Source of the DNA: Fibrobacter sp. | GTDB lineage: Bacteria > Fibrobacterota > Fibrobacteria > Fibrobacterales > Fibrobacteraceae | DNA: 64,000 nt | Assembly (NCBI GenBank): GCA_024399035.1 | Contig: JAKSID010000006.1 | Coordinates: 1-64,000 of the forward strand | Direction of reading: 5' to 3' | In this document: one piece after another, positions 1 through 64,000 of the stretch | Numbering within the stretch: the stretch's first letter is position 1 | Layout of the letters: each line of letters begins with the position of its first letter | Position numbers and translations under genes: made by a program | The notes under the pieces: generated by a model | Told to the model about the DNA's origin: nothing | The model's input: the letters and a program-made list of their open reading frames with translations, nothing else | Database searches by the model: none

Positions 1-71
1 TTGAACCGAGCCTTTTTTGTTTTTGGAACCGCTGGAGCTGATGACCCGTGCGGTCCTTGAACGTAGTTTTG

Positions 72-728
72 TTAACCCTTGAACTTGTCCAGGGCCTCGT
101 TGGGGCCGATCACGAACAGCACGTCGTTCTCCTTGAGGGGGTAGTCCGCGATGTTACCGATCTTGGGGGTGGGTTCCAGCGGGTCGCGGATAGCGATCAC
201 CTGGATGCCGTACTTGTGGGTAAGGTTCAAGTCCTTCAGGGTCTTGTCCCAGAAGCTTTCGGGGCAGGCCAGTTCCACGATGGAGAAACCTTCCATGAAG
301 GGCAGGTAGTCCAGCATGTTGGGGCGGTTCAAACGTTCGGCCAGGGAAATGGCCATGTCGCGTTCCGGGTGGAAAATGTCTGCAACACCCAGCTTTTCAA
401 GGATGGTGGTATGTGCCGGGCTACTAGACTTGGCGATAATGTGCTTGACGCCCAGTTCGCGGAGGTTGAGAACCGTGAGCAGGGAGGCCTGCAGGTCTTC
501 GCCGATACAGCAGATAACGCTGTCCACCTTGGCCAGGGGCAGGGACTGGAGCTGTTTCTTGCGGGTGCCGTCGGCAACCACAGCCTGTGCGACCTGGTTA
601 GAAATGTCCTGGATCTTCTCGGGGCTAGGGTCCACCACCATGACGTCGTGACCAAGTGCGGTCAGGTGACGTGCCAGGAAGTAGCCTGTATTACCGAGGC
701 CGATAACTACAAATTGTTTAGATGCCAT
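72..728 (-). CDS. ktrA: KtrA/TrkA-type potassium uptake regulator
   Basis: Cytosolic regulatory subunit of a Ktr/Trk potassium transporter that gates the membrane channel according to bound nucleotide. The 218-residue length fits a single RCK unit. The N-terminus is a Rossmann fold with GLGNTG (residues 10-15) and an acidic residue after the second strand (VVD, Asp33). The C-terminal third, from about residue 145 (SIVELACPES to NDVLFVIGPNEAL), reads as a TrkA_C domain. The potassium channel subunit lies directly upstream on the same strand, which supports the assignment. The 184-bp gap upstream carries its own AT-rich promoter-like sequence. The start ATG lacks a clear Shine-Dalgarno site. 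Confidence 0.9.
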   Translation of the reverse strand: MASKQFVVIGLGNTGYFLARHLTALGHDVMVVDPSPEKIQDISNQVAQAVVADGTRKKQLQSLPLAKVDSVICCIGEDLQASLLTVLNLRELGVKHIIAKSSSPAHTTILEKLGVADIFHPERDMAISLAERLNRPNMLDYLPFMEGFSIVELACPESFWDKTLKDLNLTHKYGIQVIAIRDPLEPTPKIGNIADYPLKENDVLFVIGPNEALDKFKG

Positions 729-912
729 ATAAGCAAAAATAGAAAAATGCTTAGCATTTTTCCATTTTTGCAGTTACTAGTTATGATTTATGAAGTATGA
801 AAGTTCGCAGGAAAGTTTCGCCGCGACACTTTGCTTGAGGTAAAATCATGAATTCTGGAGTTGTTTCTCGTAATTCATAATTCATACTTCATACCTGTGG
901 GTTAAGTGAAAC

Positions 913-2304
913 TTAGCCCACCATGATGTCTTCTTCGGCGTACCACATGCCCTCGTCCTGCTTCTTTGCAACGGCAGAAATGAGGAACAAGGGGCCCATT
1001 CGGCCAATGAACATCACCATAAATACGATGATTTTGCCTGGAATGGACAAATCTGGGGTAAGACCCATGGAAAGACCGCAGGTGCTGTAGGCGCTGACCA
1101 CTTCGAAGAATACCTTGAGGAAGGAGCCCTGGGCGTTGGAGGTGCTGGGGGCTTCGGTTTCCAGGAGGAGCAGGGTGGCGGTAACGATTACTGCGATTGC
1201 GACCACGAAGATTCGAACGGCCTTGTCCACGGTGTCTTCGGGAATGGTTCGACCATAGACCTGGGTCTTGTTGCGGCCCAGCAGTCGGTTGAATCCCAAA
1301 AGGAAAATCACTGCAGTGGTGGTGGTCTTGATACCGCCGCCGCAGCTACCGGGGTTTGCGCCGATAAGCATAATGATTACGAAGAAGAACAATGAACCTA
1401 CACTCAGGGTAGGCACGTTTACGTTGTTAAGGCCTGCGGTACGGCTGGTAAAGGCCATGAAGGCGCTAGATTCCAGCTTTTCGCCAAGGCTCAGGTCGGC
1501 AAAGGTGTTGTTCCATTCGCTAAAGGTAAAGAAGGCGATGCTGGTGAGGACGATGACCAGGGTAAAGCCGATAGCAATGCGGGTATGGAGAGAAATCTTG
1601 CGGAGGGAGCGGCTCTTGAAGTCGAACATATAGCGGACTTCGGTAATGGCCAAAAAGCCGAAACCGCCTGCCAGTGCCAGGATGCAGGTGGTCAGGTTCA
1701 TCACAGGGTTCAGCTGGAACTGCACCAGGGAATCCGGGAACAGGGTGAAGCCCACGTTACAGAAAGAACTGATGGCCTGGAAGAGGCTGCAGAAAATGCG
1801 GTCGTAAAGGCCCATGCCAGAGAACTGGGTAAAGTAGGCCACGGCGCCGCAGGCTTCCAGGATAAAGGTAAAGGGGATCACTGCCTTGAGGATTTGGGTG
1901 GCGTCTACGTTGCCTTCCTGGGTGTAGTTGGCCAGGAGGGCGGACTGGTGGTTGAATCCCGGGTGCATACCGGCAAGCAAGATAATGACCGTAGAAATAG
2001 TCATGATACCCAGACCGCCACATTGCATAAGGATGACCAGGACCCAGTTGCCAAAGGCGGTAAAGCTGCTGCTGATGTCGATGGTGCTAAGACCGGTGAC
2101 GCAAACGGCGGAGCCTGCAGTAAAGAACGCGTCCAAGATACCCACCGGCTGGCGCTGGGCGAAGGGGAGAGAAAGGAGCGTTGCCCCAAGGGAGATCAGT
2201 GCCAGGTAGCCTGCCACGATCATCAGAATGGGATTGCCCTGTTTCTTCTTTTTTTCGTCGGCATTTTCCACGTAGGAGAATGCGTCATATCTTGAATGTA
2301 ACAT
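913..2304 (-). CDS. ktrB: KtrB/TrkH-family potassium channel subunit
   Basis: Integral-membrane potassium translocation subunit of the KtrB/TrkH superfamily, partner of the adjacent RCK protein. The four pore-loop signatures are visible in order: AVCVTGLS, SSFCNVGFT, TSRTAGLNN and SAYSTCGLS, each with the selectivity-filter glycine. About ten hydrophobic segments cover the protein. I chose the ATG at 2304 (463 aa) because a TAC/TATCTTT-like promoter box sits just before it. A GTG ten codons upstream (2334) would add an unlikely MTFHFTIFTP extension. The C-terminus (MWYAEEDIMVG) is typical of short KtrB tails. Confidence 0.9.
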   Translation of the reverse strand: MLHSRYDAFSYVENADEKKKKQGNPILMIVAGYLALISLGATLLSLPFAQRQPVGILDAFFTAGSAVCVTGLSTIDISSSFTAFGNWVLVILMQCGGLGIMTISTVIILLAGMHPGFNHQSALLANYTQEGNVDATQILKAVIPFTFILEACGAVAYFTQFSGMGLYDRIFCSLFQAISSFCNVGFTLFPDSLVQFQLNPVMNLTTCILALAGGFGFLAITEVRYMFDFKSRSLRKISLHTRIAIGFTLVIVLTSIAFFTFSEWNNTFADLSLGEKLESSAFMAFTSRTAGLNNVNVPTLSVGSLFFFVIIMLIGANPGSCGGGIKTTTTAVIFLLGFNRLLGRNKTQVYGRTIPEDTVDKAVRIFVVAIAVIVTATLLLLETEAPSTSNAQGSFLKVFFEVVSAYSTCGLSMGLTPDLSIPGKIIVFMVMFIGRMGPLFLISAVAKKQDEGMWYAEEDIMVG

Positions 2305-2367
2305 AGGGGTAAAGATAGTAAAATGAAATGTCACTCCAGTGTCAAAATCGGGGGCGCTGGCAGTCTT

Positions 2368-2395
2368 GCCCTAAAAGGGCTTTTTTTTTATTTTT
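2368..2395 (+). terminator. Weak terminator- or attenuator-like hairpin before a start codon
   Basis: A GCCC-TAAAA-GGGC hairpin is followed by nine T residues and more T-rich sequence, ending about 10 bp before the ATG at 2405. It points into the downstream symporter gene, where no upstream plus-strand gene exists to be terminated, so it may act as an attenuator. The stem is only 4 bp, so strength is uncertain. Confidence 0.35.
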
Positions 2396-2404
2396 GGCGC
2401 CGTT

Positions 2405-3301
2405 ATGAAGAATTTGCGCGCTATTTTGATGCCGATTGCCATTATTCTTGGCATTTTGTTGCCTCAGGCCAGCGTTCTTGCGCCGACCCTCCCTTTCCAG
2501 ATTGGGACCATGATGCTCCTGACTTTCATCGGCAAGGTTCCTCCCCAGGAACACGGGGTCACCTTCAAGATCGAGGTCCGCGCCTTCATCGCCAGCTTGT
2601 TGCTGCTGGCTCTCCTCTGGGTAAGCGTCGAAGTTTTCGGCCTGCCCCGCGAAGTTTTGCTGGGTGGCGCCATCATCTGCCTTTGTCCGCCGGCCAACGC
2701 CGCACCCGCCATGGCGAAAATGCTGGGCGGAAATCCCGTACTTGCCCTCAAGATTTTCCTGAGTGGACACTTGATCGCTTGCTTCAGCATCCCTATTATA
2801 TATGGCTACTTGACCGGATCGGAGGCGGGCTTTGCAGATATCGCCCTGCGTATCTTCAATTCCATCCAGCCGATTATTTCCATCCCGCTGGCACTTGCCC
2901 TTGGCGTACGTTCCTTCTACCCGGAACTTGCCGACAAGGTGGCTAAGTTCTCCAAGTACACCATCTTCATCTGGACTTTCTCCGTGTTCGTGATTCTTGC
3001 CACGGCAAGCCGCGACATTCGTGAAATGGGCTTTGCCGATTTGTGGAACAGCGGTACCTTGCCCCTGCTTGCCATTGTGGCTCTGGTCCTTTGCATTCTG
3101 CAGTTTGTGCTGGGCTGGTTCTGCGACAAGAAGCATCCCATCGAAAGTTCCCAGAGCATGGGCCAGAAGAATACAACCCTGGTCATCTGGATTGCAAGCC
3201 TCTATGCCGGCCCCGTGGCTGCCATCGCTCCCACTTGCTATGTGGTGTGGCAGAACCTGGTGCTTAGCTACATGAGTGCGAGAGTCAAGCCGCAGAAATA
3301 A
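2405..3301 (+). CDS. BASS-family (bile acid:sodium symporter-like) transporter
   Basis: A 298-residue inner-membrane protein with eight to ten hydrophobic segments. It resembles the bile acid:Na+ symporter/arsenite permease (BART) superfamily: it has a conserved Pro/Ala-rich crossing segment (LCPPANAAPAMAKMLGGN) near residue 100 and a second conserved stretch near the C-terminus (GQKNTTLVIWIASLYAGP). The substrate cannot be told from sequence. The start lacks a Shine-Dalgarno site and lies right after a T-tract hairpin. A second, distinct BASS-type transporter is encoded at 6350. A GAAA-loop terminator follows. Confidence 0.7.
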   Translation: MKNLRAILMPIAIILGILLPQASVLAPTLPFQIGTMMLLTFIGKVPPQEHGVTFKIEVRAFIASLLLLALLWVSVEVFGLPREVLLGGAIICLCPPANAAPAMAKMLGGNPVLALKIFLSGHLIACFSIPIIYGYLTGSEAGFADIALRIFNSIQPIISIPLALALGVRSFYPELADKVAKFSKYTIFIWTFSVFVILATASRDIREMGFADLWNSGTLPLLAIVALVLCILQFVLGWFCDKKHPIESSQSMGQKNTTLVIWIASLYAGPVAAIAPTCYVVWQNLVLSYMSARVKPQK

Positions 3302-3348
3302 AAGCGCTGGACAAAACATTGCCGCTCTTGCATGACACAAAAAAATGG

Positions 3349-3372
3349 AAAGAGTCGAAAGGCTCTTTTTTT
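3349..3372 (+). terminator. Rho-independent terminator
   Basis: An 8-bp stem AAAGAGTC/GGCTCTTT (one G-T pair) closes a GAAA tetraloop and runs into seven T residues, just downstream of the symporter gene. Confidence 0.75.
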
Positions 3373-3387
3373 AATTAGTTTTAGAGT

Positions 3388-4161
3388 ATGACTCACGCGG
3401 AACTTGTCAAGAAGCTTTTTGAAAATCAGGATTTGAAGTACAGGGAATTTCATACTTCCCTGGTGCCGGGAATTCCCCACGAAACCTATATCGGCGTGCG
3501 AGTACCGGTGCTTAGGACCTTGGCCAAGGAATTTGCTTCATCGGCGACTCCCGCGGAATTTTCCAAGTTCATGGATTCCGTTCCTCACAAGTATTTCGAG
3601 GAAAACCATATCCACACTATGCTCATGTCGTCCATCAAGGATTTCGATGAGTGCCTTGCCCGTACGGAACAGTTCCTGCCTTATATAAATAACTGGGCCA
3701 TTTGCGACGGCAAGAAGCCTAAGGCATTGCTGAAGGATGAACCGCGGTTCTTGAAGCATATTGCGGAATGGGTGAAGTCGGACCATCCTTATGTGGTTCG
3801 CTTTGGCATCAATATGCTCATGGATTTATTCCTGGACGATCGCTTTGACCCGAAGTTCTTGAAATGGGTGGCTGCTGTGGATACGGCCAAGTTCCGCTCA
3901 TTGCCTGATGGTTCCTTGAATAAGCGCGTTGCCGCTGTGACGCCTGCCGGGGTGCCTCTGGCAAACCCTGAATATTACGTGCAGATGGAAGTTGCCTGGT
4001 ATTTCGCCACCGCACTTGCAAAACAGTGGGATGACGCTGTGCCTTATATTGAAAAGCGTAAGCTGGATCCGTGGACCCATAACAAGGCCATCCAGAAATC
4101 TATCGAAAGCTTCCGCGTGACCGACGAACATAAGGCCTATTTGCGGACATTGAAGGTGTAG
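3388..4161 (+). CDS. DNA alkylation repair protein, AlkD-like
   Basis: A 257-residue protein of the AlkD HEAT-like-repeat glycosylase family, which excises alkylated bases. Family signatures are visible at the N-terminus (YREFHTSLVPGI, then YIGVRVPVLRTLAKE) and in the middle (INNWAICDGKKPKAL, then HPYVVRFGINMLMDLFLDD). The W-x-x-CD and VRFG blocks are typical of the DNA-binding concave face. The gene appears monocistronic, with a short AT-rich leader and no strong Shine-Dalgarno site. It is followed by the 4.2-kb inverted-repeat array. Catalytic activity is not proven, because several AlkD relatives bind without cleaving. Confidence 0.8.
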   Translation: MTHAELVKKLFENQDLKYREFHTSLVPGIPHETYIGVRVPVLRTLAKEFASSATPAEFSKFMDSVPHKYFEENHIHTMLMSSIKDFDECLARTEQFLPYINNWAICDGKKPKALLKDEPRFLKHIAEWVKSDHPYVVRFGINMLMDLFLDDRFDPKFLKWVAAVDTAKFRSLPDGSLNKRVAAVTPAGVPLANPEYYVQMEVAWYFATALAKQWDDAVPYIEKRKLDPWTHNKAIQKSIESFRVTDEHKAYLRTLKV

Positions 4162-4463
4162 ATTGCGGCGGTTTGATGCCAATTTTTGATTTTTGTGTCA
4201 CTGAATTGAGAAAAAAGCTTGTTTAGTGACAAAAAATTTGAATAAAGTAACTGAATTTGCAGATTTGCAGGAAAGATTGATGTCACTAAAAGAACGGTGT
4301 GGCCGATTTGGTGACTATTTGAGTTGGCGGAAACACTTAAAATTGTTAGTGTAGTTTTATACAACGCAACATTTTTGTCACTAACTTTGTAAAAAGAGTC
4401 TTTTGGTGACAAAAAATCTCCAAAAAGCTTGCTGCGCATTCTGAATAGCTACATTTGAGAATC
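4162..4463. repeat. Intergenic array of three wide-spaced inverted repeats (TGTCACT)
   Basis: This 302-bp gap contains no gene. It holds three units of the form TGTCACT, 22 nt, (A/G)GTGAC(A/T), at 4196-4231, 4281-4317 and 4376-4411. The arm sequence and the 22-nt internal length are conserved, while the internal sequence is not. Units 1 and 3 are flanked by T-runs on the left and A-runs on the right. Unit starts are 85 and 95 bp apart. Function unknown; see findings. Confidence 0.65.
4450..4457 (+). promoter_or_regulatory. Bacteroidetes-type -7 promoter box
   Basis: TACATTTG matches the TANNTTTG -7 consensus of Bacteroidetes sigma factors and ends 6 nt before the ATG at 4464. There is no Shine-Dalgarno site, suggesting a leaderless or very short-leader mRNA. 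Confidence 0.5.
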
Positions 4464-5159
4464 ATGTCTGGTAATCTGCAGTCAAGAATCCTTCATCTGC
4501 CAGCATCGAACCCTAGCGAAAAGGGGCCGTTGAGTGCGGATGTTTATGCTATCCGTGGCGAGACCGTCTGGTGGATTTTTGATGTGGGTGCCAGTGATGA
4601 GGCGGCGGATTTCATCAACAACTTACCTTGCGATGGCGTAGCGCCGGGTACCGCGCAGCACTTGCATCAAGATGCCGCACCTCTCAAGAAAAATATCGTC
4701 ATTTCCCATTTCCATCGGGACCATTTCTTCAACCTTTCGCGGGTCTCCTTCGACAATCTCTTTGTTGGACGCGAGACTTTTCGTCATTGCGACGAAAGCA
4801 TTCGCGCCCGCAGCGGCACTCAGGTTGTTGAGTCGCCCTTACAGTTTGAAGACGGCCTGAAGTTTCATATTGAGCCTATCCCCAGCAGTCATGCCAAAGG
4901 CTCCTTGATGCTTACTGTTGGGGAATCCGCATTCCTTGGGGATTCCACGTACCCTACGGTAGGTCATAACAGGCCTGACTCCTATAACGTGCAGCTGCTT
5001 TACCAGCAGATTCAATTCCTGCGAGCTTGCGAGGCGCAAAACTTCTACATGAGCCATCGACGCTTTCTCCCGCGGGAAAAGGAATCGATCTTGCAAATCC
5101 TGGAAAGCTATTATGCCCAGCGGGAACCCAACAAGAATATCATTGAAATTTTTCGCTAG
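4464..5159 (+). CDS. Metallo-beta-lactamase-fold hydrolase
   Basis: A 231-residue MBL-fold protein. The zinc-binding HxHxDH motif is present as SHFHRDHF (His82, His84, Asp86, His87). Further ligands fit the SSHAKGS His after the central strand and the FLGDST Asp. It lacks a signal peptide, so it is likely cytosolic. The substrate is unknown; members of this superfamily include thiolesterases and glyoxalase II-like enzymes. I chose the ATG at 4464 rather than a TTG nine bases upstream because that TTG lies inside the promoter box. Confidence 0.75.
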   Translation: MSGNLQSRILHLPASNPSEKGPLSADVYAIRGETVWWIFDVGASDEAADFINNLPCDGVAPGTAQHLHQDAAPLKKNIVISHFHRDHFFNLSRVSFDNLFVGRETFRHCDESIRARSGTQVVESPLQFEDGLKFHIEPIPSSHAKGSLMLTVGESAFLGDSTYPTVGHNRPDSYNVQLLYQQIQFLRACEAQNFYMSHRRFLPREKESILQILESYYAQREPNKNIIEIFR

Positions 5160-5313
5160 TGATTCTTGCTCCCATTGATTTTTTGCGTTTTTGTTGCAGA
5201 TCGTATTTTCACTTGTCGCATGCTAGGCGACCTCCCGCGATCCTTCACAAGGTATCTTTACAATTGTTAAAAACAAAACGATATAGTTTAGGAACCTAGT
5301 AGAAGGAGTCGTT

Positions 5314-6336
5314 ATGACGGAACGTGAAAAAAGAATACGTGAAGTTTTTCGCAATGCAGCAAGCAATATGCTTTGGGGCGATTTTGATGATGAACCTCTG
5401 GCAACAGAAAATGCCAAGGAAAATTCGCCTGTAGAAAATAACAGGTCCAATCTCAAGAAGGATACTTGCCTTTTGGGAGCCATTGCCGGTGACACCATCG
5501 GTTCGCCTTATGAATTTGACAGCAACAACTATAAGGGCACGGACTTTCCGCTGTTTAATAAGGTTTCTGAATATACCGACGATAGCGTTATGACGGTGGC
5601 GGTTGCCAACGCAGTGATGATGGGTTTCGCGGAAGGTTTCGGCGGAGAGCCCGACGCGGCTAAGGACAAATTCGACGCGGCTAAGGACAAGCCCGACGAA
5701 CAAAAGACTGAAGAAGCTATGGTTTTCTCCATGCGCTCTCTGGGTCGCAGGTTCCCTTACGCAGGCTACGGTGGCCGCTTCTGCCGCTGGCTTGAAAGCG
5801 ATAACCCGCAGCCCTACAACAGCTGGGGCAATGGTTCCGCCATGCGCGTCTCCGCAGTAGGCTGGGCCTACGATACGCTGGAAGAAGTGGAGAAGTATGC
5901 GGAAATTTCTGCCCGCGTCACCCACAACCATCCCGAAGGCATCAAGGGAGCCAAGGCGGTGGCGGCTGCCATCTTCCTGGGTCGTGCAGGCAAGTCCAAG
6001 CAGGAAATTCTGGATTATGTGGAACGCACCTATGGCTATGCTATCAGCCAGATGACTTGTGACAAGATTCGCCCCGGCTACCATATGAATGAATCCTGCC
6101 AAGGTACAGTGCCCCAGGCTTTCTGTGCTTTCCGCGAAGGCAATTCCTTCGAAGAAGTGGCGCGCCTTGCAGTTTCCTTGGGCGGAGACAGCGATACCCT
6201 TTGCTGCATCGCCTGCGCCATGGCCGAGGCTGTATACGGCATTCCCGAAGACATCCAGCAGGAAACCATCAACCGTCTTCCCGAAGAACTCTTGGTCATC
6301 CTCAATCGATTCCAAAAGTTCGTGGCAGAGAAGTAG
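5314..6336 (+). CDS. ADP-ribosylglycohydrolase family protein
   Basis: A 340-residue protein of the DraG/ADP-ribosylglycohydrolase family, which removes ADP-ribose from proteins or metabolites using a binuclear Mg centre. Visible signatures are GAIAGDTIGSPYE at about residue 53, the metal-binding YTDDSVMT, and the C-terminal GGDSDTLCCIACAMAEA with the second metal Asp pair. A GAAGGAG Shine-Dalgarno site lies 6 bp before the ATG. The roughly 50-residue N-terminal extension and an inserted hydrophilic loop containing a 21-bp tandem duplication (DAAKDK twice) are unusual for the family. No ADP-ribosyltransferase partner is nearby. Confidence 0.85.
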   Translation: MTEREKRIREVFRNAASNMLWGDFDDEPLATENAKENSPVENNRSNLKKDTCLLGAIAGDTIGSPYEFDSNNYKGTDFPLFNKVSEYTDDSVMTVAVANAVMMGFAEGFGGEPDAAKDKFDAAKDKPDEQKTEEAMVFSMRSLGRRFPYAGYGGRFCRWLESDNPQPYNSWGNGSAMRVSAVGWAYDTLEEVEKYAEISARVTHNHPEGIKGAKAVAAAIFLGRAGKSKQEILDYVERTYGYAISQMTCDKIRPGYHMNESCQGTVPQAFCAFREGNSFEEVARLAVSLGGDSDTLCCIACAMAEAVYGIPEDIQQETINRLPEELLVILNRFQKFVAEK

Positions 6337-6337
6337 C

Positions 6338-6345
6338 TATATTTG
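6338..6345 (+). promoter_or_regulatory. Bacteroidetes-type -7 promoter box
   Basis: TATATTTG begins immediately after the upstream stop codon and ends 4 nt before the ATG at 6350, so the downstream transporter is probably expressed from a leaderless or near-leaderless transcript. Confidence 0.5.
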
Positions 6346-6349
6346 GGTC

Positions 6350-7345
6350 ATGCTTAAAGTTATTAGGGCGGTGACCCGTTTTCTTTCCACCTATACGTCT
6401 CTTTTCGTTATTGGCTGCGCTGTCGTTGCCTTTATCGTGCCTCCGACTTTCGCTTGGGTGCATGGCAATGTGTCCTCCGTGATTCTTGGAATCATTATGC
6501 TCTCCATGGGCTTGACCCTTCGCATTGAAGACTTCAAGAACCTGGCGAAGCGCCCGCTGGATATTTGTGCTGGCGCCTTGGCTCAGTACACCATCATGCC
6601 GCTGGTTGCCCTGTGCCTTACGAAAGTTTTCGGACTGGATCCGTATCTCGCTGTAGGTATCATTCTGGTGGGCTGCTGCCCCGGCGGCGTCTCCAGCAAT
6701 GTGATGAGTTATCTTGCCAAGGGAGACGTTGCCTTCTCTGTGGGCATGACAATCGTCAGCACCTTGCTTGCGCCGATTGTTACCCCGTTTTTGGTATTGT
6801 GGCTTGCAGATACCAGCATCAACGTGAATGCGGTGGGGATGTTCCTGCAGATCCTTTATGTGACCGTGGGCCCTGTGACCGCAGGCTTCCTGATGAACCA
6901 TTTCTTCGGTCATCGTAACGGCTTTAAGGAAATCCAGGCGAACATGCCTTCGGTAAGCGTCATCGGCCTTGGCCTTATTGTGGGTAGTGTTATCGTGACG
7001 GTGCGCCCCCACTTGCTGAACAATGGTATATCCCTTTTGCTCCTGGTGCTGGCCGTAGTTTTCTGCCACAATGCCCTGGGCTATGTGCTGGGCTATAGCG
7101 TTGGCCGCGTCTTCCGTTTCAATACCGCCAAGAAGCGAACCATCGCCATCGAAGTTGGCGTGCAGAATGCGGGCATGGCAACGGTGCTTGCGGCAGCCTT
7201 CTTTGCTAATCCCGAGAACATCGCTGCTAATTCCAATGCCGCCCTGTGCGTGGTTCCCTGCGCCATCAGTTGCGCCTACCATTCCATAAGCGGTACCATT
7301 CTTGCTGGCATCTTCGCCAAGCTGGACCAGAAGAAAAACAAGTAA
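6350..7345 (+). CDS. BASS-family sodium-dependent transporter (SBF-like)
   Basis: A 331-residue inner-membrane transporter with about ten hydrophobic segments, more typical of the SBF/bile acid:sodium symporter family than the one at 2405. It carries the conserved early segment (ILGIIMLSMGLTLRIEDF), the crossing motif GCCPGGVSSNVMSYLAKGD near residue 105 and the second crossing EVGVQNAGMATVLA near residue 265. In characterised relatives these regions bind sodium. The substrate is unknown (bile acids, pantoate and keto-acids are known in the family). The ATG at 6350 is chosen because the promoter box excludes upstream starts. Confidence 0.85.
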   Translation: MLKVIRAVTRFLSTYTSLFVIGCAVVAFIVPPTFAWVHGNVSSVILGIIMLSMGLTLRIEDFKNLAKRPLDICAGALAQYTIMPLVALCLTKVFGLDPYLAVGIILVGCCPGGVSSNVMSYLAKGDVAFSVGMTIVSTLLAPIVTPFLVLWLADTSINVNAVGMFLQILYVTVGPVTAGFLMNHFFGHRNGFKEIQANMPSVSVIGLGLIVGSVIVTVRPHLLNNGISLLLLVLAVVFCHNALGYVLGYSVGRVFRFNTAKKRTIAIEVGVQNAGMATVLAAAFFANPENIAANSNAALCVVPCAISCAYHSISGTILAGIFAKLDQKKNK

Positions 7346-7378
7346 TTACAAAAGAAAAGCGTTTGCTATAAAATAAAT

Positions 7379-7409
7379 GCGCTTGCGATTTTACCGCAAG
7401 CGCTTTTTA
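7379..7409. terminator. Bidirectional terminator
   Basis: GCGCTTGCG and CGCAAGCGC form a perfect 9-bp stem with a 7-nt loop between two convergent genes. It is followed by T-rich sequence on the plus strand, and the minus-strand side is also T/A-rich. Confidence 0.75.
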
Positions 7410-7441
7410 GATAGATGTTTTTGAGAGAGAAGGTTTGTGCG

Positions 7442-10375
7442 CTATTTCATTTGAATGCTTTTTCCCAAAATGTTGAAGAGTCGTGTTCCGCGGGAATTTT
7501 CGTTGCGTAGCTGGATGGAGTTCCTGTTGCGTTCCATAGTCCAGTCGGATTGCTTGACGGAAGAATTTTGCAAATCGCGGATGGACATGCTGGTAGAATC
7601 ATTAGAACTTTCGGGCGGATTCACGACGGTCGTGTCTGCGGGAGTTTCTTCGGGATCCTTTCCGGACTCGGGGACTTCGGGAACCTTGGTGGAATCTCCG
7701 ACCACACTGTTGGCTGCAATTCGCAGCAGGTCCACGCCGCTCTTTTCGCAGGTAAACCCGAAGGCCATTTCGCTCTTGGAAGCGCCTGCGTTTACAGCCT
7801 TGTAGCTGTAGCTTTTTCCGTCAGCCGCAGTGACCGTGGAATTGTACGTCACGGCATCGCCCTTGCGGGAAATGTTCATTGAAACGTTTGCCCGCTGCAT
7901 GATGGACTTGAAGTCATCCCAGTTCCAGTCGTACTTGTAATCGAACGTTCCCGCATTGTCCATGGCGTAAGCGTCGGCGCGAAGCAATGTGGTCTTGCCA
8001 TCTGCGGTGGCGCGGACGATGTAGTTATCCCAGTTCTCGGAACCGGCACTGTTGCCGTAGTTCCTGAAATTGAAGGTTACGTTGAAGTCACCGCTTGCCT
8101 TGTAGTCGGAACTCTTCAGGGCGTTGAAACCTGCATTGTAAACGCCTCCATCACTCAGGGTTCCCACAAAGATGCGGTTACTCTGGGAGCCGTAAGCAAT
8201 GCGGCTAACGTCAAGATAGGCGGCGTCAGCACCCAGGTAAATGTCGTAATTGCCGGAAGGTGCGTTGGTGGCGGATACGCGGTACACCAGCTCGTCGGCA
8301 CCGTTGGAGCCCGCGCCAGTCAAGAACGCGTAAACATTAATCACACTTCCGTCCTTAACCGCACGGACCTTCACCTTGGCGTTCTTGAACATTGCCTTGA
8401 ACTTTGTCCAGTCGGTACCCCAGGAACCGTAATAGCCTACGTTGCTTCCACTGAATGTTTCGACGGAGTAGGCGTCGGAGCGCAGGTACCAGGTGCTTTC
8501 GCCATTCTTGAAGGCGAGAACCCAGTTGTTCCAGTTTTCCTTCGCTTCCGTGTAGTTGGTAAAGTCGAACTCCGCAACAAAATCGCCGGACACGCTGACT
8601 TTAGCGAAGTCGTCGTAGGCGTCCCAGGCGGTCTTCTTGTCGGCGGTACCCACCACCTTCTTGCTTTCGAAGTAGCGAGTTTCGTTCACAGTTTCCGTCT
8701 TGGGAACGCGATAGCCCCACAGTGCGCGGGAACCGTTCTTGTTCATGGCGGAAAAGGTGAGGGTGACCTTGCCTACGTCATTCTGGGACTGTTCCAGTAA
8801 AACGCCCTCGTAGGTATTATTGTTCATTTCGAAGGTGATGTACTGACGGCCCTTGGCAAAATCGTATTTCCAAGTTCCGGTGTAAGCTCCCGTTACAGAA
8901 CCATCGGCGTTCAACTGCAAATCCTTTTCCGTATTGATGGGGAACTTGTTGTCGGCCTGGGCGTAGGGCTCGTGCATGATGATCTTGTAGGCGCCCGCAA
9001 TTTGAGATTCATTGAAAGCGGTTGCCGTCATGCCGAAACCGGTCTTGTATTCAAAAGGTGCCGCCACAATCCAGCCCATCTTATTGAAGTACAACTGGTG
9101 GGTTTCCACGTTGTGCCATGCGGTGCCGTTATCCATCTTACGGTGATAAACCAGGTACATGGAACCGTCGTCATCGCGGAGCAGGGAGTTGTGTCCGTCT
9201 GCAATTTCTGCGCTGCCGTCGGGCCAGAAACTCCACTTGTAATTCTGGATAATGGGGAAGCCATATTCCGTATTGGTACCGTAATTATAGATGTACTTGC
9301 TGAAAAGAGCAGAGGTTCCATCTACGTCAACATAAGGCCCCTTCACGTCCTTGCTGCGGAATACGCGCATGGTGTAACCGCCATCGGGGCTATAGAAACC
9401 GTAGCTGATAAACAGGTAATAATAACCGTTGCCATCTGCATCTTTGAAGTACTGGATGTAGGAACCTTCGCCGCTCACATAGTAGCCGCCACCCACATGA
9501 ATACCCATGTACTGATCGCTGGTCATGGCGCTCTTGAAGGCTTCGCCCTGCCACTTGGTTTCGTACTTGTAGCTGTAATCGCGAAGTCCGGTGGATTCGT
9601 CCAGCTTCAGCAAAAAGAGGCCACCGCTCCAGGAACCGTAAAGCAACCACAGGATTCCATCTTCGTCGTAGAAAACGCTGGGGTCGATGGCGCTGACGCC
9701 GTAGCCGCCGTCCCACTTGCCCAAATTGCGAACACCGTCGTTGGCCATGTAATAGCGGCTGTCGATTGTCGCGGAACCGGTCACTTTCTGGTAATCAGCA
9801 TTGGCGATGCTTCCTGCTGTTTGGTTATCCATGCCGCCGTAGACCACGGAACCCACGTAATCGTAAGGGCCTTCAATCTTGCTGGACGTAAACAGGATGA
9901 TGGAACTTTTCCAGTCTTCGCCTGCCTCAGAAAAATACAGGCACCATTTCTTCATCTTCTTGTTCCACACAATATCTGGAGCCCAGAAGTTTCCGAGAGC
10001 GGTAGCAGACGTGGTGTGTTCTGCGTAATCCGCTTCCGCCTTGATAAGCGTGTAGTAATCGTCCGTTTTGTTGTTTCCCGTAACGAGGGTAACGCCCCCG
10101 CGGGAAAGTTTCGGCGTAAATGGAGTCCAGTCCAGCATATCCCTGGAGTAGGCGCCTCCATTCATGGTGCCGAAAATGTAGTAGAACTTTTCACGAGTCT
10201 TGCCTGCGTCATTTTCCGGATAGGAATTGCCGGCAGCGTCCTTGTAGACCACAATGACGGAAGGATCGTGAACCGCAACGGAGCTTGCCTCCGCCTTGGA
10301 AGTGGCCGAAACCACAAAGAAAGTTGCAACGACTGCAGCAGAAACCACAGCTCGAAAGCCACTTAACATACCCAT
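7442..10375 (-). CDS. Secreted GH43 endo-arabinanase-like enzyme with tandem C-terminal domains
   Basis: A 977-residue secreted glycoside hydrolase of family 43 with an N-terminal signal peptide (to about residue 30). The catalytic triad is visible: general base Asp37 in HDPSV, pKa modulator Asp231 in AIDPSVFYDEDG, and general acid Glu303 in GEGSY. The NFWAPDIVW and GHNSLL segments support an arabinan endo-1,5-alpha-L-arabinosidase. Residues 455-560 fit the GH43_C2 beta domain. Two homologous domains follow, about 596-733 and 761-888 (shared ENWNNW/ENWDNY and LR.DAY motifs), possibly carbohydrate-binding. A Pro/Glu/Ser linker leads to a short C-terminal tail. I chose ATG 10375 because AAGGGA lies 7 bp upstream. 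Confidence 0.88.
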   Translation of the reverse strand: MGMLSGFRAVVSAAVVATFFVVSATSKAEASSVAVHDPSVIVVYKDAAGNSYPENDAGKTREKFYYIFGTMNGGAYSRDMLDWTPFTPKLSRGGVTLVTGNNKTDDYYTLIKAEADYAEHTTSATALGNFWAPDIVWNKKMKKWCLYFSEAGEDWKSSIILFTSSKIEGPYDYVGSVVYGGMDNQTAGSIANADYQKVTGSATIDSRYYMANDGVRNLGKWDGGYGVSAIDPSVFYDEDGILWLLYGSWSGGLFLLKLDESTGLRDYSYKYETKWQGEAFKSAMTSDQYMGIHVGGGYYVSGEGSYIQYFKDADGNGYYYLFISYGFYSPDGGYTMRVFRSKDVKGPYVDVDGTSALFSKYIYNYGTNTEYGFPIIQNYKWSFWPDGSAEIADGHNSLLRDDDGSMYLVYHRKMDNGTAWHNVETHQLYFNKMGWIVAAPFEYKTGFGMTATAFNESQIAGAYKIIMHEPYAQADNKFPINTEKDLQLNADGSVTGAYTGTWKYDFAKGRQYITFEMNNNTYEGVLLEQSQNDVGKVTLTFSAMNKNGSRALWGYRVPKTETVNETRYFESKKVVGTADKKTAWDAYDDFAKVSVSGDFVAEFDFTNYTEAKENWNNWVLAFKNGESTWYLRSDAYSVETFSGSNVGYYGSWGTDWTKFKAMFKNAKVKVRAVKDGSVINVYAFLTGAGSNGADELVYRVSATNAPSGNYDIYLGADAAYLDVSRIAYGSQSNRIFVGTLSDGGVYNAGFNALKSSDYKASGDFNVTFNFRNYGNSAGSENWDNYIVRATADGKTTLLRADAYAMDNAGTFDYKYDWNWDDFKSIMQRANVSMNISRKGDAVTYNSTVTAADGKSYSYKAVNAGASKSEMAFGFTCEKSGVDLLRIAANSVVGDSTKVPEVPESGKDPEETPADTTVVNPPESSNDSTSMSIRDLQNSSVKQSDWTMERNRNSIQLRNENSRGTRLFNILGKSIQMK

Positions 10376-10451
10376 AAACACATCCCTTAGGATGAATATA
10401 TCTGCACTACCACAGCGCAGAACCCAAAACATCCTGGTTTAAATATATACA

Positions 10452-10484
10452 AAAGTCTACACTTTTGCAAATAAAAAGTCTACA
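10452..10484. promoter_or_regulatory. Pair of AAAGTCTACA direct repeats (candidate operator)
   Basis: Two identical 10-bp direct repeats (10452-10461 and 10475-10484), 23 bp apart, lie in the AT-rich divergent promoter region upstream of the GH43 gene. Helical phasing of about two turns suits a transcription-factor site. The regulator is unknown. Confidence 0.4.
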
Positions 10485-10574
10485 TTTTAAACAAACTTTT
10501 ATCTAAAATAGGGTAAAAAATCTTTTATGTAAATTCGCTTTATATACAAGAGGCGTTTTGCTAAATTGCGCCCT

Positions 10575-11333
10575 ATGTTGATGAAAAACAAAGTATCCAA
10601 AAGTTTGTTGATTGCCATTGCGGTCGTCTTTACTACTTATTTTATCAAGGACTGGGTTGACCTCGCGCACTGCGGTGCTGTAGAAAGCTGCCTGCAGGAT
10701 GCCCACATCTACCAGAACTATACCAAGTTCCTGAGTTCCTTCCTGTTGACGGTGCTGGCCTTTTATGCCAGCCGCTACGCCTGCTGCCCCCGCGATGGCA
10801 AATGGTTGAAGATCGCCTTTACTTTTTCTGCCCTCGCCGATGTTTGCTTCAGGTTGCTGGGCATGTTTGTTCAGGATTTTCCCATTGCCCCGTCCATTCT
10901 GGGTATCACCTGCTTTATGTTCTTCCAGTCTGCCCTTACTTACAGACACACCCGCACCAGCGATTCCGACACTCATTTCCCAAAGATTCTGATTGTGCCC
11001 TTGTGCGTTCTGGCTGTGCTTGCCGTAGCCTATTTTGCAGGCCTGGTTCCCCAGATTCTCTTCGTGATTGGTGGTTATGCCGCTTTCCTCATCTGTTCCG
11101 TGATTGCCGCCTGCAAGGCATCCACTGTGGGATACTTCTCCCAGCACAAGGCCAAGATTATGAAGATTGGCATGATTGTGTTCTTCATTGGTGACGCCTT
11201 GGTGGGTCTCGCCCTTGCAACTAGCGACGACCATACCGTTATGGAATTGATTTCCGCCATCGCCGATGGCCTGGTCTGGCCGGTTTACGTGCCCGCCCAG
11301 ATTCTCCTGATCAAGAGCTGCTGCGAAGAATAA
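10575..11333 (+). CDS. YhhN/TMEM86-like membrane protein
   Basis: A 252-residue polytopic membrane protein with about eight hydrophobic segments. The layout resembles the YhhN family (lysoplasmalogenase-like): an acidic residue in an early membrane segment (FSALADVCFRLLG), a GITCFMFFQSALTYRHTR segment, FFIGDALVG late in the protein and a terminal WPVYVPAQILLIKS helix. Whether it hydrolyses vinyl-ether lipids cannot be seen. The ATG at 10575 (or 10581) has no Shine-Dalgarno site but follows a GCTAAATTG promoter-like box. It ends at a bidirectional terminator shared with the ncRNA on the other strand. Confidence 0.5.
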   Translation: MLMKNKVSKSLLIAIAVVFTTYFIKDWVDLAHCGAVESCLQDAHIYQNYTKFLSSFLLTVLAFYASRYACCPRDGKWLKIAFTFSALADVCFRLLGMFVQDFPIAPSILGITCFMFFQSALTYRHTRTSDSDTHFPKILIVPLCVLAVLAVAYFAGLVPQILFVIGGYAAFLICSVIAACKASTVGYFSQHKAKIMKIGMIVFFIGDALVGLALATSDDHTVMELISAIADGLVWPVYVPAQILLIKSCCEE

Positions 11334-11379
11334 TTTAGCTGCGGCGACTCTGCTGCAACAACATTGCAACGACATTGCA

Positions 11380-11629
11380 AAAAAAGAAAGGTAGTGGTTC
11401 ATTGACCACTACCTTCTTTGTTTTAAAGGTGTGGCATCCATTCACGGCAAAACACTCGAAGCTACTTTTTATAAAAAGATAGCAGTGCCTCGGAAATTCG
11501 TTTTTCGCGCTGCGTATTATAATCGGAGCTGGCCCGAAGCCGCTTGGCCGATGGCGCGCCTAAACTGTATCACAAGAGCAACGAGCTTTAATAATACTGT
11601 TAGATCGGGCGTTGATCCGTGGGATGCCT
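11380..11629 (-). ncRNA. Structured small RNA, candidate 6S RNA
   Basis: A minus-strand transcription unit with promoter, folded body and terminator but no coding sequence. The promoter is TTGTCT-17 bp-TATATT (11664-11636), placing the 5' end near 11629. The 5' end (GGCATCCCACGG, 11628-11617) pairs with CCGTGAATGGATGCC (11447-11433), closing a roughly 196-nt body. Inside, an apical stem (TCGTT/AACGA, GCGC/GCGC, ATCGG/CCGAT) and a hairpin on the 3' bubble strand (CACTGCTA/TAGC..AGTG) can be drawn. A stem plus T-tract terminator follows. Closing stem, bubble and apical stem resemble 6S RNA. No rnpB, tmRNA or SRP signature is visible. Existence is well supported; the 6S identity is an inference. 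Confidence 0.65.
11386..11424. terminator. Strong bidirectional terminator
   Basis: An 11-bp perfect stem (AAAGGTAGTGG paired with CCACTACCTT and flanking bases) has T-tracts on both sides: CTTTGTTTT on the plus strand after the YhhN-like gene, and TTCTTTTTTT on the minus strand after the small RNA. Confidence 0.85.
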
Positions 11630-11635
11630 AGACTT

Positions 11636-11664
11636 AATATACCTAATAAGGTGCCGCCAGACAA
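11636..11664 (-). promoter_or_regulatory. Promoter of the minus-strand small RNA
   Basis: A TTGTCT -35 element (11664-11659) and a TATATT -10 element (11641-11636) are separated by exactly 17 bp, with the predicted transcription start about 7 nt downstream, immediately before the closing stem of the RNA. Confidence 0.6.
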
Positions 11665-11750
11665 GCAGTGGAATGAAAATATTTGTAATCCAAATTGTAA
11701 TGAAGTCCGGACTGTGTTATCCGTATCTTTTTTGCGGGTTTTGACGAAAT

Positions 11751-13652
11751 TTACGGGTTTTCGTTGTTTTCCCAGTCTTCTCTGATTTCGTCGGGCTCGT
11801 CCTTAAAGGGGGTGATGAAGTCGGCGCAGTACTGAGCCACCTGTTCGCGGAGCTTGTTGCCGCGAACCTTTCCCAGGAGGATTTCGATGTCTTCCAAGGG
11901 GGCTGCCATGAAGGCTTCGGCGCTCTTGTACTTGCTGAGAACTTTGATGCGGGTTTCGTGACCTACGCCGGGTTGCTTGAGCCATTCCACTTCCAGGTCT
12001 TTCTTGCGCTTGCTGCGCTGGTAGGTAATGGCGAAGCGGTGGGCTTCGTCACGGGCGTTCTGCAGCAATTTTAGGGCGGGGCTGGTACGGTGCAGCACAA
12101 TGCTTTTGCGTTCGTCGGGGAACACGATTTCTTCCAGGCGCTTGGCGAGACCGATGAGGGGGAGGTCCTTGTCGTGACCCAGTTCCTTCAAAATTTGCAT
12201 GGTGGCGTCCACCTGGCCTTTACCACCGTCGCAAACCCAAAGGTCCGGCATAGGGGTGCCTTCTTCTTCCAGACGGCGGATACGGCGGGTCATGACTTCG
12301 CGCATACTGGCAAAGTCGTCTACGCCCTCCACGGTCTTGATGATGAACTTGCGGTAGTTGGCCTTGTCCGGTTTTCCGTTCTTGAAGGCTACAAGACTTG
12401 CCACGGTGTTGGTTCCGCTCAAATGGGAAATATCCACGCACTCGATGCGGAATGGAGTCTTCTTTAGGCCGAGAACCTTCTGCAGTTCGAAAACGCTCTG
12501 GTCGATTTCGCTGTACTTCTGGACTTCCGCGCGCATTTCCACAAGGATCATGTCGGCGTTAGCGCCTGCCAGCTTAAGGAAGCCCAACTTCTCACCGCGC
12601 TGGGGAACGTTGAAGAATACCTTGCGGCCCGCTTTTTCACTCAGGGCGTCGCTGAACAAGTCGGAGTCTTCCGGCAGCGGGATGTCGGTGGCGATTTCCT
12701 TGGGAATAAAGTCCTGGTCCATGTACCAGTTGAGAATCATCTGTCGGAAGATTTCGGTTTCGTCATCTTCCAGTTCGCACTGCAGGCGGTAATGGCGTCG
12801 ACCGGTCAGAACCCCTTCGCGGTACTCGAGAATCACCGCGGCGGCCAGGTTGCCGTTACGACGCAGCGTCACAATATCCAGGGAAAGGTTGGGGTCCGAA
12901 GTGTCTGTCTTGGCGTGAATTCCTGTTGATTGCAAAGCCTGGATGGCGTCACGCTTCTTGGCTGCAGCTTCAAAGTCCAGATTGGCGGCGGCCTCCTCCA
13001 TTTCCTTTTGCCAAATGCCAATAAGGTCATCTCGCTTGCCTTCCAAAAGGAGCCTGGCCTGCATCACGTCCTTGTAGTAGTCCTCCCGACTGATTAATCC
13101 AGCGCAGGGGGCCTTGCAGCGACCGATGTGGTAGTTGAGGCAGGGTCGCTGGGGCGAACGGGCCGGCAGGTCCATGGTGCATTCTCGGATACCAAAAAGT
13201 CTGGCGCAAATGTCTTTTAGTTTGTCTACATAGCGGGAGCTCATGTAGGGCCCGTAGTACTGATTGCTGTCCTTCTTTACAGATCTTGTCAGGAACAGGC
13301 GGGGGAACGGTTCCCTAACGCTAAAGGCCAAATAGGGGAAATGCTTGTCGTCCTTCAGTAGAACATTGTACTTGGGCGTGTGCTTTCGGACTAGGTTGGC
13401 CTCGAGAATCAGGGCCTCTTCCTCGGTCTCCGTAATAATCCATTCTATGTCGCGGATATAAGGCAGCATCAGGGTTGCGGCGCGGTGTCCCTGGTGGTCG
13501 CTGCCGTCAAAGTAGCTGCGCACGCGGTTCTTCAGGACCTTGGCCTTGCCAATGTAGATGATCTTTCCGCTGGCGTTTTTCATGATATACACGCCGGGCC
13601 TATCCGGGAGCTCGTCAAGCCTGCGTTGTATATGTTCGTTTACGGAAATCAT
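11751..13652 (-). CDS. uvrC: Excinuclease ABC subunit C
   Basis: The 633-residue nuclease subunit of UvrABC nucleotide excision repair, making the 3' and 5' incisions around bulky lesions. Domains in order: GIY-YIG nuclease near residues 16-95 (RPGVYIMKNASGKIIYIGKAK), a Cys-rich segment (CLNYHIGRCKAPC), the UVR UvrB-binding helix pair around 210-245 (EMEEAAANLDFEAAAKKRD), the RNase H-like endonuclease domain (RIECVDISHLSGTNTVAS; PDLWVCDGGKGQ), and C-terminal helix-hairpin-helix motifs (PGVGHETRIKVLSKY; LLGKVRGNKLREQV). Length is normal. The gene appears to be transcribed alone. Confidence 0.97.
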   Translation of the reverse strand: MISVNEHIQRRLDELPDRPGVYIMKNASGKIIYIGKAKVLKNRVRSYFDGSDHQGHRAATLMLPYIRDIEWIITETEEEALILEANLVRKHTPKYNVLLKDDKHFPYLAFSVREPFPRLFLTRSVKKDSNQYYGPYMSSRYVDKLKDICARLFGIRECTMDLPARSPQRPCLNYHIGRCKAPCAGLISREDYYKDVMQARLLLEGKRDDLIGIWQKEMEEAAANLDFEAAAKKRDAIQALQSTGIHAKTDTSDPNLSLDIVTLRRNGNLAAAVILEYREGVLTGRRHYRLQCELEDDETEIFRQMILNWYMDQDFIPKEIATDIPLPEDSDLFSDALSEKAGRKVFFNVPQRGEKLGFLKLAGANADMILVEMRAEVQKYSEIDQSVFELQKVLGLKKTPFRIECVDISHLSGTNTVASLVAFKNGKPDKANYRKFIIKTVEGVDDFASMREVMTRRIRRLEEEGTPMPDLWVCDGGKGQVDATMQILKELGHDKDLPLIGLAKRLEEIVFPDERKSIVLHRTSPALKLLQNARDEAHRFAITYQRSKRKKDLEVEWLKQPGVGHETRIKVLSKYKSAEAFMAAPLEDIEILLGKVRGNKLREQVAQYCADFITPFKDEPDEIREDWENNENP

Positions 13653-13750
13653 TATAAGACGAATTTAAAAAAAATTAGGTTTTCACTACAAATTTTTTAT
13701 TTATTTTATAGATGTTAATTATCCCTTAATATTCAACTTACGGAGCAAAG

Positions 13751-14740
13751 ATGAATTTTGAAAAGGTAAATGAACTGTCCAAAAAGATCGAAGGGGTCTT
13801 GGGAACAGTCCGCACCCTTAAAGAAGAAAATGCGTCATTAAAGCAGCAACTGTCTGCCTCCCAGGCCGATGTCCAGGACAAGATCTTGCTTTTGGAAAAG
13901 GCCAGCGCAAGTCTCGCTGAATGCCAGGCTGCCCTGAACGATCAGGAAATCACTACCAAGTCTCAGACCCAGTCCCTGAACACCAAGGACCTGGAAATCG
14001 AAGACCTTAAGGAACAGCTTGCCGAAAAGGACAAGGAATCCGAAAACCTGAAGGATCAGATTTTCCTTTTGGAAAACGAAACCAAGGCAAAGGATGATAA
14101 GCTTCAGCAGTGCGCCGGTCTCCTGCAGGAAAGTGCCGATCGCATCAAGGAATACGAAGCCAAGTGCATTGAAAGTGCCGATGCACTTCAGGCCAGCCAG
14201 GCTCAAGTTCAAGAAGGCGAAGTCAAGGCCCAGGAACAGGCCGCTCAGATTGAAGAATTGAGCAAGCAGGTCAGCGTTCTCGAAGAAAAGCGCAACGAAT
14301 CCTTGACTTCCATTGCCAACTACATCGAAGAAATCAGCGCTCTCAAGTCTGAAATGGACGAAAAGAACGGCTTGATTGATTCCCTCAATGTTCAGCTCCA
14401 GGCTCAGGCCGACGAAATCGCCGATGCCCAGGAAAAGTTCAACCAGCTGGTTGCTACCATCGAAACAGAACTGGGTACCGACCTCACTCTCGAACAGAGT
14501 GTAGAACCCGATGTCCAGGAAGAATCCTTGGACGAGTTGGAAGAAGACCTGGTTGAGGAAGTTCCCGAAATTCCCGAAGAACCGGTTGAAGAGGAATCTG
14601 TTCAGGAAGCCGCCCAGGAAGAAGCTCCTGAAGAAGACGTTCCTGTAATTGAAGTTCACCCTGCCGATGAAAAGAAGGAGGACAACGACCTGTTCTCCTC
14701 TGCGAGCAATGGAGGCTCGCAAACAAATTTTTTTGGATAA
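13751..14740 (+). CDS. Long coiled-coil protein upstream of ZapA (ZapB-like candidate)
   Basis: A 329-residue, almost entirely alpha-helical coiled coil (about residues 5-240) with no signal peptide or membrane segment. The first 40 residues (NELSKKIEGVLGTVRTLKEENASLKQQL) resemble ZapB-type division coiled coils. The next region has heptads rich in Glu, Gln, Lys and Leu. Residues 240-310 are very acidic (Glu/Val/Pro). The protein ends in a Ser/Asn/Gly tail with a terminal NFFG. A GGAG Shine-Dalgarno site lies 5-6 bp upstream. The ZapA-like gene follows 43 bp downstream, so I infer a role at the FtsZ ring, but sequence alone does not prove it. Confidence 0.6.
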   Translation: MNFEKVNELSKKIEGVLGTVRTLKEENASLKQQLSASQADVQDKILLLEKASASLAECQAALNDQEITTKSQTQSLNTKDLEIEDLKEQLAEKDKESENLKDQIFLLENETKAKDDKLQQCAGLLQESADRIKEYEAKCIESADALQASQAQVQEGEVKAQEQAAQIEELSKQVSVLEEKRNESLTSIANYIEEISALKSEMDEKNGLIDSLNVQLQAQADEIADAQEKFNQLVATIETELGTDLTLEQSVEPDVQEESLDELEEDLVEEVPEIPEEPVEEESVQEAAQEEAPEEDVPVIEVHPADEKKEDNDLFSSASNGGSQTNFFG

Positions 14741-14783
14741 ACCGCCTTATGGACAATGATCCATTTGGCGTAGGAATGAAGTA

Positions 14784-15104
14784 ATGGCCGATAACGATTC
14801 TCTCAGATCTGTAAGTATTGTCGTCGCACAAGAAAGCATTCAGATCCGTACGGACTTGCCCGATGCGGAGTTGAAGGACATTGGCGAATTCATCAATCAG
14901 CGATTTGATCGCTCGGCAAAGTTCCAGATGGAAAACCGCAAGCGTTTAGCTTTGCTGGCCGTCGAACTTACATCCGAGATTTTTGAATTGCGCAAGCAGT
15001 TGCGTCGCGCGAAAATCTATTACGAAACCATGGAGCAGGATCTCAAGAATCTTTCGCTCCTGTTGGACGAAGGTTTGAGCCGCAACGGAATTGACAACAT
15101 CTAA
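14784..15104 (+). CDS. zapA: ZapA-like cell division protein
   Basis: A 106-residue protein resembling ZapA, which binds and bundles FtsZ filaments at midcell. The N-terminal half is a small alpha/beta domain (VSIVVAQESIQIRTDLPDAELKDIGEFINQRFD), followed by the signature LALLAVELTSEIFELRKQL helix and a C-terminal coiled coil. The start ATG overlaps the stop of an 11-codon open frame (TAATG), suggesting coupling. It shares a transcript with the coiled-coil gene upstream and ends at a terminator. Confidence 0.75.
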   Translation: MADNDSLRSVSIVVAQESIQIRTDLPDAELKDIGEFINQRFDRSAKFQMENRKRLALLAVELTSEIFELRKQLRRAKIYYETMEQDLKNLSLLLDEGLSRNGIDNI

Positions 15105-15128
15105 TTCGTTCCGCAGTACAATTAAAAG

Positions 15129-15162
15129 AACCCCGCCGCATTAGCGACGGGGTTTCTGTTTT
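15129..15162. terminator. Bidirectional terminator between convergent genes
   Basis: AACCCCGCCGC/GCGACGGGGTT forms a GC-rich stem with flanking T-rich tracts on both strands, serving the ZapA-like gene (+) and the lipoprotein gene (-). Confidence 0.8.
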
Positions 15163-15182
15163 AAGACTGTTGAATTTTTGGA

Positions 15183-16037
15183 TTACTGTTCAGACACGCA
15201 ACGGACGTTGTAGGCACGTTCAGATGCGTCATGGACTTCGTATTCCTTGGTGCCGTCGTCTGCGTAGTTCTTAAGCTGGATGTACTTGTTGTCGGCAACC
15301 CAAAGGTAGCCCAGCTTCTTGTCGTCGCCGTATTCGATAGGTTCGTTGTTTTCCAGCTTGAAACGGCCGCCGAAATTCCACCATTTCCATTCCTGGGCTT
15401 CGATTGCAGCTTTGAATTCGGATTCGGTAGGCAGGCGCCAACCTTCGGGGCAAACGCGTTGTGCAGTTCCGTTGGTGTAGAAACCGCCATAGGTTGCGCA
15501 AACGTCACCGCTTTCCTGGAAGGAGCAGAAGTAGCCGTTCTTGGTCTCGTAGTTCAAGTTCTCTGCCATCCAGTGGAGGCCACCGATACGGATCAAGGCG
15601 TATTCCTTCTGGTCGCGCTGGTCAATCATCTTGTTCTCGGTGACTGTAGGCGGAGTCTGAGCCTCAGAGGACATGGTCACCTGGATAGAGATAGAAGAAG
15701 AGGAACTCTGCGGAGTTGCGTTGCCGTATTCCTTTTCGCACTTATCAGTCCAGCAGAATACAGTCTTATCGCTGGGATAAGGAACTTCGTGACTACCGGA
15801 GGAGGTCACTGTGATAATCACGGTCTGGTGGACGACGGAGTCCTTGACTACGGGATTGGTAGAGCTACCAGATGTAGGTGAGCCAGTCGAGTTGTCGCCG
15901 CTATCTGCAGAGACGCTAGAAGATGTTAATCCGGACAGGCCATTGTCGTCCGACGGTCCAGAGACCGTGTCAGAAGAACAAGCCGTGTACATTCCAACCG
16001 CACCCAATATACCCAATAATGCAGTGATTTTTTTCAT
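15183..16037 (-). CDS. Lipoprotein with Fibrobacter succinogenes major paralogous domain
   Basis: A 284-residue secreted lipoprotein with a signal peptide and lipobox ending at Cys20 (MYTAC), then a long Ser/Thr/Gly-rich linker (about 20-125). The C-terminal 150 residues match the Fibrobacter major paralogous domain (TIGR02145 type): DQRDQKEYALIRIGGLHWMAENLNYE, a paired-Cys CSFQESGDVC segment, the VCPEGWRLPTESEF block and the terminal YNVRCVSEQ. The function of this domain family is unknown; it is expanded in Fibrobacter. A TATATTTG box (16043-16050, minus strand) lies 5 nt before the ATG. Confidence 0.85.
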   Translation of the reverse strand: MKKITALLGILGAVGMYTACSSDTVSGPSDDNGLSGLTSSSVSADSGDNSTGSPTSGSSTNPVVKDSVVHQTVIITVTSSGSHEVPYPSDKTVFCWTDKCEKEYGNATPQSSSSSISIQVTMSSEAQTPPTVTENKMIDQRDQKEYALIRIGGLHWMAENLNYETKNGYFCSFQESGDVCATYGGFYTNGTAQRVCPEGWRLPTESEFKAAIEAQEWKWWNFGGRFKLENNEPIEYGDDKKLGYLWVADNKYIQLKNYADDGTKEYEVHDASERAYNVRCVSEQ

Positions 16038-16042
16038 GAAAT

Positions 16043-16050
16043 CAAATATA
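16043..16050 (-). promoter_or_regulatory. Bacteroidetes-type -7 promoter box
   Basis: TATATTTG on the minus strand ends 5 nt before the lipoprotein ATG at 16037; no Shine-Dalgarno site is present. Confidence 0.5.
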
Positions 16051-16105
16051 GTTTACAAATCTTCACATTACTAGAAAAAAGTTTTTTACTATCTTTTTCA
16101 TCACT

Positions 16106-16498
16106 ATGACAAACGTTGAAATTTTCGACACTACCTTTGCCATGACCATTTTGGTCATTTTGGCTATTTGCGTCCCTGCAATTTTGCTTTTGGCTAACTG
16201 GATTCTGCATCCGGGTAAGATCAAGGATACCGCCATCAAGGGAACTTCCTACGAATGCGGTATTGCTCATGTTTCCGGCACCTCCAACGAACGTTACCCG
16301 GTTAAGTATTACATGGTCGCCATGTTGTTCCTGGTTTTCGACCTTGAAGTTGCCTTCCTCTACCCCTGGACCATCCAGTTCCTGGCTGGCGGTTGGGAAC
16401 TCCTCTATGTCCTGTTGGGCTTCCTCGTGATTCTCGAAGCCGGCTACTGCTACCTCATTAAGAAGGGTGTGTTGAACTGGACTAAGATTCAGGACTAG
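16106..16498 (+). CDS. nuoA: NADH-quinone oxidoreductase subunit A
   Basis: A 130-residue membrane subunit of respiratory complex I with three hydrophobic segments. The family signatures YECG (near residue 50) and KYYMVAMLFLVFDLEVAFLYPW with the conserved acidic residues are intact. NuoA sits in the proton-pumping membrane arm near the quinone site. It is unusual that no nuoB or other nuo gene follows: a terminator lies 28 bp after the stop and neighbours are unrelated. Either the remaining genes are elsewhere or this is an orphan copy. Confidence 0.93.
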   Translation: MTNVEIFDTTFAMTILVILAICVPAILLLANWILHPGKIKDTAIKGTSYECGIAHVSGTSNERYPVKYYMVAMLFLVFDLEVAFLYPWTIQFLAGGWELLYVLLGFLVILEAGYCYLIKKGVLNWTKIQD

Positions 16499-16525
16499 TT
16501 CCCTAAGTCTATTCTATCTCAAAAT

Positions 16526-16558
16526 GACGGTCGCAAGTCTTCTTGCGGCCGTCGCTTT
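16526..16558 (+). terminator. Rho-independent terminator after nuoA
   Basis: GACGGTCGCAAG pairs with CTTGCGGCCGTC with one bulge, followed by a short T-rich tail. Confidence 0.7.
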
Positions 16559-16594
16559 ATATAGATCGAGGGAGGGCAGAGCCCCCCTCGAGCT

Positions 16595-16820
16595 CCCCTA
16601 CCGAAACATTGCTCCGCAAGTTTCGGGTGTGGAGGGAGACATCCCTCCAACCCTCCCCTAGATTCCCCTGCTATAGCAATCAAGGGGCAGGGACCCCCTG
16701 AGCAGGGAGTTTACTCCTCCACTTTCGGGGACCGGCCACACTAAGGAATAAATTCCTAAGTGTGTTTCCGCCGCTCAGAACACGAGAAAAAGTTCGGGCG
16801 CAGCTCGGACTTTTGTGAGT
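16595..16820 (-). repeat. Dispersed gene-end repeat, copy 1
   Basis: On the minus strand this begins ACTCACAAAAGTCCG, continues through a conserved GTTCTGAGCGGCGGAAAC block and a near-perfect hairpin (CACACTTAGGAAT/ATTCCTTAGTGTG), and ends with GTTTCGGTAGGGG. It is nearly identical over about 140 bp to the plus-strand copy at 51086-51243, and carries about 70 bp more between its last two blocks. Both copies lie downstream of a gene in the same orientation and start with a terminator-like stem. Confidence 0.8.
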
Positions 16821-16863
16821 GAGAATTGTCCCCTATGGGGACGTGTGGTAACCCCTTTGCGTC

Positions 16864-17991
16864 TTAAAAGGAATGGCGGAGGTAAACGGTCATACCCAGG
16901 TGGTCGAAGTCGACCCAGCTGAATTCGCCGCGAGCGTAGAGCTGTTCCTTGAGGTTCAGGGCCAACTGGCCACCGAAGCCCACGGCCTGGTGCCATTTGT
17001 TCCGCCAGAGTTCGCTAAAGTGGTCGCCCGACTTTCCGCCTTCGTAGAATATGGTACCTGCCAGTCGCCAAGCCAGGAATTTTCTCAGTTCTGCCTGCAC
17101 GATCAGGGCCTGCTTATCGTTAAAGTAAAGGCTTTCCACCCCGCGGAAACGCTTGATTCCATCGGGGCCCGACAGCATATCGAAGGGTACGTCGCCGTTT
17201 GCCCGCTGCCACAGAACGCCTACGGCCATGGAGGTTTTCCAGAACAGGTAGGTAAAGCCGCGAAGGTCCAGGGATTCTGTGTCAAAGGAGTAGTCACCTA
17301 GAACGTCGCTGTAGAACATTTGCTGCCACTGCACCAAAAATCCGTGCCGGCTCCAGTTCAGGTTGTCGCGGGTATCAAGACCCAGGATATAGCCCGCGCC
17401 GTTTCGCCATCCGGAGTGTTCGTCGGGCAACGTTAAGTTGTCTGCATCGCTTTTCCTAAAGGAAATATCAGAATGCTCCACGTGGATTTCCGCGCCGTAT
17501 CTCAGTTGCTTCGGGAGGCCCACGCTGGATTCTGCCCGGGCGCCGAACTTGAATCTTTCGCGGTCGTAAATAACAAACTTGTCGATGTCAGGGTCGTTTC
17601 CTGCGCCAAAGTAGCTGGCTACCCAGTTCTGGTAACGAAGGTCCGCCTTGAGTGCAATCTGGTCGTGATGCAGGTAGTAGTAAGGTTCAATAAGGAACTG
17701 GAATTGCTTGCGGGTAGACCCGATGGCGGAAACGTCAATCTCGTTGACCTTGCCGCCCTTTTCCAGGGGTTTGAAAAAGACGATGCCCATGGCGCCGAGC
17801 TGGAGCTTGGTCTCTTCGGAGTATCCAAGGACCGGCAGTGCTGTAAAACGCTGGAAATGTTCGGTGGTGTCTGTCGCGACCGTATCCGCGACTGAGCCTG
17901 CCGCGATTGTGTCCGCTGCACCTTCGGAAACAGCAGCCAAAAGCGGTGCTGCGGCCATAAGACCCAGGGCTATGATTTTTACCAGTTCCAT
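16864..17991 (-). CDS. BamA/Omp85-like outer-membrane beta-barrel protein
   Basis: A 375-residue protein with a signal peptide (about 1-20) and a short Ala/Thr-rich N-terminus, then alternating amphipathic strands ending in an aromatic C-terminus (VYLRHSF) typical of barrels inserted by Bam. The pattern (GLDTRDNLNWSRHGFLVQWQQMFY; IKRFRGVESLYFNDKQALIVQAELR; AGTIFYEGGKSGD) resembles the bacterial surface antigen (D15) barrel of the Omp85 superfamily. No POTRA domain is present, so it is a stand-alone barrel rather than BamA itself. The ATG at 17991 follows a TATATTTTC promoter-like box. The open frame continues upstream, but that part is antisense to uup. Confidence 0.75.
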   Translation of the reverse strand: MELVKIIALGLMAAAPLLAAVSEGAADTIAAGSVADTVATDTTEHFQRFTALPVLGYSEETKLQLGAMGIVFFKPLEKGGKVNEIDVSAIGSTRKQFQFLIEPYYYLHHDQIALKADLRYQNWVASYFGAGNDPDIDKFVIYDRERFKFGARAESSVGLPKQLRYGAEIHVEHSDISFRKSDADNLTLPDEHSGWRNGAGYILGLDTRDNLNWSRHGFLVQWQQMFYSDVLGDYSFDTESLDLRGFTYLFWKTSMAVGVLWQRANGDVPFDMLSGPDGIKRFRGVESLYFNDKQALIVQAELRKFLAWRLAGTIFYEGGKSGDHFSELWRNKWHQAVGFGGQLALNLKEQLYARGEFSWVDFDHLGMTVYLRHSF

Positions 17992-18030
17992 TGTTTGAAA
18001 ATATACAATCTCGCAAATTTTTAAAAAAGC

Positions 18031-18038
18031 TATTTTTG
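18031..18038 (+). promoter_or_regulatory. Candidate -7 promoter box of uup
   Basis: TATTTTTG fits TANNTTTG and ends 4 nt before the uup ATG, again without a Shine-Dalgarno site. Confidence 0.4.
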
Positions 18039-18042
18039 GTTT

Positions 18043-19920
18043 ATGCCCATACTTTCTGCACAGAATATTCTTTTGCGTCTTGGCGGCTCTGCTCCGCTGT
18101 TGGACAACGTTACCTTCGACATCGAACCTGGCGACCGCATTTGCCTGGTGGGTCGTAATGGCGAAGGCAAGTCTACGCTTTTGAAGGTTCTTACAGGGGA
18201 GATGGAGTATAACTCCGGCGATGTGATCAAGAAGAATGGGCTGCGCGTAAGCCGTATGATCCAGGAAATTCCCGCCCACATCGATGGCACGGTGCGCGAT
18301 ATCGTGATGGGTAAGGTGGCGGCGGGCAGTTCCGCCGGATGGACTGGAGCCAAGGACGGTTCCGATAACGATGGACATCATGACGCTGCGGCCGAGGCGA
18401 TTCTCGGTAAGACCGGCATTGATGCCGAGGCCCAGTACGACAGCCTTAGCGGTGGCCAGAAGCGTCGTGTACTTTTTGCCCGCGCCGTTGCCGAAGATCC
18501 GGATTTGCTTTTGCTGGACGAACCCACTAACCATCTGGACATTCCCGCAATCCAGTGGCTGGAAGGTATTGTGACCCGCCTGAATTGTGCCGTTATGTTC
18601 GTCAGCCATGACCGCGCCTTTGTGCGCCGCACCGCCACAAGAATTTTTGAACTGGACCGTGGCCGCGTCCGTAGCTGGGACTTTCCTTACGACAAGTTTG
18701 TCCAGTTCCGCGATCAGGCTCTTGCCGAAGAAGAAAAGGCCAACGCCTTGTTCGACAAACGCCTTGCCGAAGAAGAAGTGTGGATCCGCAAGGGCATCCA
18801 GGCTCGCCGCACCCGTAACGAGGGCCGCGTCCGCGCTCTTATCAAGATGCGTCAGGAACGTGCCGAACGCCGCACCCGCACAGGTACAGTCTCCATGCAG
18901 ATTACCGAGGCGGAACGCTCCGGCCGAATGGTTGCCCGTTTGACTGGCGTGACCTATTCCTACGCCGACGAATCTACGGGCGGTGCTCCCATGCCCCTCA
19001 TCAACGATTTTTCTACGGAAGTTTCCCGCGGCGATCGCATTGGCATCGTAGGCCCCAACGGCTCCGGCAAGACCACTCTCTTGAAGTTGATTCTTGGGGA
19101 GCTGCAGCCCGACGCGGGTGAAATCCGCCTGGGTACCAATCTTGAAATTGCTTACTTCGACCAGATGCGTACGCGCCTTCGCGAAGACAAGTCCCTGATC
19201 GAAAACATCGGCGACGGACAGGCCTACATTACGCTGAACGGCGTCAAGCGCCATGTGTTAAGTTATCTGCAAGACTTCCTTTTCAGTGCTGACAGAGCCC
19301 GCGGCCCCATTAGCGCTTTGAGCGGCGGTGAACGCAATCGCTTGTTGTTGGCTTGCCTTTTCAGCCACCCCAGCAACGTACTGGTTCTTGATGAACCTAC
19401 CAATGACTTGGACATGGAAACCCTGGACCTGTTGGCAGAACTTTTGGCAGAATACAAGGGCACCGTCCTTACCGTGAGCCACGACAGAGCCTTTTTGGAT
19501 TCTGTGGCCACCAGCATCTTTGCCATTGAAGAAAACGGAACCGTGTTTGAAGCCGTGGGCGGTTACACCGATTACGAAGCCAACAAGAAAATCCGCGACA
19601 AGGAAGCCGCAAATGCCGCCCGCATCGCTGCTGAAAAGCAAGCCGCTGCAACCCCTGGTGCAACTTCCTCTGCGATCCCTTCCAGCGACGTAGCAAAAAA
19701 GAAAAAGCGCAGCTACAACGAGGAACGTGAGTACGCCGCCCTTCCCGAAAAAATCGAGAAACTGGAATCCGAAATCTCTGACCGCCAGAACGAACTTTGC
19801 AAGCCCGAGGTCTGTACCAATGCCGCCCGCATCGTGGAACTCCAGAAGGAAATCTCCGACCGCGAGGCCGAACTTGAAAAGGCATATGAGCGTTTCGAGT
19901 ATCTGGACTCCTTGGGTTAA
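18043..19920 (+). CDS. uup: ABC-F family ATPase Uup
   Basis: A 625-residue soluble ABC-F ATPase with two nucleotide-binding domains and no membrane domain. Walker A motifs GRNGEGKST (about 37) and GPNGSGKTT (about 340), signatures LSGGQKRR and LSGGERNR, and Walker B LLLLDEPTNHLD and VLVLDEPTNDLD are intact. The interdomain linker (EEEVWIRKGIQARRTRNEGRVRALIKMR) is diagnostic of Uup, and the C-terminal 90 residues form the expected coiled coil. Family members act on the ribosome or on branched DNA. An acidic Gly/Asp/His insertion (about 102-122) in the first domain is a local peculiarity. Confidence 0.93.
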   Translation: MPILSAQNILLRLGGSAPLLDNVTFDIEPGDRICLVGRNGEGKSTLLKVLTGEMEYNSGDVIKKNGLRVSRMIQEIPAHIDGTVRDIVMGKVAAGSSAGWTGAKDGSDNDGHHDAAAEAILGKTGIDAEAQYDSLSGGQKRRVLFARAVAEDPDLLLLDEPTNHLDIPAIQWLEGIVTRLNCAVMFVSHDRAFVRRTATRIFELDRGRVRSWDFPYDKFVQFRDQALAEEEKANALFDKRLAEEEVWIRKGIQARRTRNEGRVRALIKMRQERAERRTRTGTVSMQITEAERSGRMVARLTGVTYSYADESTGGAPMPLINDFSTEVSRGDRIGIVGPNGSGKTTLLKLILGELQPDAGEIRLGTNLEIAYFDQMRTRLREDKSLIENIGDGQAYITLNGVKRHVLSYLQDFLFSADRARGPISALSGGERNRLLLACLFSHPSNVLVLDEPTNDLDMETLDLLAELLAEYKGTVLTVSHDRAFLDSVATSIFAIEENGTVFEAVGGYTDYEANKKIRDKEAANAARIAAEKQAAATPGATSSAIPSSDVAKKKKRSYNEEREYAALPEKIEKLESEISDRQNELCKPEVCTNAARIVELQKEISDREAELEKAYERFEYLDSLG

Positions 19921-19926
19921 TTGACT

Positions 19927-20000
19927 AAAATCACTTTTTTAGCGTGATTTACGTTGTTTTACAACGCCAATGCTCTTGGCGCGGGAACTTTTTTCCCTTT
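19927..20000 (+). terminator. Probable terminator region after uup
   Basis: Two consecutive hairpins (AAATCAC/GTGATTT with a T-rich loop; GCCAA/TTGGC) are followed by T-runs. Neither alone is a classical strong terminator, but together they separate uup from the secreted-protein gene. Confidence 0.4.
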
Positions 20001-20060
20001 TTTTATGTATAATATGGCCTAGGAATGATCGTTTGGGAAAAACTCTTCCAGGAGAATTAA

Positions 20061-21623
20061 ATGAGAAAGCAAATTTTGGCATTCGGTCTTATGGCCGCAA
20101 CTGCTTCCATGGCCGCTCTGATCAGCGACTTTGAAACAGACACTCAGGCAAGTGTTGGCACCAGCACTTATTGGTATTACTATAACGTTGACGATAAAGG
20201 TAATGGTACCGCAACTGTCACCAACGAAGATGATGCCCAATATGGTGGTAAGGTCATCAAGCTCGACGACGCTGGCAATGGCGTTATGGGCGTCGAAGGC
20301 ATCGTTCTCGCTAAGGGCGATATGAGCTACTCTCCCCAGGTCGCTATGGGTCTCGGTGACGACGAACAGGCCTTGGCTGGTGAATTTTCTAGCTGCACCA
20401 CTATTAGCTACAAGTACAAGGGCGCAGCCCACTATCTCAAGGTTCAGATGACCACTGAAACCGATAGCGATCCTCAGCATCGTGCAACCCAGAATGCTTC
20501 CACTACTTGGAAGACCGTGTCTGTAAGCACCTCCGCTATGAAGCCCGGTTGGGGCACTGGCATTACCTTGGATATGAGCAAGGTGTTCAAGATGGCTTTC
20601 GTTGTTGAAGCTAATGCTACTCCGACTCCGGACTATCTGTATATTGACGATGTGACCTGTGGCGCATCAAGCACCGGCACTGGCACCGGCACTGGCACCG
20701 GCACCGGCACTGGTACCGGTACTGGCACTGGTACCGGTACTGGCACTGGTACTAGCACCGGCACAACTGGTGGCGCTGGTCTCATCTCTGACTTCGAAAA
20801 GGATGGCGGTTCTAACCTGACTGCAAAAACCAAGGAATCCTACTGGTATGCATACATGGTTGATGGTGACGGCGCTGGCGTCGCAACTATCACTAACGAA
20901 CCCAACGATTACGATGGCTATGTGGTGAACTTCACCGATGCAACTGCTGGCGGATACGCTGGTCTCAATGGCATTACCCTTGCTAAGGGTGATTACGAAT
21001 GGACTCCGCAGGTTGCTCTCGGCCTGGATCTCACCGCTGGTGAACTTCAGGGTTGTACTTCTATTTCTTACAAGTACAAGGGCGCTGCACACTACCTGAA
21101 GGTTCAGATGTCCACCGAAAAGGATGGCGATCCTCAGCATCGCGCATCCCAGGTTGCTTCTACCTCCTGGAAGTCTGTGAAGGTCACTCCGTCTACCATG
21201 AAGCCGGGTTGGGAAACTGAAACTGCAGGTCCCGCTCTTGATATGTCCAAGGTTGTCAAGATGGCATTCGTCATTGAATCCGAAACCACTCCGACTCCGG
21301 ACTATCTGTGGATTGATGATGTTGCTTGTGCTGGTGCTGCCTTTGATAAGACTACAAAGCCCGTTACCGGCATCGCTCCTGTTGTAAAGGCTGCTGGTTT
21401 CTCTGCAAAGGCTATGGGCTCCTCTGTGATGCTCACCTCTGCAGTTGGTGCAAGCGTTCGCGTCCAGGTGTTCGACATGATGGGCCACATGGTTGCAAGC
21501 CAGACTGGTTTCATGATGCCTGGTTCTCAGCAGTTCAGCTTTGCTAAGCTCTCTCAGGGCAATTACGTTGTGCGTGCCACTGTGGGCAGCAAGATGCAGA
21601 CTGTTCGCATGAACATCAAGTAG
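20061..21623 (+). CDS. Secreted protein with duplicated carbohydrate-binding-like domain and Thr-Gly linker
   Basis: A 520-residue exported protein with a signal peptide (to about Ala19). Two homologous domains of about 180 residues (roughly 20-200 and 238-422) share ISDFE, TYWYYY/SYWYAY, ISYKYKGAAHYLKVQM, DPQHRA and PTPDYL.IDDV.C. This jelly-roll-like pattern suggests a carbohydrate-binding module, but I cannot assign a CBM family. They are joined by about 14 Thr-Gly dipeptides. The last 75 residues (VRVQVFDMMGHMVASQ to GNYVVRATVGSKMQTVRMNIK) are a T9SS-like sorting tail. An AGGAG site lies upstream, and a strong terminator follows. Confidence 0.75.
   Translation: MRKQILAFGLMAATASMAALISDFETDTQASVGTSTYWYYYNVDDKGNGTATVTNEDDAQYGGKVIKLDDAGNGVMGVEGIVLAKGDMSYSPQVAMGLGDDEQALAGEFSSCTTISYKYKGAAHYLKVQMTTETDSDPQHRATQNASTTWKTVSVSTSAMKPGWGTGITLDMSKVFKMAFVVEANATPTPDYLYIDDVTCGASSTGTGTGTGTGTGTGTGTGTGTGTGTGTSTGTTGGAGLISDFEKDGGSNLTAKTKESYWYAYMVDGDGAGVATITNEPNDYDGYVVNFTDATAGGYAGLNGITLAKGDYEWTPQVALGLDLTAGELQGCTSISYKYKGAAHYLKVQMSTEKDGDPQHRASQVASTSWKSVKVTPSTMKPGWETETAGPALDMSKVVKMAFVIESETTPTPDYLWIDDVACAGAAFDKTTKPVTGIAPVVKAAGFSAKAMGSSVMLTSAVGASVRVQVFDMMGHMVASQTGFMMPGSQQFSFAKLSQGNYVVRATVGSKMQTVRMNIK
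20670..20766 (+). repeat. Hexanucleotide repeat encoding a Thr-Gly linker
   Basis: About 14 consecutive copies of GGCAC(C/T)/GGTAC(C/T) units, in frame inside the coding sequence, give alternating Thr and Gly. Such a repeat may vary in length between strains without breaking the frame. Confidence 0.85.
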
Positions 21624-21647
21624 TCGTCGCTACATAAAAAAATTAAG

Positions 21648-21680
21648 GTTCCCACGTTTCGTGGGGGCCTTTTTTGTTTT
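21648..21680 (+). terminator. Rho-independent terminator
   Basis: A CCCACG-TTT-CGTGGG stem with extended pairing is followed by CCTTTTTTGTTTT. Confidence 0.85.
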
Positions 21681-21786
21681 CTAAATAGCAATATGGAATG
21701 CTTAAAGACTTTTTTACAAGCAAAAAAATATTGTTTTATTATTTTTTGTGTAAGGTGTATGGAATATGGAAAAAAGAGGCTTTTAC

Positions 21787-24459
21787 ATGTTCAAAAAATT
21801 TGGTTTTTTAGTCGCCGGCCTGCTTGCCGGCAATGCTCTCGCAGCCGCCTCTGCGCCTGTGTGGAACAACACTGATGGCGCAGGTACCATTGCTCGCGGT
21901 GGTGTCTGGTATAGCTACGGTAAAGATAACGGTGCTGTGGCTACCATGACTGACGTCGCTGCGGGTAAGTCTATTGCAATTACGGTAAGCGCCACCAACG
22001 AGTCCAGTTCTGGCGGTATGGGTATTTCCCTTGCAAAGAACGATGGCGTCAAGGATTTGTCCGCCTACGCCGGTGTGTGCCTTACCTATTCCGCCACCCA
22101 GAAATTCAGGTTCGATGTTAAGACCAGCGGCATCACTGACTACGACTACAACGGTATGATCCTGCCGGCCCACAGCAAGCAGGATACCACTTACATTCCA
22201 TTTAGCAAGTTGGCACAGGAAGGCTGGGGCGACGCGGTTTCCTTTGATGCTTCCGATGTCCAGGCATTCCAGTTTAGCTACAAGCAGTCCTTGTATGCGG
22301 ATACAAAGACCACCAAGAATACCATTGTGGTTTCCTCTATCACTCTTGGTTCCTCCTGCACCAACCATCCGCCCGTTCTTACCAGCGCCTATGCAGCCAT
22401 TAACGGAAAGACGGTTGATATTGCCGAAGGTGCAACTCACGAAATCCCGCTGGCCGATGTCTTTGTTGACGAAGACGGCGATGAACTGACTTACACCGTA
22501 ACGATGAGCGGCGCAGAGAACTCTGTGAATCTCCTGGATACGGCAAAGACTTTCACCATGAAGGACACTCTTCATTTTGCAACTGCTGCAAATCCCGAAG
22601 GTGACGTCGATGTGACGATTTCCGCCAAGGATACCCATGGCAATACCAAGGCATTCTCCTTTACCTTCCATACCGAAGATGTGGAAAACGCTCCTGTTGC
22701 AAAGAACTTCTCTTTTGAGGTTCCGGAAGATTCCTCTTACAAGAGCCCGATTGCTGCACGTCTCTCGGTCTTTGGTTCTGACGCCGATGGCGACAAGATT
22801 GCTCCGGTAATTGAGACTGAGCCTGCCCATGGTACCTTGGAGGTGGCTGCTAACGGTATCTTTACCTACAAACCCGCAGCGGATTTCAACGGCAAGGACA
22901 CCTTTACCTTCAAGTTCGTAGAAACCGAAACTACCGATGCTCTCGAAAGTAATGTTGCTACCTGCACCATTACCGTGACCCCTGTGAATGATGCTCCGGT
23001 TGTTTCTTTCGTTAAAGACGGCGCCTTTGAAGATGACAATGGCAAGGAATACTCCTATGGCGACACCCTGGAAGTTGACGAAGACTTTACCGCCTTCTCT
23101 ATCTTGGTTCCTGCTGCAAACGTTACCGTAACTGATGTAGATGGCGAAGATGATATCGTTGTTGATGCCAAGGTCTCTGGCGTCGTTACAACAAAGTTTG
23201 TCGCCGACGGTGAAATCTACACCATCGAAATTTCTGCAATCAAGGATGCCAATGGCGTTGCAAAGGTTAGCCTGGTTGCCGGCGACCACAAGATTACCAA
23301 GTCCCAGGTGATTTGCTACGTAAAGGTTAACTCCGTAATCGATCCTCCCACCGTAAAGGATGACGAATATACCATTCCGCAGGATTCCTTGTTCAAGGTT
23401 GCCGCTAAGAATGGTGTGCTTGCAAACGATGTGAACCCGGATAGCATTGAAATAATCGCTGTGCTAGATGTAGATCCCGATCATGGTACTGTAGTCTTGG
23501 CTGAAGATGGCTCCTTCACCTACGAATCCGAACCGGGTTATGAGGGTGTAGATTACTTTGGCTATGTTGTTAAGTATGGTGAATCTGGTGAAACCGAAAT
23601 GGGCGTCGTGACCATCAACGTGGTCTATAAGAACAAGGCTCCTTCTATTGTTGAAGGCGTACTTGATACTGTCGGTACAAGACTTGCAAGTCTTAGCGAA
23701 GATTTCGTTGTGATCAAGAAGTACACCAAGGCCGAGGTTCAATCCTGGTTTGAAGACGACCAGAATACTGCTGCAGAATTGACCTATTCTGTGCGTAGCG
23801 ATGACAGTCTCCTGGCTCCTTCCATTGCTTCTGGTGTAATCTCTATTAAGTCTGTGAAGGACGCCTGTGGTGAAGCTGAAGTTATCGTAACTGCCAAGGA
23901 CAAGAATGGCGCTACCACGGATCTTGCTATTCCTGCAAGTATTGCATGTGTCAATGATCGTCCTGTTGTACTGAAATCCGATACCATCTTTATCAATTCT
24001 GATTCTGCCTTCGTTGTTAAGGTAAGCCTTCTCGATTACGTTTCCGATCCGGATGGAGATTCTTTGAGCTTCGCTCCTTCTGTCAATTCTCGATTGATTG
24101 TTACGGTTGAAGATGATTCCCTTGTGCTTACCGCAATGGAACGTACGAAGTATACAATGGGAACTGAGACTACACTCACCATTAGGGCTTCTGATGGAAA
24201 AGTGTATACCACGCTTACGCTGTGTGTCAAGTGGGACGACTCCAAGACCGCTATCACACCTGTGATTGCCGCTCCCAAGTCCACTTGGCAGAATGCAATC
24301 CTTGCTAACCGTGGTGTGGCTGCCATGTTCGACATGCAGGGCCGCGTCATGTGGAAGCAGAAGTTGCCGGTGAGCGAGGCTGAAGTCCGCGCTGTCGCTG
24401 CTGGCGTGCAGGGCCGCAAGATCCTGATGGTGAATAAGCAGACTTACACTATCAAGTAA
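21787..24459 (+). CDS. Large secreted protein with tandem cadherin/Ig-like repeats
   Basis: An 890-residue exported protein. The signal peptide (MFKKFGFLVAGLLAGNALA) is followed by an N-terminal domain (about 22-195) resembling CIA30/CBM11-type jelly rolls (ISLAKNDGVKDLSAYAGVCLTY; FQFSYKQSLYAD). Then come at least four tandem-95/cadherin-like repeats with recurring VFVDEDGDELTY, DADGDK, NDAPVV, GTL.V..NGIFTYKP and GSFTYESEPGYEGVDYFGY motifs, whose Asp residues probably bind calcium. The last 60 residues (VAAMFDMQGRVMWKQKLP to KQTYTIK) fit a T9SS-like tail. The ATG at 21787 is chosen over one seven codons upstream because AAAGAGG precedes it. Likely a surface adhesin or structural protein. Confidence 0.75.
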   Translation: MFKKFGFLVAGLLAGNALAAASAPVWNNTDGAGTIARGGVWYSYGKDNGAVATMTDVAAGKSIAITVSATNESSSGGMGISLAKNDGVKDLSAYAGVCLTYSATQKFRFDVKTSGITDYDYNGMILPAHSKQDTTYIPFSKLAQEGWGDAVSFDASDVQAFQFSYKQSLYADTKTTKNTIVVSSITLGSSCTNHPPVLTSAYAAINGKTVDIAEGATHEIPLADVFVDEDGDELTYTVTMSGAENSVNLLDTAKTFTMKDTLHFATAANPEGDVDVTISAKDTHGNTKAFSFTFHTEDVENAPVAKNFSFEVPEDSSYKSPIAARLSVFGSDADGDKIAPVIETEPAHGTLEVAANGIFTYKPAADFNGKDTFTFKFVETETTDALESNVATCTITVTPVNDAPVVSFVKDGAFEDDNGKEYSYGDTLEVDEDFTAFSILVPAANVTVTDVDGEDDIVVDAKVSGVVTTKFVADGEIYTIEISAIKDANGVAKVSLVAGDHKITKSQVICYVKVNSVIDPPTVKDDEYTIPQDSLFKVAAKNGVLANDVNPDSIEIIAVLDVDPDHGTVVLAEDGSFTYESEPGYEGVDYFGYVVKYGESGETEMGVVTINVVYKNKAPSIVEGVLDTVGTRLASLSEDFVVIKKYTKAEVQSWFEDDQNTAAELTYSVRSDDSLLAPSIASGVISIKSVKDACGEAEVIVTAKDKNGATTDLAIPASIACVNDRPVVLKSDTIFINSDSAFVVKVSLLDYVSDPDGDSLSFAPSVNSRLIVTVEDDSLVLTAMERTKYTMGTETTLTIRASDGKVYTTLTLCVKWDDSKTAITPVIAAPKSTWQNAILANRGVAAMFDMQGRVMWKQKLPVSEAEVRAVAAGVQGRKILMVNKQTYTIK

Positions 24460-24473
24460 TTGCGGGCAATCCC

Positions 24474-24510
24474 GCAATGTCATCGCGAGCAAAGCGACGC
24501 GATCGAAACA
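24474..24510 (+). repeat. Intergenic REP-like repeat (TGTCATCGCGAG)
   Basis: AATGTCATCGCGAGCAAAGC follows the stop codon of the large secreted protein. The related sequence TGTCATTGCGAGG occurs in inverted orientation right after the ackA stop (24686-24698) and again near 33755. Confidence 0.6.
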
Positions 24511-24612
24511 TGACTCGCTCCCTCACGTACGATATGTACGCTACGGGAGCTCGCGCCTGGTCTCACTTGCTTCTAAGAAAAAATGAACGTCTGGTTCTAA
24601 GCAAAAAAAGAA

Positions 24613-24644
24613 AAGGCTCCGCATTGCGGAGTCTTTCTTGTTTT
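24613..24644 (+). terminator. Terminator between convergent genes
   Basis: A GGCTCCGCATTGCGGAGTC stem with a CTTTCTTGTTTT tail sits between the secreted-protein gene and ackA. The minus side also carries T-rich sequence. Confidence 0.75.
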
Positions 24645-24698
24645 AAAGCGGTTTTATTCTGCTTCGTTTGCTTTGGCGCCATGCGCCTCGCAATGACA

Positions 24699-25871
24699 TT
24701 ACTTAGCCATTGCTTCGGTGTCGAGGGCGATGAGCAGTTCTTCGTTGGTTGCCACCACCATAGCCTTGGGGGTGCCGTCCTTGGAAATAAGGTGGTTGGA
24801 TTCCTTGCCGCTCTTCATGTTACGATCGTCGTCGATTTCGTAACCCAGGAGCTTCAGGTTTTCCATCACAGTCTTACGGACCAGGAAACTGTTTTCGCCG
24901 ATGCCGCCGGTAAAGACCAATGCGTCGATGCGGGGCAGTGCCATGGCGATGCCGCCGATTTCGCGGGCCAGCTTGTAGCAGAAGGTTTCAATAGCGATCT
25001 GTGCGCCAACGTGGCCTTCGCTTGCAGCCTGGCTCAAGGTACGCATGTCGTTGCTGAGGCCGGAGAGACCGAGCAAACCGGATTCCTTGTTTACCATCTT
25101 GTCCAGGCGATCGATGTCGTAGCCGTACTTCTTGCTGATGAAGAAGAGGATTGCGGGGTCGATGGAACCGGAGCGGGTGCCCATGATAAGGCCGTCCAGC
25201 GGAGTGAAACCCATGGTGGTGTCGGCGCACTTGCCGTTGAGAATTGCAGAGCAGCTGGAGCCGTTACCCAGGTGAGCGGTAATGAAGCAGCATTCTTCGG
25301 GTTTCTTGCCCAGGATTGCTGCGGCTTCGGCAGTCACAAAGCGGTGGCTGGTACCGTGGAAACCGTAACGGCGGATGGCGTCGTCTTCGTAGAACTTGTA
25401 CGGAATGCCGTAGAGGAATGCCTTGCGGGGCATGGTCTGATGGAAGGCTGTGTCGAACACTGCAACCTGGGGCAGGGTGGGGAAGAACTTCATGGCGCAT
25501 TCCATACCGGTGGCATGGGCAGGTTCATGGAGAGGAGCGAACAGGGTAATGCTACGGATGTAGTCGATTACTTCCTGGGTCACCTTTTCGGACTTGATGT
25601 ACTTACCGCCGTGCACAACGCGGTGGCCGATAGCTTCGATACCGTCGATGAGGTTCTGTTCGCCCAGGTACTTCTGGACGGCAGCAACGGCTTCGGCGTG
25701 AGTGGGGCAATCGAAATTGTAGTCCTGCTTGTCGACGGGGCCCTTACCCTTGAAGTGGCCGTCAACGCCAATGTTTTCTACGAGACCGCTGGAAAGAGCT
25801 TCCTTGGAAACGGTGTCGATGACAGCGAACTTTACAGAAGAGCTGCCACAGTTGAGAACGAGTACACGCAT
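24699..25871 (-). CDS. ackA: Acetate kinase
   Basis: A 390-residue enzyme interconverting acetyl phosphate plus ADP with acetate plus ATP, the ATP-forming step of acetate fermentation. The ASKHA-fold signatures are present: N-terminal VLNCGSSSVKF, IGHRVVHGG, VFDTAFHQTMP, YGFHGTSHRFV, AHLGNGSS, MGTRSGSIDP and the C-terminal FTGGIGENS. Length is normal. An AGAGGA Shine-Dalgarno site precedes the ATG. No phosphotransacetylase gene is adjacent. The strongly conserved protein fits an anaerobic fermentative lifestyle. Confidence 0.97.
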   Translation of the reverse strand: MRVLVLNCGSSSVKFAVIDTVSKEALSSGLVENIGVDGHFKGKGPVDKQDYNFDCPTHAEAVAAVQKYLGEQNLIDGIEAIGHRVVHGGKYIKSEKVTQEVIDYIRSITLFAPLHEPAHATGMECAMKFFPTLPQVAVFDTAFHQTMPRKAFLYGIPYKFYEDDAIRRYGFHGTSHRFVTAEAAAILGKKPEECCFITAHLGNGSSCSAILNGKCADTTMGFTPLDGLIMGTRSGSIDPAILFFISKKYGYDIDRLDKMVNKESGLLGLSGLSNDMRTLSQAASEGHVGAQIAIETFCYKLAREIGGIAMALPRIDALVFTGGIGENSFLVRKTVMENLKLLGYEIDDDRNMKSGKESNHLISKDGTPKAMVVATNEELLIALDTEAMAK

Positions 25872-25935
25872 TTTATCCTCTAGTTTTTTTGAAAATTTTC
25901 GTCGTAAAAATTAGTAAAAAGCTAAATTCAAAGAG

Positions 25936-26508
25936 ATGTTAGATAGAATTAAAAAATTTGATAATCGCGTATCAGAATCCTGGACAAACCATCGCTTTTC
26001 CCCTAAGGCAGAAAAAGCCTTGAAATTCTATGTGCGCCTTGGCGACGGATATGCCTGGATTCTTTTCGTAGCTTTCCTGATTTATAAAATTGGTATAACC
26101 GCTTTTTGGCCTATCCTTGGCCTGGCTTTGTGTGCCTTGGTGGCTGCCCTCGCTATCTATGAAGGTGTCAAGCTGACTACGAAGCGCCCCCGACCCTTTG
26201 CCGCCAATCCCAAGATCAAGGCGGATGTTCCTCCCTTGGACAAGTACAGCTTCCCCTCGGGCCACACTATGAACAACTTAGCGATCGCTTCTGCGGTGTT
26301 CTACGCTGTGCCTGCCTATGGCTGGGTTATGCTGTTGCTGCCGTTGACCTGGGGTCTGCTGCGAGTCTACTATGGTGTGCACTGGCTTTCTGACATTGTG
26401 TGCGGTTTCTTGTTCGGCATTTTAAGCTTTGTAGTAGGTTCCTTTATCTGGATTCCTGTAGCATCTCTCCTGGCAGGATTTTTTCCGCAGATTCCTTTTG
26501 TTTCGTAA
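25936..26508 (+). CDS. PAP2-family membrane phosphatase (copy 1)
   Basis: A 190-residue membrane protein with four to five hydrophobic segments and the three PAP2 phosphatase motifs: KRPRPFA (about 85), FPSGHTMNN (about 111) and RVYYGVHWLSD (about 153) with the catalytic His residues. Family members dephosphorylate lipid phosphates such as undecaprenyl pyrophosphate or phosphatidic acid; which one is not clear here. The start follows a GCTAAATT box without a Shine-Dalgarno site. It is a tandem duplicate of the next gene. Confidence 0.85.
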   Translation: MLDRIKKFDNRVSESWTNHRFSPKAEKALKFYVRLGDGYAWILFVAFLIYKIGITAFWPILGLALCALVAALAIYEGVKLTTKRPRPFAANPKIKADVPPLDKYSFPSGHTMNNLAIASAVFYAVPAYGWVMLLLPLTWGLLRVYYGVHWLSDIVCGFLFGILSFVVGSFIWIPVASLLAGFFPQIPFVS

Positions 26509-26545
26509 AGCAAACTTTTCGATAAAAAGCTAAATTTTTCTCCAT

Positions 26546-27118
26546 ATGCTGGAAAAAATTCAGAAAATTGACGAACGTATTTCCCATAGCTGGACTGGCG
26601 CCTATGGACGCCTTTCCGAAAAGACTAAGAGATACCTTCGCTTGTTCGTTCGTCTTGGTGACGGATATTTCTGGATTATTGTAGCTCTGCTCTTGTTCAT
26701 CCATGCAGGCTGGCAGGTGGCCGTCCCTATCGTGTTGAATGCGTTGTTCGCCTTTATGATTGTGGTGGCTCTTTACGAACTGATCAAGCTGAATGTAAAG
26801 CGCCCTCGTCCTTTCTCGGTGCTGCCTTCTGTAAAACAGGAACTGCCCTTGATGGACCAGTTCAGTTTCCCGTCGGGCCACACCATGAACAATTTGGCCG
26901 TTGCCATTACGGTCATGTACTCCCTGCCTTATTATTATTGGTTCCTCATGTTGTTCCCCCTCTCTTGGGGACTTCTTCGAGTGGCCTTTGGTTTGCATTG
27001 GTTGTCCGATGTCCTTTTCGGAATCATCTTCGGCATCCTTTGCTTTGTGGCCGGTCATTTTGTTTGGATGCCCATTTCAAATATTCTTGCTGAATTACTG
27101 CCTTCGCTGACTTTTTAG
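26546..27118 (+). CDS. PAP2-family membrane phosphatase (copy 2)
   Basis: A 190-residue paralogue of the preceding gene, same length and motif spacing: KRPRPFS, FPSGHTMNN and RVAFGLHWLSD. Sequence between the motifs has diverged while the opening (ML.KI.K.D.R.S.SW) and the membrane layout are retained, indicating an old tandem duplication. It has its own GCTAAATTT promoter-like box just upstream, so the pair may be transcribed separately as well as together. A histidine-phosphatase gene follows 21 bp downstream. Confidence 0.85.
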   Translation: MLEKIQKIDERISHSWTGAYGRLSEKTKRYLRLFVRLGDGYFWIIVALLLFIHAGWQVAVPIVLNALFAFMIVVALYELIKLNVKRPRPFSVLPSVKQELPLMDQFSFPSGHTMNNLAVAITVMYSLPYYYWFLMLFPLSWGLLRVAFGLHWLSDVLFGIIFGILCFVAGHFVWMPISNILAELLPSLTF

Positions 27119-27139
27119 TTTTTGCTTTCCGGGCACGTT

Positions 27140-27814
27140 ATGAACCAGTACGTTTCTGCAAAAGATTTCTTTGCGAACCTCTCGCCTAATGCGCGAGTTT
27201 ATCTGTTAATCCGCCATGGGGAACGTCGCCATATTTTGCCGTCGGATACGGACAACGGGGCTCATGTGGGCCTTACAGATACTGGCCGTCAGCAGGCTTA
27301 CAATCTCGGTACCTTGTTCCCGCCAGAAGGTGACGCGGTCTACTTCTCCAGCCCAGTGGGCCGTTGCATTGAGACCGCACAGCGCATCGGGGAGGGCCGT
27401 GCCTCTGTGGGAGGTCCCGCCGCCGCCCCGGTCCAGGTCCTTGATCCCTTGGGTGATTTCTTTGTTCGTAATTTCGACGAGTACTACGCGGTGCTGAACG
27501 AAAAATTCTACCCCAGCATCTGCCAGTGGATTGCCGATGGTGTACATCCAGCTTATTACCCCATCGCAGAGCGTGCCGAACAAATGCGCCAGATGATGTT
27601 TGAAAAAGGAACTGCCCGATTCAACATCTTTGCTTCCCACGATGCTTGGATTGTCCCCTGCCTGGCCCATTTCTGCAAGTTCTGCTTTACCCCCAGCGTG
27701 TGGATGAATTTCCTGACTGGACTGGCTTTTGTGGTTGAATCGGGAAAACCGGAGCAAATCGTACCGATTTCTGCCTTAAATGACGGAAATTTGGTGTTTA
27801 GCTCCGTTTTTTAG
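27140..27814 (+). CDS. Histidine phosphatase superfamily protein
   Basis: A 224-residue protein with the phosphoglycerate-mutase-like RHG motif (LLIRHGERR, catalytic His26), the SSPVGRCIETAQRIG segment with the supporting Arg, and a second catalytic His in FASHDAWIVP. There is no signal peptide. The substrate cannot be predicted. The ATG at 27140 is chosen over an upstream TTG. The 21-bp gap to the PAP2 gene suggests cotranscription. Confidence 0.8.
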   Translation: MNQYVSAKDFFANLSPNARVYLLIRHGERRHILPSDTDNGAHVGLTDTGRQQAYNLGTLFPPEGDAVYFSSPVGRCIETAQRIGEGRASVGGPAAAPVQVLDPLGDFFVRNFDEYYAVLNEKFYPSICQWIADGVHPAYYPIAERAEQMRQMMFEKGTARFNIFASHDAWIVPCLAHFCKFCFTPSVWMNFLTGLAFVVESGKPEQIVPISALNDGNLVFSSVF

Positions 27815-27816
27815 TT

Positions 27817-27824
27817 TATATTTG
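27817..27824 (+). promoter_or_regulatory. Bacteroidetes-type -7 promoter box
   Basis: TATATTTG lies 33 nt upstream of the lipoprotein ATG, which in this case has a strong AGGAGG ribosome-binding site, so a short leader is expected. Confidence 0.5.
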
Positions 27825-27857
27825 TTGTATCAATTTGTCTTATTAGGAGGAATCCGA

Positions 27858-28322
27858 ATGAAAAAATCCCTTGTTAAGCTGCTCATGGCTCTGTCCATGG
27901 TCCTTACTTTCGCTGGCTGCGAAATCACCGTTGTTGAAGATGATCCCGTACCGGAAGTTCCCGTTCTCAAGTATAACTACAAGTGGACTTCCTACTGCGA
28001 AGGCACTAGCGACGACGCTTGCGAAGACCTGAAATCCAGTTCCTATGTTCGCATTATTGGCGAACTGATTAAGGGCCAAATCGTAACTATCGAAGCATAC
28101 CTCCCGGGTGATCCGCATCCCGACTTCTCCGAAGACTATTACTACGATGGTCGTAAGGAAGACGCTCTCGGAACTTATTATGACTTCTACTCTGTAAGCG
28201 AAAATCCGGCTACCAGCTTCGCTGTCTATGACGGAGACTACGCTAGCTTCTACATGGAAGACGAATCCTGGATGTACAACTTCACCAACGATCCGGACCT
28301 CTATAAGAAGGCTGCTAAGTAA
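27858..28322 (+). CDS. Small lipoprotein of unknown function
   Basis: A 154-residue predicted lipoprotein: signal peptide with lipobox TFAGC (Cys21), then an acidic, aromatic-rich globular domain (YNYKWTSYCEGTSDDACEDL; YYDGRKEDALGTYYDFYS). Two cysteines in the mature region could form a disulfide. No family recognised. The start is fixed by AGGAGG 7 bp upstream. A promoter box upstream and a terminator downstream make it monocistronic. Confidence 0.75.
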   Translation: MKKSLVKLLMALSMVLTFAGCEITVVEDDPVPEVPVLKYNYKWTSYCEGTSDDACEDLKSSSYVRIIGELIKGQIVTIEAYLPGDPHPDFSEDYYYDGRKEDALGTYYDFYSVSENPATSFAVYDGDYASFYMEDESWMYNFTNDPDLYKKAAK

Positions 28323-28343
28323 CGAGTCGTTACTAAACTTTTA

Positions 28344-28375
28344 AAAAGATCCTGCGTAACTGCAGGGTCTTTTTT
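28344..28375 (+). terminator. Rho-independent terminator
   Basis: An AAAAGATCCTGC/GCAGGGTCTTTTTT stem-loop ends in six T residues, 22 bp after the lipoprotein stop. Confidence 0.85.
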
Positions 28376-28390
28376 ATATACATTCATGGT

Positions 28391-29356
28391 ATGAACGCCT
28401 ACCGTCGAATCTTTGTTTTGGGCTCCGGCTTTAGCAAGTCCTTCTTGCCTCAGATGCCCACCCTTCGCGACTTGAACGAGCTGATACCCTTCGGGATTCC
28501 CGAGGAGTTCCCTCACTTTCGTGAATACTGCAAGCGCTTTTTGGAACTGTGCAATGGTCAGTCTGAATACTTGAGCATCGAGTCCCTGGCGACTTCTATT
28601 TTGTCTGCAAGAATCTTTCCGGGGGAGCGTGAGCGTCTTTATCACGCTAGCTTGCGCTTTGAACTGTTGCGTTTTATTGCTAGCGTCATCCGTCACGATG
28701 AGGCTCTTTCGCCGGATGCTGCCGCGGTCATGCGTAAGTTCCTTAAGTCTTGCGTCAATTGTCCATCGGAGGGCGTCCGTGACACTTTGCTGCTCAGCTT
28801 CAATTATGACACTTTGATTGAATCCGCCATTGCCAACGATTCAGAACTTCGCAATACGTTATCTGTAGATTACGGTGTCCGTATTGACCGCGCCGATCGT
28901 TCCGCTAGCCAGCAGCCTTTGCAGCATACCATCGATTTGCTCAAGATTCACGGTTCCTTGAACTGGTTCCCCATCAAGGGCGTTGCCGATGAACTGGACC
29001 TTAAGAATGTTTGCCAGGTGGAACCGGAAGACCGCAGTTTCCCCATCTATTGTGAAGACACTCCCATCTACATTCCCATGGCCCACGCCAAGGAAAGTTT
29101 CCTTCGTGGTAGCCTGTTCAATGTTCTCTGGAGCAAGGCCGATTACTATTTGAAGAATGCCGAGGAAATTTATTTTGTGGGCTATGGTTTCCCAAAGTCC
29201 GACGTAAACAACTTGGAATTTTTGCTGACCCACCGGGAGCGCTTCAAAAAAGTGGTCGTTTTTGAGCGTGAAGGCCATCCCGATCTAGTCCGATTGGAAA
29301 ATCTCCTGGGCAAGGGCCTGGTCCAGTCCATGGATGCCAAAGATTTCTTTACGTAG
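28391..29356 (+). CDS. SIR2-like domain protein
   Basis: A 321-residue soluble protein with the layout of SIR2-like NAD-binding proteins: GSGFSKSFLPQMPTL (residues 11-25) in place of the GAGxS loop, SFNYDTLIE (Asn138, Asp140), KIHGSLNW (His187) and a C-terminal EEIYFVGYGFPKSD Rossmann strand. The family includes NADases used in bacterial anti-phage systems as well as uncharacterised housekeeping proteins. There is no partner effector or sensor nearby, so a defence role is only a possibility. No signal peptide; no Shine-Dalgarno site at the ATG. Confidence 0.65.
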   Translation: MNAYRRIFVLGSGFSKSFLPQMPTLRDLNELIPFGIPEEFPHFREYCKRFLELCNGQSEYLSIESLATSILSARIFPGERERLYHASLRFELLRFIASVIRHDEALSPDAAAVMRKFLKSCVNCPSEGVRDTLLLSFNYDTLIESAIANDSELRNTLSVDYGVRIDRADRSASQQPLQHTIDLLKIHGSLNWFPIKGVADELDLKNVCQVEPEDRSFPIYCEDTPIYIPMAHAKESFLRGSLFNVLWSKADYYLKNAEEIYFVGYGFPKSDVNNLEFLLTHRERFKKVVVFEREGHPDLVRLENLLGKGLVQSMDAKDFFT

Positions 29357-29400
29357 TCTTTGACTATTTGTCAATACTTTGTTCGTAGTGTTATAGCGCG

Positions 29401-29430
29401 CATCCCTATAATAATGTATTTATAGGGATG
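29401..29430 (+). promoter_or_regulatory. Perfect 11-bp inverted repeat upstream of a deacetylase gene
   Basis: CATCCCTATAA and TTATAGGGATG form perfect arms with an 8-nt spacer, ending 13 bp before the ATG. It could be an operator or a leader hairpin controlling translation. Confidence 0.5.
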
Positions 29431-29443
29431 AGGTGTATGTAGT

Positions 29444-31165
29444 ATGAAAAAAACAAACTCTAGAAAGTTTGCATCCATGGTTGCCATGGCTGCAGCTTGT
29501 TCGCTTTCTGCCTGGGCCGGTCCCATTACCACTGTTGCATGGAACGGCCACGATGGCGCAGTTTCCTTTACCTTTGACGATGGCTACAACCAGCTGGACC
29601 AGCTGAGCAGTTACCTTAATTCCAATTCGGATGTGAAGGTGACCTTCTTCATTACCGGTGCCATGGGCGCTGGCAGTGGTGACTTGAGTGGCTATGTGAA
29701 TATGGCCAAGAACGGTCACGAAATCGGTAACCACTCCAAGAGCCACAAGGATATGACTACTGTGGGTGACCTGACCACGGAAACTACCGGCTGGAAGAAC
29801 AGCTTGCTTTCCAAGGGCGCTCCCGAGGTCTATACTTTTGCAACTCCTTATTGCGCCAGCAACAATAACGTCGCCAATGCCATCAGCAAGGACCATATTG
29901 CCAACCGCAACTGCGCCGGCGCCAAGTATTATGGCTGGAGCTCTGAACCGGAATGGATGAACATCAGCTCCAATTGTTATACCCAGGGTGGTTCCAGTAC
30001 TGGAAATGCCAAGAACAATATGGGCACTGCTAAGAATCAGAAGGCTTGGACCGTGCAGCTGAACCATGGCGTTGGTGTCAATGATACTTACGGTATTTCT
30101 ACCAACGATATCAAGGCCATCATGGACGAAGCCAAGAATCAAAAGTTGTGGATCGCTCCTTTCGGTGTAGTGGCCGCCTACTACCGCGCCCACTTTGCCA
30201 TTGACAAGGCTTCCGCAACCACAACCTCCGACGGCTTCAAGGTTGCCTGGACATCTCCCCATTCCGCCATGCCCAAGTCCGTGCCTCTCCGCGTGAACAT
30301 CCAGAATGTTGCCGGCAGGACCGTTTCCCAGAAGGGTAAGGTCATCCAGCCTAATTCCGATGGAACTTATACCATCGAGTTTATGGCGCTGGAACTGGAC
30401 GTCACCGGCGAACCTCCCGAAGTCAAGCCTTTCAAGGGTGCCATTGAAATCCCGGGTACGGTGGAAGGTGAAAACTACGACACTTATGCTTATGAACATG
30501 CCAAGGACGGTAACGATGCTACGGGCTACCGCACCGATGACGCAGGCATTGTGACGGCTGGCACCGGTTATGCTGTAGGCTATACTTCTGCAGGTGACTA
30601 TTTCGAATACACTCTGGATGTGAAAACTGCTGGCAAGTACAAGGTTTCTGTCAACGGCGCTACCGGAAACTCTTCCGATGGTACGGTTACTGTTTCCGTG
30701 GGCTCCCAGAAGGTGGACGTTGCTGTTGCTGCCAAGGGTGACTGGAATACTTATTCCGAAACTGCTGGTGGCGAAATCGAGCTTGCTGCCGGTAAGCAGA
30801 CTTTACGCCTTACCATCAATAACGACAACCTGAATGTGGACTGGATCAAGATTGCAAGTGCCGCAGAAGTTGCGCCTTCTAGTTCCTCTGTTGCTTCCTC
30901 CAGTTCCGCCGAAGCTGTTGCCCCGGCCTCCAGTTCCTCAGTCACCGCTTCCATCGGAAACTCCGTCCTGCTGAATGTGGGTGCGGGTATGGTCAAGTGC
31001 ACCGTGTTCGACATGAACGGCAATATGCTGAAGTCGTTCCATACGGCTGTCGGGACTTCACAAGACATTTGGAACAGAGCGAAAGATGGTTTGGGTGCTG
31101 GCGTGTACATCTTGCGCTATGGCGAGGTGGGCAAGTCTATGCAATCCGTCCGCGTTCGCAAGTAG
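29444..31165 (+). CDS. Secreted CE4 polysaccharide deacetylase with CBM6 (copy 1)
   Basis: A 573-residue exported enzyme. After the signal peptide (to about Ala25) comes a NodB-type deacetylase domain (about 30-255) with catalytic and metal residues in TFDDG (Asp45, Asp46) and HEIGNHSKSH (His97, His101). Such enzymes remove acetyl groups from xylan or chitin. A CBM6-like domain (about 330-470) carries IPGTVEGENYDTYAYEH, DDAGIVTAGTGYAVGYTSAGDYFEYTLDV and NLNVDWIKI. A Ser/Ala linker precedes the T9SS-like tail (CTVFDMNGNMLKS to GVYILRYGEVGKSMQSVRVRK). Its neighbour is a paralogue. A terminator follows. Confidence 0.85.
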   Translation: MKKTNSRKFASMVAMAAACSLSAWAGPITTVAWNGHDGAVSFTFDDGYNQLDQLSSYLNSNSDVKVTFFITGAMGAGSGDLSGYVNMAKNGHEIGNHSKSHKDMTTVGDLTTETTGWKNSLLSKGAPEVYTFATPYCASNNNVANAISKDHIANRNCAGAKYYGWSSEPEWMNISSNCYTQGGSSTGNAKNNMGTAKNQKAWTVQLNHGVGVNDTYGISTNDIKAIMDEAKNQKLWIAPFGVVAAYYRAHFAIDKASATTTSDGFKVAWTSPHSAMPKSVPLRVNIQNVAGRTVSQKGKVIQPNSDGTYTIEFMALELDVTGEPPEVKPFKGAIEIPGTVEGENYDTYAYEHAKDGNDATGYRTDDAGIVTAGTGYAVGYTSAGDYFEYTLDVKTAGKYKVSVNGATGNSSDGTVTVSVGSQKVDVAVAAKGDWNTYSETAGGEIELAAGKQTLRLTINNDNLNVDWIKIASAAEVAPSSSSVASSSSAEAVAPASSSSVTASIGNSVLLNVGAGMVKCTVFDMNGNMLKSFHTAVGTSQDIWNRAKDGLGAGVYILRYGEVGKSMQSVRVRK

Positions 31166-31187
31166 TTAAAAACCTTCTTATAAAAGA

Positions 31188-31220
31188 GGCTCCCGAGGTA
31201 ATCCCCCGGGGGCTTTTTTG
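31188..31220 (+). terminator. Rho-independent terminator
   Basis: GCTCCCG pairs with CGGGGGC (one G-T pair), followed by six T residues. Confidence 0.75.
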
Positions 31221-31251
31221 TTGGCTGTTGTAACGCCTTTGTAAAGAAAAA

Positions 31252-31309
31252 TTGCCAAAATTGGCAAATTTAAGCAAAAAACGGGGTGTGTTGTAACGGC
31301 GTACAACAC
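31252..31309 (+). promoter_or_regulatory. Two palindromes upstream of deacetylase copy 2
   Basis: TTGCCA-AAAT-TGGCAA (31252-31267) and GTGTTGTA-ACGGCG-TACAACAC (31288-31309) are perfect inverted repeats in the promoter region, suited to dimeric regulators. They sit 20 bp apart, about two helical turns. Confidence 0.45.
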
Positions 31310-31399
31310 TATGTGCTACCCATTATTCCATCTTGGAATGAAAAAAATGTAGTTCTGGGGTTAAGGAGATATACCCGAAGGTTTTGGGTAAGGTGTGTT

Positions 31400-33178
31400 A
31401 TGAATAGGAAATTTATTATCGGCGCAGCCGTAATTGCTTTGGGTGCAACTGCTGCTGTTTCTCAGGAAATTGCAACATGGGCTGGCTTCCGTCAGGCTGC
31501 CGTTAGCTTTACTTTTGACGACGGCGCTCCCAGCCAGGTGACTGATGCTGCCCCCATGTTTGACAAGTATGGTTACAAGGGTACCTTCAACCTAGTGTAC
31601 AACTGGAATCCCAATTGGAGCGGTTTCCAGAACATGGCCAAGAACGGTCACGAAATTGCAAGCCACAGTAATACTCATGGCAATAATATGTCTGGTGAAG
31701 AAGCTTCTTCCAAGACAAATATCGCGGGTAAGATTACTCAGGAATACGGTATTATTACCGTAGCATATCCCAATTGCAATGTCCCTAATGAATCTGCCGT
31801 AAAGCAGAATTATATTGTAGGTCGTATCTGTAATGGTTCCTGGCAGGGCGTTCCCGATGTTATGGACAAGAACGGCCCCAGCAACTGGGCCAAGGTCCCC
31901 GCACTTATGACCGGTTCTGAAAATGGCGTCAATACTACTGCTGGCTATACGAACCAGATGAATTCCGCCATCCAGAAGGGCGGCTGGGTTGCATTCCTGA
32001 CTCACGGCTTCCAAGGCAAGAACAACGGTAACGCTACTTATTCTCCCACCGACATCAGTGCTATGGACGGCGCTCTCCAGTGGGCTAAGCAGAACGATTC
32101 CAAGATCTGGGTCGCTCCCATGGGTTTTGTTGCCATGTACATCAAGGAACGTAATGCTTCCAAGATCACCGAAAAGTCCTCTTCCGGATCCAGCATAACT
32201 TACACTTTGACACATAGCATTGCAGATAACATTTCCAAGTACAATTACCCTCTGTCTATCCGTGTCAAGAGCAGCTGGACCAAGGTTTCTGCAACTCAGG
32301 GTGGCAAGGCAATTGATGCTTCTATTAAGGATGGCTACATCTATTTTGACGCAGTTCCCAATGGCGGCGATATCGTGCTTTCTTCAGATGGCGCTGCTGT
32401 TACTCCGGGCTCTAGCACTTCTACTCAACCTTCTTCCAGTGCATCTGCCGAAGGTAATCCTTTCAAGGGCGCCATCGCTGTGCCGGGTACCATCGAAGCT
32501 GAAAACTACGATGTGAACGCCTATTCCCATAGTAAGACCGACAATGATGCCACTGGTTATCGTACCGATGATGCTGGCATTGTAAAGGCTGGTACCGGTT
32601 ACGCTGTGGGTTACACCACTTCTGGCGACTACTTTGAATATACCTTGGACGTGAAGGCCGCAGGTAAGTACAAGGTTTCTGTAAACGGTGCAACAGGTAA
32701 CAATGCCGCTGGTTCAGTGACGGTTGCCGTTGGCTCCAGCAGCGTTGATGTCGCAGTAAAGAATTTGGGGGATTGGGACACTTATTCTGAAAGCGCAGGC
32801 GATGAAATCACCCTCGCCGCTGGTAAGCAGACCCTCCGTCTGACTATTAACGATGACAATCTGAATGTGGATTGGATCAAGCTTTCTACTGATGCAGTCA
32901 TCCCTGCAGGATCTTCTAGCTCTACCGCTGTTGTCCCGGGTTCTTCCAGCTCCGGCACCTTGGCTATTGCAAAGGATATTATGCTGAACATCGGTTCCGG
33001 CGTGGTTAAGTGCAACGTGTTCGATATGAATGGCCACTTGATCAAGTCCACTCATGCCGCAGTTGGAACTACACATGACATGTGGAACCAGGTGAATGCT
33101 GGCCTTGGTGCAGGTATGTACATCATGCGCTATGGCGAAGTCGGCAAGGCCATGCAGACTGTTCGCGTTCGCAAGTAA
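31400..33178 (+). CDS. Secreted CE4 polysaccharide deacetylase with CBM6 (copy 2)
   Basis: A 592-residue paralogue of the preceding deacetylase. The signal peptide ends near residue 21. The NodB domain has TFDDG (Asp40, Asp41) and HEIASHSNTH (His89, His93). The CBM6-like domain (about 355-495) and tail (CNVFDMNGHLIKS to MYIMRYGEVGKAMQTVRVRK) are much closer to copy 1 than the catalytic domains are, so the pair shares accessory modules but has diverged in specificity. I chose ATG 31400, preceded by AAGGTG; an upstream in-frame ATG would ruin the signal peptide. Confidence 0.85.
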   Translation: MNRKFIIGAAVIALGATAAVSQEIATWAGFRQAAVSFTFDDGAPSQVTDAAPMFDKYGYKGTFNLVYNWNPNWSGFQNMAKNGHEIASHSNTHGNNMSGEEASSKTNIAGKITQEYGIITVAYPNCNVPNESAVKQNYIVGRICNGSWQGVPDVMDKNGPSNWAKVPALMTGSENGVNTTAGYTNQMNSAIQKGGWVAFLTHGFQGKNNGNATYSPTDISAMDGALQWAKQNDSKIWVAPMGFVAMYIKERNASKITEKSSSGSSITYTLTHSIADNISKYNYPLSIRVKSSWTKVSATQGGKAIDASIKDGYIYFDAVPNGGDIVLSSDGAAVTPGSSTSTQPSSSASAEGNPFKGAIAVPGTIEAENYDVNAYSHSKTDNDATGYRTDDAGIVKAGTGYAVGYTTSGDYFEYTLDVKAAGKYKVSVNGATGNNAAGSVTVAVGSSSVDVAVKNLGDWDTYSESAGDEITLAAGKQTLRLTINDDNLNVDWIKLSTDAVIPAGSSSSTAVVPGSSSSGTLAIAKDIMLNIGSGVVKCNVFDMNGHLIKSTHAAVGTTHDMWNQVNAGLGAGMYIMRYGEVGKAMQTVRVRK

Positions 33179-33232
33179 TCACAAATTGCGATCATAGTTC
33201 CTCTTTTTTCTCTCTTTCTCTTTAGTTAAACC

Positions 33233-33271
33233 GCCCCCTAGTAGTTTCGTGTCTACCGGGGGCATTTTTTT
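33233..33271 (+). terminator. Rho-independent terminator
   Basis: GCCCCCTAGTAG/CTACCGGGGGC stem with a TTTCGTGT loop, followed by seven T residues. Confidence 0.85.
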
Positions 33272-33295
33272 CGTTGCCGAATATATGTTCAACCG

Positions 33296-33332
33296 CGTCA
33301 TCCTGGAGCCGAAGGCGATAGGGGATAAGATC
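33296..33332 (+). repeat. Short intergenic repeat of the GTCATCCTGGAG type
   Basis: CGTCATCCTGGAGCCGAAGG followed by CGATAGGGGAT resembles the widespread GTCATCCTGAGCGAAGCGAAGGATC-type intergenic repeat. Only one copy of this variant was seen here. Confidence 0.35.
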
Positions 33333-33352
33333 CGTTGCTATATTTTAATCGT

Positions 33353-33676
33353 ATGAAAAACTGGTGCAAGACTATTGGGGTGTTAGCGATGGTTTTTGCC
33401 TGTGCAGGTCATGCACAGCTTGCTCTTCCTAAGAAGGTGACTGATTCAGTCAGTGTGGCGCCTTCCCAGCCTATGGTCCTTGTGGATACTCTTCCGGATA
33501 TCCGAGCGTTGGACGATTCCATCAGTACCATCAATGCGGAACCTTCCTTGCAGGAAACCGCCAAGAACATGGTAATCCAGAAGGGCATTGAATTGATTGG
33601 AACCACCTTGAAGAATTCCCTCTCGCCTAATTCCGCTGAAACGGATGCCGTAATCCAGGAACTTGAATACAAGTAG
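33353..33676 (+). CDS. Small exported protein of unknown function
   Basis: A 107-residue protein with a signal peptide (MKNWCKTIGVLAMVFACAGHA) cleaved after HA at about residue 21. The mature part is hydrophilic, then has a helical C-terminal half (QETAKNMVIQKGIELIGTTLKNSL). No family recognised. The ATG at 33353 follows a TATATTTT promoter-like box by 6 nt. A terminator lies about 35 bp after the stop. Confidence 0.6.
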   Translation: MKNWCKTIGVLAMVFACAGHAQLALPKKVTDSVSVAPSQPMVLVDTLPDIRALDDSISTINAEPSLQETAKNMVIQKGIELIGTTLKNSLSPNSAETDAVIQELEYK

Positions 33677-33710
33677 GTTAAATTTTTACGACGGTAAAAA
33701 GAATGCTATG

Positions 33711-33750
33711 AAAAAACTCGGTGCCGTGAAGCGACCGAGTTTTTCTTTTT
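33711..33750 (+). terminator. Rho-independent terminator
   Basis: AAAAACTCGGT/ACCGAGTTTTT stem with a short loop, followed by TTTTTCTTTTT. Confidence 0.85.
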
Positions 33751-33754
33751 GCCA

Positions 33755-33860
33755 TGTCATTGCGAGGAGCGCAGTGACGCAGCAATTGAAGCTGAACTAG
33801 TCAGCGGTTCTTGGATTAACCCAAGATATACTTCGGCGCTTTCAGCGCGAAGTATATCGC
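33755..33860. repeat. REP-like repeat followed by a long hairpin
   Basis: TGTCATTGCGAGGAGCGCAG (from 33755) is a member of the same intergenic repeat seen beside ackA. Further on, GATATACTTCGGCGCT (33825-33840) pairs with AGCGCGAAGTATATC (33844-33858), a 15-bp stem with one bulged G and a 3-nt loop. The element lies past the folD stop codon and may also act as its 3' end structure. Confidence 0.6.
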
Positions 33861-33892
33861 CTCGGTAATGCCCGAACGTAAACGTTCTGGCG

Positions 33893-34738
33893 CTACACTC
33901 GGCTCAGATATTTCTCACCACTTTCAACGCTCTGGTAGATGAGGGTGTTGATGGTCATGGGGCCAACGCCGCCCGGAACCGGGGTGTATGCGCTGGAAAC
34001 TTCTTCCATACCTTTTTCGCAGTCGCCGACGCCACCCGGATGGTAACCGGCGTCAACAACCACAGCGCCCTGCTTGATCCATTCCTTCCTGATGAATTCA
34101 GGCTTGCCTACAGCGCCAACGACGATGTCTGCCTGCTTCACCAGTTCCGGAACGTTGGGAGTCTTGGAGTGGCAAATGGTCACGGTGCAGTTGGCGTTCA
34201 ACAGCATCATGGCCATGGGCTTGCCGAGAATTGCGGAGCGGCCAACAACAACAGCGTGCTTGCCGGAAAGTTCCACATTGTAAGCCTTCAGAAGACGCAT
34301 AATGCCCTGGGGGGTAGCGCAGCCGTAGGCCTTTTCGCCCATGGACATACGGCCAAAGCCCAGGCAGGTCACGCCGTCAACGTCCTTACGGGCGTCGATA
34401 GCTTCGAAAGCGGCGCGTTCGTCGATCTGGCGAGGAACCGGATGCTGCAGCAGAATGCCGTGCACGTCGGGGTTGTTGTTCAATTCCTGGATCTTGGCCA
34501 ACAGCTGTTCGGTAGTGGTGTCCTGGGGCATGATCACCTTGATGCTGTCCATGCCAACGCGGGCGCAGGCGTTGCCCTTCATCTTTACGTAGGTTGCGGA
34601 TGCGGGATCGTCGCCAACGAGGATGGTTGCGAGAATGGGGGTCTTGCCGGTCTTTTCCTTAAGCTTAGCGACGCGTGCGCTGAGTTCTTCTTCGGTGGTC
34701 TTGGCAAGTGCCTTGCCGTCCAAAACGAGAGCTGCCAT
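33893..34738 (-). CDS. folD: Bifunctional methylenetetrahydrofolate dehydrogenase/cyclohydrolase
   Basis: A 281-residue cytosolic enzyme converting 5,10-methylene-THF to 10-formyl-THF, feeding purine and formyl-Met synthesis. Family motifs are intact: [16 protein letters not shown] with the catalytic Lys, [54 protein letters not shown] (dinucleotide-binding) and the C-terminal [16 protein letters not shown] chose ATG 34738, preceded by a CTGGAGA Shine-Dalgarno site; the open frame upstream is noncoding. Confidence 0.96.
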
Positions 34739-34850
34739 ATTGGTCTCCAGGTTTAATTTTGTTGATTCCAAAGATAAAAAATGGCAGTTCGCTTTTAAAT
34801 AGTGAAAATTCACAAAATTCGCGAAAACTAGGAATAAAGAAGCCAACAAA

Positions 34851-34876
34851 AAAGCCCGCCTTGCAGCGAGCCTTAC
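34851..34876 (-). terminator. Rho-independent terminator (minus strand)
   Basis: On the minus strand AAGGCTCGC pairs with GCGGGCTTT (with G-T pairs), ending in a run of six T residues, just downstream of the small minus-strand gene. Confidence 0.7.
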
Positions 34877-34899
34877 AATTTTCATTTTGTGAAAAACTG

Positions 34900-35139
34900 T
34901 TAGAACAATTCTTCGATCACCGGGGCGATAGTGCAGATCAAAACCCAGGGGTAAGAAAGAGAACCACGGAGCCAGCCTGTAGAGGTCGGGACCGGTGCAC
35001 TGACGTACTGAACGCTGGACTTTGTGCCAGAAGCCTTGACAGAATCCTGCAAAGAATCCTTCAGGGATTCCATGGAATCGTCAAACTTTTCCTTGTTCAG
35101 GTTTGCCGAGTCAATGATGTTCATGAAACGATTGTTCAT
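34900..35139 (-). CDS. Small protein with hydrophobic C-terminus, unknown function
   Basis: A 79-residue predicted protein: a charged helical N-terminal half ([22 protein letters not shown]), a Ser/Pro-rich middle and a hydrophobic C-terminal stretch ([17 protein letters not shown]) that could insert in the membrane. The start at 35139 is supported by GGAG 7 bp upstream, and a terminator follows the stop. No family recognised; the ribosome site and terminator argue that it is real. Confidence 0.55.
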
Positions 35140-35446
35140 TACTTTTCTCCATTTCACTCTTTGACCGCTAATTTAGTAAAATTGAGTTTTCTTTTAAAGG
35201 GAATTGTATTTCCCTGTTTACACGGCATTTTGCTAGGTGAAAAGCCCCTTGATTCGGCCTGAATTTTATAAAAATGTTGAAATTTAACGAAAAAGGCCGT
35301 TTTTTTTACTTTGAAAACTTGTCCATTATGGATAAAAATCACTATTTTATGGTCAAAATGACGACCTAAAAAGTGTTCGCACTGCGTTCTCTTTTCCTGG
35401 TTTTTGTAGTTAATGTGTTCTAAATCATACTTTGAGGGTCAACTCT
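35140..35446. other. Gene-free AT-rich divergent promoter region
   Basis: About 300 bp of AT-rich sequence between divergent genes. Short features such as an AAAAAGGCCG(T)8 stretch are visible, but no repeat, RNA or coding sequence can be supported. Confidence 0.4.
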
Positions 35447-36451
35447 ATGTCTTACAAGGACTTAACACGTTGTGCTTTTGGCTTGGCAATTTGCGGATCT
35501 TTGATGGCTTGTGGCGGTGCAAAACCCGCTGTTGAAACCGCACCTGAGGCAAAAAATGCTCCCGAGGCCGCAGCACCTGCAACTGCAACGACCGATGTTG
35601 CGGTACCTGCTGATCAGGCCGCACCCGCTGCCGAAAAGCTGAACTTGGAAGACCCCATGACCCGTTACAGCTATGCCTTGGGTATGGACCTGGGTAAGGC
35701 TGTGGCCAACGTGAACGTTCCCCTGAATATGTCTGTGCTGATGGATGCCATCAAGGACCAGATTGATACTAGCCGCACTGTTCAGATGAGCGACTCCGTT
35801 TGCGAAAGCGCCCTCCAGGATTTGCTTTTGAAGATGCAAGTTCAGCGTGAAGTAGATGCAAAGGCTGCCGCCCAGAAAGCCTTGGAAGAACAGGCCCAGT
35901 TCCTGTCCAAGAACGTCATGGACACGACAGTGAAGGTGACCACCAAGGGCGTACAGTACAAGATCCTCAAGGAAGGCACAGGCCTTGTTCCCAAGGCTGC
36001 AGACAAGGTGCAGGTTCACTACGTGGGCACTCTTCTGGACGGTACCGAATTTGACAACAGCGTCAAGCGTGGCGAACCTCTGGAATTCCCTGTCAGCGCC
36101 GTGATCGAAGGTTGGCAGGATTTGCTCCAGGTGATGCACGAAGGCGAAAAGGTAAAGGCCTGGATTCCTAGCGCACTTGCCTATGGCGAAGCCGGCGTAG
36201 AACCGCTGATTCCTTCAAACGCCATGCTGGTGTTCGAAGTAGAATTGCTGAAGGTGTTGGCCGAAGTTCCTGTTGAAGAACCGGTTGCTGCTCCTGCTGC
36301 TGCCGCTCCTGCTGCTGAACCCGCTCCCGCTGCCGCCCAGCCTGCAAAGTCCGAAGCAAAGCCTGACGCTGCTCCTAAGGCCGAAACCAAGAAGCCTGAT
36401 GCAAAGAAGACCGAGGCAAAGCCCGCAAAGTCCGACAGCAAAAAGAAGTGA
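35447..36451 (+). CDS. FKBP-type peptidyl-prolyl isomerase lipoprotein
   Basis: A 334-residue envelope lipoprotein (lipobox SLMAC, Cys22) with the two-domain layout of Mip/FkpA chaperones. An Ala/Pro-rich spacer is followed by an FKBP_N dimerisation domain (about 69-155: DPMTRYSYALGMDLGKAV) and the FKBP catalytic domain (about 165-272: VQVHYVGTLLDGTEFDNSVKRGEP; VIEGWQDLL; AYGEAGVEPLIPSNAMLVFEVELL). It catalyses prolyl isomerisation and assists folding of exported proteins. An unusual Ala/Pro/Lys-rich tail of about 60 residues follows. A GAGGG site precedes ATG 35447. Confidence 0.92.
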   Translation: MSYKDLTRCAFGLAICGSLMACGGAKPAVETAPEAKNAPEAAAPATATTDVAVPADQAAPAAEKLNLEDPMTRYSYALGMDLGKAVANVNVPLNMSVLMDAIKDQIDTSRTVQMSDSVCESALQDLLLKMQVQREVDAKAAAQKALEEQAQFLSKNVMDTTVKVTTKGVQYKILKEGTGLVPKAADKVQVHYVGTLLDGTEFDNSVKRGEPLEFPVSAVIEGWQDLLQVMHEGEKVKAWIPSALAYGEAGVEPLIPSNAMLVFEVELLKVLAEVPVEEPVAAPAAAAPAAEPAPAAAQPAKSEAKPDAAPKAETKKPDAKKTEAKPAKSDSKKK

Positions 36452-36476
36452 TTTAAGCTACGGCAAAATGCATTGT

Positions 36477-36508
36477 AAGGTGCTGCCCATGAGGGTGGCG
36501 CCTTTTTA
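36477..36508 (+). terminator. Rho-independent terminator
   Basis: AAGGTGC..CCC-ATGA-GGG..GCGCCTTTTT stem-loop downstream of the FKBP gene. Confidence 0.7.
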
Positions 36509-36544
36509 GTTTACATTTAATTCAGCTAGGAGGATGAGGCTGGT

Positions 36545-37366
36545 ATGAAAATGGGCTTCTTTAAATTTATTGCCGTGAGCGGATTTGTTTTTGCTGGTGT
36601 TCTTGCAGGTTGCGATTCTGGTTCGTCAAGTTCTGCGACGAATGAACCTTCCAGTTCTTCTGTGGCCGACGTAAAAACGATATATGTCACCGACACCATT
36701 TACCAGGTCAAGACTGGGCGCGACACCATTCAGGAATGGAATTCCGAAAGCTGCAATATTAAAGAGGATGGTTCCTTTACTTGTGGGGGAAAATGCTCTA
36801 ATGGTGACTCTTATGCAGTAAGGATATGCATTTATCCCGATACAGAACAGCAAATCGAATGTAGTGAGCCGGTTTATGTCAGGGATACGGTTTACGTAGA
36901 ATTGAACTACGGTGATCATCCTTTGACGGATTATATTCCCTATGCGAAAGTCCCTGAATTCGATGGTGATTCTGTGAAAAAGCATTTTGCAGAATTTTCA
37001 AGAGCGGGCTGTGCTGTTTCCCAGAAATTTTCTTCAAACTATAGCCTAGAGGCGATTGGCCTTCCGGAAAAATACATTTGGTACGAGGTTTCGGATTTTA
37101 GTGATCGTTATTATTCTGGAACCCGCGGTGATGATGGCAACTGCTTGTTCTCGGCACTCCTGAAGGACGTCGTTACTGTATCCAATCCAATTGTATGTGA
37201 GCCGAGTTTACCTGAATCCTTGATGAGAAAAACCTATAAACTGGTGGATACTTCCGCTGGGTTCCTTACCGCCGATACCACCATCCAGTGGAAACTGGTT
37301 TACAAGGACCAGTACGGCCGTGGCGATACCCTGGATATGACCACTCATCTTACAATTCCCGAATAA
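36545..37366 (+). CDS. Lipoprotein of unknown function
   Basis: A 273-residue lipoprotein with lipobox VLAGC (Cys23) and a Ser-rich linker common in Fibrobacter lipoproteins. The mature region contains several Asp-Thr repeats (VTDTIYQVKTGRDTIQEW; VRDTVYVELNYGDHP) and at least six cysteines (CNIKEDGSFTCGGKC) probably forming disulfides. No family recognised. An AGGAGG-like site lies upstream, with a TACATTTA promoter-like box further up. Confidence 0.75.
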   Translation: MKMGFFKFIAVSGFVFAGVLAGCDSGSSSSATNEPSSSSVADVKTIYVTDTIYQVKTGRDTIQEWNSESCNIKEDGSFTCGGKCSNGDSYAVRICIYPDTEQQIECSEPVYVRDTVYVELNYGDHPLTDYIPYAKVPEFDGDSVKKHFAEFSRAGCAVSQKFSSNYSLEAIGLPEKYIWYEVSDFSDRYYSGTRGDDGNCLFSALLKDVVTVSNPIVCEPSLPESLMRKTYKLVDTSAGFLTADTTIQWKLVYKDQYGRGDTLDMTTHLTIPE

Positions 37367-37427
37367 TTTTGACCTGTGAGGATTACCCCCGTGTAGGCCC
37401 CTTAAAAACTTTATTATTTTTCCTCCC

Positions 37428-38780
37428 ATGAACCCAAATGATTTTACATCTCAGCATTTTGAAGTTGCAGGTTTCATTCGCGAAGTGTTCGGCTATATGG
37501 AACGCTTCAAGGGCCAGCTGTTTGTCCTGAAGATCGAAGACGACCTGATGAGTCACCCGCTTTTCCCGGTGCTCATGCGAGATATTGGACTTCTCCATAA
37601 GTCCGGCATTAAAATCATTATCGTGCCCGGAACCCGCAATTCCATCGACGCCCAGCTCAAAGCCTGGGGCCTGGAATCCAAGTTCCATAACGGCGTGCGT
37701 CTCACTTGCGAAGAGGCCCTGCCCCATGTGGAACAGGCCTCCCTGGGTGCTGCCCAGCATATCATGAGTCACTTGACCGCCAGCGGACTCCGTGGTATTC
37801 AGGGTAACTGGATTTTGGCCCGCAGCATGGGTGTGGTAAACGGTGTGGACTACATGCGTACCGGCCGCATCGAACGCATCCAGAAGGATATTCTGGAACA
37901 GCTGCTGGACGAGGATTTCGTGCCTATCATTCCGCCCATCGGCTGGAACAAGATTGGTCACGCCTACAACATCAGCTCCACAGAACTTGCCACGGAACTC
38001 TGCAAGTACATGAAGGTGGGCAAGCTGTTCTTCATCGGAAACCAGGACGGTATCAAGCTGGAAGGCCTGGTGACGGGCAAGAACACCAAGTATCTGGAGC
38101 CTACCGACAACGGTTTGATTTCTGCAATGGATGTGGACCAGGCCCAGGAACTTCTGGAGCTGAACTCCGACACGTTGAACTTTGCCCAGATGGACTACCT
38201 GATGAACGCCATTCACGCCTGCAAGGCCGGCGCCAACCGTGTGCATTTGCTTAGCGGTGAATTCCAGGGCAGCTTGCTTCAGGAAGTGTTCTCCGCCCGC
38301 GGTGACGGTACCATGGTGTACGCCAACCAGTACTCCAGTATCAGGCCCGCCAACATGGAAGACATTCCCGATATCCTGCGCATCATGCAGGACTACATCG
38401 ACCAGGGCTTCCTTGTGCCCCGTACCCAGGAAAGCATTTCCGAAAAGCTCAAGGACTACGTGGTGTACAACATCGATAACAGCATTCACGGCTGCGGCGC
38501 TCTTCATGAATTCGAAGACGGCATGGCAGAAATCGCTGGAATCGCTGTGGGTGCCAACTACCGCAAGTCCGGTATCGGCGACGCTATCGTGCGTCACCTG
38601 ATCGAAGTGGGCCGCATGAAGGGCTACAAGAAGTTGTTCCTCTTGACCACTCAGGCTTTGGACTGGTTCTATCACTTTGGTTTCGTTGACGGTACCATCG
38701 AGCAGCTGCCCAAGACCAAGCGTGAACATTACAACTACAGCAGAAAGTCTCGCATCTTGATGCTTCCGCTGGAGAAATAG
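37428..38780 (+). CDS. argA: N-acetylglutamate synthase
   Basis: A 450-residue enzyme catalysing the first step of arginine synthesis (acetyl-CoA plus glutamate to N-acetylglutamate). Classical ArgA layout: an N-terminal amino-acid-kinase-fold domain (about 1-295; [39 protein letters not shown]) that binds arginine in relatives, and a C-terminal GNAT acetyltransferase domain (about 305-450; [55 protein letters not shown]). Cotranscribed with folE, 2 bp apart. No other arg gene is adjacent. Confidence 0.93.
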
Positions 38781-38782
38781 AT

Positions 38783-39352
38783 ATGAACTTAAAGATGATG
38801 GAAGATGGCTTCAAGATGATTCTTGAAGGTATGGGTGAGGATGTGAATCGCGAAGGTTTGCTGGAAACTCCCAAGCGTGTGGCCAAGATGTACGCCGAGG
38901 TCATGAGCAGCCTTTCTGGAGAACAGAAGGCCGAGGACATTCTCAAGACCCGCTTCCATGAGAAGTACGACGAGATGATCGTTGTGCCAAACATCTCCTT
39001 CACCAGTATGTGTGAACATCATTTCTTGCCCTTTACAGGTAAGGCTCACATCGCTTACATTCCCGGTGATTGCGTGGTGGGCCTTTCCAAGATTCCTCGC
39101 GTTGTGGAGTTCTATGCCCGCTTCCCTCAGATTCAGGAACGCATGACTCGTCAGATTGCGGAACTGATCCAGAAGGAATTGAATCCTAAGGGTGTTGCTG
39201 TTGTTCTTGAAGCAAGCCACATGTGCATGACCATGCGCGGAATCAAGAAGCCGGGTGCAACTATGGTCACGACCCAGTTGCTTGGACGTTTCAAGACCGA
39301 CGAAAAGACTCGCGCTGAATTTTTGGCAAGTATTAATGACCGTTTGCGCTAG
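38783..39352 (+). CDS. folE: GTP cyclohydrolase I
   Basis: A 189-residue enzyme converting GTP to 7,8-dihydroneopterin triphosphate, the first step of folate synthesis. The zinc ligands Cys77 (MCEHHFLPF), His80 and Cys148 (SHMCMTMRG) are all present, together with [23 protein letters not shown] and the C-terminal R-F segment. Length is normal for the bacterial type I enzyme. It starts 2 bp after the argA stop, so the two are translationally linked. folD lies nearby but is not in the same operon. Confidence 0.97.
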
Positions 39353-39819
39353 CCGCGACGTTTGTTTGCGGGTCTCGACGTTCGAAAAAACGACATTCTG
39401 TATACAGTCCCCGGCTTTTGGCTGGGGATTTTTGTTTTGTATACAAGTTTTTTCAAAAAACAATGAATAGTAGGTGGCGTAACCTATCAAAAAAAGTCCA
39501 CGTTTCTCCATCTTTATGACTGCTGTAATAGGCGTATTTTTACAACGGCAGGCGTGTAAAAATTTTCGGTGGTTTTTACTAATAGTGTGAAAACGGACTG
39601 AATAAGCCGAATTTTGCGTGTAGAAATTTGTTTGTGCAAGAATTAGTGTTGTAAAATACAATACCTTTGCTTTGATTATGGATAAAGTAATTTATGGTTG
39701 CGTGCAAATTAACGTTTTTGACATATTGTCCATAGTAACTGCATTGCAACTTGGAATATGGCTTGCTCCGCAATCTAATTTAATGGCGTATGGGTAACAA
39801 AAACAAAGGAGTAAGACTA
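39353..39819. other. Gene-free region with terminator and short palindromes
   Basis: This 467-bp stretch holds the folE terminator flanked by TGTATACA palindromes (39399-39406 and 39438-39445), a TTTTTACA/TGTAAAAA inverted repeat near 39537-39563 and a TTGTA-AAA-TACAA palindrome near 39650. The rest is AT-rich leader of the esterase gene. No coding sequence can be supported. Confidence 0.5.
39407..39438 (+). terminator. Rho-independent terminator after folE
   Basis: TCCCCGGC/GCTGGGGA stem with a TTTT loop and an ATTTTTGTTTT tail. Confidence 0.8.
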
Positions 39820-40947
39820 ATGAAGTCTAATTTTTTGAAAGTAGCTGTGGTTGCCTTGAGCGCCCTCGCTTTTGTTAACTGCGGCGATGATTCCAATCCC
39901 GCTACCCCCGACACTGAACTTTCCAGCGCAAGCGCAGAACTTCCGGGCGAACCGGCTGTAGAATCTAGCGCTGACGCCCAGGCTCCCGCTTCTAGCGCCG
40001 ACGTTCAGGCTCCTGCATCTAGTGCAGATGCTCAGGGTCCCGCATCTAGCGCAGCTGAAACTGCCGCAGCTTCTAGCTCCAGCGTTGCTCCCGCAGCATC
40101 TTCCTCTTCTGTAGCTCCGGCTGCAGAATCTTCTTCCTCTGTCGCTCCCGATCAGGAAGCTCCTAAGGGTATCTTCCTTGCAACGGATACCGACGAAAAT
40201 AAGGACTATATGGAAGTCGTTTACCAGACCAATACTGGTGACAATGGTGGTGGCGTTCTCGCATATCCCAAGCGCCTTTCTGAAACCCAGAAGCACGGTG
40301 TCGTGCTGTGGGGTCCGGGTGGTGGTTCCAAGCCTACCGAATACGAAGGCATCATCAAGCGTCTCGCTTCTCATGGCTTCGTTGTGATTGCCACTAGCGA
40401 ATCTCCTAACGGCACTGAACGCGGTATTCCCGCTCTTAACTGGCTCGACAAGAAGAACAACACTCCGGGCGATCCGCTGTACCAGAAGTTGGATATGAAC
40501 GTTGTGGGCGCATCCGGTCACTCCATGGGTGGTCTTCAGTCCGAACAGATGCTTATTAACGACAAGCGTGTGAAGACTGCTATCATGAACAATAGCGGTG
40601 CATGGGATGGTAAGGCTGCTGCTCTGGTTCCCACGGGTCAGGGTAAGACTATTGCCCTCGTCTATGGCGAAGTGGGTAGCGAATCCGACAACGCCAAGAA
40701 TGACTATAACAATCCCGGGGTGAAAATTCCGGCTTGCCTGCTCCGTATGGAAAACAACAACTACGGCCATGGCTCCGGCCCGTGGGATGGCCAGGCTGCA
40801 ACTGTTGCCTGGATGCGCTGGCACCTGGGTGGCGAAGACTTCCGCAAGGCTGACTTCGTTGGTTCTACCGGTAAGTATATTAACGGACCGGTTTACACTT
40901 GGCAGGGTGTTAAGGGTAACTGGAAGGGACAGTGCAAGAACTTCTAA
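39820..40947 (+). CDS. Lipoprotein alpha/beta hydrolase (esterase-like)
   Basis: A 375-residue lipoprotein (lipobox FVNC, Cys21) with a low-complexity Ser/Ala/Pro linker (about 30-118; several SSA/SSSS repeats), then an alpha/beta-hydrolase domain of about 250 residues. The nucleophile elbow GHSMGG holds the catalytic Ser, preceded by HGVVLWGPGGGSKP, an oxyanion-hole-like loop, and HGFVVIATSES. This arrangement resembles chlorophyllase/cutinase- or acetylxylan-esterase-like hydrolases; the substrate is not evident. An AAAGGAG site sets the start at 39820. The setting among polysaccharide-degrading genes makes a plant cell-wall ester plausible. Confidence 0.75.
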   Translation: MKSNFLKVAVVALSALAFVNCGDDSNPATPDTELSSASAELPGEPAVESSADAQAPASSADVQAPASSADAQGPASSAAETAAASSSSVAPAASSSSVAPAAESSSSVAPDQEAPKGIFLATDTDENKDYMEVVYQTNTGDNGGGVLAYPKRLSETQKHGVVLWGPGGGSKPTEYEGIIKRLASHGFVVIATSESPNGTERGIPALNWLDKKNNTPGDPLYQKLDMNVVGASGHSMGGLQSEQMLINDKRVKTAIMNNSGAWDGKAAALVPTGQGKTIALVYGEVGSESDNAKNDYNNPGVKIPACLLRMENNNYGHGSGPWDGQAATVAWMRWHLGGEDFRKADFVGSTGKYINGPVYTWQGVKGNWKGQCKNF

Positions 40948-40982
40948 TACCGTAGAAAGAGTTCCTACATAACACACTCCTT

Positions 40983-41017
40983 AGACTCCTCGGTAACACC
41001 GCCGAGGGGTCTTTTTA
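40983..41017 (+). terminator. Rho-independent terminator
   Basis: AGACTCCTCGG/CCGAGGGGTCT stem with a short loop and a five-T tail after the esterase gene. Confidence 0.85.
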
Positions 41018-41043
41018 TTACCGCCAAATTTGAGTTTTTGTTA

Positions 41044-41051
41044 TATATTTG
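41044..41051 (+). promoter_or_regulatory. Bacteroidetes-type -7 promoter box of glgA
   Basis: TATATTTG lies 36 nt upstream of the glycogen synthase ATG, which also has an AGGAG ribosome-binding site. Confidence 0.45.
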
Positions 41052-41087
41052 TGGTATCGATTCAATAGGAATCGCTAGGAGACTTTT

Positions 41088-42317
41088 ATGAACGCAGCTA
41101 TCCTTACTAATGAGTTCCCGCCGGAAATTTACGGTGGTGCCGGTATCCACGTCAAGTTCCTGACTCAGGAACTGGCAAAGCTTTGCTATGTGGAAGCACG
41201 TTGCTTTGGCGTGCAGAACGAAGACGAAGACAATATTCGTGCTATCGGATTCAGCCGTAAGCTGGGCCTGGATCCTAAGGATGATCGTTTCCAGAAGATT
41301 TTCAAGCCTCTGGATATTAACCTGCAGTGGGCTGCCTCCATGAACGACATCGATGTCATTCATTGCCATACCTGGTACAGCCACTTTGGCGGCGTTCTCG
41401 CTTCCCGCCTTTTGCAGTGCCCCTTGATTTTGACCACTCACTCCCTGGAACCCCACCGCCCGTGGAAGGCTGAACAGCTGGGCGACGGTGGCTATGCCAT
41501 GAGTTGCTGGATTGAACGTACCGCTTACGAAGCTGCCGACGGCGTTATCGCTGTGAGCCAGGGCATGAAGCGCGACGTGATGAAGCTTTACGGTGTTCCC
41601 GAAGATCGCGTGAAGGTGATCTACAATGGTATCGACCCCGACTTCTACAAGCCCACTTTCAGCAACGGCATTCTTGAAAAGTGGGGCGTGGATCCCAACA
41701 AGCCCTTCGTGCTGTTCGTTGGCCGCATTACCCGCCAGAAGGGTATTAGCCAGCTGATTCAGGCTATCCCGCAGATCGACAAGAACGCCCAGGTGGTTCT
41801 TTGCGCCGGCGCTCCCGACACCCAGGAACTTGCCGACGAATGCAAGGCTCTGATTGAAGAGGTCCAGAAGACCCGCGACGGCGTGATCTGGATTCAGGAA
41901 GCTGTTCCGCATGAAGAACTGCGCGTGCTTTACAGCCACGCTACCGTTTTTGCAACTCCGTCCCTCTATGAACCTTTCGGTATCATCAATCTGGAAGCTA
42001 TGAGCTGCGGTACTCCTGTGGTGGGTAGCGCTGTGGGCGGTATCCCCGAAATCATCGTGGATGGCGAAACCGGTTTCTTGGTTCCCCTGAAGCCCGTTTC
42101 CGAAACCAACTTCGAACCTGCCGACCCCAAGGCTTTCCAGACCGATTTCGCTAACAAGCTGAACACCATTCTGGCTAACCCCGAAATGGCAAAGAAGATG
42201 GGCGAAGTGAGCCGCAAGCGCGCAATCGACGTCTTCAGCTGGAAGGCTATTGCCCAGCAGACCTATGAATTCTATCAGGAATGCATTGAGAGATACAAGA
42301 AGGAAGGCAAGCGCTAA
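41088..42317 (+). CDS. glgA: GT4-type glycogen synthase (GlgA/GlgM-like)
   Basis: A 409-residue retaining glycosyltransferase with the GT-B fold. It begins with NEFPPEIYGGAGIHVKFLTQELAKL and carries HCHTWYSHFGGVLA, the donor-binding FVGRITRQKGI and the EPFGIINLEAMSCGTPVVGSAVGGIPEII signature. This matches the actinobacterial-type glycogen synthase (family GT4, about 400 aa) rather than the GT5 GlgA of enterobacteria (about 480 aa). Relatives elongate alpha-1,4-glucan or make maltose-1-phosphate from ADP-glucose. Fibrobacter stores large amounts of glycogen. It stands alone, without glgB or glgC nearby. Confidence 0.88.
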   Translation: MNAAILTNEFPPEIYGGAGIHVKFLTQELAKLCYVEARCFGVQNEDEDNIRAIGFSRKLGLDPKDDRFQKIFKPLDINLQWAASMNDIDVIHCHTWYSHFGGVLASRLLQCPLILTTHSLEPHRPWKAEQLGDGGYAMSCWIERTAYEAADGVIAVSQGMKRDVMKLYGVPEDRVKVIYNGIDPDFYKPTFSNGILEKWGVDPNKPFVLFVGRITRQKGISQLIQAIPQIDKNAQVVLCAGAPDTQELADECKALIEEVQKTRDGVIWIQEAVPHEELRVLYSHATVFATPSLYEPFGIINLEAMSCGTPVVGSAVGGIPEIIVDGETGFLVPLKPVSETNFEPADPKAFQTDFANKLNTILANPEMAKKMGEVSRKRAIDVFSWKAIAQQTYEFYQECIERYKKEGKR

Positions 42318-42597
42318 TTAGCAGTGGATGAAAAATTGTAGGCTAGCGTTCGGATGTCGAATCGTTTAGCCTACAAAAATTTTCGTTCATTTATGAATGT
42401 GCCTGCGGAACGAAGGAAAATTGTAGGTCATGACTGCAGTACAGCGAGGTTTGGCCTACACTTCCTCAAAAACGCATCTCATAAAAACAAAAATTTGTGT
42501 GTAAAATTGTAGGCTAGACAACTAGTCAACAGGGTGTTGGCCTACAAAAAAGAAACCCATTTGCAAGAATCGGGAACCTCGGGGGATTCCTCAGGTT
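42318..42597. repeat. Intergenic array of three wide-spaced inverted repeats (TGTAGGC)
   Basis: Between two convergent genes lie three units of the form AAAAT-TGTAGG(C/T)-25 nt-GCCTACA, at 42338-42376, 42423-42461 and 42509-42547. The arms and the 25-nt internal length are conserved; the internal sequence varies. Unit 1 has extended 10-bp arms (TTGTAGGCTA/TAGCCTACAA). Unit starts are 85 and 86 bp apart. The layout matches the array at 4.2 kb but with a different arm sequence. Confidence 0.75.
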
Positions 42598-44559
42598 TTA
42601 TTTTCCGGTAATCTTCTCTACGATTCCGCCGGTTGTCAAGATCTCCGGCAGCACGATCTGCTTGCTTGCATCACCCTTGGGGTAGATGGCGTAGGCGGGC
42701 ACGCCGGACTTGCCCATGCTCTTTAGCAAGGCGTTTACGTCGGGCGTTTCGCGGGTCCAGTCGGCCTTGACGCGGGCGACGTTCAGGCTGTCCATGGCGC
42801 GGGTAAAGTCTTCGCGGTTTAACACGGCGGCTTCGTTTGCCTTGCAGGTCAGGCACCAGTCTGCAGAAACATCAATGAACACGGTGCGTCCGGCCTTGGC
42901 CATTTCCGCAATTAATGCGGGGCTGTAGCGGTACCATCCGTCTTCGGTCATCTGTTCTGCCATGCGGGCGTCAAAGCGGGATTGCACCACTGCGTCGTAG
43001 CGCGGGGCCAGAACTCCGAACCAAACGCCAACAAGCAAAACGGTAGCGCCTGCCGCTACGCTAATTTCTCGAACGAAGGCGACGCCCGGCGGGGCAATCT
43101 TGCCCAAGGCGATACTTGCGATCACAGACAATGCTAGTACGACAATAAACAGTCCCACGCCTTCGCGACCGGCCTGCTCGTTTACAATCCAGAGGAGCCA
43201 TGCCACGGTAGCGAACAAAAGAACGCCCATAACCTTCTGCAGCTTCACCATCCAGGGACCGGGCTTGGGCAAGACCTTCAAGAGGGAGGGGAAGGCGCTA
43301 ACCAAAAGGTAGGGAAATGCAAGGCCAAGGCCTGCTGCGGTAAAGAACAGGAACAGCACCGGGGCGCTTGCGGTAAATGCAAAGCCCATGGCGGTACCAA
43401 GGAAGGGGGCGGAGCAGGGGGTGCTTAAAAGAACCAGCAGGGCGCCTGTAAAGAATGCGCCCACCAGGCCGGACTTTTGGCCTGCGGCATCCATCTTGGT
43501 GGTGGCTGTCCACGGAAGCCAAACTTCGAAAACGCCGAAGAAACTCATGGCGAAAGCGGACAAGATAACGACCATGAAGGCGATGAATCCCGGGCTTTGG
43601 AACTGCATGCCCCAGCCTGCGTTACCGCCGCTGATTTTAATGACGGTGACAATGGCGGCCAACACCCAGAAACTTACCAGGATGCCAGCGGCGGTGCTAA
43701 AGCCCAAGGCAAGCAACTTGCCTCGGCTTTCGCCTGCCTGTTTGATCAGGCTGAACAACTTCAACGAAAGAACAGGCAGAACGCAGGGCATCAAGTTCAA
43801 GATGACTCCGCCCAACAATGCAAAAAGTAAAAGTGCCAGCGTTCCTGCAACACCCTCCGGTGCAGAACTCGCGGCGTTTCCCTCCGGCGCAACTCCTTCG
43901 GCGCTTCCAACGTCCGCGGCGCTTTCTTCCGGTGCAGAACTTTCAGCGTTTGCCGCAGCCCACTGGGCCGCAAGATCTACTCCCTTATTATCGGAGTTTG
44001 CCTGCTCGTTTTTTTTTACAGCAGTTCCGCTTGCGCCGCCAAACTTGTCGTTCAACAAAATCGTCTTTTCTGCCGGAGCCAGGCAGATAGAATTATCGCA
44101 AGCTTGGTAATGGAACGTTACCTTGGTTGTAAGGCTATCGTAGCCCGCAACTACGCTGTCGATGGGCAGTTCCACTTGGAAATTTCCGCGGAATACCAGG
44201 TTCTCCAAGTCCAATGCCTCGCTGTATTCCTTAATGGGCTTGGGCCACTTGGGCTCGCCAAAGAAAATGCCCTGGGCTTCCACGTCAATGGAAGATGGCT
44301 TCAAGAATTCTTCGGCAGCGATATTGGCGTTAACATGCCAGTTGTCGGGAATGATAATGTTGACAATCAGCTTGGAATCTGCCTTCAGTTCGCCTACGGA
44401 ATAGTCCATCCATATTTCCGGAGGAGGCATTCCGTTCATGTTGAATTCCTGAGCGGAGGTTGTCAAGGGTAAGATCAATAAAAAGGCCAGGAACAATGCA
44501 TTTTGCAAACAATTGTTGGCAAAATTTCTAGAGCCCTTTTTTTTCACGTTCAATTTCAT
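42598..44559 (-). CDS. dsbD: Thiol:disulfide interchange protein DsbD
   Basis: A 653-residue inner-membrane electron transporter that moves reducing power from cytosolic thioredoxin to periplasmic disulfide proteins. Order: signal peptide (to about 36); periplasmic alpha domain with Cys154 and Cys159 (CDNSIC); a Ser/Ala/Glu-rich linker (about 180-236); an eight-helix membrane domain with the redox pair Cys259 (LMPCVLP) and Cys382 (LLSTPCSAPF); and a C-terminal thioredoxin-like gamma domain with Cys569/Cys572 (DWCLTC). All six cysteines expected for a working relay are present. It diverges from the sigma-factor gene with only 51 bp between starts. Confidence 0.93.
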   Translation of the reverse strand: MKLNVKKKGSRNFANNCLQNALFLAFLLILPLTTSAQEFNMNGMPPPEIWMDYSVGELKADSKLIVNIIIPDNWHVNANIAAEEFLKPSSIDVEAQGIFFGEPKWPKPIKEYSEALDLENLVFRGNFQVELPIDSVVAGYDSLTTKVTFHYQACDNSICLAPAEKTILLNDKFGGASGTAVKKNEQANSDNKGVDLAAQWAAANAESSAPEESAADVGSAEGVAPEGNAASSAPEGVAGTLALLLFALLGGVILNLMPCVLPVLSLKLFSLIKQAGESRGKLLALGFSTAAGILVSFWVLAAIVTVIKISGGNAGWGMQFQSPGFIAFMVVILSAFAMSFFGVFEVWLPWTATTKMDAAGQKSGLVGAFFTGALLVLLSTPCSAPFLGTAMGFAFTASAPVLFLFFTAAGLGLAFPYLLVSAFPSLLKVLPKPGPWMVKLQKVMGVLLFATVAWLLWIVNEQAGREGVGLFIVVLALSVIASIALGKIAPPGVAFVREISVAAGATVLLVGVWFGVLAPRYDAVVQSRFDARMAEQMTEDGWYRYSPALIAEMAKAGRTVFIDVSADWCLTCKANEAAVLNREDFTRAMDSLNVARVKADWTRETPDVNALLKSMGKSGVPAYAIYPKGDASKQIVLPEILTTGGIVEKITGK

Positions 44560-44610
44560 AAATTATCACCCAACTGAAAGACCGCTGTCAAAATTCTCGT
44601 GTTTTCTTAT

Positions 44611-45216
44611 ATGGATAACCAAAGAATTTTTACAGAACCAAATCAAAAACTCGAAAGCGTTTGGAAGGAAAACGCAACACAAATCTATAAACTTTGTTCT
44701 TGCAAGAGTAATTCTCCCGAGGCGGCTGATGACCTTTTTCAGGATGTTGCCTTGAAATTTTGCAAAAACGCCAGCACCCTGAATCTGGACGAGCCCATGT
44801 TCCACTGGTTTTCTGTGGTGGTGAAAAATGCCCATCACGACCAGTTTAGAAGGCTGTTTCACGAAACGCCCTTTTCCAACCTCGCAGAAAAGCAGGCCTC
44901 TTACGATGTTTTTCCTGTGGCATCCTCGTGCCACCTCAATGATGATATAAGGCAGACCCAGGTTGAAAAGGGCTTGAACTACCTTATGTCGGAGTTGTCT
45001 GGGTTTGAGAAAACATCTATTGAACTCACCTACATCGATGGCATGTCCCTAGATGAGGCTAGCGCTTGTCAACGGGTTTCTAGGCGCGTTTTGACAAAAA
45101 GGCGTCGCAGGGCCTTTTTGAAAATGCGGAAAAAGAGGGAGGATCAGGAAGTGTTGATAAAAAAGAACAACGCTCTGGCACAAATTTTGGATGTAATTAC
45201 AACGCAGGCGGGTTAA
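44611..45216 (+). CDS. ECF-type RNA polymerase sigma factor
   Basis: A 201-residue sigma-70-family factor with region 2 at about 20-85 (EAADDLFQDVALKFCKN; WFSVVVKNAHHDQFRR) and region 4 at about 120-175 (LSGFEKTSIELTYIDGMSLDEASACQRVSRRVL), with a very basic tail. No region 1.1 or 3, as expected for ECF sigma factors. No anti-sigma factor gene follows. Instead the operon continues with a secreted beta-propeller-like protein, a lipoprotein and cca. ATG 44611 is preferred over an upstream GTG. Confidence 0.85.
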   Translation: MDNQRIFTEPNQKLESVWKENATQIYKLCSCKSNSPEAADDLFQDVALKFCKNASTLNLDEPMFHWFSVVVKNAHHDQFRRLFHETPFSNLAEKQASYDVFPVASSCHLNDDIRQTQVEKGLNYLMSELSGFEKTSIELTYIDGMSLDEASACQRVSRRVLTKRRRRAFLKMRKKREDQEVLIKKNNALAQILDVITTQAG

Positions 45217-45234
45217 ATTTCGTAATTTTTGAGG

Positions 45235-47298
45235 GTGAAGATAATTCCCCGCATTTTTGTTGTCCTGTTTTTGATCACCCAGGTGATGGCTGCCGATATT
45301 TGGCAGTCTACTTCCAATCCGTTCCCTATTTACGATGGGGTTCCTTACGGAGCAGGAGTAATGCTTGCTACAGGTGGTGGAATTCGTTACAGGTCATTGA
45401 ATGACGATCAAATGTTCCATTCCGAAGATGGTCTGGAAACATCTAAGTTTTCGTCTATTGCAGCAACAAAGGGTGGCCTTCTCGCTATTTCTGAGTTTGG
45501 TCAGATTGCGGTTTACGTGGATGCCAGGAATGCATGGCGTGTCATGAATCGTTCTTATGTGTCGAATAAGTCTCATGTGGTGGCTGGTTCTGCGGCTAGT
45601 GCCGAATTTGTTTTGGTGATACCCTTTGAAGACCGTCTCGCCTTTTTTGACATTCATAAGGAATCATCTATTATCACCATTAATCGCATTGGCTCAAAGT
45701 CTCTGGTAGACGATGGCGTTACCCGTGTGGCCATTCATGGCGATTCCCTTTACGTGCGTCTAAAATCCGAGGTCTATGCACGTAAGATGAATTGGAACGA
45801 TATGATGCAGGATGCTCGCTTGAATGATCCGGAGTCCTGGATAAAACAGGATCCTTCTGCTGATATTGAAGGACTGGACCTGCGAGACTCTGTGTGGACC
45901 ATTGAAGCAAATAATGGTTCATTTGAAATGACTAGTGAAAGTATCCACTACGTGAATGGCTCGCAAAGGGAAGACTTGTCTAAACGAGATGACATCCAGA
46001 TGCACTCTTTTTATGAAGTGACGAATATGCCGAACGGTGGTTTTCTTGCCGCTACGACTTATGGAAAGTTTGGGGCAAGTGAAGCGGTCCACTGGTGGGT
46101 TTCCAGCTTTGCTTACGATGGATATGGAAGTAACGAAGCTGCATCCAACTTGCGAATGAAGACTTTGTCCGTTTTGCCTAATGGCTATATCTTCTTCCAT
46201 CCCTGGGGCCAGGGCTTCTTTATCTTTGAAAAAGACGGCAACGAAATGGTCTATGCTTTCAAGCCAAGTTCAGGTCATTGCTTTGATGAATTTGTTGATA
46301 ATTTCCCGGTGGCGTTCTCGTCTATTCCTGCTCCGGATGGATCCGGCTTTTTGACAGCATCGTTGAGCAACGATGGATACAGCCTTGTTTACTTTACAAA
46401 GAATGGTGAGGTGCATTGCGCCAAGAATATCGGCTCTACGATTGCCGGCGGGCCTATGTATGCAAAAATCGATGATGACGGTTCCTGGGTTGTATACGTG
46501 GGAACAAAGGAAAGCTTTGGTTATGGTGAAGAGGGCGGTCTGGATATTGTTCGTTTCTCTGCTCCCAAGTCCAATGGTAATGAGTTAGTAAATGTGAAGG
46601 TTAAGTCCGTGAACGGTATTCATCCGTCTCCTTCCGATGCTGCATATGATTCTGTAGGAAATCGTCTTTGGTTGGTATCTTCCTCCATGATTGCCTATTA
46701 TGACGAGGAGTCTGATACTTTGCTTTCTCCCACATCCATTAATGGCGTGCTTGGTGCAGATTTTACTTCTATTGAAGCAGATGTGCACGGAAATCTGTGG
46801 GTTGGTTCATCGAACCAGGGTGTCTTTAGGCTTTCTCTCAAGGGCAAGTCTCCGGATTCCTTGTCCACCATTCGATATACAACGAAAAATGGATTGTTCG
46901 ATGACGACGTGAAGGATTTGGCTATTGACCCTGTCCTTGGTGTTGCCTGCTTTGCCCATGAAAATGGTATGTCCTGCGTAACGCGTAATGACCTGAAACG
47001 GGCCAAGGGAAATATGACGGACTCAGCAAAGGCGGATGTGGCTGCCTATCCGATTCCTTTCCGACCCAAGATTCATCGGGCATTTATCATTGAGAATATC
47101 GCTGAAAACGCCTCTGTCAGTATCTATAATAGGGGCGGTGCCTTAATCCAGTATTTCCATGGCGAAGACGTCTATGGAGGCCGTATCGATTGGGATGGTA
47201 TGGGCAAGGATGGCAAGCTTGTGACTCCGGGCGTGTACTATTATGTGGTAAAGTCGCCTACCAAGACTAAGAAGGGTAAGTTCATCGTTATCCACTAG
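45235..47298 (+). CDS. Secreted beta-propeller-like protein with FlgD-like C-terminal domain
   Basis: A 687-residue exported protein with signal peptide (MKIIPRIFVVLFLITQVMA). The body is built of repeated beta-strand units; the best resolved is FTSIEADVHGNLWVGSSNQGVFRL near residue 520, typical of two-component-regulator-propeller blades. The last 75 residues (ASVSIYNRGGALIQYFHG; WDGMGKDGKLVTPGVYYYVVKS) fit a FlgD-Ig/T9SS type-B-like domain. The layout recalls the T9SS accessory protein PorZ, but that is only an analogy. The start is uncertain: GTG 45235 gives a better signal peptide than TTG 45229; neither has a ribosome site. Confidence 0.65.
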   Translation: MKIIPRIFVVLFLITQVMAADIWQSTSNPFPIYDGVPYGAGVMLATGGGIRYRSLNDDQMFHSEDGLETSKFSSIAATKGGLLAISEFGQIAVYVDARNAWRVMNRSYVSNKSHVVAGSAASAEFVLVIPFEDRLAFFDIHKESSIITINRIGSKSLVDDGVTRVAIHGDSLYVRLKSEVYARKMNWNDMMQDARLNDPESWIKQDPSADIEGLDLRDSVWTIEANNGSFEMTSESIHYVNGSQREDLSKRDDIQMHSFYEVTNMPNGGFLAATTYGKFGASEAVHWWVSSFAYDGYGSNEAASNLRMKTLSVLPNGYIFFHPWGQGFFIFEKDGNEMVYAFKPSSGHCFDEFVDNFPVAFSSIPAPDGSGFLTASLSNDGYSLVYFTKNGEVHCAKNIGSTIAGGPMYAKIDDDGSWVVYVGTKESFGYGEEGGLDIVRFSAPKSNGNELVNVKVKSVNGIHPSPSDAAYDSVGNRLWLVSSSMIAYYDEESDTLLSPTSINGVLGADFTSIEADVHGNLWVGSSNQGVFRLSLKGKSPDSLSTIRYTTKNGLFDDDVKDLAIDPVLGVACFAHENGMSCVTRNDLKRAKGNMTDSAKADVAAYPIPFRPKIHRAFIIENIAENASVSIYNRGGALIQYFHGEDVYGGRIDWDGMGKDGKLVTPGVYYYVVKSPTKTKKGKFIVIH

Positions 47299-47307
47299 AA
47301 AGGTTTT

Positions 47308-47712
47308 ATGAAAAAGTTTTTCGTCTTGTTTGTTATTGCTGTTACTGCACTTCTTGTTTCTTGCGCAGGAGAAAGGCAGGGCATGGTATGTGAAGAGATT
47401 GAGTATCGACTGAACACCCAGACATACACTCCGGATCAGCGTGCCTTTATGGAAGATGAACTTCAGTCTTGTCGTGCCGAGGAGGCTCAAAAGAAGAATG
47501 AGTCTGCCGCTACCCGCAAGAGCATCTACGACCGTTATGCCGCAAGCGACAGCACGGCAAAGACTTCCGATGAACCTCGGGATGTTTCTGTGTCCGAGGC
47601 GCTAAAGGATTCCTCTGGCGTTGAGACAGAAAGTATCTATGACCGTTATTCTAACAAGAATTCCGAAGCTTCCGCTGACACGTCAGCGAACGAAGTCTCG
47701 AACTTTCAGTAG
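47308..47712 (+). CDS. Small lipoprotein of unknown function with repeated SIYDRY motif
   Basis: A 134-residue lipoprotein (lipobox LLVSC, Cys19) whose mature part is hydrophilic and Ser/Glu/Asp-rich. The hexapeptide SIYDRY occurs twice, each followed by a Ser/Ala/Thr-rich stretch. Two mature-region cysteines (MVCEEIEYRL; LQSCRAEE) could pair. It is 9 bp after the propeller gene and 12 bp before cca, so it is in the sigma-factor operon. No family recognised. Confidence 0.7.
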   Translation: MKKFFVLFVIAVTALLVSCAGERQGMVCEEIEYRLNTQTYTPDQRAFMEDELQSCRAEEAQKKNESAATRKSIYDRYAASDSTAKTSDEPRDVSVSEALKDSSGVETESIYDRYSNKNSEASADTSANEVSNFQ

Positions 47713-47724
47713 TAAGGTTTCAAA

Positions 47725-49080
47725 ATGGCTGTAGTGCAAACTCTTGCTGGCGAAAATTTTGAACCGGAACTTCCGAAGCGCTTGCTTAAAATTGCAGAGG
47801 ACATCGTTGCTGCCGGTGGCCGCGCCTATCTTGTGGGCGGCTGGGTTCGCGATGCCCTCCTCGGCAAGAACTGCCGCGATTACGATGTAGAAGTCTACGA
47901 CCTGGAGCAGGATCAGCTGCTGCCCATTCTTTCCAAGTACGGCAAGACCAATCTTGTGGGAAAGGCCTTTGGCGTTATCCACCTTTCCATGAAGGGCGAG
48001 TCCTTGGACTTTTCTTTCCCCCGTACAGAGAGCAAGGTGGGTTACGGCCATAAGGGTTTTGTGGTTCATACCGACGCCAAGCTGAGTTTTAAGGAGGCCG
48101 CCCTCCGCCGTGACTTTACCATCAACGCCATGGGCATGGAACTTCCGGACCTTAAGCTTTGCGATCCCTATGGTGGCATCGAGGATTTGAAGAACCGTTG
48201 CCTGCGTCATGTGGGGCCTGCTTTTGCCGAGGATTCCCTCCGCATTTTGCGCGGTGTGCAGTTCGCCAGCCGATTCGTACTGAATCTTGCGCCCGAGACA
48301 GTGGAAATGTGCCGCACCTTGTCTTTGGACGACTTGAGCATCGAACGCCTTTTCGAAGAATTCAAGAAGTGGCTGTTAAAGCCGGGCAAGCCGTCCCTGG
48401 GCCTAAAGGCCTTTTTGGATATTAAGCTGGATGAATATTTCCCGGAGGTATCGCCTTTTACCAGTGCGTCGTCCGCTAGCGTGTCTTCTGCTGACGCATC
48501 CCGTGAGGAAGGTTGGAATATCCTGGGGCAACTTCTGGATTCCATGGCTAGCAACCGTGATGGTCTTACGGATGAAGAAGCTTCTGAACTTGCCTTTGCC
48601 GCATTGCTTTCTGGAAACGCTTTCCCGGGTTGTAGCTCCGAGAATGTGAAGGACGTTGCCAACAAGTTCCTTGCCCGCATTACAAACGAAATTCACCTGG
48701 TGCGTAAGGTTCCCGAAATCCTCAAGTGCTATAGCGAACTGGATTTTGAGACTGTTCCCTCGGCTCCCGTACTGCGTCGCCTGGCGGTTCGTCTGGACGG
48801 TTTAAAACTTTTGACCCTGCTGGTAAAATCCACCCCCGCGCCTTTATTCAAGTCCGCCACCTTCGCCGACGCCCTTCTGCAGGCCGCCCGCGACTTAGAC
48901 TTGTTTAACGCAGCGCCCCAGCCTTTCCTTACAGGTAAGATGCTGCTGGATCTAGGCGTCAAGCCCGGCAAGCAAATGGGTGAAATCATTAAGAAAAGTT
49001 TTGAACTTCAGTTGGATGGCGAACTGGCCGATGCTGCTGCCGCCCTTGTCTGGGCCAAGGCCGAAATTACTTCCACCTAA
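47725..49080 (+). CDS. cca: CCA tRNA nucleotidyltransferase
   Basis: A 451-residue class II nucleotidyltransferase that adds or repairs the tRNA 3' CCA end (or a related poly(A) polymerase). The nucleotidyltransferase head carries LVGGWVRDALLG and the metal-binding RDYDVEVYD (Asp52, Asp54), then GKAFGVIHL, ALRRDFTINAMGMEL and the RNA-binding SLRILRGVQFASRF. The C-terminal half is helical, with a Ser/Ala-rich insertion near residue 250. Its last 14 bp overlap the convergent glycosyltransferase gene, so there is no room for a terminator between them. Confidence 0.93.
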   Translation: MAVVQTLAGENFEPELPKRLLKIAEDIVAAGGRAYLVGGWVRDALLGKNCRDYDVEVYDLEQDQLLPILSKYGKTNLVGKAFGVIHLSMKGESLDFSFPRTESKVGYGHKGFVVHTDAKLSFKEAALRRDFTINAMGMELPDLKLCDPYGGIEDLKNRCLRHVGPAFAEDSLRILRGVQFASRFVLNLAPETVEMCRTLSLDDLSIERLFEEFKKWLLKPGKPSLGLKAFLDIKLDEYFPEVSPFTSASSASVSSADASREEGWNILGQLLDSMASNRDGLTDEEASELAFAALLSGNAFPGCSSENVKDVANKFLARITNEIHLVRKVPEILKCYSELDFETVPSAPVLRRLAVRLDGLKLLTLLVKSTPAPLFKSATFADALLQAARDLDLFNAAPQPFLTGKMLLDLGVKPGKQMGEIIKKSFELQLDGELADAAAALVWAKAEITST

Positions 49081-50170
49081 ATGCGCCCGTGATTCCTGCA
49101 GGCACGCAGAATACGATCATCGGAATCTGAATCAGTTCCGTGGGAATAAAGAAGAACATCTGACGCTTGGTGTGGAGCTTTGCAGCGGCAATGCTTAAGA
49201 AAACGAAGTCCACAATAACCTTGGGCAGAATAGAGAATACGCACCACTGCCAAGGGCAATCCAAAAGCAAAACGCACCAGGGGCTAATGAACATCCAGAT
49301 ATAGTAGGTGTAGATCAGTGTCAGCAAGAAAATGTATGCCTTGCTTTCGTAGCTGGTTCCGTTACTACTCCAGCGCGCGCGCTGGTTAAATAACTGCTTC
49401 CAGGTATCGACAGGGGCTGTTTCAATGACAGCGTCCTTGTCCAGGTTGTAGCAGACTTTGGTGCCGGGGATCTTCATCATCTTGTGGATGAGCATGTCGT
49501 CGTCACCGCTACTCAGGTTGATCAAGTCGCCAAAGCCACCCACCTGGAAGAAAAGATCTTTTTTGTAGGCCAGGCATGCGGCACTTGCCACAATGGGGTG
49601 GCCCCAGCTAAAGCCTGCGCCTTCCATAGCGGTGTAGCCCAGGGTTTCCAGCTTCTGGAAAAGGTGGGGCATGGTGCGGCTGCCGTTGTTCTGTTTGGGG
49701 CCTTGCACAATGCAGATTCCGTCTACAAAGCGGCCTGCCATAGAGGTAATCCAGCTCTTGCGGGGCAGGCAGTCGGCATCCATGGTCAAAAGAATTTCGT
49801 TATTTGCAATCTTGAAGGCGCTTTCCAGGGCACGCTTCTTGGGGCTTGCAATCTGGGGCAGGTCCTGGGAAAGGCTGAGTACGCGGAACCTGGGGTGGTC
49901 CTTTGCAAAGTTTTCAAGGATTTCCTTGGTGCGGTCCGTAGAGCGGTCGTCTACGCAAATCACTTCCCATTCGCCGGCATAATCCTGGGCGGCCAGGGCT
50001 TCAAGGGTTCTCTGGGCGAATTCTTCTTCGTTGCGCATGGGCACCACCACCGTTACGCTTGGGGTCGCCTTAGGGCCCTTGTAACGATGCGTGCGAATAA
50101 GTCCTATGATAAAGAATAGGAACAAAAGCGAATAAATCGCTGTTAAGCATGCAATGAGAATGCCACCCAT
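49067..50170 (-). CDS. GT2-family membrane glycosyltransferase
   Basis: A 367-residue processive-type glycosyltransferase. An N-terminal membrane helix (ILIACLTAIYSLLFLFFIIGLI) precedes a GT-A domain (about 37-270) with PSVTVVVPMRNEEE, CVDDRSTDRT, the metal-binding TMDADCLP and the acceptor-site QRARW. Three or four membrane helices follow (residues about 285-355). Such proteins make surface polysaccharides or glycolipids. It lies alone between convergent cca and divergent lpxA. The leader contains a TCTAATTTAG box close to the ATG. Confidence 0.85.
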   Translation of the reverse strand: MGGILIACLTAIYSLLFLFFIIGLIRTHRYKGPKATPSVTVVVPMRNEEEFAQRTLEALAAQDYAGEWEVICVDDRSTDRTKEILENFAKDHPRFRVLSLSQDLPQIASPKKRALESAFKIANNEILLTMDADCLPRKSWITSMAGRFVDGICIVQGPKQNNGSRTMPHLFQKLETLGYTAMEGAGFSWGHPIVASAACLAYKKDLFFQVGGFGDLINLSSGDDDMLIHKMMKIPGTKVCYNLDKDAVIETAPVDTWKQLFNQRARWSSNGTSYESKAYIFLLTLIYTYYIWMFISPWCVLLLDCPWQWCVFSILPKVIVDFVFLSIAAAKLHTKRQMFFFIPTELIQIPMIVFCVPAGITGAFRWK

Positions 50171-50241
50171 AGTGACCCTAAATTAGAAAAAAGGGAATTT
50201 GCCATCGGCTTTACTTTATCCTTTTTTGCTATTTTCAGGCC

Positions 50242-51009
50242 ATGATTCATCCTTCCGCCCTTGTTCATCCTTCTGCAAAAGTTCACGAAACGGCAATTGT
50301 CGGCCCGTGGTGTCTTGTGGATGAGGGGGCTGAAATCGGTGAGAATGTTCGCCTTGAAAGCCGAGTGCACGTCTATGGCGGTGTAAAGATCGGCGCAAAT
50401 ACCCGTGTTTTTGACGGTGCAGTTCTTGGCGCTCCTCCTCAGGATTTGAAATACGCCGGTGAGGCAACCCGTCTAGAAATCGGCGACGGCTGCACTATCC
50501 GCGAGTACTGTACCTTGAACCGAGGCACCGTACAGGGCGGTGGCTGTACCCGCGTTGCAGACAAAGTATTGATCATGGCTTACTCCCACGTAGGTCATGA
50601 TTGCCAGATTGGCCGTGGAGTGGTCATTGCAAACGGCTGCCAGCTGGGCGGTCATGTACGCATTGGCGAGTACGCTACCATCGGCGGCGTTACGGCTATC
50701 CAGCAGCGCAATCAGGTTGGCGCCTACGCTTTCGTGGGCGGTACCTACAAGGTAGACAAGGACGTTCCGCCCTGCAGCAAGGCTTTCGGTACCCCCATCC
50801 GCTTCGGCGCCTTGAACCTCCATGCCTTGCGCCTCCATCCCGAGGAATTTCCCCAGTCCCGTATCGAGTTCTTTGAAAAGGCTTTCCGCGATCTTTACCG
50901 CGGTAAGCGCCCTATGGCCGAAATCATCGAAGAACTGAAAAAAGGCCCGGAACCTTTGTTCCAAGCCTTTTTCGATGAACATTGGGGCGGTACTATAATT
51001 CGTCCGTAA
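50242..51009 (+). CDS. lpxA: Acyl-ACP--UDP-N-acetylglucosamine O-acyltransferase
   Basis: A 255-residue enzyme of the first step of lipid A synthesis, forming UDP-3-O-acyl-GlcNAc. Hexapeptide repeats of the left-handed beta-helix run from residue 2 to about 185 (IHPSALVHPSAKVHETAIVGPW...), with the signatures GAPPQDLKY, EYCTLNRGT and AYSHVGHDC containing the catalytic His. The C-terminal helices (LNLHALRLHPEEFPQSRIEFFEKAFRDLYR) are typical. It shows that the organism makes lipid A and so has an outer membrane. lpxB, lpxD and fabZ are not adjacent. Confidence 0.95.
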   Translation: MIHPSALVHPSAKVHETAIVGPWCLVDEGAEIGENVRLESRVHVYGGVKIGANTRVFDGAVLGAPPQDLKYAGEATRLEIGDGCTIREYCTLNRGTVQGGGCTRVADKVLIMAYSHVGHDCQIGRGVVIANGCQLGGHVRIGEYATIGGVTAIQQRNQVGAYAFVGGTYKVDKDVPPCSKAFGTPIRFGALNLHALRLHPEEFPQSRIEFFEKAFRDLYRGKRPMAEIIEELKKGPEPLFQAFFDEHWGGTIIRP

Positions 51010-51085
51010 TATGATGCAAAGGGGTTCCCACACGTCCACATAGTGGATGAAGCATTTGTTAGTGCTCATTAGCCTGGACCCCCGA

Positions 51086-51243
51086 ACTCACAAAAGTCCG
51101 CTCTGGCGAACGGACTTTTTCTCGTGTTCTGAGCGGCGGAAACACACTTAGGAATTTATTCCTTAGTGTGGCCGGTCCCCGAAGGTGGAGGAGCAAACTC
51201 CCTGCTCAGGGGGCCCCTGCCCCTAAATATGTTTCGGTAGGGA
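51086..51243 (+). repeat. Dispersed gene-end repeat, copy 2
   Basis: Plus-strand counterpart of the minus-strand copy at 16595-16820, nearly identical through GTTCTGAGCGGCGGAAAC, the CACACTTAGGAAT/ATTCCTTAGTGTG hairpin and GGCCGGTCCCCGAA. A block of about 70 bp present in copy 1 before GTTTCGGTAGGG is missing. Confidence 0.8.
51093..51121 (+). terminator. Rho-independent terminator inside repeat copy 2
   Basis: AAAAGTCCG/CGGACTTTTT stem with an 11-nt loop, about 85 bp downstream of lpxA; it is the first element of the dispersed repeat. Confidence 0.8.
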
Positions 51244-51264
51244 AGTTTGCCCACCTTTGAATCA

Positions 51265-52554
51265 TTACAATCCGAATGCGGCGGGGAAGCCGCTGTACCA
51301 TCTGCCATTTGATTTGTCATAGGCTTCAAATCCGCCTACGGCGACGAAGCCCCAGTAGACCCAGGACATATTCCAGTACTCTGCAGCTTCAATAGTCTTC
51401 TTTGCCCAAAGTGCTTTCTTTGCTTCGGAAGGGCCGTCTCCACCACATCTGTCGTCAGGACCGCCGGAAACGCCGAATTCGCCAACGTTCATAGGAATGA
51501 AGCCACCGTTGATGTCGGGGTACAATTTCATGGCTGTTTTGACGTAGTTCTTCATGTCTTCAGATGCAGTGTTTGCGTAGGCAGCGTCACCAACGCATGC
51601 CGTGCTATGTCCCTGATGGGAGTATTCATAGGGGTCGTAGTAGTGGCCGGAATAGATGATGTTGCCATCCTTGGGCAGTTCAAGAACATCAAGTGCGCTA
51701 AACTTCGCATACTGATAAGATTCAAACATAATTGTCTTATTGGGGTCAACACTGCGGATTGCGTTGTAACCTGTCGTTAAGACTTCGTTTAGGTCCCTTG
51801 GCTGTGACATGGTAGGTTCATTCAGGACATCCCAGACAAGCATCGTATCCGGGAATTCCTTGAATGCCGTAGCAACTTCGGTCCAAATTGCAGCGAAATG
51901 TTCCTTTTCTGCCTCGTAGAGTGCAGGGAACTTGTTGCGGTTGGTGGCGAAGAAACTGATTTCGTAGTACCAGTGGAAGCTGACGATGACAGCGAGACCC
52001 ATGTCAATTGCCAGTTTAACATCTTCCTTGACACCAGCCAAACGATCTGGGTTGACCTTGTGGGTGACAGGGTCGGAATTGTGCTGCCAGCGGACAGGAA
52101 TACGGACTGAGTTGAATCCGGCATCCTTCAGGAACTTGAAATATTCGTCCTTGATTGCATTGCCCCATCCGCCGTCGAGGTAGTCGTCGCAGCCGTAGTT
52201 GTACTGCACTGCGGGGATATTGTTGTCGTACTTGGCATCATAAGAGGGGAGGAACATCGGGTACTCGATGCCATTCGCCTTGTAGATAACAGTGTCACTG
52301 CTTTTTCTGTCAGGGTCATATTGCAGGGTGCCACAGTTCCAGTAGGAATGGGAGTCCCAGGCGTTTCCAAGGTTGATGCCTTTGCCCAGACGCTTGTTCA
52401 TGGCGCGACCCAAAGAATAGTCTACGGGAACAACAACGTGGGCTGCTGTGGCTTGCTTTTCTTCTTCTTCTGCCGGGGCGTGAGTTGAACTGCTGCTGTC
52501 GCAGGCAACCATGGCGAGGCCGAGGGTGAGTACAAAGGGGATCAGTCGTTTCAT
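51265..52554 (-). CDS. GH5 endoglucanase-like lipoprotein
   Basis: A 429-residue lipoprotein (signal peptide and lipobox AMVAC, Cys18) with a short acidic linker, then a glycoside hydrolase family 5 (beta/alpha)8 domain (about 48-425). The acid/base Glu246 in WDVLNEP and the nucleophile Glu359 in MNVGEFG are present, together with GKGINLGNAWD, NSVRIPVRWQ and VSFHWYY. These fit an endo-beta-1,4-glucanase, with mannanase an alternative. A Cys-rich insertion (CGTLQYDPDRKS...; YGCDDYLDGGWG) is notable. GAGGG precedes the ATG. It diverges from the outer-membrane operon. Confidence 0.9.
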   Translation of the reverse strand: MKRLIPFVLTLGLAMVACDSSSSTHAPAEEEEKQATAAHVVVPVDYSLGRAMNKRLGKGINLGNAWDSHSYWNCGTLQYDPDRKSSDTVIYKANGIEYPMFLPSYDAKYDNNIPAVQYNYGCDDYLDGGWGNAIKDEYFKFLKDAGFNSVRIPVRWQHNSDPVTHKVNPDRLAGVKEDVKLAIDMGLAVIVSFHWYYEISFFATNRNKFPALYEAEKEHFAAIWTEVATAFKEFPDTMLVWDVLNEPTMSQPRDLNEVLTTGYNAIRSVDPNKTIMFESYQYAKFSALDVLELPKDGNIIYSGHYYDPYEYSHQGHSTACVGDAAYANTASEDMKNYVKTAMKLYPDINGGFIPMNVGEFGVSGGPDDRCGGDGPSEAKKALWAKKTIEAAEYWNMSWVYWGFVAVGGFEAYDKSNGRWYSGFPAAFGL

Positions 52555-52788
52555 TTTGCCCTCAAAGGTAAAATTGTTCTTTACATAAAACTAAACATTT
52601 TCAATCTTAAGGAATACAACTATTCAAAAATAATGTGTTTACTACTGAAAACGCGAAAAAACAGCCAAAAATACAAAAAAAGTGTTGTTTAACCCACTTT
52701 GTGTACGCTTTTTGATTTTTCGCTTTTCCCACCCCTAAAAAAACAAATTATATTGTAGCCTATCCGAATTTGGAGATTTTTAGGCATT

Positions 52789-53532
52789 ATGAAAGTAAAT
52801 CCGCATAAAGCAAGCTGGTTGTGCGCCCTCGGCGTACTTCTTTTAGCGTCGTTCTCTTTTGCTGGTTATGGATTCAGCGATTATCGTGATCGTGACCAGT
52901 CCCGTTTTGTAACCAAACAGGCTAAGCCCTTCCGTCCCGACAAGGACGTGGTGTCCGTGGTCATGCGTGAAGCAATCCCACGTGGCGGTGGATACGTCTA
53001 CCAGTATCCTCGTGAAAACCCCGAACCGGTTCTCACCGACAAGTATGCTATGGAAGGCGCTCTTTCCATGGAAATTGAACTTATTGCCAGCGACTATTCC
53101 GGTGTGGCTATTTGTATCGCCGGTTCCGTCGACCTGGAACCGTACTACGAAGAAGGCGTCGTTGAATTCTGGATCAAGGGCGAAAAGGGTGGCGAAAATG
53201 CCCTGTTCGTGCTTGTGGACGACGGTGTTAAGACCGGTGGCGAATCCATGCAGGTTAAGCTCCGTTCCAAGAGCCTCGGCGAAATCACTACCGAATGGAA
53301 GCGTTTCAGCATTCCTCTGAAGCTCTTCGGCAGAACCGGTGTTTACTGGGATGCAAAGAACACTCGTGAAGTGATGCTCCCCTTCAGCTGGACCAACTTC
53401 AAGGGCTTCCGTATCGAAGTCCGTAAGGATGAAAACGAATCCTTCAAGGTCTGGATGGATGATATTGTCGTGAAGAGACAGGGCAAGGCTTACGAAGGCC
53501 CGTCCAACTACCCGTTCCGCAACGAGATTTAA
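52789..53532 (+). CDS. Secreted carbohydrate-binding-like protein, operon gene 1
   Basis: A 247-residue exported protein with signal peptide (about 1-25, ending SFA). The mature part is a single beta-rich domain with ALSMEIELIASDYSGVAICIAG, GVVEFWIKGEKGGENALFVLVDDG, WKRFSIPLKLF and FKGFRIEV..DENESFKVWMDDIVVKR, the strand pattern of CBM11/CIA30-like jelly rolls, so I infer glycan binding. First gene of a six-gene operon with gaps of only 10-16 bp; the next four genes encode outer-membrane barrels and a lipoprotein. Confidence 0.65.
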   Translation: MKVNPHKASWLCALGVLLLASFSFAGYGFSDYRDRDQSRFVTKQAKPFRPDKDVVSVVMREAIPRGGGYVYQYPRENPEPVLTDKYAMEGALSMEIELIASDYSGVAICIAGSVDLEPYYEEGVVEFWIKGEKGGENALFVLVDDGVKTGGESMQVKLRSKSLGEITTEWKRFSIPLKLFGRTGVYWDAKNTREVMLPFSWTNFKGFRIEVRKDENESFKVWMDDIVVKRQGKAYEGPSNYPFRNEI

Positions 53533-53547
53533 GAGGAATAGGATTAT

Positions 53548-56049
53548 ATGCGCAAATTACCGTTTATTGCAACAACCCTGCTTTGTTCCTCTCTAGCATT
53601 GGCTCAAGAGGACGCAATTCAGGAAGATTATTCTACTGAATCTGCTGTAGAAACCCCCGCCGAAGAAGCTGCTCCTGCCGAAGAAGCGGCTCCTGCTGAA
53701 GAAGCCGCTTCCGTCGAGGAATCTACTGAAGTCGCCGAAGCTCCTGCCGAAGAAGCTCCGGCTGCAGCCGAACCGGCACCCGCAGAAGAAGCTCCCAAGA
53801 AGGAACTTGCAAGTACCGCTACCGCAAAGGGACCGGCACCTGTGGTCGCCGCACCTAAGACTCTCGCACCCGAAGCTCAGATCGCCGCTGTCGAAGAAAA
53901 TGCGGATGCACTTTCTGAAAACATGGAATCTACCCTGCTCGGTAAGGACGATCTGCCGTTGGCAGTCTCCGGTTACATGGCTTTCCGTCTCAAGAACTTT
54001 GACTACTCCAAGGGTAGCCCCTGGTCTAAGACCGATGCGGCTCGTACGCCGGTAGATGCAGTCCTCAACATGAACATTGTAGCAATGCCAAATAGCTACA
54101 TGACTTTGTGGACAAACATCTCTTTCCCGTTTGACCTGAGTGGTTTCTATACAAACTATCTGTCTGAAAAGCCCAGCGATGCTAAGACTTACGACGAACG
54201 CGTGCTGTTCGACCACTCCACCGATTTCTACTCCGTTTCTATTAACGAAGAAATGAATATGGGCGTGGATATCCGTGCTGGCGTGTTCGGTGCATACGTT
54301 ACCGCCGGTGGTGTTATCTGGGCAAATTCTTCTCCGCTTACCATGTGGGAACGTGAAACCAATCCTCGTTTCGCATGGCAGTACGAACTGTTCGAAGACG
54401 AAAAGACTGTAAGTACTTACTATAAGGAAAAGGTCTTTAAGCCGGTTAAGGAAGGTGGTCGTGCATTCTGGACCAACCGTTCTTTCGGTGGCGTCTTTGC
54501 TAGCGTCTATCAGCTGCCTTTCGACTTGAAGGCTCAGTTCCTTCTGTCCCAGCCTGCTGACGCAGACATCGGTACCCGTGACGGTCTCCGTATGTACGGT
54601 GGCCAGCCTGGCGAAATGGAAATGTCCGGTACTTACGATTTCCGCGGTTCCATCTACCACGGCCGTATCGCTAAGGAAAAGATTGCCGACAACATGACCG
54701 TCGGTGTCAACTACATGGGCGTGGTCTTCGATAACGAAATCGTTAACGAAGGCGAATTCAGCGAACTGTGGGCTAAGTATTCCGAATCCGGTGAGCCGAC
54801 AATCCTGAACACTCACGTTGCTTCTCTTGACGTCAAGGGTAACATTACCCCGAAGCTGTACCTTATGGCTGATTTGGCATTGAGCCTTACGGACTCTCTG
54901 AAATTCTTCCGCACTAAGGATGCTGCAAACTATGTTGAATCTGACGTCACCACGGGTTATTTGCCCGATGCCTACGAACGTTCGATCAATACCCCGCAGG
55001 TTGGCTTCTACCTGAAGGCCCAGAGTAAGTATATCGAAGGCTGGCCCATGACTGTTGAAGCCATCTTCCTGCCTAAGGAATTCTACTCTCCCTATTCTAT
55101 CTCCAACCCCTCTCGTTTCACCAGCTGGCGCAAGGATGAATCCTACCTCAACGGTGGTTCCCTGCGTTACACTCCCAATATGGCTGGCTTGAACTTCAAG
55201 TTGGAACCCACCTTCAACCGCGGTTACTTCGATATCCAGTATGGTCAGCACCGTCAGATCGAAGAGGGCCAGGACATGGTTTACTTCAACTACCGTCTTA
55301 ACGGCCGTAGCATGTGGGAAGGCACTAACTCTTGGACCAAGCATAAGCCGCTCTTTGTTGCTGACTCTGGTAACGCTGGTGGCGCTGGTTACATTGCTCG
55401 TGCAGGTGTTCAGCAGACTACTGAACTGGGTGTTAAGCAGTACCGTCAGCAGGGCGGCCTTTACGGTGGCACCTGGGAACTGTGGGAAGGCTTTGTTGCC
55501 TACGACAATGCAGAACAGATTGTTAACGGTGAAGTCCCCTCTAGCACCAAGTGGTTCTCTTACCTCTCCTTCATGGGCGGTTATGATATTGGTGGCTGGT
55601 TCAATACCGACCGTACCATCATGATGACTGGTTACGCCGCTCTCTCTGGTGTTTCCAAGAGCTTTGCTCCTATCGCTATCAACGAATCCACGTTTGATAT
55701 GATCCTTTGGAGCTTCTATGGTCATTTCGAACCTTCTGTGGCTGTGACCCCGACATTCCATATGGTCGGTGTTCTTGGCTTGGAATCCTTCCGTTCTCAA
55801 TACGGTTACACCAAGACCGAAGCAACGTCGGCTCCTCAGACCGCTGGCGATCCCTATACCATGTTCTACTACAAGAAAACTCCGATCAATTACCTGGAAA
55901 CCGCAATCGGTATCGGCTTTGACTGGGATTTCTCTGACCGCGTTGGTCTCCATGCTCGTTACAAGTACATGACCCATTCCGACGAAACGGTCTCTGTAAA
56001 CGATTGGCATTCTCACTACATTGCCGCCGAAGTTAAGGCTTGGTTCTAA
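53548..56049 (+). CDS. Predicted outer-membrane beta-barrel protein, operon gene 2
   Basis: An 833-residue exported protein. Signal peptide (to Ala19), then a roughly 85-residue low-complexity Glu/Ala/Pro segment (repeated PAEEA) that may span the periplasm, then a long region of alternating strands (LPLAVSGYMAFRLKNFDY; YMTLWTNISFPFDLSGF; FDMILWSFYGHFEPSVAVTPTFHMVGVLGLESF) ending in an aromatic terminus (HYIAAEVKAWF). This is typical of large porin-like barrels of 20 or more strands. Family not recognised. It shares the general layout of the next two genes but has little obvious sequence similarity to them. Confidence 0.65.
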   Translation: MRKLPFIATTLLCSSLALAQEDAIQEDYSTESAVETPAEEAAPAEEAAPAEEAASVEESTEVAEAPAEEAPAAAEPAPAEEAPKKELASTATAKGPAPVVAAPKTLAPEAQIAAVEENADALSENMESTLLGKDDLPLAVSGYMAFRLKNFDYSKGSPWSKTDAARTPVDAVLNMNIVAMPNSYMTLWTNISFPFDLSGFYTNYLSEKPSDAKTYDERVLFDHSTDFYSVSINEEMNMGVDIRAGVFGAYVTAGGVIWANSSPLTMWERETNPRFAWQYELFEDEKTVSTYYKEKVFKPVKEGGRAFWTNRSFGGVFASVYQLPFDLKAQFLLSQPADADIGTRDGLRMYGGQPGEMEMSGTYDFRGSIYHGRIAKEKIADNMTVGVNYMGVVFDNEIVNEGEFSELWAKYSESGEPTILNTHVASLDVKGNITPKLYLMADLALSLTDSLKFFRTKDAANYVESDVTTGYLPDAYERSINTPQVGFYLKAQSKYIEGWPMTVEAIFLPKEFYSPYSISNPSRFTSWRKDESYLNGGSLRYTPNMAGLNFKLEPTFNRGYFDIQYGQHRQIEEGQDMVYFNYRLNGRSMWEGTNSWTKHKPLFVADSGNAGGAGYIARAGVQQTTELGVKQYRQQGGLYGGTWELWEGFVAYDNAEQIVNGEVPSSTKWFSYLSFMGGYDIGGWFNTDRTIMMTGYAALSGVSKSFAPIAINESTFDMILWSFYGHFEPSVAVTPTFHMVGVLGLESFRSQYGYTKTEATSAPQTAGDPYTMFYYKKTPINYLETAIGIGFDWDFSDRVGLHARYKYMTHSDETVSVNDWHSHYIAAEVKAWF

Positions 56050-56064
56050 TAGGGGGTGCAGAAT

Positions 56065-58281
56065 ATGAAAAAGACTATGAATATGAAAAAGACTTTAGCT
56101 GCCGTTCTGGTCACCTCCATTGCAGCCTCTGCAAGCGTGGCTCAGAATCAGGAACTGATTGAAAGCAAAGTTGATTCCGTCAACGCTAAGCGTGGTCTGG
56201 AAATCACCGGAAGCATCCGTGCAGTCGCTCAGTCTTCTACCTTGAAGGATGATAAGGACTTCAACGGCTTGAACACTATGCCCAAGGTTGAAAAGGACGA
56301 ATTTGTTACGGGAGACCTTGCATTTGGTTTCCGTCCTTACGAAAACGTCCGTGCAAATGCCGTTCTTCGTCTGGAAGCTGGTATGCAGGAATACTTCGCT
56401 GCTGCAGCAAAGAGCGTTTCCGTTCCTTGGATCAACGTCGAAGGCAATATCGGTAATTCCTTCTACTGGGTCGTCGGTGACTTCCGTCAGGAATACTCTC
56501 CGCTGACTTTGTTCGTTCCGGGCATTGACATCATGTACGAACCGCAGATTTTTGCTCGTAAGCGTTATATGGCCCAGAAGGAACAGTTCCTCGAAGGTAA
56601 CCAGCGTAACCTTCAGGGTGCAAACATCCAGTTCCGTAAGGACCTGAACCCGGTTCTCGGTCAGGTTCGTGCCGAAGCAATCTTTGCACGCTTGAACCGT
56701 ACCGCAGTCTTGGACCTCAGCGGTGCCGAAGGCAATATCCTTCCGAACGAGGAAGTCTGGGGCGCTTCTCAGGCTTCTAACACCGATAAGTGGTTGGTTG
56801 CTGGTAACATCGAATTGCTGCCTTTCAATAAGGCCGCATACTTCGGCGTCACTCCGATGTATGTATTCGATAACGAAGACTCCTATTCCTACGTCTATCG
56901 TCATCAGGATGGTGCAGCAACTGCAGATTACGAACTGCAGGATATTAACCCCTACGAACTGAATCCTCAGAATACGATGGTTGTCAGTGCCCGTGCTGGT
57001 GCTGATTTTACATCCATTCTCGGCAACAATAACCTGATCTTGGATGGTACTGCTGAATTCGCAATGTCTATGGATAAGGCCTACAAGGTCGATACCCTGG
57101 CAGAAAAGACATATGAGTTCACGGAACAGGACTTGAATGGCATGGCCTTGTTGGTCAACCTGAATGCCGGTTACAAGACCGACAAGTGGGGTGTCAAGGT
57201 TGCTGTTGATGCAGTCTACAATGACAGCAACTGGTTCAACAACTTGGCTCAGTCTCCTTCCTTCTTTGCTCAGCGTGTCCTGAACTCTGATCGCGATGGA
57301 AACACTGTTAAGTATTCAGTAAACTCTCCGCTTTACTCCTCTTTCGATGCTCTCTATAATTTCAACCCGAAGTTCTCTCCTGTAGCAAGATCTTTGGGAA
57401 CAAATGATGACGCATTCAGAGACGGTCAGAGCAACAGCTACAACATTGCAAACTACAACAAGAATTCCTGGACTTCCAACGTTTACACCCGCAATCAGTT
57501 GGCTCTCCTCGAAACTCTCTCCGACCCGGCTTTGCAGATGAGCTTGCCTAACGGCTTGGCTACCTCTAACCGTGCTGGTGCTCGTGCAACTTTGACCGCT
57601 AACTACGGCGAAGCTGTGGAATTCCAAGGTATGTTCAGCATGTTCCAGCAGGTATCCCCGGTGACCACCCAGGTTCTGATCTCTGGCAACAAGACCTCTC
57701 TTACTTATAAGGCAGCCTCCTATCTTGAATACGGCGCCGGTGCTAAGGTTGACGTGTTCAAGCTCCTCGGCTTCTCCAGGCCGCTGGAAGTCTCTGGCTC
57801 CTATAAGCATTCTGAACGAACCCTCGATACTGATAACTGGACTGCAGCTGGCCTCGTTGATGAATCCACCTCTCTTAAGAGCGACTTCATCAATGCTGGA
57901 CTCTATGTTCAGTACTTGCCTCGCTTGGGCGTAAATCTCGGCTTCCAGATGATCAATTCCGAAATGACCGAACTGAACCAGTTGAACGCCTACGGTGTTG
58001 GTTACAAGAACCCGAAAATCAAGAGCTCTCAGATGCAGTGGATGGTCGGCCTCGACTACAATATTGCTAAGACCGCTTGGTTGGCTGTTAACTTCGGTAT
58101 GATTTCCGTTTCTAACGACTACAACACTACCAAGTCTCTGGCTGCCGATGGTTCTTCTGCTGACTACTCCGGTGCAGTGAACTTGCCGGATTATATTTCT
58201 AGTACGGATGGTCTGACAGGAACTTTCACGTATGAGTTCTCGCAGATGGTTCTTGAAGCTTCCATTAACGTGGAATTTTAA
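56065..58281 (+). CDS. Predicted outer-membrane beta-barrel protein, operon gene 3
   Basis: A 738-residue exported barrel-like protein: signal peptide to about Ala26 (TSIAASASVA), a short coiled segment (LIESKVDSVNAKRGLEITGSIRA), then strands to the C-terminal FSQMVLEASINVEF. It is paralogous to the next gene: SPLTLFVPGIDIMYEPQIFARKRY corresponds to TPYTLYTPQQQLLQEPEIFAQKRV, and LPNGLATSNRAGARATL to LPYGIATPDRKGVKASL. AGGGGG lies 8 bp upstream of ATG 56065, which I prefer to a start three codons earlier. Confidence 0.65.
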   Translation: MKKTMNMKKTLAAVLVTSIAASASVAQNQELIESKVDSVNAKRGLEITGSIRAVAQSSTLKDDKDFNGLNTMPKVEKDEFVTGDLAFGFRPYENVRANAVLRLEAGMQEYFAAAAKSVSVPWINVEGNIGNSFYWVVGDFRQEYSPLTLFVPGIDIMYEPQIFARKRYMAQKEQFLEGNQRNLQGANIQFRKDLNPVLGQVRAEAIFARLNRTAVLDLSGAEGNILPNEEVWGASQASNTDKWLVAGNIELLPFNKAAYFGVTPMYVFDNEDSYSYVYRHQDGAATADYELQDINPYELNPQNTMVVSARAGADFTSILGNNNLILDGTAEFAMSMDKAYKVDTLAEKTYEFTEQDLNGMALLVNLNAGYKTDKWGVKVAVDAVYNDSNWFNNLAQSPSFFAQRVLNSDRDGNTVKYSVNSPLYSSFDALYNFNPKFSPVARSLGTNDDAFRDGQSNSYNIANYNKNSWTSNVYTRNQLALLETLSDPALQMSLPNGLATSNRAGARATLTANYGEAVEFQGMFSMFQQVSPVTTQVLISGNKTSLTYKAASYLEYGAGAKVDVFKLLGFSRPLEVSGSYKHSERTLDTDNWTAAGLVDESTSLKSDFINAGLYVQYLPRLGVNLGFQMINSEMTELNQLNAYGVGYKNPKIKSSQMQWMVGLDYNIAKTAWLAVNFGMISVSNDYNTTKSLAADGSSADYSGAVNLPDYISSTDGLTGTFTYEFSQMVLEASINVEF

Positions 58282-58296
58282 TGGGAGGAAGCGAAT

Positions 58297-60468
58297 ATGA
58301 TGTTCAATAAGAAAATTTCCGCTTTCGGTCTTACTTCTGCAATCTTGTTCTCCGCTACCGCAGCTATGGCTGAAGGTGAAAGCGTCGAAACCCAGCAGAA
58401 GACCCTTTTGCAAAAGTTGGATTCCCTGAACGCCGCTGTTCTGGGCCTCCGTATCAATGGTTCTGCTAAGGCCGGTGTCTTGACCTCTATGGCTAGCTCC
58501 GATCAGTTCAAGGCTGAATCCCCGACTCAGGAAAGCCAGGCATTTACCGATGCTAACTTGATCTTTACCGCTCGCCCCAGTTCTGAAACCGAAGTGCATT
58601 TGGAAATGCGCCTTCACAAGGATTGGCAGAGTGGCTTTGATGAAAACAACAACCCGATGATTGGCCACTGGTTCTCCTATGATGGCAAGATTCTGAACAA
58701 GCATGTTGATTTCAACTTGGGCTACATGAAGGTCGGCTTTACTCCGTACACCTTGTACACCCCGCAACAGCAGTTGCTGCAGGAACCCGAGATCTTCGCT
58801 CAGAAGCGTGTCGAAGCTTTGGCCCAGCGCAACCTGGATACCACAACCGCTCGCTTGATGCAGGGCTTGAATGTGGATTACCATAGCGGTAAGCTTGGTC
58901 CTCTTTCCGATATCCATGCTCAGGCAACTGGCGCTCGTATGCGTAACACCGCCAAGAAGGTTGACCAGGTGTTCTTTGACTTCGACTACGCTGACCGTTA
59001 TTTCTACGGTTTGCGTGGAGGCGTTGAACTCTTCGGTGCAAGCCTCGGTGTGAACTATACCGATGTGTTTGATCGCCATAAGGGTGCTAGAGCCCGCATG
59101 ACTACCCTTGATTCTGTAATTCATTACGAAGACAACTCTGTGCTGTCTGCAGAATTGAACTTTGATTCCAAGAAGGTTCTTCCCAGTCTTCCGCTTCAGT
59201 TCGGTTTGAATGGCGAATTCGCTATGTCCAACTGGTCCGCTGATGGGGATCGAATGGTGCAGGTCCCTGATACTGCCTATAATGTGCAGTATGTGTTCAT
59301 CTACAAGGATCCTAAGAACAATAAGGATAAAGACTCTGTTCTTACCGTGGTGTCCAAGGTTACCACCAAGGATGCAATTCAGAATGAGTCTGAAGGCGAA
59401 GCTAGTGGAACTTCCTTCTACGTAGAACCTTATGTTAACCTTGAATTCGCTGGATTCCAGGTTGATGCCAAGGTTATGTATCTCCAGAACGGAGAAGATT
59501 TCTGGTCTGAAATGGCTTCTTCTCCGGTTTATGAAGGCAACGGTGTTGTCCTGAACTCCAATGCTTTGTACAATAGCGATGCCTATTCCAATCTGGTTGA
59601 CAACTTCGGTATGTCCAGTCTGGAAAACATGTACTTCACTGTGTACAACTCCAATCCTTTGAGTGCTGGAAACATCATGTCTTCCTTGGCTGGTGCCGGT
59701 ACAAATACGTTGGACAATACTGATGAAGGCGATCCCCAGTATTTCTATTCCCGCTTGTACAACAACTACAAGAACGCACACTTCTATCGCAACGGTTACA
59801 ATGCCGAAGTCTTGAAGCGTAGGGAAATTTCTGAAGCTCTGACCAACATGGATCCTTCTGTCAGCATGGAATTGCCTTATGGCATTGCTACTCCTGACCG
59901 TAAGGGTGTTAAGGCTAGCCTCAATGTCCGCTGGAACGACGCTCTTGAAGTTAACGCAGTTGTCGCTGCTCTTAGCGAAAACGCTGCAACCAAGCATGAC
60001 GCTTCTGGCGCTATCGTTGCCGGCGAAACCGAAGCTAACAGCTACCTCCGCTATGGCGTAGGCCTTGGCCTTGATGTTGGCCGATTCCTCGCAGGCCTCG
60101 TCGATATTGGTGCTAAGCTCCAGTTGTCCTATGATCATTCCGAAGAAGATGCTTACCTGGAACGTTCTATGAACCGCTTGATGGGTGGCCTTTCTGTGAA
60201 CCTCTTTAGCAGGGTTGATATTCTTGTGGGTTATCAGACTTCTTCTAAGGAATTTGGCAAGCCGCTCGTCGTCGGAACTAATGCCATTACCAAGACCGAA
60301 GAAACCTTGCTCTTGGCTGGTCCCCGCGTAAAGATTGCTCCTAATTCCTTCGTGTCTGTTCAGGGCGGTATGTTGAATGACAAGGTTTCTTTCACAACGG
60401 CCGGTGCTGCGGACGAACTCTCTATCGGTAAGATTGTTCTTACTGCCGATGTAACGGTAAACTTCTAA
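58297..60468 (+). CDS. Predicted outer-membrane beta-barrel protein, operon gene 4
   Basis: A 723-residue exported barrel-like protein: signal peptide (to about Ala25), then a KLDSLNAAVLGLRINGSAKAG segment like that of the preceding paralogue, and alternating strands to the C-terminal aromatic VLTADVTVNF. Conserved between the two are an EPEIFAQKR/EPQIFARKR block near residue 165 and a terminal domain starting LPYGIATPDRKGV. The pair probably arose by tandem duplication. The GGAGG ribosome site upstream of the ATG is strong. Confidence 0.65.
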   Translation: MMFNKKISAFGLTSAILFSATAAMAEGESVETQQKTLLQKLDSLNAAVLGLRINGSAKAGVLTSMASSDQFKAESPTQESQAFTDANLIFTARPSSETEVHLEMRLHKDWQSGFDENNNPMIGHWFSYDGKILNKHVDFNLGYMKVGFTPYTLYTPQQQLLQEPEIFAQKRVEALAQRNLDTTTARLMQGLNVDYHSGKLGPLSDIHAQATGARMRNTAKKVDQVFFDFDYADRYFYGLRGGVELFGASLGVNYTDVFDRHKGARARMTTLDSVIHYEDNSVLSAELNFDSKKVLPSLPLQFGLNGEFAMSNWSADGDRMVQVPDTAYNVQYVFIYKDPKNNKDKDSVLTVVSKVTTKDAIQNESEGEASGTSFYVEPYVNLEFAGFQVDAKVMYLQNGEDFWSEMASSPVYEGNGVVLNSNALYNSDAYSNLVDNFGMSSLENMYFTVYNSNPLSAGNIMSSLAGAGTNTLDNTDEGDPQYFYSRLYNNYKNAHFYRNGYNAEVLKRREISEALTNMDPSVSMELPYGIATPDRKGVKASLNVRWNDALEVNAVVAALSENAATKHDASGAIVAGETEANSYLRYGVGLGLDVGRFLAGLVDIGAKLQLSYDHSEEDAYLERSMNRLMGGLSVNLFSRVDILVGYQTSSKEFGKPLVVGTNAITKTEETLLLAGPRVKIAPNSFVSVQGGMLNDKVSFTTAGAADELSIGKIVLTADVTVNF

Positions 60469-60478
60469 GAGGTGCACC

Positions 60479-61693
60479 ATGAAAAATTTTAAACTGATTC
60501 TTTCTGCAGTTACGGCAACCTTCCTCTTCGGTTGCTCGGATCTTGCTGTTAATGAAAAAGAAGCTTACTCTGAAAACATGCCGGCAGATTTCAACTATCA
60601 GGAATACGTTGAAATCAATCCCAAGTTGCATTTCCAAATCATTACGGAAGCTGCTACTAAGCACAATTCCGATATCCGTGAAATGTTGGATCAGCGCAAG
60701 ACGCTGGCGAAGGACTCCGCTACAAACGCTGCAGCTATTGCAGCTTTGGATTCCTCTGCTCAGATGAAGGCTTATATTGCCGATTCCATTAAGTTCTACC
60801 AGACCGATTCCGCAACAATCCATGCTTTGTTCCTCAAGGATTGGGCTGGCGCTTTGCGTCACTACACTGAAGCCGACTGGAAGAGTAGCTGGGATCAGGT
60901 CGCTGTTGCTACCAAGTATGATACAACATCCAAGGTCCTGGACACTCTGAGACTGGACGTGACTGGCATTGGTGAAGGTACAGATACGACCAAGATCTAT
61001 ATGGATACCGGTAAGGCTGATGGTACTACCGCGAAGGGTAAGATTACCTATGATGAAAATGGTGTCATTACCGCAATCGATGGCTATACCGACACCCTCT
61101 ACACAGAAGAAATCTCTGTAACCATTAGTGAAACGGTTAAGGTCGAAAAAATGAAGACCAAGGCCAAGCTGATGACTAGAACCACTGTTACTGTTGATAC
61201 TACAGTGGATACTACATACATAAAGGGCCTTGATGCATCTAAGTACTCTTATCTGGGTAAGTTCAATTTCATTGACAAGGTTGATGCCGCTGGCAATGTC
61301 CAGGAACTGGATGATGTTGCCGTTGCCGAAGCTGTAAAGGCTGACTCCACTACTGTTACACTTCAGTACATCTGGATTGGCAAGGTCAATGGTTGGCCGT
61401 ATCGTCGTTGTAAGGAAAGCGAACTTAACAACACTCGTCCTTGTGAAGACGAATACTTGCTTTGCGAAGCTGCGGCTGCAAATGCCTCTACGACGACTGA
61501 AGTAACTGAAAAGACCGAAGAAGGCTCTGAAGCAACTGAAGAGGACTCTAAGGAAGACGAAAAGGCAAAGATAGAAGAAACGTTGCGCCTTTGCATCAGC
61601 AATGTTAAGAACAGTTGTGCTGTAACTGATTCCACAAAGTTCAAGCGTTACTGCTACGATGAAGTTGGCGGCTATGCTCGCGAGATTAAATAA
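60479..61693 (+). CDS. Lipoprotein of unknown function, operon gene 5
   Basis: A 404-residue lipoprotein (lipobox FLFGC, Cys19). The N-terminal third is helical (EMLDQRKTLAKDSATNAAAIAALDSSAQMKAYIADSIKFY), followed by a region rich in Asp-Thr pairs (TTVTVDTTVDTTYIKGLD) and a compact C-terminal domain with five or six cysteines (WPYRRCKES..CEDEYLLCEA..LRLCISNVKNSC..RYCYDE) split by a Thr/Glu-rich low-complexity loop. No family recognised. Its place between outer-membrane barrels and a glycan-binding-type protein suggests a surface or periplasmic subunit. Confidence 0.65.
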   Translation: MKNFKLILSAVTATFLFGCSDLAVNEKEAYSENMPADFNYQEYVEINPKLHFQIITEAATKHNSDIREMLDQRKTLAKDSATNAAAIAALDSSAQMKAYIADSIKFYQTDSATIHALFLKDWAGALRHYTEADWKSSWDQVAVATKYDTTSKVLDTLRLDVTGIGEGTDTTKIYMDTGKADGTTAKGKITYDENGVITAIDGYTDTLYTEEISVTISETVKVEKMKTKAKLMTRTTVTVDTTVDTTYIKGLDASKYSYLGKFNFIDKVDAAGNVQELDDVAVAEAVKADSTTVTLQYIWIGKVNGWPYRRCKESELNNTRPCEDEYLLCEAAAANASTTTEVTEKTEEGSEATEEDSKEDEKAKIEETLRLCISNVKNSCAVTDSTKFKRYCYDEVGGYAREIK

Positions 61694-61707
61694 GGCAGGG
61701 TGATTTT

Positions 61708-62766
61708 ATGAATATCAAGACTATTGCTTTGACCCTTGCTCTTGGCGCTTTTGCTATGGCAAATGCCGCCGCTGACAAGGTAGTTGGTTTCTACCCGTAC
61801 TGGAGCCAGTACTCTCAGTTCTACGCAAAGGATATTCGTTACAATACTGTAACTGACATCCATTACGTTGGTCTGGTTCCCGCTGAAGACGGCTCTGTCG
61901 CCTTTGCAGATGAATACGATGCTGATAACTTCAAGAGCCTGGCTAAATTGTCCAAGGAAAACAATGTTAAGCTCGTTGTTTCTGTGGGCGGCATGGAAGC
62001 CGAAGGCAACCTGAAGGCCATCGCTTCTTCTGATGAACTGCTTTCTACTTTCGTTTCTAACGTAAGCAGCTGGCTTTCCGCAAACGGTGGCGACGGTGTT
62101 GAACTTGACTGGCAGAACGCTACTGCAGAAGATGCAGAAGACTACGCCAAGATGGTAAACGCTCTCGTTGACGGCCTTTCCGGCTCTACCGTGACTGCCG
62201 TGATCTACCCGGCAGCTGGCATGGAAGCCTACAAGGCCGACGCTCTGAACCGCCTTGCTTATGTGGACGTGTTCATGGCCGACCAGATGACCGAAGAAAG
62301 CTCCGAAGTTGTTCCCAACCAGGGCGCAACCTCCGTGAAGGAAACCTTGAGCAGCGTTACTTCCGCAGGCGTTAACGCAGACCTCCTGGTTCCCGTGCTC
62401 TTCCTCTATGGCAAGAGCTGGATTGGTGCAAAGGGCCTCGGTACTTCTCATCAGGGCACTGGTAGCGGTGACGAAGGTTACCTGTCCTATGCTGAATTGA
62501 TGAACAAGTTCGATTCTCCGGAATACAAGGTGACCTTTGATGAAGCTTCCCAGTCCGAAGTTGCTGTAAGCGATGCAGAAACCATCGTGTTCATGGGTAT
62601 TCCTTCTGTAAAGGCTGTTGCTAAGCAGGTTAAGGCTGATGGTATGGGCGGCGTGGCTGTCTATTCTCTCCATCAGGATCATTTCGAACCCATCGTCTCC
62701 CTCCTGGTGACTATCGGTTTGGAACTCCGCCCGCAGGTGAACTACAAGCCCAGCAAGAAGAAGTAA
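61708..62766 (+). CDS. GH18-fold protein with degenerate active site, operon gene 6
   Basis: A 352-residue exported protein (signal peptide to about Ala21) with the GH18 chitinase (beta/alpha)8 layout: KVVGFYPYWSQYSQFY at strand 1, LVVSVGGME at strand 3 and the region of the DGxDxDxE catalytic motif at strand 4, which here reads DGVELDWQ (129-136). The catalytic Glu is Gln136 and the second Asp is Glu132, so hydrolysis by the normal substrate-assisted mechanism is not expected. Such inactive GH18 proteins usually bind glycans. It closes the six-gene operon and is followed by a strong terminator. Confidence 0.75.
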   Translation: MNIKTIALTLALGAFAMANAAADKVVGFYPYWSQYSQFYAKDIRYNTVTDIHYVGLVPAEDGSVAFADEYDADNFKSLAKLSKENNVKLVVSVGGMEAEGNLKAIASSDELLSTFVSNVSSWLSANGGDGVELDWQNATAEDAEDYAKMVNALVDGLSGSTVTAVIYPAAGMEAYKADALNRLAYVDVFMADQMTEESSEVVPNQGATSVKETLSSVTSAGVNADLLVPVLFLYGKSWIGAKGLGTSHQGTGSGDEGYLSYAELMNKFDSPEYKVTFDEASQSEVAVSDAETIVFMGIPSVKAVAKQVKADGMGGVAVYSLHQDHFEPIVSLLVTIGLELRPQVNYKPSKKK

Positions 62767-62810
62767 TCATCGAGGCGGCTGGTCCGCTATCCATGACATT
62801 CTGAAATTAG

Positions 62811-62842
62811 AAAGAGGACTGCTACGGCAGCCCTCTTTTTTT
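62811..62842 (+). terminator. Operon terminator
   Basis: AGAGGACTGC/GCAGCCCTCT stem around a TACG loop with a seven-T tail. Confidence 0.85.
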
Positions 62843-62889
62843 CCTTGTATGTTCAGCGTACAGACATCTCTGTATGCCTGCGGGACATT

Positions 62890-63080
62890 CATAGAACTAC
62901 TGCAGAATCTTGTATAGAGCTGTGTATAGAACTGCCGAGAGTACGCTTTCAGTTACCGCGGAACCTCGTATAGAACTACCGCGGAACCACGTATAGAACT
63001 GTCGCGAAACCACGTCTAGAGCTATCGCAGAGGTGGGCATGCATTTGCCGCAGTGCCACGTATAGAACTTGCCATAGAGT
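62890..63080. repeat. Degenerate 23-bp tandem repeat
   Basis: Copies of CCACGTATAGAACTACCGCG plus GAA recur with a 23-bp period, best at 62963-63030. Less regular copies extend to both sides. The core TATAGA(A/G)CT appears seven times, and spacing of central copies is 23 or 46 bp. It lies past the operon terminator and has no coding potential. Confidence 0.7.
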
Positions 63081-63107
63081 TTCGTGGGAGAACTCCACGG
63101 GTAGTGC

Positions 63108-63142
63108 AAAAAAAAGACCGCCTCCCTTAGGGAAGCGGCCTT
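63108..63142 (-). terminator. Rho-independent terminator (minus strand)
   Basis: On the minus strand AAGGCCGCTTCCC pairs with GGGAGGCGGTCTT, ending in eight T residues; it serves the partial gene at 63172. Confidence 0.85.
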
Positions 63143-63171
63143 AAGCTTTTGCAAGTTACTTCAAGTAAGGA

Positions 63172-64000
63172 TTACTTATCAGTCTTGTTCCACTTGAGGG
63201 TCACCTGGCGAGCATCCTGCTTGACAACAATCAGGTAGGAGCCTGTGGGAAGACGGTTCAAGGTGAAGTTTGCGTAGTCACCGGTGAAAGCCTTGTGCAT
63301 TACCTTCTGACCATTGACAGAGAGAATGCTGACTTCGATGTCGCCGGAGTTCTTAGCTGCAATGGCAAGCTGGTTGTTGGAGATTGTTGCCTGGAGAGGA
63401 ACTTCCGGGTTAATCTGCTGAATCTTGGCGGTGCCAAATTCTGCCAGGTTGACTGCGCTTGCGCTATCGCCGATCACGACGGTGATACCCAACTGGAAGC
63501 GACCGTACAATTCAGATTCCTCAGCTGTAGCAAGAATGCGAAGCACTGCATTCTGGTTACCTGCAACCAGGGCGTTACCCTGCTTGGTTGCATACGGAGT
63601 GGTCGGCTGGCCGTTAAAGGTGTAGGTCACCGGGGTGGAGTACATAGTGGTGTCGGGCAGCAGCTTTTCTGCGGTGCCACCCAATGCCAGCTTGGTATTC
63701 TTGAAGTTGTTTGTAATTCTGTTTGCACCCTTCTTGAAGGTCACGGTAATGGTGTCATTCATAGCCTTGTAGCCAGTAACTGCCGGTGCGGTAGCAACGA
63801 TCTTTGCTTCGCCAAAGGACTTGAATTCGTACATATACACAGTCTGCTTGGACATTGTGGATGTGCAGGTTGCTGCGTTACATGGAACCTTCTTAACAGC
63901 AACGATCTCAGGGCTCAAGGATGTCAAGGTGTAGGTGGCGCCTTCCATGGTTTTCATGTTGGCGGTGAGCGGCCATTCCTTGGCGGTTCCGGAACCAGAG
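63172..64000 (-). CDS. Secreted protein with T9SS-like tail (5' end beyond window)
   Basis: The reading frame stays open to the window edge (upstream codons read SGSGTAKEWPLTAN), so the true start lies outside. The visible 275 residues are beta-rich and Thr-rich, with a paired-Cys segment (CNAATC), an Ig-like region (YSTPVTYTFNGQPTTPYATKQGNALV) and a C-terminal sorting tail (IEVSILSVNGQKVMHKAF; LPTGSYLIVVKQDARQVTLKW). Probably a large secreted or cell-surface protein; the catalytic or binding part is not visible. A terminator follows the stop codon. Confidence 0.65.
   Translation of the reverse strand, partial: SGSGTAKEWPLTANMKTMEGATYTLTSLSPEIVAVKKVPCNAATCTSTMSKQTVYMYEFKSFGEAKIVATAPAVTGYKAMNDTITVTFKKGANRITNNFKNTKLALGGTAEKLLPDTTMYSTPVTYTFNGQPTTPYATKQGNALVAGNQNAVLRILATAEESELYGRFQLGITVVIGDSASAVNLAEFGTAKIQQINPEVPLQATISNNQLAIAAKNSGDIEVSILSVNGQKVMHKAFTGDYANFTLNRLPTGSYLIVVKQDARQVTLKWNKTDK

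Follow-up and report, generated by a model that had tools for sequence, protein, structure and literature searches.

Fibrobacter succinogenes is a leading degrader of cellulose in the rumen and has neither cellulosomes nor SusCD. The mechanism by which cellodextrins cross the outer membrane of strain S85 has been stated to be unknown, and no MalA-like barrel was found (PMC6851124). The Sus loci of Bacteroidota are like the locus described here in that they cluster outer-membrane barrels with surface glycan-binding proteins, some with GH18-like folds, and a surface endo-hydrolase. Within F. succinogenes, the surface endoglucanase Cel51A (endoglucanase F; FSU_0382, Fisuc_3111) has the architecture CBM30-CBM30-CBM11-GH51. 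Three further S85 proteins are on record (PMC3079729, PMC4619616, PMC4668043, PMC6851124): FSU_2005, a GH5 cellulase; FSU_2007 (Fisuc_1525), a CBM30-only surface protein found on glucose and cellulose; and FSU_2012 (Fisuc_1530; CBP1/CBP-9), a GH18 'chitinase' whose activity is recorded as 'cellulose binding'. The latter two were treated singly in those papers, and Fisuc_1526-1529, FSU_2008, FSU_2009, FSU_2010 and FSU_2011 are not mentioned in the open-access literature searched. Published proteomics show a slight decrease of the S85 GH18 on cellulose (-1.30 fold) and detect the CBM30 protein on every substrate; there is therefore no sign of cellulose induction, and both proteins appear constitutively present, as does Cel51A.

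The window analyzed here is a stretch of 64,000 nucleotides, part of a contig (C56) of a 2.94 Mb Fibrobacter genome (G000). It carries a single operon of six exported-protein genes on the (+) strand at 52789-62766, with open reading frames where the preliminary description had placed them. The genes encode a CBM30-only protein (52789-53532), three large barrel proteins, barrel 1 (53548-56049), barrel 2 (56056-58281, with a GTG start) and barrel 3 (58297-60468), a lipoprotein with lipobox LFGC and a Cys-rich C-terminus (60479-61693), and a GH18-fold protein (61708-62766). The intergenic gaps are 15, 6, 15, 10 and 14 bp, and all six products have an N-terminal export signal as judged by eye. A GH5 endoglucanase lipoprotein (PF00150, 127.9 bits, lipobox) diverges upstream on the (-) strand (51265-52554); it is not an operon member and is the counterpart of FSU_2005. 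The AT-rich region of 234 bp between them (52555-52788) would hold the divergent promoters; its sigma-70-like match (9/12 at 52726-52754) does not exceed what that scan would yield by chance. An intrinsic terminator, read from the sequence, follows the operon on the (+) strand at 62813-62842 (AGAGGACTGC-TACG-GCAGCCCTCT-TTTTTT); its 10-bp stem, which contains a single A.C mismatch, closes on a TACG loop and leads into a T-run. A mechanical terminator scan did not call it because of that mismatch. A search of 51000-64000 with Rfam gave no RNA match.

By annotation, order and locus numbers, FSU_2007 and FSU_2012 match the first and last genes of the operon, and from the same features in the open papers FSU_2008-2011 are inferred to be the three barrels and the lipoprotein. 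The end proteins are thus already known through their S85 counterparts; what is new is the distribution of barrel 1 across the phylum and the loci in which it occurs.

Pfam names only the first and last products of the operon and the divergent GH5; the three barrels and the lipoprotein belong to no Pfam or NCBIfam family. The first product is a CBM30 protein (PF21582, 59.9 bits against a cut-off of 27), which also matches PDB entries 1wmx and 2c24 at E 2.5e-7, mainly in the second half of the fold. The last has the GH18 fold (PF00704, 108.6 bits against a cut-off of 29.6), but its DGxDxDxE motif reads DGVELDWQ, with Gln in place of the catalytic Glu. The loss of the active site is shown across the family: the catalytic Glu is absent in 50/50 orthologs (46 Gln, 2 Ile, 2 Leu), all 50 have Glu for the middle Asp of the motif, and none retains the β-8 Trp. 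From sequence alone, the protein is a pseudoenzyme throughout its Fibrobacteraceae orthologs, likely a former chitinase recycled as a binding protein.

The three barrels are 720-830 residues long and end in WF, EF and NF. The AlphaFold model of barrel 3 is a β-barrel of ~22-24 strands without a plug domain (pLDDT 78, pTM 0.75), and that of barrel 1, of modest confidence, is likewise a plugless β-barrel (pLDDT 64, pTM 0.66). Searched with Foldseek against the PDB, both models matched only outer-membrane barrels, at TM-scores of at most 0.5, with AlgE and FimD ushers among the matches to barrel 3. These matches spread over all barrel kinds (AlgE, TonB receptors, ushers), and profile searches of PDB sequences with the barrels returned none. 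Barrels 1 and 3 are therefore predicted by their models to be outer-membrane β-barrels, having a signal peptide, a C-terminal aromatic residue and a barrel fold; barrel 2 is assigned by homology to barrel 3, with which it shares ~30% identity in local segments. AlgE, OprC and other TonB receptors, and FimD-type barrels have the same general fold as barrels 1 and 3, but at 6-13% identity and such TM-scores our barrels are not members of those families. Barrel 1 is separate from barrels 2 and 3 and constitutes a new outer-membrane β-barrel family, and by Pfam and PDB sequence searches none of the three belongs to a known one. A near-invariant segment of barrel 1 at residues ~258-313 (W...SPLTxW...E.E...YY...GRAxW) is common to all lineages. 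As a separate observation, barrel 1 of this clade has 833 aa against ~750 aa in most relatives, and its N-terminal Ala/Glu/Pro-rich low-complexity stretch of ~85 residues (53608-53865) is absent in most of them.

The preliminary description had claimed six exported-protein genes with one terminator, three C-terminally aromatic barrels, a Cys-rich lipoprotein, a GH18 fold lacking the catalytic Glu and a divergent GH5 cellulase lipoprotein, all of which held, except that the gaps span 6-15 bp and not 10-16 bp. Its small jelly-roll-like protein is now identified as CBM30.

That the operon is conserved in the family is shown. Barrel 3, scanned against 84,980 genomes, returned 50 loci, all in Fibrobacterota, though the patterns were too narrow to exclude its occurrence elsewhere. 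Within the limits of each contig, all 50 loci share one gene order, and wherever the upstream sequence is long enough to tell (47 loci) the divergent GH5 is there too; the arrangement is therefore not due to chance. The most conserved member is the CBM30 protein, at 68-97% identity across Fibrobacteraceae over nearly its full length, compared with 52-84% among relatives for barrel 1 and 35-79% for barrel 3. Conservation of the CBM30 protein over its whole surface would suit a complex-bound subunit better than a free CBM. The lipoprotein evolves fast and is barely recognizable among relatives, where a lipoprotein-like open reading frame occupies the same position. A GH9 gene lies just downstream or close by in at least eleven Fibrobacteraceae loci. 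Importer genes are near the operon in two (L009 and L044); in Fibrobacter, importer and GH94 genes are mostly not adjacent to it.

Homologs of barrel 1 are found throughout the phylum. Its profile matches 145/168 Fibrobacterota genomes, including 107/111 Fibrobacteraceae, the four misses being at most 81% complete. Among 55 genomes outside Fibrobacteraceae, 36 have both barrel 1 and CBM30, two only the barrel, one only CBM30 and 16 neither; the two with the barrel but without CBM30 are 68-70% complete. The counts come from metagenome-assembled genomes and, the species being related, are not independent. Reading 39 loci, with identities checked by Pfam, revealed two arrangements. In type B (33 loci), the usual module outside Fibrobacteraceae, barrel 1 and barrel 2 are followed by a CBM30-bearing protein. 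The CBM30 gene comes directly after barrel 2 in 30/30 type-B loci where the contig continues, and in 24 of the 30, CBM11 and a GH51-like domain follow CBM30 or are fused with it. The protein is mostly CBM30-CBM30-CBM11-GH51-like, the architecture of Cel51A, and most of its GH51-like domains carry the WExGNELYG acid/base motif; the operon in our window differs in having a CBM30-only protein instead.

The association of the barrels with importer and cellodextrin-processing genes is likewise shown. ABC-importer genes, of the SBP5-type dipeptide family or the SBP1/MalK type, flank 26/33 type-B loci, whose flanks also hold GH94, a cellobiose/cellodextrin phosphorylase, in eight, a GH9 cellulase in five and GH1 in four. 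In 18/27 genomes an SBP_bac_5 gene lies no more than 10 kb from the barrels; with 1-6 copies per genome, our arithmetic from copy number and genome size gives ~0.4 genomes expected against the 18 observed.

In type A the order is CBM30, barrel 1, barrel 2, barrel 3, as in Fibrobacteraceae, and barrel 3 is found only in this type. Type-A loci of another family of the class (f4) continue with GH20 and two GH18 with an intact DGVDIDWE or AGVDIDWE motif. Three loci (L066, L068 and L069, in G158, G156 and G159) have type-A order with three barrels, GH20 and intact-motif GH18, CBM30 being seen in L066 and L069; they resemble, and possibly are, chitin-utilization loci built on the same barrels, a reading that rests on sequence alone. 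Two genomes (G156 and G158) encode both types. In the barrel 1 tree, types A and B form groups separated at full support, and the Fibrobacteraceae sequences fall with the type-A relatives, which makes their operon a type-A locus. Because type-A relatives in f4 carry GH20 and intact GH18, we propose that a chitin-type locus was likely turned to cellulose in Fibrobacteraceae, its GH18 being kept as a binder.

Parts of the type-B module appear elsewhere in the genome under study. Its Cel51A is 40-43% identical to type-B proteins over ~660-710 residues and is encoded by an orphan gene away from the barrels, of which no second set was found in this genome. We infer that Fibrobacter has kept the type-B surface protein in the form of Cel51A, whose gene now lies elsewhere. 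The type-B importer likewise survives: a protein 57% identical to the solute-binding protein of a type-B locus is encoded on another contig (C13), where its gene shares an operon with ABC genes and one for a GH9 cellulase. This locus (L120; C13:42800-48680), an SBP5/dipeptide-type ABC importer operon followed by the GH9 gene, with the contig ending nearby, is likely the cellodextrin importer of the organism. Our reading is of a dispersed utilization system, in which old parts were retained and their linkage partly lost.

Compared with Sus loci, these loci similarly co-encode glycan-binding proteins or glycanases with the barrels (CBM30 and the pseudo-GH18 here; CBM30, CBM11 and GH51-like domains in type B), and those of type B also have downstream catabolic enzymes. 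The differences lie in the membrane components. The barrels do not match SusC by Pfam or PDB sequence search, and a TonB plug domain is absent from all three by Pfam and from the models of barrels 1 and 3. SusD/RagB (PF07980) was found in 0/31 related genomes, whereas a Bacteroides control matched, and inner-membrane import at the Fibrobacterota loci is by ABC transporters. Fibrobacter genomes encode few TonB-dependent plug proteins (1-5 each), and those of the genome studied here are on two other contigs (C85 and C34), with none on that of the operon. The preliminary suggestion that the barrels lack a TonB or SusC signature, and that the system differs from Sus, thus held. It would have been refuted by a lack of gene-order conservation or by models that were not barrels; the order was kept in 50/50 loci, and barrels 1 and 3 were modeled, with moderate confidence, as β-barrels. 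The surface complex it inferred, for cellulose or hemicellulose binding, adhesion or oligosaccharide uptake, is supported, with its function unproven.

The reading we favor, with moderate confidence, is that the operon encodes an outer-membrane complex for glycan capture and uptake, which would do for cellodextrins the job of SusCD and surface glycan-binding proteins with unrelated components. Transport is inferred, as there are no binding, transport or localization data for the barrels. Under this scenario, the CBM30 protein and the pseudo-GH18 would capture cellulose chains and cellodextrins at the surface, which for the GH18 is partly published and is otherwise inferred from fold. Surface cellulases, the adjoining GH5 and Cel51A, are known enzymes and would hydrolyze the captured chains, their cooperation being inferred. 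The oligosaccharides may then pass the plugless barrels into the periplasm, a step inferred only from fold and gene context. Periplasmic binding, ABC import and phosphorolysis would follow; these involve established families, and their linkage is shown by type-B gene order. The barrels would be the pore, with cellodextrin as the putative cargo in Fibrobacter, and the CBM30 protein, lipoprotein and pseudo-GH18 may bind glycan or cap the barrels from outside. Counting against uptake by this route, TonB-dependent receptors elsewhere in the genome could possibly carry out the transport. The absence of cellulose induction of the two end proteins, the mostly separate importer and GH94 genes of Fibrobacter and the modest confidence of the barrel 1 model also weigh against it. 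The operon is a strong candidate for the outer-membrane step that cellulose uptake has lacked, with the three barrels, conserved across the phylum, as the specific proteins proposed, and their link to the long-studied Cel51A makes the question of how cellodextrins cross directly testable.

Adhesion alone remains possible, with the barrels anchoring a cellulose-binding array of the CBM30 protein, lipoprotein and pseudo-GH18 and moving no sugar. It is favored by the records of FSU_2012 as cellulose-binding and FSU_2007 as a surface CBM30 protein, by the catalytically dead GH18, and by the lack of adjacent importer genes at most Fibrobacter loci. However, three barrels of such size would be costly anchors, and the relatives adjoin ABC importers and cytosolic-type phosphorylases, which an adhesin does not need; uptake is thus better supported than adhesion alone. 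A role in secretion or display, in which the barrels would act on their co-encoded surface proteins as ushers or T9SS-associated barrels do, exporting or assembling them, is unlikely. The best fold matches of barrel 3 do include FimD ushers and the AlgE exporter, and the barrel-adjacent partner varies (CBM30-only, Cel51A-like, GH20/GH18) as cargo might. But those matches are weak and unselective, Pfam finds no chaperone, POTRA or usher domain, and the genomic context is of import, not export. A third alternative is that type-A loci, those of Fibrobacter included, act on polymers of GlcNAc (chitin or fragments of the cell wall) and not on cellulose. It is suggested by the GH20 and intact GH18 of the f4 relatives and by the grouping of Fibrobacteraceae barrel 1 with them apart from type B. 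It is very unlikely, however: the Fibrobacteraceae loci have a replacement for the GH20 gene, none of 50 GH18 orthologs has kept its active site, a GH5 cellulase gene is divergently encoded upstream in 47/47, many loci have GH9 just downstream, and cellulose binding is the activity on record for the GH18.

Returning to uptake, a bolder reading would be that Fibrobacterota possess their own Sus-like importer, built on barrels unrelated to SusC/SusD and retargeted by exchanging the surface proteins, to cellulose with a Cel51A-type protein and to chitin with GH20/GH18, and that the main cellulose operon of Fibrobacter is a converted chitin-type locus with a dead chitinase as cellulose binder. Taken jointly these claims are tentative, and we lean slightly against accepting all of them together.

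Three minor observations concern individual sequences. In one related locus (L007:5078-9985), barrels 1 and 2 read as a single 1635-aa open reading frame; we rejected a natural fusion, as the junction is a deletion removing the last strand and stop of barrel 1, and the copy is likely broken or misassembled. Downstream of the operon, a convergent gene on the (-) strand (63172-63999), which runs off the window, encodes a product ending in a T9SS-type sorting domain (PF18962, at cut-off), whereas 0/6 operon proteins match the T9SS C-terminal sorting domain (PF18962/TIGR04183). Just past the operon terminator lies a degenerate array of ~23-bp units (GTATAGAACTxCCGCGGAACCAC) at 62889-63076; three of the four genome-wide matches to the unit core fall within it, and the array is therefore local.
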